Source: a virus. Taken from it: a DNA stretch of 31,013 nt. The position numbers were made by a program, and so were the translations under genes. Positions 1 through 31,013 of the stretch are shown one piece after another. Numbering within the stretch: position 1 is the first letter of the stretch; every line of letters starts with the position of its first letter. Below the pieces are notes generated by a model. The model was not told the DNA's origin, did not search any database, and saw only the letters and a list, made by a program, of their open reading frames with translations. Where the stretch lies: IMG/VR virus record IMGVR_UViG_3300010401_000067, positions 1-31,013 of that record. One strand, given 5' to 3'.

Positions 1-2
1 AA

Positions 3-3000
3 TGGGTATCGACACAAACAGGTACATACATTTTGCCGCGTATAAAAACAAATTCCGATGGTACTGCTTCACCGGTTCTTGATTTTATTGGAAGAAGAAG
101 TAACAATTTTGAATTACCTTCCAATTTCGTATTGGCTGGTTCCTCAGAAGAGCCAAATACAATCAATTCAACATCAGTTGTATTACAAAATCTTGCAGAC
201 GATTTGCAAATTCTCGCTGGATATAGCGATAGCAATTCAAAAGACATTACAGTTCCATGGAGAACACATAAACTTGGGCCGCAACGACTTTCTCCGGGTG
301 TTGGAGTATATAATCAATCTTTCGATAGTGATTCTCCATCAAGTCTGTGGTATTATTTCGATAAAAATCTTGAAGACCATCAACCACTAAGTGTTGTCTG
401 TGAAAAAAAATTACAGCCAAACGATGGAAGTAACAATGATGCATTTAGAGCTTATTGGGTATCTGAATTAAATTTAGATGGAAGTAAAAAGATAACAAAT
501 ACTGGATGGGTCGGTGGTTCTAATTTATTGTGGAGAGCTTCTACATCAGGTTCTTTATCTGCATCTTCCAATCAAATTTATGCACCAAATACATCACAGG
601 CAACATCAAATTGGCCGGGATATACTGCGCCAAACAATAATGGCGCATTAGATTTGTACTATGGTGTTACAGCAATTCTTCCTGCTGGTCGAGATTTACC
701 AAGCAACGAAAATCTTTTGCCTGACAATCAAAATGTCGGATATTTCTGCCCATTACTTGCGTATGCTGAATTTTATTACAATGAACTTGTTGGCACAAAA
801 ATAACTTTAAAACAAGTTTATCAGGGTTGTGTCGATGATAACGGATTGATGTTTAACATTGTTCCGGGTTTACATTGCCAGCAATTCATACATAACAAAC
901 TAAGAGATTTCAATGCTAGAGAAATTCAGATTGACCCCATTAATTGTATCACTACTGTAACATGGGTTGAAGTCTTTTATAACAATGCTGGAACTCCAGA
1001 TGGAAATCAATATATTGTTCCTCCTGTCAGTCAAATAAATGGTGCTGGAGCAAGTTCTAGTAATTCAGGAAATGGTGTTAATGGAACATTTTTGGGTAAT
1101 AGTGTTACTCCTGTCGATGGTCCATATATTAAACAATTTCCTCCTTCAACATTTTCAAACATTTTACAGCCATTAACTGGTGGTGTTACTGGAATTTCCT
1201 TCTATCAAAAAGACGATAGAAGCGATTTCATGAGCTTTAATGCTTCAACCTCTGCTCATCTTGCTTCCTTGTCGTCGGAAGGCTCCTACGTCACTGCTGG
1301 ACGTTTAGGTGCAGGTAATGTTCACTTCCCAAATACTGTTTTATCGACGTATGGAGATTTTTCTATTGATGGTCAGCGTTCTTTGACTGCTTCTACATCG
1401 AGCAACAATGTTAGTGCAACAGGAATTAGTAATTTATACGTTACATTAACTGGCAATACAAAGTTTACCGGTTTTACTGGTGGAACTCCGGGCAAATTTC
1501 TTGAAACGTATTTTGATGGTGCGTTTCAAGTTACTGTGGCAAATCAAAATGTTAATAGTATTGCTACTAATAGAATTATTACAAATACAGGCGGCGATAT
1601 TATTGTAGCAGGTCCAGCATTTTTCTCATTCATCTATGATAACAACGAACAACGCTGGATTGTAACAAGTTCACAAGCCGGAACGGGACGTTATAGTCCA
1701 TACTTTGTAGATGATACTGGATTGCCAACACGATATTCTAAAGTTGTAGGCGGTACACAAAGCAAAGATTCTATTGCAATAGGTGCAGGTGCTACGGCTT
1801 CCTTGACTTCTGCAATAGCAATGGGTTGGAATTCCACGGCAAGTGGTAGTTATTCTTTTGCAGTAAATGGCGGTTCCGCTCTTGCACCATATTCAATCGC
1901 ATTTGGAAATCTTAATTCTGTAAACGGAACAAGTTCGACAGGAAGTTCTGTTTTTGGAGGTAACAACAATGCAATTTCAGGTTCATTATATGCTTCCATT
2001 CTTGGTGGTGTCGATAATGTAGCAGGATTGTCGGCGGATGGAAGTTCTATTGTAGGCGGTCATCAAAATGTTATTGTTCAATCAGCAGATTCTATTATCG
2101 GCGGTGGAATTTTTAATAATATCGCTACTACAAATTATAGTGTTATTGCTGGTGGTGATACTAATAGTATATCAGCAAGTCTTGATTCGTTTATTGCTGC
2201 TGGTACGACAAACATAATCAATCATGTTGTTCATGGTTCTATTGTAGGCGGTTCTACCAATACATTATCCGGAACATCATACGGTTCTATTGTAGGCGGT
2301 AATTTTCATAATCTTATCAATTCCGATGGTGGCGGATTGATAGTAGGGTCGCAAAATACTTTATCAGGCGGAAATCTTTCGGTCATTGTAGGCGGTAATA
2401 ATAATACATTATCTGGCTCTTTTTACGCCTCCATACTTGGCGGACTCGACAATACAATAGCAAATTCGGATTATTCTACAATACTTGGTGGAAATGAAAA
2501 CATTGCAAGTGGTAATACCAGTATTGGAATAGTTGGTGGTTTCACCAATGTAATTCAAAATAGTGAAAATTCAACTGTTATTGGAGGAGAAGATGCATTT
2601 CTACTTACTTCTGTTGATTCTTGTATCATTGGTGGTTTGGATGATAGAATAACTACTTCAGACCAAAGTTTTATTGGAACAGGTACAAACAATCGAATCA
2701 CATTTAATGGAACATCTTTAAGTCGAACTGCCAATTCTGCGATACTTGGTGGAAATGCTAATTCTATTTCTGGTAGTAACAACGCAATTGTCCTTGGTGG
2801 TTTATCGAACTACATTGATTCTGCAGACGAATCATACATAATTGGTGGAGATTCAAATAAAGTTGTTGGACCTGCAAGAGCAGGAATAATAAATTCTACC
2901 TCATCAAGTGTGAGCGCATATTATTCAAACATCATTGGAGGCGCAAGCAATTTTCTTGAAACTGGTCACTATTCAAATATTCTTGGAGGATTTAATAACC

Positions 3001-3689
3001 AATTAGGCGTTAATGGAGCATTGATAACGAATGACCCATTTGGTGTAACTATTTTGGGTGGCAATTCTTTAACAGCAATTGGATACTATTCTATAAATTC
3101 TGGTGTTGGTAATATTACCTACGGATATGCACAAACTCGTTTAGGATATTTCGGTCAAACAGAATCTTTGCAATCTCAATCTGCTACAGGTGTTGGGGAT
3201 ATTCTTTTCGGAATTGGTAATGGTGGTGGATATGCTTCTCGTTCTGATGCTTTCAAAGTGAATAATTTGGGTGGTATCAGTATGACTTCTGCTACCGCTT
3301 CTTATTCTTATCATGTATCGAAGAATTTAGATGCAGCAAGCGTTGGTACACATGCAAATCCAATTGGTTCTTATTATGCTGACAATAACATTATTGCATG
3401 GGCTGATGTCAATGTTGGAGCATTTCCTCCGGGTCTTATAACTGTAAACGCATCGTTCAATATAAATTCGATAACTTCTGGTGGAGCAGGAACGACTATT
3501 CATACACTTCTTGGACCTACTCCGACAGACATTTGTATTACAGTAACTCCTAAACATGCTGCTGTTGGTCCAATACCATTGATTGCAACCGCAAATGGAT
3601 TGGGTGCTGTAATAATCTGGAATGCCGCAACATTGTTACCAGCAGTTGTTGCCTATGGATATTACATTACAGTAACAGGAAGAAAATAA
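3..3689 (+). CDS. Large tail fibre/adhesin with YadA-like beta-roll repeats (5' end off window)
   Basis: The frame is open from base 3, so the gene starts upstream of the window; the TTG at 33 is only the first possible internal start. The first third is a non-repetitive, beta-rich region. Around 1495-1680 there is a segment containing RIITNTGGDIIV and RWIVTSS that resembles a small domain often seen in fibre proteins. Next come two classical YadA-head style units (SIAIGAGATAS, SAIAMGWNSTA), then about 22 degenerate units of the type S-x-I-x-G-G-x-x-N-x-I up to about 3080. The end is a short hydrophobic C-terminal domain ending ITVTGRK. Left-handed beta-roll repeats of this kind form trimeric stalks in bacterial adhesins and phage fibres. 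I infer a receptor-binding fibre or distal tail spike. No chaperone or autocleavage (S74) motif was seen at the C-terminus. The family is fairly clear; the receptor is unknown. Confidence 0.8.
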   Translation, partial: WVSTQTGTYILPRIKTNSDGTASPVLDFIGRRSNNFELPSNFVLAGSSEEPNTINSTSVVLQNLADDLQILAGYSDSNSKDITVPWRTHKLGPQRLSPGVGVYNQSFDSDSPSSLWYYFDKNLEDHQPLSVVCEKKLQPNDGSNNDAFRAYWVSELNLDGSKKITNTGWVGGSNLLWRASTSGSLSASSNQIYAPNTSQATSNWPGYTAPNNNGALDLYYGVTAILPAGRDLPSNENLLPDNQNVGYFCPLLAYAEFYYNELVGTKITLKQVYQGCVDDNGLMFNIVPGLHCQQFIHNKLRDFNAREIQIDPINCITTVTWVEVFYNNAGTPDGNQYIVPPVSQINGAGASSSNSGNGVNGTFLGNSVTPVDGPYIKQFPPSTFSNILQPLTGGVTGISFYQKDDRSDFMSFNASTSAHLASLSSEGSYVTAGRLGAGNVHFPNTVLSTYGDFSIDGQRSLTASTSSNNVSATGISNLYVTLTGNTKFTGFTGGTPGKFLETYFDGAFQVTVANQNVNSIATNRIITNTGGDIIVAGPAFFSFIYDNNEQRWIVTSSQAGTGRYSPYFVDDTGLPTRYSKVVGGTQSKDSIAIGAGATASLTSAIAMGWNSTASGSYSFAVNGGSALAPYSIAFGNLNSVNGTSSTGSSVFGGNNNAISGSLYASILGGVDNVAGLSADGSSIVGGHQNVIVQSADSIIGGGIFNNIATTNYSVIAGGDTNSISASLDSFIAAGTTNIINHVVHGSIVGGSTNTLSGTSYGSIVGGNFHNLINSDGGGLIVGSQNTLSGGNLSVIVGGNNNTLSGSFYASILGGLDNTIANSDYSTILGGNENIASGNTSIGIVGGFTNVIQNSENSTVIGGEDAFLLTSVDSCIIGGLDDRITTSDQSFIGTGTNNRITFNGTSLSRTANSAILGGNANSISGSNNAIVLGGLSNYIDSADESYIIGGDSNKVVGPARAGIINSTSSSVSAYYSNIIGGASNFLETGHYSNILGGFNNQLGVNGALITNDPFGVTILGGNSLTAIGYYSINSGVGNITYGYAQTRLGYFGQTESLQSQSATGVGDILFGIGNGGGYASRSDAFKVNNLGGISMTSATASYSYHVSKNLDAASVGTHANPIGSYYADNNIIAWADVNVGAFPPGLITVNASFNINSITSGGAGTTIHTLLGPTPTDICITVTPKHAAVGPIPLIATANGLGAVIIWNAATLLPAVVAYGYYITVTGRK
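1765..3081 (+). repeat. Degenerate beta-roll repeat tract inside the fibre gene
   Basis: This coding tract holds about 22 units with the pattern S-x-I-x-G-G-x-x-N-x-I/L, for example GSIVGGSTNTLS and ASILGGLDNTIA, spaced roughly 14-20 residues apart. The DNA units are diverged and only protein-level periodicity is kept, so this is a structural protein repeat and not a recent DNA expansion. Confidence 0.8.
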
Positions 3690-3710
3690 AAAAGCCGGGA
3701 ATTTCCCGGC
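3684..3710 (-). terminator. Intrinsic terminator for the leftward operon
   Basis: GCCGGG-AATTT-CCCGGC forms a GC-rich hairpin at 3694-3710. On the minus strand it is followed by a run of T (the A-rich stretch 3684-3693 on the plus strand), so it is a good rho-independent terminator for the glycosyltransferase operon. On the plus strand there is no T-run after it, so termination of the fibre gene by this element is less certain. Confidence 0.75.
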
Positions 3711-3737
3711 CCTAAACAAGAGTGTACTGATTGCAGA

Positions 3738-4421
3738 TTACAAACCCATTCCAATCTGTAAAAGTTCTGCCATTTCTTTTAAATCGCACGCACTGCATTC
3801 CAAATGACTGCAATCACCCTTTTTGCAATCTTCGCATTCCAAATTAGGAACGCATGTTTTCAACAAACTGTGTCTTCCATGAAATCCAAAACTTCCGAGA
3901 TAACGATTGTATGTTGAATTCTTTGCGTATGAAAACCTACTTGCAACATCACATGGTGCAAAACGCATTCCTTCTCTCGTCAAAGAAAATCGAACATCTT
4001 GACAAATGTTTTTATCCTCTTGAATGTATGGGTAACAAGCTGGACTTACCGTTGCAAGCAATTGGCAAAGCCTTCTGCTACGCAGAGAAAATCCACCATT
4101 GCCGCAAACATCTTCAATCCAAGGACCACCAATATAATCATATTTCAAAAAATCATTCGTCCAAGCTTTCGGATTGATGATATAACCGTCCTGTTGAATG
4201 GTAAGAACGTGTGTCGTATAAAACCAATCTTTCAATTGATAAAGCATGAAAAGATTGTATGTCTCATACGATTTTACTTGTGGCACTTCTTTTTTTGTCA
4301 ATACTTTAACGTCGCCAAAATCACAAGCGCGCTTGCATATTTCAACAGCAATGTTTGTTTCGGTCAAATCATCTCCTGTATCGACCGCAAGCAATGTCAC
4401 GTTTGGAAGGAAAAGTTTCAT
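3738..4421 (-). CDS. DUF5672-family glycosyltransferase-like protein with Cys-rich tail
   Basis: The protein is 227 residues from the ATG at 4421, which overlaps the upstream stop as ATGA. A longer reading from a TTG at 4433 is possible but less likely. The core matches the DUF5672 pattern: an N-terminal LPNVTLLAVDT strand, YNLFMLYQLKDW, then HVLTIQQDGYIINPKAW, FLKYDYIGGPW, and GNGGFSLRSRRL. DUF5672 proteins are predicted GT-A-like glycosyltransferases found in saccharide gene clusters. An added C-terminal segment carries CEDC, then C-S-H-x2-C-S-A-C, a possible zinc site not expected in the core fold. It is the last gene of the leftward operon, directly convergent with the fibre gene. I infer a role in glycosylating a virion or host-surface component; the acceptor is unknown. 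Confidence 0.8.
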   Translation of the reverse strand: MKLFLPNVTLLAVDTGDDLTETNIAVEICKRACDFGDVKVLTKKEVPQVKSYETYNLFMLYQLKDWFYTTHVLTIQQDGYIINPKAWTNDFLKYDYIGGPWIEDVCGNGGFSLRSRRLCQLLATVSPACYPYIQEDKNICQDVRFSLTREGMRFAPCDVASRFSYAKNSTYNRYLGSFGFHGRHSLLKTCVPNLECEDCKKGDCSHLECSACDLKEMAELLQIGMGL

Positions 4422-4981
4422 TTGGGTAAACAAAAAATCATTCCGTCTTTAACTTCTACATTGTAATCTGGTAATGCAGACTCTATTTCATGAAGACGAG
4501 GCCATTGACTTTTATCGAAAGAATGTCGTGCAGTATTGTGTTCCCAATTGTATTCTGTAAACCATTCTGCATCATCAATAAGAATTATAGGAGGAATATT
4601 GAAGTTTGCATTGCGTATTGCTTCCAACTCTTTCAAAATGGGACATTGCCCATATTTTTCATCTAAAGCATTCTCGTATGGATTGCCCATATAGTGAGCA
4701 TCCAACCAAAACAAAACTTTATAGCGATTGAGAGGTGGAAGAATCTTGTTAAGAACATCAGGAGATGTACCATGATAAATCACTACATCTTTGTTTCCAA
4801 AATTGAGTCCTTGAAATCGGTCGGCAATTTCTTTGTTCTGTTCAATGCTTATGAATTTCTTTGCTATACCACGTCCAATTGCTTCAAACAAACTGCTACC
4901 ACCACCAAGGCCAGTTTCAATGAAAATATCAAAATCTTTCAATCCATAACCTTCTTCATTCCATAATACAAGTCCGCCCAT
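4418..4981 (-). CDS. Class I methyltransferase-like protein
   Basis: The protein has 187 residues from the ATG at 4981, which shares its A with the upstream stop (TAATG) and has a GGAGG ribosome site 8 bases before it. An upstream ATG at 4999 is the alternative. Near the N-terminus FIETGLGGGSS looks like the glycine-rich SAM loop, followed by an acidic end of strand 2 (ISIEQN). Later motifs are HGTSPDVL, LFWLDAHY, CPILKELEAI and IILIDDAEWF. This resembles FkbM/CmcI-like Rossmann proteins found beside sugar biosynthesis genes. It is translationally coupled to the DUF5672 gene, so the two probably act together. It could modify the sugar added by the glycosyltransferase; it might also be a non-methylating Rossmann enzyme. 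Confidence 0.65.
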   Translation of the reverse strand: MGGLVLWNEEGYGLKDFDIFIETGLGGGSSLFEAIGRGIAKKFISIEQNKEIADRFQGLNFGNKDVVIYHGTSPDVLNKILPPLNRYKVLFWLDAHYMGNPYENALDEKYGQCPILKELEAIRNANFNIPPIILIDDAEWFTEYNWEHNTARHSFDKSQWPRLHEIESALPDYNVEVKDGMIFCLPK

Positions 4982-5271
4982 TATTCTGTCCTCCAGCATT
5001 TATCAGTTGAAATCAATTCGAAATTGTAACCATTATATTGTAATTCATTCACTTCATTGAATGGTGTACATTTGAAACATTGATGCCTCTCCGTACAATC
5101 TTCACAAAAATAGGTCTTTTTGTCTTTGCATTGATAACAACGAGTAATATCAAGAACTCTCGTCTGATGATACCAATTGTAAAATGCCTGTTCGTTCTCG
5201 TAAGTGTCTACAATAAGACCTGTGTTATTGTAGAATTCAGCTTCTAATTGTTTTCGTTCTGTATGTGTCAT
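4981..5271 (-). CDS. Small Cys-rich, probably zinc-binding protein
   Basis: This 96-residue protein has a cluster C-x2-C-x7-C-x2-C-x4-H-x-C-x2-C (RCYQCKDKK, FCEDCTERHQCFKC). The spacing suggests two zinc ions in a treble-clef or B-box-like fold. The N-terminus is hydrophilic and helical, and no signal peptide or membrane segment is seen. It is the gene before the methyltransferase-like gene in the leftward operon, with stop and start sharing one base. No family is recognised with confidence. It could bind nucleic acid or protein, or act as an accessory to the modifying enzymes next to it. A similar cysteine arrangement occurs in the protein at 6107-6367. Confidence 0.65.
   Translation of the reverse strand: MTHTERKQLEAEFYNNTGLIVDTYENEQAFYNWYHQTRVLDITRCYQCKDKKTYFCEDCTERHQCFKCTPFNEVNELQYNGYNFELISTDKCWRTE
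4990..4994 (-). promoter_or_regulatory. Shine-Dalgarno site deciding the methyltransferase-like start
   Basis: GGAGG on the minus strand lies 8 bases before the ATG at 4981. It is one of very few recognisable Shine-Dalgarno sites in the window. It favours 4981 over the in-frame ATG at 4999. Confidence 0.6.
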
Positions 5272-5286
5272 TTTGTTTTCAAATTG

Positions 5287-5362
5287 TGGACCGTGTGAGA
5301 ATCGAACTCACCAAACAAGAATATTGCAAGTATTCTTCGCCAGCCTTGGTACATGACAGCCC
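5287..5362 (-). tRNA. tRNA-Ala-like gene, anticodon TGC
   Basis: Read on the minus strand, a 7-bp acceptor pairs GGGCTGT with ACGGTCC, including a G3:U70 wobble pair, the main identity element of tRNA-Ala, followed by A73. The T arm is GTGAG-TTCGATT-CTCAC. The anticodon arm is GAATA-CTTGCAA-TATTC, giving anticodon TGC after U33. The D arm is weak (T-G, G-C, T-G pairs only), base 8 is C rather than U, and the variable region is 7 bases, so it may be a divergent or decayed phage tRNA. CCA is not encoded. It lies inside the leftward operon. A tRNA-Cys reading (GCA) would require a slipped loop with broken stem pairs. Confidence 0.6.
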
Positions 5363-5502
5363 TATTCATCTTTTTTGTTTTCGTCAATCGCTCGAAGTGT
5401 TGAAGCATTATTAATCATCACCATCAATTCTAATTCATCCAGTGACATTTCTGCCATTGTAGCATATTTGGTATTGTCACCATTACATGCTTTGATTATC
5501 AA
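5362..5502 (-). CDS. Small ORF, 46 residues, unknown
   Basis: A TTG start at 5502 overlaps the stop of the upstream gene (TTGA), and the ORF runs to a TAG whose last base is the first base of the tRNA. An internal ATG at 5457 gives a 31-residue version beginning MAEMSLDELELMVM. The sequence is acidic and helical, with a charged end (DENKKDE). The tight overlap on one side and abutment on the other support a real gene. No family is recognised. The start is uncertain because TTG is weak. Confidence 0.45.
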   Translation of the reverse strand: MIIKACNGDNTKYATMAEMSLDELELMVMINNASTLRAIDENKKDE

Positions 5503-6035
5503 TTGTCTATATCCGAATTCTTGGGGGAGATAATCACTGGCTGTTGTTCTGCTTTCACTTTGTTTCTTTTTGGAGAAGCGATTGAAGACGTAGTTTCTTT
5601 TTTTGTCTTGTTCGTTCCATTGCCGAAAAAAAAATTATTGATTGCCTTGACTTCGAATTCTGTAGCTGAATCGAAACCATCTTTGACAGAAGGCGAACCA
5701 TCGCAAGGAGTCAAAAGCGTTTCGAGTAATACTAAAACATACGAATATTGGCTGGATATCATGAACGCATTGACAACTTCGCCGTAACGTTCGTTTAACA
5801 CTTCCTCTGTCATTACTTCTTCTTTCAGATGGTCCGGAATCGTTCGTTGAACTGTTTTACGAGCCATTGCAAGTTCTGCTACCATCTTCAGCACTTTAGG
5901 ACCATTTGCAGATTCTAAAATAGTGCGCATCAGGTTTTCTTGATACTGTGCTCTCTTGCCAGCACCGCAAACTTTAGGAGCATAATAATCGTAAGGTCCG
6001 AGTTTCCAGATTTGGTGTAATTGTGGGTTGTACAT
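5499..6035 (-). CDS. Hypothetical protein, first gene of the leftward operon
   Basis: This 178-residue protein begins MYNPQLHQIW at an ATG facing the divergent intergenic region. The first 120 residues look mainly helical, with many Lys, Glu and Met (HLKEEVMTEEVLNERYGEVV). The C-terminal 60 residues are polar and low in complexity, ending in a basic stretch SPKRNKVKAEQQ, which suggests a disordered nucleic-acid-binding tail. There is no signal peptide or clear membrane helix, although SYVLVLLETLL is hydrophobic. It was not recognised. It is the promoter-proximal gene, so the inverted repeat at 6045-6075 probably affects it. Confidence 0.7.
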   Translation of the reverse strand: MYNPQLHQIWKLGPYDYYAPKVCGAGKRAQYQENLMRTILESANGPKVLKMVAELAMARKTVQRTIPDHLKEEVMTEEVLNERYGEVVNAFMISSQYSYVLVLLETLLTPCDGSPSVKDGFDSATEFEVKAINNFFFGNGTNKTKKETTSSIASPKRNKVKAEQQPVIISPKNSDIDN

Positions 6036-6060
6036 TGGGAATTAAAGTTGTATAGGTTTG
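6028..6060 (+). promoter_or_regulatory. Bacteroidota-type promoter candidate
   Basis: TAGGTTTG at 6053-6060 matches the Bacteroidota -7 consensus TAnnTTTG exactly. A TTG at 6028-6030 lies 22 bases upstream, within the usual spacing to the -33 element. It points rightward to the zinc-protein gene at 6107 and is overlapped by the inverted repeat. The -33 element is minimal, so this is a candidate only. Confidence 0.4.
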
Positions 6061-6075
6061 TGTTTGATACAACTT
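6045..6075. promoter_or_regulatory. Operator-like inverted repeat between divergent genes
   Basis: AAGTTGTAT at 6045-6053 and ATACAACTT at 6067-6075 are perfect 9-bp inverted arms separated by 13 bases. They lie in the only divergent gap between the leftward and rightward early blocks and flank the -7 element, an arrangement typical of a repressor operator. The protein that would bind is unknown; the tandem helix-turn-helix protein at 8311-8691 is a local candidate. Confidence 0.5.
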
Positions 6076-6106
6076 AAATATATCCCTCAAAATATTGAAC
6101 GCACTT

Positions 6107-6367
6107 ATGCCAATGTATCCTAATCGCCCACTTTGTTTTACATGCAATATAGAAGCAGATATTTTTTGTTATGTTTGTGTCAGATTCATTTGTGAAGGAC
6201 ATAAATGTGAACACGAAGAATATTTCTCAAAGAATCAAGTAGACTCCAAAAAGGTCCATTATCAATATTTGGAGTCACAACGAAGTGGAGCACCAACACC
6301 ATCAGAAAAGAAAATGTGGAGAAAAAAGATTGAAGAGTTTGTCTTGGAAAGTGAATACGTTATTTAA
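6107..6367 (+). CDS. Small B-box-like zinc-finger protein
   Basis: This 86-residue protein starts at the ATG at 6107; an in-frame TTG at 6095 is the alternative. The N-terminal half carries C-x2-C-x7-C-x2-C-x5-C-x2-H-x2-C-x-H (CFTCN, FCYVCVRFICEGHKCEH), the spacing of a B-box-like finger binding two zinc ions. The C-terminal half is charged and helical (SEKKMWRKKIEEFVLE). It is the first gene of the rightward early block and is followed by a strong terminator, so it is probably transcribed alone from the regulated divergent promoter. It may be a small regulatory or protein-binding factor. The cysteine layout resembles that of the 4981-5271 product, which suggests related folds. Confidence 0.65.
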   Translation: MPMYPNRPLCFTCNIEADIFCYVCVRFICEGHKCEHEEYFSKNQVDSKKVHYQYLESQRSGAPTPSEKKMWRKKIEEFVLESEYVI

Positions 6368-6371
6368 AAAG

Positions 6372-6400
6372 AAAAACCCCGAGGTGAGATTCGGGGTTTT
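6372..6400 (+). terminator. Intrinsic terminator after the zinc-finger gene
   Basis: AAAACCCCGA pairs with TCGGGGTTTT, with a short loop at 6383-6390. The arms end in A and T runs, so it can act in both directions. It begins 5 bases after the stop of the zinc-finger gene. Confidence 0.85.
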
Positions 6401-6409
6401 ATATGTTTA

Positions 6410-6526
6410 ATGCCAGTCAAACATATTCGAGATGATAATACTAACCAAAATAAGTATGAGCCAATTGAAGTATCAGTCATAGAAGATAACTTAACGCGTA
6501 ACCTATTGGGTACCTATAAAATTTAG
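6410..6526 (+). CDS. Small ORF, 38 residues, unknown
   Basis: An ATG at 6410, just after the terminator, opens a 38-residue ORF (MPVKHIRDDN to NLLGTYKI) ending at a TAG one base before the TTG at 6528, a possible start of the polymerase-like gene. The composition is hydrophilic and protein-like. It could be a leader ORF coupling translation to the large gene. It has no recognised family and could be chance. Confidence 0.35.
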   Translation: MPVKHIRDDNTNQNKYEPIEVSVIEDNLTRNLLGTYKI

Positions 6527-6593
6527 ATTGTCTTATTGTGCGATTTTTCTGCCCGGAGCATATTTAGAATGCCAGCAAATCATATTTAAAGAG

Positions 6594-8123
6594 ATGACAA
6601 AACCCGATATTACTCCTGAGTATTTTCAATCAATCGCTCCAAAAGAGAGCAATAGTTTTTTTTATAAAACCTATATAAGAATCCAAAAAACAGGATTCAA
6701 TCAACATGATACAAATTGTTTGTTGGATGGCATAGTTGTCAACAAGTTATCCACAATGAAGGCAATAGAATTTGTTTTATCCAAAGTTGGAGAAAATTCA
6801 ATCGAGCCTTTGCAAATGTCATATCTCGACCCAACAACAAAAAATAGAGTTGGACTTCGAGAAATTTTTTCAAACACATATTTTGGTCAATTGTTATTTG
6901 CAGCATTGCTGACTAGAAAAGATTGGGAATATAGCAAAGGTCATTGCTATAAATATGGTTGGGGACCATTCATGCCTTTTTTATTGAATTGGTATCAAGA
7001 ACAATCCAAATCATTGAAGAACAAAGGCCGAGTGTTTGCAAAAAATGTTGAAGAATTAAATGAAAGACAATGTTATGCAGCAGCCTTAAAAAATGAAGAT
7101 ACTATTTTATTAGGAGGAAGAGTTTACACAATAAAAGACAATCGTTATTATAACGCAATGGTGATGATGCCAAAGATAATGCGTTTTCATATTGAACGTT
7201 CAAACTTTGGATTTGATGATATCTACGACTATGATATTGTCAGTGCGATTGCAACGCTGACGGCTCAACATGCATTAAAGTTCAATCCTTCCCTGAATCA
7301 AAAAAAGACGATTGAATATTCAATCAACAAAAAACCTTTTATTGATTTGTTGGTTAACAAATATGGTTTGACTTCCCAACATGCAAAAAAAGTTTATACA
7401 GGAATATTCAATGGTGCCAAAGTAGGATACAAAAAACTTGACTTGGATTTTCATACGGCAATGCTGCTAAAAAACAATCCTATTATTATTGCGCTTCAAA
7501 ATGAATTTGATTTACGGCATGAAACATTTGTTGCTAACAACGCATACGATAAAAAAGGAAGTCCAAGCGAACAACATTCAGCACTTTATTTTGCTTTAGA
7601 GCGCAAAACAATGGCGGTTGTTTTGATGCGATTAGAACAGATAAAAGAAAAATATGGTTTGGTTCATGATGGATTTTATTGTCAAACATCTGATTTAGCT
7701 TCAATGCTGGAACGTGATATTAAAGAATTAATTGGATTTGATGTGAAAATTAAAGAGGAAAAAGTTGCGCCCAATGCTTTCGATGACGTAAAAGGTTTAG
7801 GCGTTTTGCCGCTTGTGGCGGCAACGCCAAAGGAAATTAAGAAGGGGGAAGAGAGTTACAGTTCAGCAAACTTTAGTATTCATTATGATGTAGAATCGAC
7901 GATTGCAACTCAAAAACACAATATTTCACAAACTCCCATTCTTAAAGAAAATGTTGGCTGCGCCCAAAGCGCAAAGCCAACAAATAATTTGGATTGGATT
8001 ATAACTTGGAAGCCCAGACAATCTGTCAAGGCTGCAAAAATTAAAGAAAAAATAGAGACTGCGGAGAAAAAAGAGAGACAAATGAAAGCAATAGCACGTT
8101 CTAAACGAAATAAAAGAAAATAA
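6594..8123 (+). CDS. Divergent right-hand polymerase-like replication protein
   Basis: This is a 509-residue protein from the ATG at 6594; a TTG at 6528 in frame would add 22 residues. Three spaced motifs suggest a single-subunit polymerase palm: motif A IYDYDIVSA (Asp214), motif B AKKVYTGIFNGAKVGY (Lys265/266, Asn273-Gly274), and motif C KYGLVHDGFYC (His358-Asp359), with the helix LERKTMAVVLMRL between B and C. Motif C resembles the His-Asp of family A DNA polymerases and T7-type RNA polymerases. Motif A resembles the family B form. There is no obvious 3'-5' exonuclease domain. The C-terminal 90 residues are low complexity and end in a Lys/Arg-rich tail. No other polymerase, helicase or primase is visible, so I infer a role in phage replication or transcription. 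The assignment rests on motif pattern only. Confidence 0.5.
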   Translation: MTKPDITPEYFQSIAPKESNSFFYKTYIRIQKTGFNQHDTNCLLDGIVVNKLSTMKAIEFVLSKVGENSIEPLQMSYLDPTTKNRVGLREIFSNTYFGQLLFAALLTRKDWEYSKGHCYKYGWGPFMPFLLNWYQEQSKSLKNKGRVFAKNVEELNERQCYAAALKNEDTILLGGRVYTIKDNRYYNAMVMMPKIMRFHIERSNFGFDDIYDYDIVSAIATLTAQHALKFNPSLNQKKTIEYSINKKPFIDLLVNKYGLTSQHAKKVYTGIFNGAKVGYKKLDLDFHTAMLLKNNPIIIALQNEFDLRHETFVANNAYDKKGSPSEQHSALYFALERKTMAVVLMRLEQIKEKYGLVHDGFYCQTSDLASMLERDIKELIGFDVKIKEEKVAPNAFDDVKGLGVLPLVAATPKEIKKGEESYSSANFSIHYDVESTIATQKHNISQTPILKENVGCAQSAKPTNNLDWIITWKPRQSVKAAKIKEKIETAEKKERQMKAIARSKRNKRK

Positions 8124-8125
8124 CT

Positions 8126-8314
8126 ATGTCATTCAAACCATTACCACTAAAACCTATTAAAAATTACGTATCTCCTATAACGAAGCCATTTGAAGTTGAA
8201 GAAGAGGCTGTCAAGGAATTTACAACATATCTTCGTCAATATCTAAAGAAAGAACTTTCAGCAGACCAGAAATATTTGATGTTAGAACAATCTTTACCAG
8301 TTCCAGTTCAATGA
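8126..8314 (+). CDS. Small hypothetical protein
   Basis: This 62-residue protein starts 3 bases after the polymerase-like gene and overlaps the next gene by ATGA, so the three form one translationally linked unit. The N-terminus is Pro-rich (PLPLKPIKNYVSP), followed by an amphipathic acidic helix (EVEEEAVKEFTTYLRQYLKK). It is probably a small accessory to replication or to the neighbouring DNA-binding protein. No family is recognised. Confidence 0.65.
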   Translation: MSFKPLPLKPIKNYVSPITKPFEVEEEAVKEFTTYLRQYLKKELSADQKYLMLEQSLPVPVQ

Positions 8315-8691
8315 GCAGTAACAGAAAACCTCGCAAATTCACAAGTGAAGAAGACAATTTAATCCATAAGATGTGGGTTGAAGGCGATAGTATTGTTTCC
8401 ATGGCTATTGTTCTTTGTTGTTCAAATGAATCTCTTAAATCTCATTTGGAGACTCTTGATTTACCAAATCGCCCTCAAAAAAGATGGAGAGAACGTGAAT
8501 TCACAATTGATGAGGACAACACAATTATTTCGATGTATAATTCCGGAGAACCAATTAGCAAAATCATAAAGGCAGTCAAAGCCCGAGATGAAAATGTTGT
8601 AAATGAAATCAAGAAACTTGGTTTACCATTAAGAAAAACAATGCAAAAACGAAGAAAGAACGGAGTTAATTTGGCAACTAAACCGTTCTAA
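8311..8691 (+). CDS. Tandem helix-turn-helix DNA-binding protein
   Basis: This 126-residue basic protein is made of two copies of a Myb/GcrA-like helical unit, at about residues 9-53 and 63-108. The copies share the pattern F-T-x2-E-D-N-x-I-x2-M-x3-G-x2-I near the start and L-x-L-P-x-R at the end (FTSEEDNLIHKM and FTIDEDNTIISM; LDLPNR and LGLPLR). The linker and C-terminus are rich in Arg and Lys (RWRERE, MQKRRKNG). Each unit should form a trihelical DNA-binding fold, so the protein could read a repeated or inverted site. It is the last gene of the early unit, overlapping the previous gene by 4 bases. It may be a phage transcription regulator or replication accessory. Confidence 0.65.
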   Translation: MSSNRKPRKFTSEEDNLIHKMWVEGDSIVSMAIVLCCSNESLKSHLETLDLPNRPQKRWREREFTIDEDNTIISMYNSGEPISKIIKAVKARDENVVNEIKKLGLPLRKTMQKRRKNGVNLATKPF

Positions 8692-8724
8692 ATCTTGAAT
8701 GTTAAAATATGGAGTATACGATGA

Positions 8725-9285
8725 TTACCAAGAATATTGAGACTGCCATCTGAGAACGTTTTTAAGGTAGCTTACAGGCGCTTTAGGACCATTGTACATT
8801 GAAATAGCCCTGTTGAGCGTCTTATATTGTTTGAGATAGCCAGCGAAGAATTTGCCCCACAATTCGAAATGTTCTTTCCATGTAATTTCGCTCAAGAATT
8901 TCTTTTTACAACCTAATGCTCTAATGTTTGTTCCGAGCAATTGAAATGGACCCCATGAGCTTGCTTCCTGAAATCTCTCGACATCAAATGGTATAGAATC
9001 TATTAGTTCCGGATTGTCTTTGAAAAACTTTGTTGTCATGTCGAATACTAATTTGTAGTGTCTCTCACCAATATTAAAGAAGCCAGATTCTACTCTTGGA
9101 AAAGCAGTAATAATACGACCGGAGTTTTCCTGTAGATTAAAGGCTGCTGCAATCCCGTGAGGTAAATGATATTTCACCTCAGTTGCATGAGCTACATTGA
9201 TAACTTCTGCTGTCCATGCGCTTGATTGGGCGTTTACAATGATAGGACTGACGAGAAGAAAGAAGAGTGCTAATATAGTTTTCAT
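8725..9285 (-). CDS. Secreted lysozyme/transglycosylase-like endolysin
   Basis: The 186-residue protein has a Sec signal peptide (MKTILALFFLLVSPIIVNA, likely cut near residue 19-20). The mature part has a lysozyme-like pattern: HGIAAAFNLQENSG, RVESGFFNIGE with candidate catalytic Glu66, and SSWGPFQLLGTNIRALG (residues 109-125), matching the Ser-x-Gly-x-x-Gln segment of SLT/lysozyme-fold enzymes. Then comes FFAGYLKQYKTLNRAISMYNG, like the C-terminal helices of that fold. I infer that it cleaves the peptidoglycan glycan strand. Glu53 is an alternative catalytic residue. The signal peptide means it could reach the periplasm without a classical pore-forming holin. It is monocistronic, antisense and convergent with the early unit. 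Confidence 0.7.
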   Translation of the reverse strand: MKTILALFFLLVSPIIVNAQSSAWTAEVINVAHATEVKYHLPHGIAAAFNLQENSGRIITAFPRVESGFFNIGERHYKLVFDMTTKFFKDNPELIDSIPFDVERFQEASSWGPFQLLGTNIRALGCKKKFLSEITWKEHFELWGKFFAGYLKQYKTLNRAISMYNGPKAPVSYLKNVLRWQSQYSW

Positions 9286-9369
9286 ATATTAAATACGGTT
9301 TAATGAATTCGCAGTACAATATAACCTATGTCAATTTGTCATGACAGAGTGGCAGAATAACCGCCAAAA

Positions 9370-9398
9370 TTGCCAAGAACCTTCAATTTTTTTATACT
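9370..9398 (+). promoter_or_regulatory. Sigma70-like promoter candidate for the head/packaging operon
   Basis: TTGCCA (9370-9375) and TATACT (9393-9398) each match five of six bases of the -35 and -10 consensus and are exactly 17 bases apart. The start would fall near 9405, leaving a transcript leader of about 255 bases before the ATG at 9662. If the host is Bacteroidota, this consensus may not be the one used. Confidence 0.4.
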
Positions 9399-9410
9399 TT
9401 TTATACTTTT
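9393..9410 (+). repeat. Short direct repeats TATACTTTT
   Basis: Two adjacent copies of TATACTTTT lie at 9393-9401 and 9402-9410, with a third, TATACTTTA, at 9461-9469. They could give duplicated -10 elements or a protein-binding site. Confidence 0.5.
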
Positions 9411-9599
9411 CGTTTACATTTTATTGTTTTTGTGCGTAGCCGCTATATATTTTTCTGCTTTATACTTTATGTCATTTTGAATGTCTGGAACTATTCATCA
9501 TCGCTAATTGTTTGATAGCGTCTCTCGAATTTTCTTGGAACCTTTTTGAATTCTTCGGAATCACTTTCAAGTCTTTGCATTTTTACAATTGCTTCACAT

Positions 9600-9649
9600 A
9601 AGTTGTTAAGGTGATAGTTATTATGAAGGCACGAAAGCCTTTACAACTT
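9600..9649 (+). promoter_or_regulatory. Leader hairpin before the late operon
   Basis: AAGTTGTTAAGG (9600-9611) pairs with CCTTTACAACTT (9638-9649) with a single mismatch, making a 12-bp stem over a 26-base loop. Its outer half-site AAGTTGT/ACAACTT is the same as in the operator-like repeat at 6045-6075. There is no T-run after it, so it is not a plain terminator. It could be an attenuator or a protein-binding site. Confidence 0.4.
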
Positions 9650-9661
9650 TGATAATTAATA

Positions 9662-10072
9662 ATGAAAACAGACAATGCGAAGATATACGGGTTTGCTAAT
9701 GAAGATGCAGTATTAGAATGGTTATCCAATGCACTGCAAAGTATTGAAAGCAATTCCGAATTATTGTTTGCATGGTGCGGCTGCATTCACAATGATAAAA
9801 AGCAATGTTTATATTGTGAAGGATTGGATACGACACCAGAATATGGTTTGATTGTTGCAAAGGACTCTTGCAAAGTTCTCGTATCATACACTACTGTGAA
9901 AGGTTCGAAACGATGTGCAAGCAATTTTGAAAGCTTCAAATGGAATTACATGACTGCTTTTTCCTTGCCATTACCAATCGAAGCTTATAAAGTCTTGCTA
10001 GATATTCTATACGATTACATAACTCCTCGTTTGTATCATCAGGCAACTTGGCAAGCGTTTGAAGGGAATTGA
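9662..10072 (+). CDS. Hypothetical protein, first gene of the late operon
   Basis: This 136-residue protein starts at an ATG behind TTGATAATTAATA. It is acidic at the start (NEDAVLEWLSNALQSIESN), then has a Cys/Trp/His cluster (FAWCGCIHNDKKQCLYC) that could bind a metal, and a C-terminal helical segment (IEAYKVLLDILYDYI). It has no signal peptide or membrane segment. It lies 1 base before the gp10-like gene, so it may belong to the head-tail joining set or be an early small protein carried at the operon front. It was not recognised. Confidence 0.7.
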   Translation: MKTDNAKIYGFANEDAVLEWLSNALQSIESNSELLFAWCGCIHNDKKQCLYCEGLDTTPEYGLIVAKDSCKVLVSYTTVKGSKRCASNFESFKWNYMTAFSLPLPIEAYKVLLDILYDYITPRLYHQATWQAFEGN

Positions 10073-10073
10073 T

Positions 10074-10502
10074 ATGGGACTGATTGAAGTAAAAACATCT
10101 TTAGGAGGATTGGAGAAAAAGATTGCTCAATTGACTTCAATCAAATCGTCTGTGTTGAATGATATAGTTAGGGACATCGCAGTACAGGCTATTAAGGACA
10201 ACACTGCATCTCATTTAGATTATCATAACAGTTATTTCAAAGCTTACACGAGTGGATATAAGAAGAAGAAATTGAAGATGGGATTAGGCACAGAACCTGA
10301 TTTACGTGTGACAGGAGAGATGTTAGATAGCTTAGTATCATCGAAGCAAGGCATTATAACTACGATAAGTGTTGGCAGTGACCAGCAATTGAAGGCTCAA
10401 GGCAATCAGAAGTATCGTAAGTTTATGGGCATAGGTCCACAAGTACGCCAAAGAATGGTCGATGCAGTGCGGAACTTTATCTATGCTAAGCTGAGAATTT
10501 GA
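10074..10502 (+). CDS. HK97 gp10-like / virion morphogenesis tail-completion protein
   Basis: This protein has 142 residues from the ATG at 10074, just after the previous stop; a TTG at 10059 in frame is less likely. It follows the layout of gp10-like and virion-morphogenesis proteins: an N-terminal helix (GGLEKKIAQL), a conserved DLRVTGEMLDSLV resembling the T-G-x-L-x-x-S motif, then beta strands (GIITTISVGS) and a C-terminal amphipathic helix (QRMVDAVRNFIYAKL). Such proteins join the completed tail to the head connector. Its place before the terminase genes is unusual, since these genes normally follow the capsid gene. Confidence 0.55.
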   Translation: MGLIEVKTSLGGLEKKIAQLTSIKSSVLNDIVRDIAVQAIKDNTASHLDYHNSYFKAYTSGYKKKKLKMGLGTEPDLRVTGEMLDSLVSSKQGIITTISVGSDQQLKAQGNQKYRKFMGIGPQVRQRMVDAVRNFIYAKLRI

Positions 10503-10533
10503 AGATTGTTTCTGTGGTATATCTATTGTCTGG

Positions 10534-10587
10534 GAAGAGGTCGGAATAATCTCCAAGTAATTGGAAACATATCCGACCTCTTCTTTT
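10534..10587 (+). terminator. Long hairpin with T-rich tail, possible terminator or structured RNA
   Basis: GAAGAGGTCGGA (10534-10545) is a perfect 12-bp complement of TCCGACCTCTTC (10572-10583), followed by TTTTATG. The 26-base loop holds a second small stem, CCAA-GTAA-TTGG. A terminator normally has a much shorter loop, so this may be a compound or regulated element between the tail-completion gene and the next genes. Confidence 0.6.
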
Positions 10588-10713
10588 ATGTTCAATATGT
10601 TTGTTTCAACAGATACTGTCAATGATATGTTTGACTTATCAGTATTTGCAATGTTAGACAACTACTTACAAAATAAGCGGCACCTTTTTGTCAATCATAA
10701 TTACAGTATATAA
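10588..10713 (+). CDS. Small ORF, 41 residues, unknown
   Basis: The ATG at 10588 lies within the T-tail of the hairpin, and the ORF ends 13 bases before the next gene. The product (MFNMFVSTDT to FVNHNYSI) is Met/Phe-rich with an acidic centre (VNDMFDLSVFAMLDNYL). It fills an otherwise empty gap, but may be chance. No family is recognised. Confidence 0.35.
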   Translation: MFNMFVSTDTVNDMFDLSVFAMLDNYLQNKRHLFVNHNYSI

Positions 10714-10726
10714 ACAACATAATCTT

Positions 10727-11299
10727 ATGGTCTTAGAAAACTTCACATTCTCTTCATCAACACAATCATCATTGCAACTCTTCATCAACAATAGGATGAT
10801 TCCGAAGTTGAAAAGTATTGTCGATGATAGTGAAACACCGAAACCATTATGTATTAGTGTACAGACTTGGCAGGACGTATCACATGCTACAGACATACTA
10901 CCGAATTCTATTGAATGTCCAGAATGTAGAATTGATTATACGCCAGTCTTTGCTAACAATAATCAACAGGCTGTGACGTTATTCGATAATGTAAATGTGG
11001 ACCTATACTTTATTTTTAATATTGATTTTCCAAGCGATACCTTTACAATACTGCGAGACAATTATTTCAAAGTCATATTAAGCTCTTTGAAGTACAATGT
11101 ATTTGGTGATAACGCTGGATTCAATTATGAATCATGGTTTAAGATAGATGCACCAAACACTTGGATTCTAACACATGATGCGCATTATGATGGAAAGAAT
11201 ATAACACCAGCATCTGATTATTCAATGTCGAAACTAAGTGTGCCTGTAATAGTCAAGCACAATCTCACTGCAGAAGAATTAACATTAGCATCATCATAA
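10727..11299 (+). CDS. Hypothetical virion protein, possible tail terminator
   Basis: This protein has 190 residues from the ATG at 10727; a TTG at 10688 is in frame but overlaps the small ORF before it. It starts with a helix (LQLFINNRMIPKLKSIV) and continues with alternating strands (NVNVDLYFIFNIDF, KLSVPVIVKHN). A CPEC pair lies near residue 73. The alpha-then-beta layout and the position after the gp10-like gene would fit a tail-terminator or neck protein, but no diagnostic motif is visible. It ends one base before the small-terminase candidate. Confidence 0.65.
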   Translation: MVLENFTFSSSTQSSLQLFINNRMIPKLKSIVDDSETPKPLCISVQTWQDVSHATDILPNSIECPECRIDYTPVFANNNQQAVTLFDNVNVDLYFIFNIDFPSDTFTILRDNYFKVILSSLKYNVFGDNAGFNYESWFKIDAPNTWILTHDAHYDGKNITPASDYSMSKLSVPVIVKHNLTAEELTLASS

Positions 11300-11300
11300 T

Positions 11301-11897
11301 ATGTCAAGACCACACGAAGCTAACATGGAAGAGATAGAACCAGAAGCTCTTGCAAGAGAAGAGGGCATTACTAAACTCGAACCTCATCATAGACAAAAAG
11401 GAATCTGGTATTATAAGATGCTTGCCAAGCGTGAAGAACTACGAGTTAAAAGAACAAAAGCTCCAAGCATTAAACTACCTGCTAATGAACGAGAACTAAT
11501 CCGTTCATTTGTTGCGGACCAATTAGCTAATGGTGAAGCTATCAGAGGCATTGTCAAACGCACGATGGAAGAGTTTAACATATCATCATACAATGCTAAG
11601 AAGATTGTGGATGAAGCGAAAGAGACGTTGAAAGAATTAACAGATACCGATATCATTTATCAACGTACTGCAGCGATTCGCAGAATGGAGAATTGGATGG
11701 AAGAAGCAATAAAGAGAGGACAACTTAAGACGGCGTTAGCAATTCAGAAACAACTTATTGAATTGCTTGGATTAGCAGAACCAAAAAAGATTGACGCATC
11801 ATTGCAGGTTTACAAACCTATCGAACAAATGTCCCAACAAGAACTCGAAATTCTTTTGGGTGACGACAAAAATCTTTTGAATGAGGGAAAAGAATGA
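11301..11897 (+). CDS. Probable terminase small subunit
   Basis: This 198-residue, charged, mostly helical protein lies just upstream of the large terminase. Residues about 65-110 (ERELIRSFVADQLANG, IRGIVKRTMEEFNISSYNAKKIVDEA) look like a helix-turn-helix followed by a long oligomerisation helix (RTAAIRRMENWMEEAIKRG). Small terminase subunits bind the packaging site on phage DNA and regulate the large subunit. The call rests on position and helical/HTH content rather than a sequence signature. It overlaps the next gene by ATGA. Confidence 0.65.
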   Translation: MSRPHEANMEEIEPEALAREEGITKLEPHHRQKGIWYYKMLAKREELRVKRTKAPSIKLPANERELIRSFVADQLANGEAIRGIVKRTMEEFNISSYNAKKIVDEAKETLKELTDTDIIYQRTAAIRRMENWMEEAIKRGQLKTALAIQKQLIELLGLAEPKKIDASLQVYKPIEQMSQQELEILLGDDKNLLNEGKE

Positions 11898-12148
11898 AGA
11901 AGGATTACAGATACAACAAAGTCGTAGACAAAGTCACAGAGTTCATTGCAACAGAAATCGTTGCGTTCCTCGATGAAGAGATAGCAGAATATATTGCTTC
12001 TGAATTAAGAGACTTGGTGGAGATTCAATTCAACAATCAAAAAGAAGAACTAATGAAAGAGTTGAAAGACAACATTCGAACATTTTTCCGTGATGAAATA
12101 AAGCTTCTCGATGATGACAAAATAAAAAATACCGATGGTATCATCTGA
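11894..12148 (+). CDS. Small acidic helical protein between terminase genes
   Basis: This 84-residue protein overlaps the upstream gene by 4 bases and the large terminase by 14 bases, so all three are translated as one unit. It is almost wholly helical and strongly acidic (VTEFIATEIVAFLDEEIAEYIASE, broken here for length: then LRDLVEIQF and KEELMKELKDN), with heptad-like hydrophobic spacing suggesting a coiled coil. It may be a packaging accessory. No family is recognised. Confidence 0.65.
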   Translation: MKKDYRYNKVVDKVTEFIATEIVAFLDEEIAEYIASELRDLVEIQFNNQKEELMKELKDNIRTFFRDEIKLLDDDKIKNTDGII

Positions 12149-13667
12149 TGTAAAAAACAGAGCGATTCAATTATACAAAAGTCGCATTGAAGCTAGCAAA
12201 AGTTTTCTCGCATTCATTCAGCATCTTCATCCGAACTATGAATTAAAACAGTTTCATAGAATCATCATTGAACAGTGTGAAAAGTGGATGTTGAATCCAA
12301 ATAGTAAGCTGATTATTTCAATGCCTCCTCGTCATGGAAAATCTGAAATAGTTTCTCGTTATCTTCCTGCCTATATTTTTGGCAAATATCGTGGTGATGA
12401 AGTAATGTTTGTTTCTTATGGTGCTGACCTTGCTGCTGGCATGTCTCGTGACGTACAACAAATAATTGACTCACCAGAATATAAACAAATATTTCCATTA
12501 ACAAAATTAGGACACGGATTCAAGAAGACAGAAAAAGAATTTGATATTGTATCATCAGATGAATCTGGTAAAGGTGGAAAATATCATTGCGCCGGATTTG
12601 ATGGTGTGATGACAGGAAAAGGTTTCACATTTGGTCTAATTGATGACGCTCACAAAGGTTCAGAAGATGCTAATAGTACAAAGGACCAAGAAACATTATG
12701 GTCGAAGTATCAAGGAGCGTTTTTAACCAGACGTTCTGGTAAAGCCAGAGTTCTTGTTATGGGAACTCGATGGCATCCAAGAGATTTGATTGGGCGAATA
12801 TTAGAAGGTCCGGATAAAGACGAATGGACAGTAGTTACATTCCCATTTGAATGTGAAGATGAAAACGCTCCTTTCGAATATAGAAAAAAGGGAGAATTTC
12901 TTTGGCCAGAACGATTCAATGCTAAGACTATAGAAGGCTTTGACCCTTATTTGATTGCTGCATTATATCAACAGAGTCCTCGAATACGAAAAGGTTCTGT
13001 CATCAAAGAAGAATGGTTTGTTCGAACTCATGTATTACCTCAATTTATAACGTTAGTATTATATTGGGACGTTGGAGGAAGTGATAATCCAACAGCAGAC
13101 TCGACTGTTGGAACTCTTATGGGAAAGACAGTCGATGGAAAAGGCATTGTGATATATCAAGAAGGATTTCAATTTAGTCCAAAGAACAGAAACGTTAGAA
13201 TGTTATCTCTTTCAAAAGAGATGTGTGAAATGTTCAATGGTGTTTCTGTTTATGTTGAAGCTGGTATTGGATTGGGAGTTCAAACCGTAAATGAAATTCG
13301 TGATGAAATGTTGAATGCGCAAATTCCAATCAAAATAGATAAAGTTAGAACATCGAAGTTTGACAGGGCATCCGGACAAAAAGATTCATTCCTTGCTGCT
13401 GCAGAAGGATTTAGAATTTCATTCTACGAAGGGATGAATAAGACAGATTGGATAAAAAAATTCTTCGATGAATGTTCACTTCTTCGTTATGAAGGAAATA
13501 TGTTTGTCGGACCTCATGATGATAGATTAGATTCTATGGTAGGAGCTTGGAATAGAGGAAGCAAAGAACCATTCAACATTCAATTCTTAGAAGATGTTGT
13601 TGCTCAAAACGCAAAAGAGCAGCCTAAGAAAAAATGGAACCCATTTACAGACCCAACATTTCATTGA
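12135..13667 (+). CDS. terL: Terminase large subunit (packaging ATPase/nuclease)
   Basis: This 510-residue protein starts at the ATG at 12135, inside the end of the preceding gene. The N-terminal ATPase has a Walker A-type loop SMPPRHGKSE (Lys69), Walker B FGLIDDAH (Asp170-Asp171) and VMGTRWHPRD after it. The C-terminal RNase H-like nuclease has its first acidic residue in YWDVGGSD (Asp312), a middle segment VYVEAGIGLG, and the last in HDDRLDSMVGAW (Asp462, Asp463 or Asp466). The length is usual for the family. It drives DNA into the prohead through the portal and cuts the concatemer. It is the most secure call in the window, and its phylogeny would be the best guide to the packaging type. 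Confidence 0.96.
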   Translation: MVSSDVKNRAIQLYKSRIEASKSFLAFIQHLHPNYELKQFHRIIIEQCEKWMLNPNSKLIISMPPRHGKSEIVSRYLPAYIFGKYRGDEVMFVSYGADLAAGMSRDVQQIIDSPEYKQIFPLTKLGHGFKKTEKEFDIVSSDESGKGGKYHCAGFDGVMTGKGFTFGLIDDAHKGSEDANSTKDQETLWSKYQGAFLTRRSGKARVLVMGTRWHPRDLIGRILEGPDKDEWTVVTFPFECEDENAPFEYRKKGEFLWPERFNAKTIEGFDPYLIAALYQQSPRIRKGSVIKEEWFVRTHVLPQFITLVLYWDVGGSDNPTADSTVGTLMGKTVDGKGIVIYQEGFQFSPKNRNVRMLSLSKEMCEMFNGVSVYVEAGIGLGVQTVNEIRDEMLNAQIPIKIDKVRTSKFDRASGQKDSFLAAAEGFRISFYEGMNKTDWIKKFFDECSLLRYEGNMFVGPHDDRLDSMVGAWNRGSKEPFNIQFLEDVVAQNAKEQPKKKWNPFTDPTFH

Positions 13668-13669
13668 TT

Positions 13670-14041
13670 ATGGAACCACAATTAACAAAAGACCAATTAC
13701 AAGCGATTGAACAGGCTAACGCTCCATTGATTGAGCAAGAGACAAATGAAGAATCAAGTTATTCATGGAGAACAAGTGCGTTTACTATAATTGGATTCAT
13801 TTCATCGTGGATTCAACATGGTTTATTATCAGCATTTCTTTTTGCAGTTGTATTCATTGGAATTCTTTTACTAGGTAGAATCAATGTGTTGGCAATTCAA
13901 AAGCAAATTGAAATAAACACAAAGGCTGTCCTTGTTAAGGGACAGCCTGAAGATAACGTGTATCAGAAGTTTGTGAATGTATTAAATTGGTTTTTATTAG
14001 GTACATTTACACTTGCCTTCTTTGCTTTATTCTTCCGATAA
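13670..14041 (+). CDS. Small two-helix membrane protein, possible holin
   Basis: This protein has 123 residues from the ATG at 13670, two bases after the terminase stop; an ATG at 13634 inside terL is the other in-frame start. A polar, acidic 30-residue N-terminus is followed by a long hydrophobic stretch (residues about 36-69, GLLSAFLFAVVFIGILLLG) and a second membrane helix at the C-terminus (residues 103-122, FLLGTFTLAFFALFF). Two helices and small size fit a holin, but no endolysin is adjacent. It could instead be another inner-membrane phage protein. An 8-bp hairpin lies within the coding region at 13923-13946, without a T-run. Confidence 0.6.
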   Translation: MEPQLTKDQLQAIEQANAPLIEQETNEESSYSWRTSAFTIIGFISSWIQHGLLSAFLFAVVFIGILLLGRINVLAIQKQIEINTKAVLVKGQPEDNVYQKFVNVLNWFLLGTFTLAFFALFFR

Positions 14042-14047
14042 AACTGT

Positions 14048-14659
14048 TCAAGCAGTTAAGCGCATTTGATTCTTAATCCAATGTGTAGCTTCAACCATTT
14101 CTTTTGGCGTCATCGGAACATATCCAATTGAATTTTCCGTACGCCATTTATTGAGGGCTACAACAATCATATAGACATTTGCTCCTGTCTTCGTGAACAT
14201 AGCGATTACCTTGTGATTTTCATCGTATGTTCTTGCTCTGCCTTCAATGGAATTTCTCGACCTTTGTTTTATTCCTTTGATTTGCATTGCACTATTTTTA
14301 TTGACTGTTCGATTGTTGTTGTTGATGCATCGCGATTCACGCTCATTTCTTCCGTGTCTTAGATTCTCTTTTCTACAATCGCTTGGATTGCGATTTTTAT
14401 GGTCTACAACAAATTCAGACGGTATGATTAGTTTGTGTAGATAAAGACAATCATAGCGTCTTCCCGGTTTAGATGATGGAACGTTTGTTGTAATATATCC
14501 AAGTCGTTGATACGCCCAACGATGATTCTTTATTTTATCGACATCTTCTGCGTCAATAATGGCGACTTTATGCCCAAATGTTGGAGATTCAATATGGATA
14601 TAAGCTAACTTACCTTCAATTGTTATTTCGTTTCGTGCGATATTTCTTGTTTGTTTCAT
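14048..14659 (-). CDS. Free-standing HNH homing endonuclease-like protein
   Basis: This 203-residue basic protein lies on the strand opposite to the packaging genes. The N-terminal part (VDKIKNHRWAYQRLGYITT) matches the segment that precedes HNH domains in phage homing enzymes. The HNH core is YLHKLI, then VVDHKNRNPSDCRKENLR, with the His-Asp-His and Asn positions in place. The C-terminal part (IKGIKQRSRNSIEGRARTYD) looks like an AP2-type DNA-binding segment. Such enzymes cut a target DNA and spread by repair. The gene sits between the membrane-protein gene and the portal gene. No intron or intein is seen, so it is an intergenic selfish insertion. Confidence 0.85.
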   Translation of the reverse strand: MKQTRNIARNEITIEGKLAYIHIESPTFGHKVAIIDAEDVDKIKNHRWAYQRLGYITTNVPSSKPGRRYDCLYLHKLIIPSEFVVDHKNRNPSDCRKENLRHGRNERESRCINNNNRTVNKNSAMQIKGIKQRSRNSIEGRARTYDENHKVIAMFTKTGANVYMIVVALNKWRTENSIGYVPMTPKEMVEATHWIKNQMRLTA

Positions 14660-14786
14660 AGTCTGTTTTATGATTGTTCAATTAGTAACTTGTCTTCTGA
14701 GTTAAATACAGTTTCATAAATGCAAATGCGAAAAATGTAAATCGACAATTTGAATCTCTAATTATGATAGAAGAATATTTCAAAAC

Positions 14787-16046
14787 ATGCAAACTATCAA
14801 CCCATTGATTTTAAGAGCAAAGGCTCCGACTGACAATAGAAGTCAATTACCGCTTCAACCCCAAAACTATTTGACGAATCAAGTTAGAGATTTGTCAATA
14901 AATTCGTTCTACGAGGAAGGATATAAGGTATCAAGCCTTGTGCGTTCGCTTGTTGATATGCGTGCAAATGCTTTAAGTCGTGCGCCAATTTGTCTTTATG
15001 ATGTAAAAGACCCAAAGACTCCAATTTCTTATGAAGAATCAATAAACATTCCTTTATACCGATTGCTTAATGACCCTGTTCCGGATTTCAGTTTCGACAA
15101 CATCATACACATGTTAGAGGAATTTAGAATTCTTGGTGGATGCAGCTATCTTTATATTTCTCGTGGTAATAGAAACATGATTGAGCAATTAGCTCCATAT
15201 ACTGCTGCTCATATCACACCTATCAATGGTGACGACCAATGGCTCGACCATTACAAGTTCGATAATGGTCAAGGATTCATAAAAGAAATTCCTAAGTCTG
15301 AAATAATAAGATTTCCTTGGCATTCTTACGACCCAAAAAATTACATGAGAAATCCGGGGCCACTTGCTTCTGTAGCTCGTGAAATAGATTGTGACAATCA
15401 AAGAGTTGAAATGCAATTGGCGATATCTCAACAGGGTATTGCTCCTTCATACATTGTTACAACCGGTCCTGACCAACACTTAGATGCTAATAACGCAAAT
15501 TTATTGGCTGAAATGATTCAATTGAGATTTGGGAGTAAGAATAGAAGTCGTGCCGCTCTTTTGAATTATGGTTCAACAGTTCAGCAATTGACGAATAACC
15601 TTGGAGATTATAATTCAAATGAATTGTCGAAGCTACCGGAAACGAGAGTCGCACAAGAACTTGAAATACCTCTCCAAATTCTTTCGTGGCTTGCTTCGGC
15701 TGATATGAAGACATATACAAATTTTGAACAAGCCATTAAACAATTTTATAAGACGCTTGAGCGAACATGGGGATTTTATGCAAAGACATTAACGAAATTC
15801 TTCCAACGTCCGGAAAATCAATTGGAAACAAGCCGTCAATATATTATTGGATTCGATTTGAGTAATATCGACGAATTGCATGATGGAGTTGATTTACAAC
15901 AAGACCGTTGGCTGGACAAATACAATAAAGGTGGTTGCACATTGAATGAATGTAGAGAAGGATTGGGATTGTCTCTTGATGATACAGATAAGGGCGGAAA
16001 ATATTTCTCCGAAAATGCAAAACCAGCAACATCAACACCAGAATAA
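14787..16046 (+). CDS. Portal protein (HK97-type)
   Basis: This 419-residue protein has HK97/SPP1-type portal features: an N-terminal wing containing YKVSSLVRSLVDMRANALS and ICLYD, then LYRLLNDPVPDFSF, FRILGGCSYLYISRG, an EIIRFPWHSYDP segment, PGPLASVAREI, and RLSFP-equivalent stem helices near residues 290-330. The portal dodecamer forms the vertex through which DNA enters and to which the tail attaches. It is the first gene after the HNH insertion and is followed 19 bases later by the prohead protease, the normal HK97 order. The 127-base gap before it may hold its own promoter, but no clear element was found. Confidence 0.9.
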   Translation: MQTINPLILRAKAPTDNRSQLPLQPQNYLTNQVRDLSINSFYEEGYKVSSLVRSLVDMRANALSRAPICLYDVKDPKTPISYEESINIPLYRLLNDPVPDFSFDNIIHMLEEFRILGGCSYLYISRGNRNMIEQLAPYTAAHITPINGDDQWLDHYKFDNGQGFIKEIPKSEIIRFPWHSYDPKNYMRNPGPLASVAREIDCDNQRVEMQLAISQQGIAPSYIVTTGPDQHLDANNANLLAEMIQLRFGSKNRSRAALLNYGSTVQQLTNNLGDYNSNELSKLPETRVAQELEIPLQILSWLASADMKTYTNFEQAIKQFYKTLERTWGFYAKTLTKFFQRPENQLETSRQYIIGFDLSNIDELHDGVDLQQDRWLDKYNKGGCTLNECREGLGLSLDDTDKGGKYFSENAKPATSTPE

Positions 16047-16065
16047 AACAAATTGTAATTACATT

Positions 16066-17055
16066 ATGGAAAAACTCATCATCTCAACAAATTCTGAAAT
16101 TCGCATTGACGAATCTGGTGCTGGAACATGGTCCGGATACGCAAACACAAAATACAATGTGGATTCACATGGTACATTGATGCTTGATGGTTGCTATCTC
16201 AACAGCATTCCTTCCTTCTTATTGAACAATTGTGCTCCTGATACTCATGGTGTTTCAGACAATTGTACTCCGACCTATCACAATATATTGGGGTATTATA
16301 CTCAAGCAGTTGAAGATGATTATGGTTTGTGGGTTGAGGGAAATTTTCATAGTGACCCTAAATCACAAGCTGCTCGTCAGAAGATGTTGGAGCGTCAAGC
16401 TGCTGGTATCAGTAATGGAATGTCTATTGGATTTGAAATTCCAGCCGGAACAGACATTTGGATTTATCAAAAGGATTATGATATTGAACTTCCCAAATAT
16501 ATTCCATCGAATAAACTCGCCCAAGTTTTAGAACAAGTTGCTGATTTGCCTTGTGTTCGATTGCTTACTGAGGTGATTGTGACAGAAGTTTCTCCAACTG
16601 TAATTCCATCAAATATTCAATCGGTGATGGAAGAAGTACGTTTTGAAAAAATGGAGCATAATTATACTAAGAACTCCGAAGTCAAATTGACGAAAAAAAC
16701 TGAATTGAACGGTAAGAACATGGAAATTAGAGTAGCAAAGAAATTGAGCAAGGACACATACGACAAGTTGTCTGCTCACCTCGATAAGCTTGATGGCATG
16801 CATGATGACCACATGGACAAGCTTTCGGACCACATGGATGATTTGAAGAAGTCCATGAAGGACGCGAAGGACATGAAGAAGTCCATGAAAGAAATGCGCG
16901 ACACTATTGACAAGCTTAATGACTCGGAACAGCGTGAGGAAGATGATGCTCACGAAGAGCCAGATGGTGACGAACCAAAGGGAAAAGATAAGAGAAGCAT
17001 GGATGACATTTACAACATGCTTAAGGAAATTAGCAACAAGAACAAAGAAATCTAA
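16066..17055 (+). CDS. Prohead protease (S78/HK97 gp4-like) with scaffold-like tail
   Basis: This 329-residue protein starts at the ATG at 16066, behind AATTGTAATTACATT; the longer in-frame reading would overlap the portal gene. Residues 15-175 are the S78 protease: TWSGYANTKYNVDSHG, a His-bearing segment TYHNILGYYTQAVEDDYGL (His72), NFHSDPKSQAARQ, and GISNGMSIGFEI with the probable catalytic Ser120. Residues about 225-290 form a Met/Lys/Asp/His-rich coiled coil (DKLSDHMDDLKKSMKD), followed by an acidic segment and a final basic helix. In HK97-like phages the scaffold is either part of the capsid protein or fused to the protease. Here a fused scaffold is the simplest reading. It would cleave itself and the capsid delta domain. 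Confidence 0.88.
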   Translation: MEKLIISTNSEIRIDESGAGTWSGYANTKYNVDSHGTLMLDGCYLNSIPSFLLNNCAPDTHGVSDNCTPTYHNILGYYTQAVEDDYGLWVEGNFHSDPKSQAARQKMLERQAAGISNGMSIGFEIPAGTDIWIYQKDYDIELPKYIPSNKLAQVLEQVADLPCVRLLTEVIVTEVSPTVIPSNIQSVMEEVRFEKMEHNYTKNSEVKLTKKTELNGKNMEIRVAKKLSKDTYDKLSAHLDKLDGMHDDHMDKLSDHMDDLKKSMKDAKDMKKSMKEMRDTIDKLNDSEQREEDDAHEEPDGDEPKGKDKRSMDDIYNMLKEISNKNKEI

Positions 17056-17065
17056 ATTAAAAAAA

Positions 17066-18484
17066 ATGGCAACACACGCAAATTTAACTTCAATCGGTGT
17101 CCGATTGACTGAAAAAGAAAATGAGTTCAAAGCACTCATGGCTTCTTATCCTCGCGGAACAGCGATGGCTCCAGAGGTGAAGAAATATGCAGAAAGCATG
17201 ACAAAGGACATTGGATTTTTGAAGGCTTCTTATGCTACTGTAGAGGAAGAGATTCGCACCCAATCTTCAATTAAGACAAATATTGCGAACAGTGCAATGC
17301 TTCCTCTTGGCGAACAGCAAATGTTGGCACGTCAGAAGGTTCTTTCTCCTTCGAAGATTTTTGGTGGAACGTTCGAAGCAAAGAGAGATGCAATGCATGC
17401 TGGAGAATTCATCATGGCTCTTATTCATCCTGCAGCACGTACTCGCGCTCAGTATGCAGATAAAGTCAAGGAATATTTTGGTGTTTCCATGGAAGACCTC
17501 CAATTGGGAATCACTGCTCCGGGAGAACAGAGAGCTTTGGGCGAATCTGTCAACCAAGCTGGTGCTTATTTGACTCCTGCATTACTTGAGTCGTACATCG
17601 TTGCATATCGTCAGTCTTATGGTGTTGCAAGACGTTTCTGCAAAATCATTCCAATGGGTAGCGACAAGGTTATTTTCCCGAAACGTGTATTGGGTTCTAA
17701 TACCTATTACATCAATGAGAATTCGGCATTCACTGAATCTGACCCAACTTACGGAAACTATGAGTTGAATGCTCGTCAATTGGCAGGTTTGGTTGCATAT
17801 AGTAATCAGCTTGGTGAAGATTCTCTTATCAACATTGCTGATTATATCTTCGCAGAGTTGATTTACAACATGAGCTATCAGGAAGATATTGCTCTTATCA
17901 GTGGAGATGGAACTTCCACATACGGTGGAATCAAGGGTCTAGCTTCCGGATTTGCTGCTGACACCACTGGTGTTGTGACTGCAACAAGTGGTACTTCAAC
18001 CGATTGGACGAAGTTTGTCATTGGTGATTTCACCAATCTTATCGGTAAGACGACTCCACTTCCGGGTGCAAATGAAGCATTCTTCTGCTCGAAGCAGTTC
18101 TTCGGTGCTGCAATGCTTAGACTTGCTGCTACTGCTGGTGGAAATAGACTTGACAACTTAGCGGATGACAATCTTGCTATTCAGGGATATAATGCTCGAT
18201 TTATGGGCTTCCCAGTTGTCTTCACACAGGCTATGCCGACTGCTGCTGGTACAGCACAGAATGTATGTTATTTCGGAACGATGGATTTGGCAGTATCTCT
18301 CGGTCAACGAGCAGAGATTGCTCTTGCATCCAGCACGGAAGCGCAGAACGCATTCGTTCAGAACCAAACATTGGTTCGTGGTATCGAGCGTTTCGACATC
18401 AACCCGCATACCCTTTCAATCTATGCCGGTGACAACTCGACACTTATTCCGGGTCCATTGTGCGCATTGAAGTCTGCAGCGTAA
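17066..18484 (+). CDS. Major capsid protein (HK97 fold)
   Basis: This 472-residue protein starts at the ATG at 17066 behind AAAAAA; an open frame extends upstream into the protease gene, but the ATG fits best. Residues 1-90 form a helical delta-like segment (KENEFKALMASYP, FLKASYATVEEEIRT) likely removed by the protease. Residues 100-470 match the HK97 fold: FEAKRDAMHAGEFIMALI (N-arm/E-loop region), GAYLTPALLESYIVAYRQ, RRFCKIIPMGSDKVIFPK, AYSNQLGEDSLINIADYI, ALISGDGTSTYGGIKGL and a P-domain and A-loop through TLVRGIERFDINPH. It forms the icosahedral shell. The portal-protease-capsid order and the following hairpin make this call firm. Confidence 0.95.
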   Translation: MATHANLTSIGVRLTEKENEFKALMASYPRGTAMAPEVKKYAESMTKDIGFLKASYATVEEEIRTQSSIKTNIANSAMLPLGEQQMLARQKVLSPSKIFGGTFEAKRDAMHAGEFIMALIHPAARTRAQYADKVKEYFGVSMEDLQLGITAPGEQRALGESVNQAGAYLTPALLESYIVAYRQSYGVARRFCKIIPMGSDKVIFPKRVLGSNTYYINENSAFTESDPTYGNYELNARQLAGLVAYSNQLGEDSLINIADYIFAELIYNMSYQEDIALISGDGTSTYGGIKGLASGFAADTTGVVTATSGTSTDWTKFVIGDFTNLIGKTTPLPGANEAFFCSKQFFGAAMLRLAATAGGNRLDNLADDNLAIQGYNARFMGFPVVFTQAMPTAAGTAQNVCYFGTMDLAVSLGQRAEIALASSTEAQNAFVQNQTLVRGIERFDINPHTLSIYAGDNSTLIPGPLCALKSAA

Positions 18485-18507
18485 CATAAACTAAAAACTT
18501 AAAATAA

Positions 18508-18528
18508 GGCTCCGGGGAATCCGGAGCC
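18508..18528 (+). terminator. GC-rich hairpin after the capsid gene
   Basis: GGCTCCGG (18508-18515), loop GGAAT, CCGGAGCC (18521-18528) form a perfect 8-bp stem 24 bases after the capsid stop. No T-run follows on the plus strand. It may be a partial terminator, an RNA-stability element protecting the abundant capsid message, or a processing site. Confidence 0.6.
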
Positions 18529-18560
18529 ATTGACTAACAAATTTTAACAAAAGAACTACA

Positions 18561-18980
18561 ATGCAATTTAATGCAAATATCAAACAAGTAAACGTCATTG
18601 CACCACAGGTTGCAAATGGTGCTGCTACTTTAACTGGGTCTGTTGATACGCTAGGCTTTAATTTCGTAAATTTTGCTTTGGACGTTCAATCGAACACGAC
18701 TCCTGCTACAACGTCATATCAGATAATGCAATCTGACGGTGCAACTGGTCCTTGGGTTGCTATCCCATCATCGAAGATTACATTTAGCGCATCTGCTAAT
18801 GGTCTTGCTGTTTGGAATATTTCTCAATCTGGTGGATATGATGACCGTTACTTATCTCTCTCTGGAAGTCAGGCTTCTGGAACAGCTTCGGTCTGCGCTA
18901 TCGCATCTCTTGGAAATCCAGAATTGGGCGTTGTAACTGCAACAGATGCAGGTGCTACTGTTGGATGGATTCAACTCTAA
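18561..18980 (+). CDS. Probable head decoration or head-associated protein
   Basis: This 139-residue protein directly follows the capsid gene and its hairpin and is followed by a strong terminator. It has no charged helices; the sequence is Ala/Ser/Thr-rich and beta-like (GSVDTLGFNFVNFALDV, YQIMQSDGATGPWVAI). Small beta-rich proteins in this slot are often capsid decoration proteins or head fibres, made in large amounts. This fits the context, but no motif proves it. No signal peptide is present. Confidence 0.65.
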   Translation: MQFNANIKQVNVIAPQVANGAATLTGSVDTLGFNFVNFALDVQSNTTPATTSYQIMQSDGATGPWVAIPSSKITFSASANGLAVWNISQSGGYDDRYLSLSGSQASGTASVCAIASLGNPELGVVTATDAGATVGWIQL

Positions 18981-19014
18981 TAGATAGATTTTCTATAACC
19001 AAAATCCACACACG

Positions 19015-19047
19015 AAGGAGAGTGACATTTTTGTTGCTCTCCTTTTT
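19015..19047 (+). terminator. Intrinsic terminator ending the head operon
   Basis: AAGGAGAG (19015-19022) and CTCTCCTT (19037-19044) form an 8-bp stem over a 14-base loop and run into TTTATT. It separates the head genes from the tail genes. Confidence 0.8.
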
Positions 19048-19093
19048 ATTTGGATACTTATGATAGCAATAAAGTTGCATTCATAAACAAATT

Positions 19094-19939
19094 ATGGCAA
19101 ACACACTCTGGAAAGACCAAATAATTAACACGGTTAAAGATGTTAAGGACCGAATAACTTCGGTCAATGTACCTTTGCGTTTTTCTGCTAATATAAATAA
19201 AGAATTGGAACTTGAGACTATCATTAAAGGTAAAATTTCATTAGCAAAAGATTATATCTACGATGATTTGGCTTTGATTTTCAAAACTAAGATTCCTGAA
19301 ACCGTAAATCAATGGTTGAATTACAAGAGATATCAAGTTGATAATACGAAACAAAGTATTTCGCGAGACCTTCAACAAATATCTCAAATAGCGGGACTTC
19401 CTGTTGGTTCTATTTTAGAGGTTGGTTCATTATTCGATTTGGCATTCTGGCTTTTCAATAGCGGACTCAACTTACATCCGAGAACATTTTCTGCTTATGG
19501 AACTCCGGGTTCTGGTTCAACTGCAATTGGTGCTGGTGTAGCTCAAATTGGTGATATTTGTGTTGACACACAAGGTTGGTTTTTATACATCAATACATCG
19601 ACCAATATAAATCTACCAACATGGGTTAAGTGGCTTGCAACATCAGTCATGGATAATATATTGAACATTGGTTATGATTCACAAGGCAATCCCGGTGTAT
19701 TTCGAAATGTAGGAGTTGATTATACTCTTTGGTTAATGTCTGAAGATGGAACATTGGCTGACAGAGTAGGTTTTGATGTCAACCCATTTTTCATTAAACT
19801 TAATGAGCGTTACGAAGAAAAGAAAGATGCTTCATTCAAGAAATATTTTCCTCTTTTAGAAATCAGTGTAGACGGTTCTAGCACGGTCAGTGATTATTCA
19901 CGTTCAATAACAACTCCAAATCCTTGGATTATGATGTAA
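19094..19939 (+). CDS. Hypothetical structural protein, head-tail or tail
   Basis: This 281-residue protein is first in the unit that follows the head terminator. The N-terminal 110 residues are helical and charged (DQIINTVKDVKDRIT, IPETVNQWLNYKRYQVDN). The middle has a Gly/Ser-rich stretch (YGTPGSGSTAIGAGVAQIG) followed by GWFLYINTSTN, a pattern seen in small beta domains of phage tail or fibre proteins. The C-terminus contains FFIKLNERYEEKKD and ends PNPWIMM. Its position suggests a connector or tail component. No family is recognised. Confidence 0.7.
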   Translation: MANTLWKDQIINTVKDVKDRITSVNVPLRFSANINKELELETIIKGKISLAKDYIYDDLALIFKTKIPETVNQWLNYKRYQVDNTKQSISRDLQQISQIAGLPVGSILEVGSLFDLAFWLFNSGLNLHPRTFSAYGTPGSGSTAIGAGVAQIGDICVDTQGWFLYINTSTNINLPTWVKWLATSVMDNILNIGYDSQGNPGVFRNVGVDYTLWLMSEDGTLADRVGFDVNPFFIKLNERYEEKKDASFKKYFPLLEISVDGSSTVSDYSRSITTPNPWIMM

Positions 19940-19942
19940 AAT

Positions 19943-20122
19943 ATGAATACAACACAATTACTTTCAATGTACAACAAAAAGACTCAAAGAGAGCTTGAAA
20001 TTCATGCTGTTGCTTCAAAATTGACACCGGAACAATATTCCGAGCAGATTTCGGAATGGATAAATAGTGGCAAGACTCTTGAGGAATTCGAAAAAGAGGT
20101 AAAAGCCAAAACTCAGAGATAA
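19943..20122 (+). CDS. Small charged protein, 59 residues
   Basis: An ATG at 19943, directly after the previous stop, opens a 59-codon ORF ending 7 bases before the next ATG. The product is hydrophilic and helical (TQLLSMYNKKTQRELEIHAV, then TPEQYSEQISEWINSGKT and LEEFEKEVKAKTQR). The tight spacing on both sides and its composition make it a real gene. Its size and position could fit a small tail or assembly accessory. No family is recognised. Confidence 0.7.
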   Translation: MNTTQLLSMYNKKTQRELEIHAVASKLTPEQYSEQISEWINSGKTLEEFEKEVKAKTQR

Positions 20123-20129
20123 TTATAAT

Positions 20130-20384
20130 ATGGAAAACGAAAAGAATATCGCTATTGATACAACAGAAAAAAATATTGCAATTGACGTGAAGCCGATTGC
20201 ACAAATTCCATCTGTGGTAAAGATACCAAAAATTCCTACTGAACCCTATGCGGTTTACGATTTGGAAAAGTTCGATTCTCAGATTTATTGGAAAGCAGTA
20301 AATCTCTTTCAAAACGTAGTAGTAAGCACTGAGGCAGAAGTAATTGCAGGTGCAAAATGGAAAGTATCAAATTACAACCTTTAA
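20130..20384 (+). CDS. Small hypothetical protein with short internal repeat
   Basis: This 84-residue protein begins with a near-duplicate ENEKNIAID / TEKNIAID, followed by a Pro-rich linker (IPKIPTEPYAVYD) and a C-terminal helix-strand segment (SQIYWKAVNLFQNVVVS). It lies 11 bases before the tail-tube candidate, behind a TAATTATAAT tract instead of a Shine-Dalgarno sequence. It may be a tail accessory. No family is recognised. Confidence 0.65.
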   Translation: MENEKNIAIDTTEKNIAIDVKPIAQIPSVVKIPKIPTEPYAVYDLEKFDSQIYWKAVNLFQNVVVSTEAEVIAGAKWKVSNYNL

Positions 20385-20395
20385 TTTAACGAATC

Positions 20396-21391
20396 ATGCC
20401 TTTAAACGGAAACAATTATTTCGATGTACTCATTCCGCAATATACAACAATTCCTTATGCTGTAGCAGGATTCGCGTATAGTGCAACAGCTTCTACAACC
20501 GGACAAGCCGGAGTTTTTGGTATTCGTAAAGATGCTCATTTGCAAATCCAAGGTGTCACTCGTGTTGATGCTGCTGGTAAAGAGCAGACAGATGGAATGA
20601 TGGTTAAACTTGAATTGGACCTTTGGCAGACAGATGCTCCATCATTTGCCAACATGTATTATCTATCCAAGCAGCTTGTTCAATGTGCTCCAAAGATTGC
20701 TGCTGGCGACATCTACAATTTCACTGACAATTCTTCCGCTAATCCATTTGGAAGCGCAACAACTGCAAGCGGTTCTGTTTTATTGGGAATGGAATGGAAT
20801 TATGTTCTTTCCACGAAGGACATTACAAACAAAGTCACATTGAGCGGCAAGATGCATCCAGTTGAATACGATTGGTTGCTTGGAAATACGACTTCTACAA
20901 TTGCAAATACGGCTGTAGCTGGAACGGCAACTGTTGGATTATCTGGTTCTTCTTATTCTCAAGCTGCTTATGGAATTCCGGGCATTAATTCATTGACTCT
21001 TTCTGGGACGAATATTGGTTTAGTCTCAGAAGATACAAAACTTTCATTCAAGAGTATTGCTCCTACCAAAACAACTCGTGAACAACCATTGTGTAAATTC
21101 ATTGAAGTAGAAATTGATGGTAAGGCATTACAGGGGCGTTATTTCGACCAGCAATATTTTACCGGAACTCGCAATTCTGATTTTACGGTAAGTGTTGTAT
21201 GTTGGAATGGAATTACATTCAACTTTGTCAATTCTTTGTCCTTTGTTGGTTCACCAGATTTGAGTGATTCCAGTGCCACAATACCTTTCAAATTAAAAGG
21301 TAAAATAGCGTATGACCCGAATGGCGTAAACACAAATATCGCGTTCTCTGGCAATACTATTACATTTACTCGAAGTGTCTATCAGCCTTGA
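20396..21391 (+). CDS. Candidate major tail (tube) protein
   Basis: This 331-residue protein is beta-rich throughout with few charged helices. It starts MPLNGNNYFDVLIPQYTTIP and ends IAFSGNTITFTRSVYQP. Features include GIRKDAHLQIQGVTRVD, MVKLELDLWQTDAPSF, YVLSTKDITNKVTLSGKM and KFIEVEIDGKALQGRYFD, which read as long antiparallel strands. It is followed at once by a strong terminator, as expected for an abundant structural protein, and it lies downstream of the head genes in a long-tailed phage. A tail-tube role is the best fit by position and size. A different tail protein is possible. Confidence 0.5.
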   Translation: MPLNGNNYFDVLIPQYTTIPYAVAGFAYSATASTTGQAGVFGIRKDAHLQIQGVTRVDAAGKEQTDGMMVKLELDLWQTDAPSFANMYYLSKQLVQCAPKIAAGDIYNFTDNSSANPFGSATTASGSVLLGMEWNYVLSTKDITNKVTLSGKMHPVEYDWLLGNTTSTIANTAVAGTATVGLSGSSYSQAAYGIPGINSLTLSGTNIGLVSEDTKLSFKSIAPTKTTREQPLCKFIEVEIDGKALQGRYFDQQYFTGTRNSDFTVSVVCWNGITFNFVNSLSFVGSPDLSDSSATIPFKLKGKIAYDPNGVNTNIAFSGNTITFTRSVYQP

Positions 21392-21412
21392 TGACCTGCA
21401 AATACATGAACT

Positions 21413-21439
21413 AAGCCTCCTTTTGGAGGCTTTTTCATT
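21413..21439 (+). terminator. Intrinsic terminator after the tube candidate
   Basis: AAGCCTCC (21413-21420), loop TTTT, GGAGGC followed by TTTTTCATTTT. It is a textbook rho-independent terminator, 22 bases after the stop. Confidence 0.9.
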
Positions 21440-21502
21440 TTGTACCTTCCCAAAACAAATTTGTAATTATTGTATCAAAGTGAATATGAAATTAAACTAA
21501 AT

Positions 21503-21883
21503 ATGGAACAATTAGAACAAGAAAACTTTATTTCATCAATACACCAAGCATTGAATACTTATCCGGTAATGGTTTATAATGGTCAAGAGTTTCCTGTGTC
21601 CAAACCATTGCCACAAGCTTTGACGCATATCAGTGAAGATGTTAGGGCTGTAAAAAAGAATGTTATCACTGTGACGGATACGGTGAATGAACAGAATTTA
21701 TTGTTACAAGGATTGAAACGTCGAAGACAAATCAAACAATATTTTTTGAAAATGATTGTGTCCATTGATGAATCCTTTAAAGTTTCAAAGGTTTACAAAT
21801 TGATTGTAGGTATAGTAGGTGCGTATGTAGCATACAATGGCATCGTCAAAATCATTGAAGAAATAACAAAATGGCTATCTTAA
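21503..21883 (+). CDS. Coiled-coil protein with C-terminal membrane helix, XhlA/holin-like
   Basis: This protein has 126 residues from the ATG at 21503; a TTG at 21470 is in frame. The N-terminal 90 residues are polar and helical, with a heptad-like stretch (ISEDVRAVKKNVITVTDTV). A basic segment RRRQIKQ precedes a single hydrophobic helix at about residues 98-117 (LIVGIVGAYVAYNGIVKII). A coiled coil followed by a membrane helix is the layout of XhlA-type holin accessories. It overlaps the fibre gene by 13 bases. A role as a fibre-associated membrane protein cannot be excluded. Confidence 0.6.
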   Translation: MEQLEQENFISSIHQALNTYPVMVYNGQEFPVSKPLPQALTHISEDVRAVKKNVITVTDTVNEQNLLLQGLKRRRQIKQYFLKMIVSIDESFKVSKVYKLIVGIVGAYVAYNGIVKIIEEITKWLS

Positions 21884-23598
21884 TTTTCGACCGAGTTCTT
21901 GAAATTTCAACGAGCACTGGAACAGGAAATATGGTTCTTGCTGGTGCTGTTGCATCATTTCAAACTTTTGGCAGCAAATTAACGAATGGACAACAAACTC
22001 CTTATTTCATTGTCGGAAGTACAACCAATGTTTGGGAAACTGGTATCGCAACATATAATACTGGGGCAAATTCAATTACAAGAACAACGGTCAAAGCCAA
22101 TTCTTCAGGAACTCTCGTTCCATTGAATTTAGCTTCAGATACTTACAACATTGGAATTGATATTCCGTCTTTTCTTGCACAAGAAATAGTTGACATTTAC
22201 AATAGTGCTTCTAATAGCGTTTTAACATGGACTGGCACAAGTGTTACTGGTGTAACTCCCGGTTCGGCAAATAATGTATTGACAAGTGTTGGAGGTGTTT
22301 GGACTTCTGCTGCTCCTTCAATCGGCAATAGTGGTTGGTCAGGGATAAGTGGTCAAGGAACATCTGGTATCAGTGGTAATTTTCAAAGCGGATGGAGTGG
22401 TATTAGTGGTAACTTAGGCACGAGCGGTTGGAGCGGCGTATCTGGCAATTCAGGTTGGTCGGGCGTTAGCGGCAAAGCGGATTCCGGATGGTCTGGAATT
22501 TCAGGTACCTTCCAATCAGGTTGGAGCGGTATTAGTGGAAACTTTCAGAGTGGATGGTCAGGCATATCAGGAAACTTTCAATCCGGCTGGAGCGGTATAT
22601 CCGGGAATTCGGGTCGTTCCGGCATTAGTGGTAACAGCGGTTGGTCTGGCATAAGCGGTCAAGGAACATCAGGCATCTCTGGAGCTATTGGTGGAGTATC
22701 GACATCCGGTATTTCTGGTAACAGCGGTTGGAGCGGCATATCTGGTAATTTTCAATCCGGTTGGTCTGGTATCAGTGGTAATTTTCAAAGTGGATGGTCT
22801 GGAATTTCAGGCAACTTCCAAAGCGGTTGGTCTGGCATAAGCGGCAATAGTGGTTGGAGCGGTATTAGTGGCAATTCAACATCTGGAATTAGTGGGGCTA
22901 TTGGAGGAGTATCGACATCCGGTATCTCTGGAAATTCAGGTTGGAGTGGTATCAGTGGCAACTTCCAAAGTGGATGGTCCGGAATCTCTGGCAATTTTCA
23001 GAGTGGCTGGAGCGGTATATCAGGAAACTTTCAATCCGGCTGGAGTGGTATCAGTGGTAATTTTCAAAGCGGTTGGTCAGGCATAAGCGGTACAAATGGT
23101 ACTATCGGAGTAAATGGAACATCAGGTATCAGTGGTAATAGTGGTTGGAGTGGTATCAGCGGCAATTTTCAAAGTGGATGGTCTGGAATATCTGGTAATT
23201 TCCAAAGCGGCTGGTCCGGTGTAAGCGGTAACTTTCAGAGTGGTTGGAGTGGTATATCAGGTCGAACTACTATAAACGTTTTCGCTCGTGGTGCTGACGT
23301 TTTATCTCCAGTTGCACCTGTCAATGTTATTGTATGGAGAGCAGGTGTAGCTTCAACAGTAACAAACGTAAGAGGTTACAGTGCGTCGTCAACAGGAGCT
23401 ACAATTAATGCAAGAAAAAATGGGACACTATCTCATCTTGCAACAAACTTAGATGTAACAACTGCTGATACGTGGATAGATGGAGGAACAGTACAAAACA
23501 CATCTTATTCCATTGGTGACAAGCTTGAAGTACAATTAATTTCGCTGACCGGAACACCACAACAAGTAGCAATTCAAGTAGACTATACGATTCCTTAA
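21871..23598 (+). CDS. Phage fibre with Trp/Gly/Ser repeat shaft
   Basis: This 575-residue protein has three parts. Residues 1-110 match a common phage fibre N-terminus (DRVLEISTSTGTGNMVLAGA, FQTFGSKLTNGQQTPYFIV, then WETGIATY and SITRTTVKANSSGT), which probably attaches to the virion. Residues 154-464 are a repeat shaft with about 23 copies of SGWSGISG, mostly in an 11-residue unit SGWSGISGNFQ and partly as Gly-x-Ser triplets like collagen. Residues 465-575 are a beta-rich head (TINVFARGADVLSPV, ATINARKNGTLSH, KLEVQLISLTG) that could bind a receptor. The gene lies between the tube candidate and the tape measure, which is not the usual fibre location. A fibre on the tail or capsid surface is likely. 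Confidence 0.8.
   Translation: MAILIFDRVLEISTSTGTGNMVLAGAVASFQTFGSKLTNGQQTPYFIVGSTTNVWETGIATYNTGANSITRTTVKANSSGTLVPLNLASDTYNIGIDIPSFLAQEIVDIYNSASNSVLTWTGTSVTGVTPGSANNVLTSVGGVWTSAAPSIGNSGWSGISGQGTSGISGNFQSGWSGISGNLGTSGWSGVSGNSGWSGVSGKADSGWSGISGTFQSGWSGISGNFQSGWSGISGNFQSGWSGISGNSGRSGISGNSGWSGISGQGTSGISGAIGGVSTSGISGNSGWSGISGNFQSGWSGISGNFQSGWSGISGNFQSGWSGISGNSGWSGISGNSTSGISGAIGGVSTSGISGNSGWSGISGNFQSGWSGISGNFQSGWSGISGNFQSGWSGISGNFQSGWSGISGTNGTIGVNGTSGISGNSGWSGISGNFQSGWSGISGNFQSGWSGVSGNFQSGWSGISGRTTINVFARGADVLSPVAPVNVIVWRAGVASTVTNVRGYSASSTGATINARKNGTLSHLATNLDVTTADTWIDGGTVQNTSYSIGDKLEVQLISLTGTPQQVAIQVDYTIP
22330..23262 (+). repeat. Coding repeat array SGWSGISG(NFQ)
   Basis: The 933-base tract encodes about 23 SGWSGISG or SGWSGVSG units. 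Most are 33-base units and some are 27-base triplet-type units. Codons vary freely between units (AGT, AGC, TCA, TCT, TCC for Ser; GGT, GGC, GGA for Gly), so the DNA repeats are diverged while the peptide is kept. A larger block around GAIGGVSTSGISG is duplicated 213 bases (71 codons) apart, with an identical 20-base core at 22693-22712 and 22906-22925. Confidence 0.9.
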
Positions 23599-23599
23599 T

Positions 23600-24016
23600 A
23601 TGTCAATATTAAAAGAAGAAATTTCCAAAGAACAATATAGAAATTTGTCAGATAAAGAAATAGCTATTGCTATTAATCTTCCTGCAAATATTACTATTTC
23701 TTTATTGACTGCAAAGAAAGCGAATGTATTAATATTAGCTCAAGATGTTATTCTTGGATTGATTAATGCCCCATTAAACATTCAACAAAAATGGATTCCA
23801 ATATTAGGTCCATTAACAACATTGTTGGCAGGCGCAGAAGAAAATTTGAAACATACTGATTTGATGGCATTTGATTCAGCCGTTGAAGATGGTTTGATTA
23901 CTACAGACCAAATAACCGCTGTATGGACAAAAGAAAATTGCAGTATTGCTGAATCAATATTTGGAGCAAATACAATTGTAACAGAACAACAAATCGGGGA
24001 AGCTCGAAACAACTAA
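23600..24016 (+). CDS. Hypothetical protein downstream of the repeat fibre
   Basis: This 138-residue helical protein starts just after the fibre stop (TAATATG). It has ISKEQYRNLSDKEIAIAIN, a hydrophobic helix VLILAQDVILGLINAPL that seems amphipathic rather than membrane-spanning, and an acidic C-terminal half (FDSAVEDGLITTDQITAVW). It is tightly coupled to the fibre gene, so it may be a fibre chaperone or attachment protein. No family is recognised. Confidence 0.65.
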   Translation: MSILKEEISKEQYRNLSDKEIAIAINLPANITISLLTAKKANVLILAQDVILGLINAPLNIQQKWIPILGPLTTLLAGAEENLKHTDLMAFDSAVEDGLITTDQITAVWTKENCSIAESIFGANTIVTEQQIGEARNN

Positions 24017-24026
24017 CACAATAAAA

Positions 24027-24791
24027 ATGATTGAGAACATAAAAATGAAGTTTACTGCTGCATGTTTAACGTGCCGAGTAAAACACGAGAGCGAACCTAA
24101 TCCACAAGACATGATTCAAGAGATGAATGAGTTTAAGTACAAACATCTCAAACCGTCCTGTGAAATAGAATATTATTCTCAAGAAAGAATTATTCCAAAA
24201 GGATTTGTTGGAAGCAAGGAAGAAAAAGCTATTTCTAAAATGGATTCAGCGCCTTGGTGGTTGGAACATCCGGAATTTAAGGATAATGCTAACATTAAAA
24301 TGGCTTATGCTGCTTCTGTGGCATTCACTTATACATCATTGAATTCATTAGCAAGTGATACCAATCTATTGGCTGGCGCTTGTTCATTATCCGCAGACAA
24401 CACAACTAATCTGTATTTAGATTTCGAAATATCAGGATTTTGTAAGAACAATACAGGCGCTGCTCCTACAGCCAACAAGGAAATTGATGTCTATCTTTAC
24501 AATGCTTACGATGATACTCCAACATTCCCAGACACTATTTTAGGTACTGATGCGACGAAGACCATCACAACATCAAATATTCTTGTATCCGGTCTTGCTC
24601 CTTTTGCTTCTACACTTGTTGCGGCTACAACATCACAAGTAAACGCATTTCGAGGAAAATCTGTGTCAACTGTATTTGGTGGTATATGCCCAAATATATT
24701 TGGATTGTTTATTGTCCATAATTCTGGGCAAGCATTTGCATCATCTGGTAATACATGGACCTACAAACCTGTTTATATGACATCAATATAA
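24027..24791 (+). CDS. Hypothetical virion protein, two-part
   Basis: In this 254-residue protein the first 90 residues hold a CLTC pair and a later Cys, with charged helices (DMIQEMNEFKYKHLKPSCE) that could bind a metal. From residue 91 the sequence becomes beta-rich (FTYTSLNSLASDTNLLAGAC, NLYLDFEISGFC, TKTITTSNILVSGL). This second half has the look of small surface domains found in phage fibre clusters. The junction suggests a fusion of an adaptor and a surface domain. It follows the fibre gene set by 10 bases and precedes the LamG-like gene by 1 base. Confidence 0.6.
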   Translation: MIENIKMKFTAACLTCRVKHESEPNPQDMIQEMNEFKYKHLKPSCEIEYYSQERIIPKGFVGSKEEKAISKMDSAPWWLEHPEFKDNANIKMAYAASVAFTYTSLNSLASDTNLLAGACSLSADNTTNLYLDFEISGFCKNNTGAAPTANKEIDVYLYNAYDDTPTFPDTILGTDATKTITTSNILVSGLAPFASTLVAATTSQVNAFRGKSVSTVFGGICPNIFGLFIVHNSGQAFASSGNTWTYKPVYMTSI

Positions 24792-24792
24792 C

Positions 24793-25650
24793 ATGCTCAA
24801 TAATGTAACATCATTAAGAAATCTTCTTGTTAACAGGGCACATCCATTATGTCCTGATTGGTGGTGGAAAGTATTACCTCATCTAAACTTTGGTGGTGCT
24901 AAATTTCTTGATTTAATTCACAACTCGCATTTTTTGTTAACATCAACAACACAAAGTCCAACTCAGGGATTTTCCTTAAAAGCTTCACCAAATGGATATG
25001 GCAGCATTTCAATAGATGGAACAAACACTTGTAACGTTGTAAATCAAGACCTCAATTTTGCGAACAAAGGCGGAACAATTGCAAGCAATCCTTGGAGTGT
25101 TTGCGCATGGATTAATACTTCTCATACATTTTCGCCTACTGGTGTAGTAATTGGAGATTACAATTCAAACACTTCTGGTGGTTGGATTTTTGGAGTAGCA
25201 AGTGCCAATCAATCTGTTACATTAGCAATATTGAATTCTACTGCTACAACAGGTTACAATGTAAGAGGAACATTAGCTGTAAATGATGGAGCATGGCATC
25301 ATATTGCTGCCACATTTGATGGTACAAACGCATCCGGAATTAAATTATATGTTGATGGAATTGCAGATTCACTTACTACTGTAACCAATACTTCTCCAAC
25401 AGGAACATTACCGGGAAACCTGATGATGGGTGATAATGCTGGAGCTACGCATCGACGCTTTTTTGGTCAAGTTGATGACGTTCGAGTATATAGAAAAGTA
25501 TTGTCTGCAAATGACGTTCAATACATTTGGCAAAACAGCAGAGAAGGTTGTCCCGGACTTTTTATGGGCTTATCAAATCCATTTTTCAAAGTATCTTCGA
25601 TATTAAATCCTACTCAAATCATTCTTCTTTATGACGATTGTATAGCTTAA
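24793..25650 (+). CDS. LamG/concanavalin-like domain protein
   Basis: This 285-residue protein has residues about 70-245 matching a LamG-3-type jelly roll: NPWSVCAWINTSHTFSP, a GGWIFGVAS strand, NDGAWHHIAATFDGT, SGIKLYVDGI and FGQVDDVRVYRKVLSANDVQ. These domains bind sugars or proteins in many secreted and phage adhesion proteins. The N-terminal 60 residues (HPLCPDWWWKVLPHLN) may attach it to the virion. There is no signal peptide. I infer a carbohydrate-binding virion protein in the fibre cassette; the ligand is unknown. Confidence 0.8.
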   Translation: MLNNVTSLRNLLVNRAHPLCPDWWWKVLPHLNFGGAKFLDLIHNSHFLLTSTTQSPTQGFSLKASPNGYGSISIDGTNTCNVVNQDLNFANKGGTIASNPWSVCAWINTSHTFSPTGVVIGDYNSNTSGGWIFGVASANQSVTLAILNSTATTGYNVRGTLAVNDGAWHHIAATFDGTNASGIKLYVDGIADSLTTVTNTSPTGTLPGNLMMGDNAGATHRRFFGQVDDVRVYRKVLSANDVQYIWQNSREGCPGLFMGLSNPFFKVSSILNPTQIILLYDDCIA

Positions 25651-25654
25651 AAAT

Positions 25655-25849
25655 ATGCTCGGACTTTATATATTGGGTCAACGACCAATTACTGGATTTC
25701 TTATTACGACGACAACGCCAGTTACGTCGATTGCTCTCGGTCGTCCTATAAACATTGTAGGAGTTCACAATCCCATCATTTTAAGAATTGAATCACGCCC
25801 TTTGAATATTAGTGTCACAAACGAACCAATTAGACTACAATCATCCTAA
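25655..25849 (+). CDS. Small hydrophobic/beta protein, 64 residues
   Basis: It lies between the LamG-like gene and the next structural gene. The sequence is Ile/Thr/Pro-rich (LGLYILGQRPITGFLITTTT, IRLQSS at the end) with alternating strands and no charged helix. It starts behind AAAAAT and not a Shine-Dalgarno site. The size and spacing support a real gene. The function is unknown; a small fibre or tail cap piece is possible. Confidence 0.6.
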   Translation: MLGLYILGQRPITGFLITTTTPVTSIALGRPINIVGVHNPIILRIESRPLNISVTNEPIRLQSS

Positions 25850-25869
25850 GATAAAATCATACTTATACT

Positions 25870-26295
25870 ATGGCACTCAACACAAATTACGATAGCTTTG
25901 CGACAATCCCTTTGAAGGCAAATTTCTTGAATCTTATTTCTGGAAATCCAGTCGATATCATATTTGATGTTGTTGCAAATGCGAGTTTATCATCTGCAAC
26001 AGTTGGAATGGTAAAATTCAGCGTGTATAATGGTGGAACTAGTACGGTAGCCAATTCAACATTGAATGGTACTCCATTTCCACTTGCCGGACTTTATATG
26101 AATGCTTATAGTACATCCGGAAATTATGCTTACTATGAAATAACAGAAGGATTGAGTGGTGGTACTGTGAATGCGTTGCCGTATGATGTAAATGGATATT
26201 ACAAACTCGAAGATGTGAGTAACAATATAAACTTGATTATACCATTTACTTATACTTTCTACGTGAATCCTATTGGACCTTTAGACCCAAGATAA
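25870..26295 (+). CDS. Beta-rich hypothetical virion protein
   Basis: This 141-residue protein lies 4 bases before the tape measure gene. It is beta-rich (DIIFDVVANASLSSATVGMV, YYEITEGLSGG, NLIIPFTYTFYV) and ends LDPR. In siphoviruses the slot before the tape measure often encodes tail assembly chaperones with a ribosomal frameshift, but those are helical and no slippery site is seen here. It is more likely a structural protein of the fibre or tail. No family is recognised. Confidence 0.65.
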   Translation: MALNTNYDSFATIPLKANFLNLISGNPVDIIFDVVANASLSSATVGMVKFSVYNGGTSTVANSTLNGTPFPLAGLYMNAYSTSGNYAYYEITEGLSGGTVNALPYDVNGYYKLEDVSNNINLIIPFTYTFYVNPIGPLDPR

Positions 26296-26299
26296 AAAA

Positions 26300-29227
26300 A
26301 TGCCTGAAAATGACGTAAATTTACAAGTAGGAGTAGATGATAGTGCCATTCAAGGGCTTATAGGTCGTCTTGGTGACGTTCAAACGAGCTTTGGGGTACT
26401 TCCTTCCAATATTTCTCAGTCGATGTCACAGGTTGAATCTAACATTCAACAGAGTGGAGATAAAATAGGGACCATTTTTAATGAAGTAGGTCAACATGCA
26501 AAAGAACATTTAGGAGAAGGTGTTCATGAAGCAGGAGAAAAAGCTTCAGAAGGAATTGAGAAGTTTCATGGTACGATAGAAGGTGCCACAGGAGGCGTTC
26601 AGGGCTTCACCAGTGGCCTTGGAGACATGTTGGGCAAACTTGGTCCAGAGGGAGCAGCAATAGGGGCTGTAGTAGCTGCTTTGGGCGGTCTGGCTGCTGT
26701 TGGTTTTGAAGTAGCTGAGCGTGAAGAAAAAATTACCATGGGATTTCTCAATCAAGGGAAGTCTATGGAAGAAGCCGAAAAAGCAACCAAAGCTCTTGAA
26801 GAACAAACACGCAAAATATCAGATACTCAAAATGTAAACAAGATTGAACTTGAAAAAGCTGCCGGTCAATATCAAGCAATGGGTGGTGTGCTTGATGACC
26901 ATGGTGAAAAGTTAAAACAACTTGCTGCATTATCTACTCGAACACATGGTGATATGTCTGCTGCTGCTGATGCTCTCGCAAAAGCAGAACAAGGCAACAT
27001 TATGCCTCTGCAAAAACTATATCCTGAGATGAAGGGCAATGCAGACCAAGCAGAAGTCATGAAACACGTTCATGAGAGCTTGAATGCAACAATGAAGTCT
27101 CAAGAAGAGCTTGCAGGTGGTTCTGTTGGTTCTTACAATCGAATGAAAAACAGCTTTGAAGAAATAACTGAAAAAGCTGGAGCATTTGTTTTGGAAGGTC
27201 TTCAACCAATATTCGATATCATTACGAATTATATTGTTCCTGTAATTTCAACGCTTGTCGATGGTTTTATGGGTGTTATTGAAGTCATCAAGTTTGTTGA
27301 TGAAGTCATTGTTGGCGCAATCGAATATCTTGGAGAAATTACTGGTGTTACTGGTGTATTGTCTGAGGCATGGACCGGATTGAAAGAAACTATTCAGGCT
27401 GTCATTGAATGGTTTACAAAGACTATTGATACAATCAAAAATGTAGGTTCTGCTGTCACAGATTTCCTTGGTATCACCAACAAGTCTACAGAAGCAGAAA
27501 AAGAATCGGAAGAACAAACAAAGAAAACAGAAGAAGCCAAAAAAAGTTATGAAGCACAATTAAAAAAGAATGAAAGTGCTCTCGATGACCTTTCGAAAGC
27601 TCAAGAGAATGAAACAAAGACCGCAAAAGATTCTCAGGACAAAGCTATAGTTGCCATCATCGCGCTTGATAAGCAAATGAAGACCGCAACAGGTTCCGAG
27701 CTTGAAGAACTTCAAAAGAGAAAAGATGCGTGGGTCGCGTACGGTAAAACAGCTTCAACCACTCAAGAACAATTAGCGGATGAACAACACAAAGCTGCAT
27801 TAGCAATTGGTGCTGCTGTTGACAATGATGAAAAGAAAGCTAAGGATACTTCGAAAAAAGTAGCCAAGGATGCTCTTGTAAAGAAGAAGGAAGAACTCGA
27901 TAAGGCATTAGAGGCTGAAAGAATAACGATAAGCAATGCTTTGCTTGCAAATGAAATAACAGAATCACAAGCTAAGTCCAAAGCTCTTGAAGCTCAAAAA
28001 ATCTATGATGAATCATTACTGAAGTTCGAACAGGACCATCGAAAGCAATATGGTACATTGATTGCCGCTGCTGAAAATAAAGTTCACCAAGATGTCGCAA
28101 ATATTCGAAAAGAAACGTTTGACGAACAGACGAAAGCACTTACTGAGAATTTCGATAAAGAAAAAATTGTCATTCAAGAGGATGTTATCAATAAAAAGAT
28201 AACAAAGGAAGAGGCTAAAAAACGAGAGCTTCAAGCTGAATCTGTGTTTCATGGCGATATGATAAATCTTCTTAAGTCTTTTGGAAAAGAGACCGATAAA
28301 GAGTTTCTAGCACAAGCAAAAGCAGATGAACAGATAGCATTAGATGCAGATACAGAACGAGAGAAGAAATTAAAGCAATCTTATGATTTAAAACTTCAGG
28401 GAGAGCAGATTCATCTCCAAGAAATGAAGAAAGCTCGAAATCAAGATGATGCTCAGAAGGTTGCTGAAACCGAACTTGAAGGTCAAATTGAATTAGAGAA
28501 AGAGAATGAAAAATATCGTCTCGAATTAAAGGCTGCTGTTGGCAATGCTGCTGCAATTGAGGCTGTTAACAAACAACACAATGCTAATCTTATTTCTATA
28601 ACTCAAAAGAATGCTGATGAGGTTGGTAAAATTCATGAAACAACTGCAAAGAAGTTTGCTGGTCCAATAGCCAGCGCATTTACTGCTGGTTTTCATACGA
28701 TGATGAAGGGTGCTGATGATTGGGCCAGCAAACTAACTCAGTCAAATAATGTTGCTGAATCCATATTCGGTAATCTTCTTTCAGGATTCACAAAGATGAT
28801 TGAAGGATTGGTTGAACAATTCATAGAGTTCGAAGTGGCTTATCAGGTGCTTAATGTTATTACAGGTGGTGGAGCAGAAGCTATTATGGGTTCGTTCTCT
28901 CTTGCTAAAGGGCTTGGATTGGCTAATGGAGGCGTTGTGGGGCTTTCCGAGGGCGGTGTCGCAAATAGTCCGCAACTTCTTGGATTTGCTGGTGGTGGTA
29001 ATCCTATGGTGTATGGTGAGGCAGGACCGGAAGTAGCTGTTCCATTAAACAAATATCCGGGAATGATGGACCTTATGCAAGGAAATAGTAATGCAGGTGT
29101 AATATCGGCATTGAAGGATGTTCACAGTGCTATTTTAAATCAAAAGATTGCGACACCAATTGATGGATATCGCAATCTTCTCAGCACAAGGGCTTCGCAA
29201 CAGCAAGCAAATCAAAGAAAGCTTTAA
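26300..29227 (+). CDS. Tail tape measure protein
   Basis: This 975-residue protein starts behind AAAAAA at 26300. It has a hydrophobic Gly/Ala segment at about residues 113-139 (AAIGAVVAALGGLAAVGF) and a second hydrophobic region at about 294-354 (VIKFVDEVIVGAIEYLGEI). A very long Lys/Glu/Ala coiled coil covers about 390-790. The C-terminus carries LANGGVVGLSEGG and NPMVYGEAGPEVAVPLNKYP, the motif typical of lambda-type tape measures. The protein sets tail length and helps DNA enter the cell. About 975 residues would give a tail of ordinary siphovirus length. The stop overlaps the stop of the opposing lipoprotein gene by 4 bases (TTAA). Confidence 0.93.
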   Translation: MPENDVNLQVGVDDSAIQGLIGRLGDVQTSFGVLPSNISQSMSQVESNIQQSGDKIGTIFNEVGQHAKEHLGEGVHEAGEKASEGIEKFHGTIEGATGGVQGFTSGLGDMLGKLGPEGAAIGAVVAALGGLAAVGFEVAEREEKITMGFLNQGKSMEEAEKATKALEEQTRKISDTQNVNKIELEKAAGQYQAMGGVLDDHGEKLKQLAALSTRTHGDMSAAADALAKAEQGNIMPLQKLYPEMKGNADQAEVMKHVHESLNATMKSQEELAGGSVGSYNRMKNSFEEITEKAGAFVLEGLQPIFDIITNYIVPVISTLVDGFMGVIEVIKFVDEVIVGAIEYLGEITGVTGVLSEAWTGLKETIQAVIEWFTKTIDTIKNVGSAVTDFLGITNKSTEAEKESEEQTKKTEEAKKSYEAQLKKNESALDDLSKAQENETKTAKDSQDKAIVAIIALDKQMKTATGSELEELQKRKDAWVAYGKTASTTQEQLADEQHKAALAIGAAVDNDEKKAKDTSKKVAKDALVKKKEELDKALEAERITISNALLANEITESQAKSKALEAQKIYDESLLKFEQDHRKQYGTLIAAAENKVHQDVANIRKETFDEQTKALTENFDKEKIVIQEDVINKKITKEEAKKRELQAESVFHGDMINLLKSFGKETDKEFLAQAKADEQIALDADTEREKKLKQSYDLKLQGEQIHLQEMKKARNQDDAQKVAETELEGQIELEKENEKYRLELKAAVGNAAAIEAVNKQHNANLISITQKNADEVGKIHETTAKKFAGPIASAFTAGFHTMMKGADDWASKLTQSNNVAESIFGNLLSGFTKMIEGLVEQFIEFEVAYQVLNVITGGGAEAIMGSFSLAKGLGLANGGVVGLSEGGVANSPQLLGFAGGGNPMVYGEAGPEVAVPLNKYPGMMDLMQGNSNAGVISALKDVHSAILNQKIATPIDGYRNLLSTRASQQQANQRKL

Positions 29228-29604
29228 TTCACTTTCTCGAATGGCTTGCCTTCAAAATACATGGTATCTTTTGCAGGATAATCCATTCTCTTTACGTAAC
29301 AAATTTCATTTGATTCATTGATATGAAAGTAAACAATATTTCCTTTCTCTGAATCAATGGTACAAGCTACGGTTGTGTCTAATACTGGCGGTCCAATAGG
29401 CAAATTTAATTCAAAATCAATTGAATTCGCTTTTTGATTTTTAAGAATGATTTCTTGACTTTTTCCACTCTTATAGGGTTGCACGGAATAATGTCCCTCG
29501 ATAGTTGTATGCGGATAATCCGCAGAAGGTCCGGAAGGGTTTGAACATCCGACCATCATGATTGTTATTGTTGTCAAAAGAAGTAGCTTTTTCATCATTG
29601 TCAT
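29224..29604 (-). CDS. Small lipoprotein, possible superinfection-exclusion factor
   Basis: This 126-residue protein reads MKKLLLLTTITIMMVGC near the N-terminus, a lipoprotein signal with lipobox V-G-C; starts at 29604, 29598 or 29595 are possible, and the last gives the tidiest signal. The mature part is polar and beta-like (GHYSVQPYKSGKSQEIIL, NSIDFELNLPIG, GNIVYFHINESNEICYV), so it should be anchored at the outer membrane. It is alone on the minus strand between tail genes, like a moron gene. Phage lipoproteins in this position (for example T5 Llp) can block receptors against superinfection. An Rz1-like spanin subunit is unlikely, since those are shorter and Pro-rich. Confidence 0.75.
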   Translation of the reverse strand: MTMMKKLLLLTTITIMMVGCSNPSGPSADYPHTTIEGHYSVQPYKSGKSQEIILKNQKANSIDFELNLPIGPPVLDTTVACTIDSEKGNIVYFHINESNEICYVKRMDYPAKDTMYFEGKPFEKVN

Positions 29605-29688
29605 TATTGTTTAGTTAAGCACATCATATATAACCCAATTCAATAGGTAGAAGTTCCAAATGACACTTTTGCTGGTTGACCTTGCTCG

Positions 29689-29702
29689 ATTGTAATTACA
29701 AT
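29689..29702. promoter_or_regulatory. Perfect 14-bp palindrome abutting a start codon
   Basis: ATTGTAATTACAAT is its own reverse complement and ends at the base before the ATG at 29703. Its core TTGTAATTACA also precedes the prohead protease start (16053-16063). It may be a translation enhancer or a binding site. Confidence 0.35.
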
Positions 29703-31013
29703 ATGACAAATAACCCATTATCAGGAGCAGTACAATTCGTATTTCCTGCCATTCAGAACGCAGACGGAAGCACCACAACGCTTAAAATCAATAAGGGCGC
29801 TGGTTTGGGCTATCTTCCACTTTCAGGCTCTCTAAGCGGCTCTGTAACGCATTCTCAGATAGTTTATCTTAATACTCCACATGATGTTGTGGAGATAAGT
29901 GGTTATACCCTGCAACAAGTTGATGTCGATGGTGATTTAACGGTGCCACAAATTGGGTTTAAGTTGAATGACTTTTTCTCAGTCAATGGAGTCGTAGCTG
30001 GTGCAAACGGATTGCCAACTGGTGGTTCGGTCTTACGTTACAATTTTCAGAATGGGTCGGAAAATACGTCTTTGCTGGATACTATTTTCAATAATGAGTT
30101 TCCAATAAATCCATCTCAATCGGCAAATCCGATTTATGAAGTATATTTTTCAAGAAATTCGGTACAAGCTGGAAATGAAGTATGGTTTTTTGGCAACATA
30201 GATGTTAACAACATTCCAAAAGAACATAAAATAGTTAAATCAAACAACACAGCATCCAGCATCTTTCAAACAGAATGGCAATTTACTGCAATCAGTTGGG
30301 TAAATCAATTCAATGTTCTGAAAGTTTCTGACTTCATTACAAGAGTTTCCGGTTGGAATGGTATTAGTGGTAGCGGTGCAACTTTTCATGTTGATACTAA
30401 TTCAACAGATACAATCAATCGTCAGGTTTACATTGGACAATCCAATTGGATTGCACCTCCTGAAAAAACAGCTATTAATGCTTATGCCGGAACGCTTCTC
30501 AATGTTCCAGATAGTGGAGGAACATTTGGTGAAGGTGCGTTTGGTTTATATGGTGTAAATTCTATTGATAGAGATGTTAACGGCGGTTATCTAACTGCAG
30601 CAGAATACAATTTTCCAATCAATCCAATTTATCCTCCAATAGCATTGAGTTATGCTTGGGGTGACGGTGGATTTGGTGCCTCTTCTTCTGCATTGTATCC
30701 AAACATTGTTGCAGTAATGTCCGTTGAAAACATTGCAAAATATACAGCGGCTACAATTCCCGGATGTTATCCGCAAAATGTCAACATCGACAAGACGATG
30801 ATGTTTGATTTGTACGCTCAACAATATGATGCGTCTACATCAGGTTTTGCTTTGAGTAAAATTGCAACCGATTGGTCGGATTTTCATGTTGTTCAAAATT
30901 TTCTTTTCGGTTTCAGTATTCCACATGATACTAGTTTGTCAGGAAATGCCGTTCCTCAACTCAGTGCATATCCTAACACATTACCTTATGGAGACCCATT
31001 AACAACACCATTA
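29703..31013 (+). CDS. Tail/baseplate protein, 3' end off window
   Basis: The ATG at 29703 opens 437 codons that run off the right edge without a stop. It begins MTNNPLSGAVQFVFPAIQ and is beta-rich, with many aromatic residues (NPIYEVYFSRNSVQAG, NEVWFFGNIDV, EHKIVKSNN, PPIALSYAWGDGGFG, DKTMMFDLYAQQYD). Being the first gene after the tape measure, it should be a distal tail or baseplate protein. Residues 216-225 read SGWNGISGSG, close to the repeat unit of the fibre at 21871. It may be the 5' part of the gene that opens the window at base 3, if the genome is circular and a base or more is missing at the junction. Confidence 0.75.
   Translation, partial: MTNNPLSGAVQFVFPAIQNADGSTTTLKINKGAGLGYLPLSGSLSGSVTHSQIVYLNTPHDVVEISGYTLQQVDVDGDLTVPQIGFKLNDFFSVNGVVAGANGLPTGGSVLRYNFQNGSENTSLLDTIFNNEFPINPSQSANPIYEVYFSRNSVQAGNEVWFFGNIDVNNIPKEHKIVKSNNTASSIFQTEWQFTAISWVNQFNVLKVSDFITRVSGWNGISGSGATFHVDTNSTDTINRQVYIGQSNWIAPPEKTAINAYAGTLLNVPDSGGTFGEGAFGLYGVNSIDRDVNGGYLTAAEYNFPINPIYPPIALSYAWGDGGFGASSSALYPNIVAVMSVENIAKYTAATIPGCYPQNVNIDKTMMFDLYAQQYDASTSGFALSKIATDWSDFHVVQNFLFGFSIPHDTSLSGNAVPQLSAYPNTLPYGDPLTTPL

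Follow-up and report, generated by a model that had tools for sequence, protein, structure and literature searches.

How the DNA of many small environmental tailed phages is replicated is unexplained, and no replication gene is recognised in them. The locus studied here, P0001, raises the question of what kind of enzyme such a phage might carry in place of one. It lies in a linear IMG/VR virus record of 31,013 bases, possibly a fragment, which is referred to here as the window. The frame is open and encodes 509 amino acids when counted from an ATG; a TTG at 6528 is an alternative start that would add 22 amino acids. A preliminary description had taken the product for a lone, divergent right-hand polymerase with mixed family A/B motifs. 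We therefore asked whether P0001 is a polymerase, to which family it belongs, and whether it is likely to replicate phage DNA (features in Table 1).

Table 1. Features of the P0001 gene, its product and its immediate surroundings.
Feature	Positions	Strand	Basis
Terminator-like hairpin, bidirectional, upstream of the P0001 gene	6373..6400	.	weak: 2 found vs 1.4 expected in shuffles
P0001, divergent superfamily A polymerase (predicted), 509 aa	6594..8123	+	ORF, profile match, alignment, fold model
Two long helices, residues 128-143 and 149-171, at the position of the PolI thumb (predicted)	6975..7106	+	pLDDT about 54-64 (medium confidence) in model m0a1e4a344593
Hairpin segment with R184 and R197 (DNRYYNAMVMMPKIMR)	7119..7193	+	alignment; residues 168-184 modelled with low confidence
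Palm and fingers core, residues about 195-395 (predicted)	7176..7778	+	pLDDT mostly 80-95; family A leading PDB matches
Motif A strand IYDYDIVSA, residues 210-215, catalytic D214 at 7233-7235	7221..7238	+	D214 in 26/26 rows; strand in model
Fingers helices and motif B, residues 246-276	7329..7421	+	alignment, model
E336-bearing helix and the hairpin of motif C, LVHDGFYC, with D359 at 7668-7670	7596..7682	+	alignment, model
Basic C-terminal tail, residues about 468-509	7995..8120	+	sequence; helix in single-sequence model; outside MSA-based model
62 aa ORF	8126..8314	+	ORF list
126 aa ORF	8311..8691	+	ORF list, PHROGs

P0001 and the two small ORFs behind it probably form a single transcript, since the first of these starts 2 nt after the P0001 stop and the second overlaps the stop of the first (ATGA). 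The 62 aa ORF had no PHROG match, and the 126 aa ORF weakly matched phage DNA-binding/regulator families (phrog_1303, E=8e-6; phrog_323, E=4.5e-5). A PHROGs scan of the neighbouring ORFs placed terminase, portal, protease, capsid and tape-measure genes in the right part of the contig. Several other genes of the window were also noted: a tRNA-Ala (TGC) gene close to the polymerase module (5286-5362, minus strand), flanked by two small Cys-rich proteins upstream of the polymerase operon (4981-5271, minus; 6095-6367, plus) with similar CxxC zinc-finger-like patterns; a gene opposing the operon (8725-9285, minus) with a signal-peptide-like start and a weak phage endolysin match (phrog_2860, E=3e-4); an HNH endonuclease (14048-14659, phrog_4578 and phrog_99), likely a homing endonuclease, on the opposite strand amid the packaging genes; a 1218 aa protein (33-3689, plus) with many IGGxxNxxxxS repeats, like a YadA-like head or tail-spike repeat region; and a 575 aa protein (21871-23598, plus), probably a tail fibre, that consists of collagen-like repeats of the GISGNSGWSGISG type and whose GC content (0.456) is above that of the rest of the contig.

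Used alone as a query, P0001 found no relative in Pfam, the PHROGs, the PDB, or the phage, plasmid, viral and genome contig sets; phrog_21040 appeared only at E=0.038. A DNA pattern on its motif C (E...M...HDG) gave 119 stretches, mostly chance matches or unrelated proteins, in which the only real relative was L031 (518 aa), with its duplicate. A tblastn search with L031 led to a 767 aa Desulfovibrio phage protein (22% over 86%, E=0.09), this protein led to a Polaromonas plasmid protein (E=3e-9), and the latter to a second Polaromonas, one E. coli and one Synechocystis plasmid protein, as well as to a protein of Gordonia phage Gustav annotated as DNA polymerase I (E=0.1). A second pattern scan returned L185, whose GRIYYKGPNLQNVPKIVRRAAL..YDI resembles a PolI block that we take to read GR...PNLQNIP..R.AF..DYSQIELR. 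A third pattern, K-x-A-[ILV]-[TS]-A-x-G-[FY]-G-A, gave 31 stretches, nearly all of them members. P0001 was linked in this way to the Desulfovibrio phage protein, to both Polaromonas plasmid proteins and to some 25 proteins of IMG/VR phages; scans of 26 members against Pfam and NCBIfam gave no relevant match. No row of the alignment diverges more than P0001, which is 13-19% identical to the aligned relatives.

Other routes to relatives were unproductive. With the terminase as an anchor for sister phages, the best phage matches were 26-32% identical and had no usable synteny; two alignment-based scans (A1 and A6) gave no confirmed relative. Weak tblastn matches in Vibrio phages 1.259.O and 1.155.O, a 735 kb megaphage, MT836435, Synechococcus phage ACG-2014f and an E. 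coli IncY plasmid were taken as chance because the motifs are missing from the genes or ORFs concerned, or these belong to different kinds. The profile of the 26-row alignment, run against PDB sequences, hit GGA1 only, a chance helical match.

The non-IMG/VR relatives lie in various settings. Plasmids pW9NP1 and pH8NP1 of glacier Polaromonas carry the polymerase relative together with RepA, ParA and a recombinase, and the two proteins (WP_181374945, WP_181377809) are annotated as “Clp protease N-terminal domain-containing” and “hypothetical”. They have the same motif set as P0001; unlike P0001, they reside on small RepA plasmids, and their motif C reads QHDGF after QGVE. In Desulfovibrio phage SRB7757 (142 kb, an unannotated record) the 767 aa relative, at 2146-4449, carries a long extension at its C-terminus and, around residue 175, weakly matches an HTH. 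Near a DUF2339 gene, the large E. coli plasmids pF16EC0470-1 and pBone4_5 encode a polymerase-like protein that is also related; in pBone4_5 this protein is unannotated and its matches are split over two ORFs.

Because the walk to these relatives had started from a P0001 motif, homology was tested with a profile of members reached by tblastn, none of them by the P0001 pattern: both Polaromonas proteins together with that of the Desulfovibrio phage. This profile matched P0001 at E=1.7e-7 (among about 5005 sequences; the best of 5000 P0001 shuffles reached 0.27) in one domain, residues 207 to 394, spanning motifs A to C. In a set of nine sequences, blastp of P0001 against WP_181374945 gave 24% over 217 residues (E=2.6e-5). 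By hhalign, the plasmid-type profile matched P0001 (P=95.8 over 202 columns) and also phage PolA (P=95.4 over 173 columns), with column-shuffled and reversed PolA controls at P <=0.4. P0001 alone had no significant match to PolA models (hhalign P=1.2), nor to Pfam DNA_pol_A (PF00476) at the curated cut-off. The large phage-dominated family profile gave P0001 a poorer score (E=0.065 among these roughly 5005 sequences, within the shuffle range), so P0001 is either closer to the plasmid/Desulfovibrio type or simply far out. In the alignment with Gustav DNA polymerase I, the GR..LQ..P segment, the motif A Asp and the motif B K...YG are paired; in the phage-family alignment, the HD of motif C is paired as well. 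Kinship of P0001 with PolI thus appears detectable from sequence, indirectly via the plasmid relatives, and we consider it very probable that P0001 is a family A polymerase.

The predicted fold agrees with this assignment. An AlphaFold model of the single sequence (pLDDT 35) was discarded, and the alignment of 26 rows including P0001, 24 of which extend to motif C, gave residues about 200-395 at pLDDT ~90. As that alignment holds the relatives, the model is partly the family's model; the tie of P0001 to the family rests on the independent profile test. The top 20 Foldseek matches in the PDB were all family A DNA polymerases (Klenow, E=3.1e-5), the outcome of a check that the preliminary description had proposed. 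VIA-align superposed P0001 residues 118-393 on Klenow 538-923 (Z=12.3, rmsd 3.9, 260 residues), and matches in a viral structure library included replication proteins of Zamilon virus and Qinghai Lake virophage. In the model, D214 lies on the strand of residues 210-215, D359 at the turn of the hairpin 354-357/360-363, and helices 246-272 form the fingers; from the Klenow match, the motif A strand is expected to be adjacent to the motif C hairpin. The palm and fingers are accordingly modelled as a family A fold.

All three motifs of the preliminary description, IYDYDIVSA with D214, AKKVYTGIFNGAKVGY (motif B, residues 264-279) and LVHDGFYC with D359, are where it had put them and in the right order; conserved in up to 26 aligned rows, they exceed what chance would give. 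Its view of a right-hand polymerase with D214 and D359 as the catalytic pair is borne out by the matches to family A palm and fingers (profile, Foldseek, VIA-align) and by the conservation of the two residues (26/26 and 24/24 rows). K265, T269, G274, A275 and R197 are likewise invariant in all 26 rows, and E336 and H358, with D359, in the 24 that reach motif C. K265 and G274, nine residues on, correspond to the O-helix Lys and Gly of PolI (K...YG), having been aligned to Gustav PolI via the relatives. The hairpin segment of P0001 aligns with GRxYY..LQN..K.VR of the relatives and GR...LQxxP of PolI; its Arg is one column off in MAFFT (R183/R184), so that the exact residue is uncertain. P0001 departs from the other rows in having Ile at position 250 (Arg in 25/26 rows) and FNGA where they have GFGA; four residues before K265 it has S261, a position that is L/V/E/I in most relatives. 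The basic tail that had been described is present and, in line with the claimed lack of an exonuclease domain, no 3'-5' exonuclease signature was seen; residues 1-125 have no confident model. The enzyme class and active site predicted for P0001 are, on homology and fold, well supported.

The family B half of the earlier assignment did not hold: profile, alignment and fold all indicate superfamily A only. The D-x-x-S-A appearance of motif A is this group's form of the PolI motif A (D-[LIM]-x-[AST]-[AS]-[VI]). There was no PF00136 match, and family B chains stood far down the fold list (TM about 0.2, rmsd 17-20).

With the DNA polymerase I family (PF00476; Klenow, Gustav PolI), P0001 has in common the palm/fingers fold, the motif A and C aspartates, the His before the motif C Asp, the O-helix Lys and the GR..LQ..P hairpin. 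It differs from PolI in lacking a recognisable exonuclease domain and a PF00476 match, in a motif B that ends in FNGA and not xYG, and in motif C, which reads HDG/S/A in the family and not HDE. The motif A Asp pairs with the D of DWSQIE in Gustav PolI. Five residues past this Asp, PolI has a steric-gate Glu (which we take to be E710 in E. coli) that excludes ribonucleotides; the position is I219 in P0001, V/I in 25/26 rows and His in the plasmid proteins. The PolI Arg four residues before the O-helix Lys, presumably R754, is lost in P0001 (S261). Since neither is kept, the sequence suggests, as a prediction, that P0001 discriminates less against ribonucleotides.

Three published kinds of polymerase come close. 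TV-Pol, which includes virophage polymerases (Iyer et al. 2008, PMC2579912), is like P0001 a minimal, stand-alone superfamily A polymerase of mobile elements or small viruses without a nuclease, and the virophage replication proteins among the viral-library structural matches fit this likeness. However, the RxxxK motif of the TV-Pol fingers is absent from P0001 (S261 at the position four before K265). The β-hairpin with an absolutely conserved Arg is seen in P0001 by alignment only (R184 one column off; R197 in all rows), the thumb of two antiparallel helices may correspond to the two helices modelled at pLDDT about 54-64, and the D5-like helicase that is frequent, though not strictly defining, as a TV-Pol fusion or neighbour has no D5_N counterpart in the 26 P0001-family records, which may be fragments. 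CcPol-MP and the PolA-SSB primases are minimal family A polymerases of mobile elements (PMC7581432, PMC10061031); by published description, CcPol resembles P0001 as a mobile-element family A polymerase without an exonuclease, whereas next to P0001 no SSB partner or helicase was recognised, only small downstream ORFs. Among the divergent phage polymerases divPolA1/2 (PMC11348598), divPolA2 of barbaviruses and vibriophages (phrog_4756) is uncharacterised and, at about 430 aa, combines a palm with an unrelated N-terminus, as P0001 does. The profile of P0001 relatives matched that of divPolA2 (P=85% over 188 columns), while P0001 itself had no phrog_4756 match (hhalign P=0.3%). Unlike P0001, divPolA2 was described in larger phages alongside a regular polymerase, and its member AUR84708 has YDFKAFE and FDE against YDYDIVS and HDG in P0001. 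Because RxxxK is lacking and the divPolA2 profile is not matched, we file P0001 only as superfamily A and under neither group; judged by the published traits of TV-Pol, it would stand apart from that family. The “undescribed branch” of the preliminary description is therefore only partly new: no family of Pfam, the PHROGs or NCBIfam covers P0001, but similar kinds had already been published (TV-Pol, CcPol, divPolA2).

The claim that P0001 stands alone held for the four Pfam families that it covers here. DnaB_C, D5_N and DNA_pol_A were found in none of 26 member records, the 31 kb record of P0001 included, and DNA_pol_B (PF00136) in none of 19, while control genomes responded; a PHROGs scan of the 20 ORFs neighbouring P0001 showed no recognised replication enzyme. 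Exactly one copy of the family was present in 19/19 records searched; P0001 and the other members are part of the profile, so that their matches are given by construction, but the single copy is not. These 19 records are 20-48 kb long, the other seven are shorter, and since they may be fragments, the picture of P0001 as the only replication gene could be incomplete; nor does the lack of a match amount to absence of the gene. By our reading of translations, structural or packaging genes and small ORFs adjoin several members; on pW9NP1 the polymerase relative ends 10 nt before repA. Being the only DNA polymerase found in about 25 other small environmental phages, the relatives of P0001 probably start or carry out DNA copying there. 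For P0001 itself, a role in replication, judged from this context, is about an even call.

What else might P0001 be? It may be a primase-polymerase that starts chains alone or with a small ssDNA-binding partner, in the manner of CcPol with MP, in origin-specific priming. Binding to MP enables priming by CcPol, likewise a pared-down family A enzyme from a mobile element (PMC7581432); prim-pol activity was predicted for the TV-Pols (PMC2579912); the P0001 record showed no primase gene; and the Polaromonas relative adjoins repA. However, no OB-fold partner was recognised, the two downstream ORFs being unlike MP, and we hold this reading to be possible but somewhat less than an even bet. That P0001 is instead a repair or accessory polymerase (translesion, recombination), dispensable for replication as proposed for divPolA2, seems unlikely: divPolA2 does occur in variable neighbourhoods of phages with another replicase (PMC11348598), and many small tailed phages rely on host enzymes alone, but the P0001 record and 18 related records contain no second DNA polymerase and one copy each.

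Loss of the Glu gate, together with HDG/S/A in place of HDE, would also suit a family A derivative that makes RNA, either as a phage RNA polymerase or as a primer-RNA polymerase, like the T7 and mitochondrial enzymes, an option that the divPolA2 authors kept for their own protein (PMC11348598). We think it quite unlikely for P0001, as the leading PDB matches are DNA polymerases and the N-terminal part is small for promoter binding; hhalign against a single T7 RNA polymerase sequence gave P 0.4-0.6, a value that excludes nothing. An inactive remnant, or a non-polymerase with chance motifs, might be suspected from the extreme divergence of P0001, its missing R250 and the lack of any single-sequence match. 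This is highly improbable, given the retention of catalytic and structural residues, an intact frame of 509 codons, and homology and fold evidence for family A.

Hence, we favour, with good though not full confidence, a divergent, exonuclease-less superfamily A polymerase that is most likely the phage's own early-acting replication polymerase. It would have thumb-like helices, an Arg-bearing hairpin and an RRM-type palm in which D214 and D359 bind metal, and its fingers insert would carry K265, equivalent to the O-helix Lys of PolI. Such an enzyme would act early in replication, in primer synthesis and/or first extension: it would extend primers on phage DNA and perhaps make them, a priming activity that we propose only tentatively, while the host would provide helicase, ligase and bulk synthesis. 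That P0001 is catalytically active, which template and nucleotides it uses and what it does for the phage are here predictions from sequence and model. More speculative, and in our opinion rather doubtful, is the broader idea that many small tailed phages have a member of an unnamed, widespread superfamily A branch as their only replication enzyme: a primase-polymerase made of one protein, with sugar choice relaxed for want of the Glu gate, which would start phage DNA synthesis without any helicase or primase of the phage.

The family as a whole is spread over small tailed phages and small plasmids. Its members, including about 25 IMG/VR phage proteins, are family A polymerases overlooked by Pfam and NCBIfam, and therefore a concrete candidate gene for a replicase or primase is now at hand in these phages. 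The missing Glu gate of P0001 leads to a direct prediction on rNTP use. Together with TV-Pol, CcPol and divPolA, the P0001 family adds to the evidence that a minimal core of PolI is used time and again in mobile elements.
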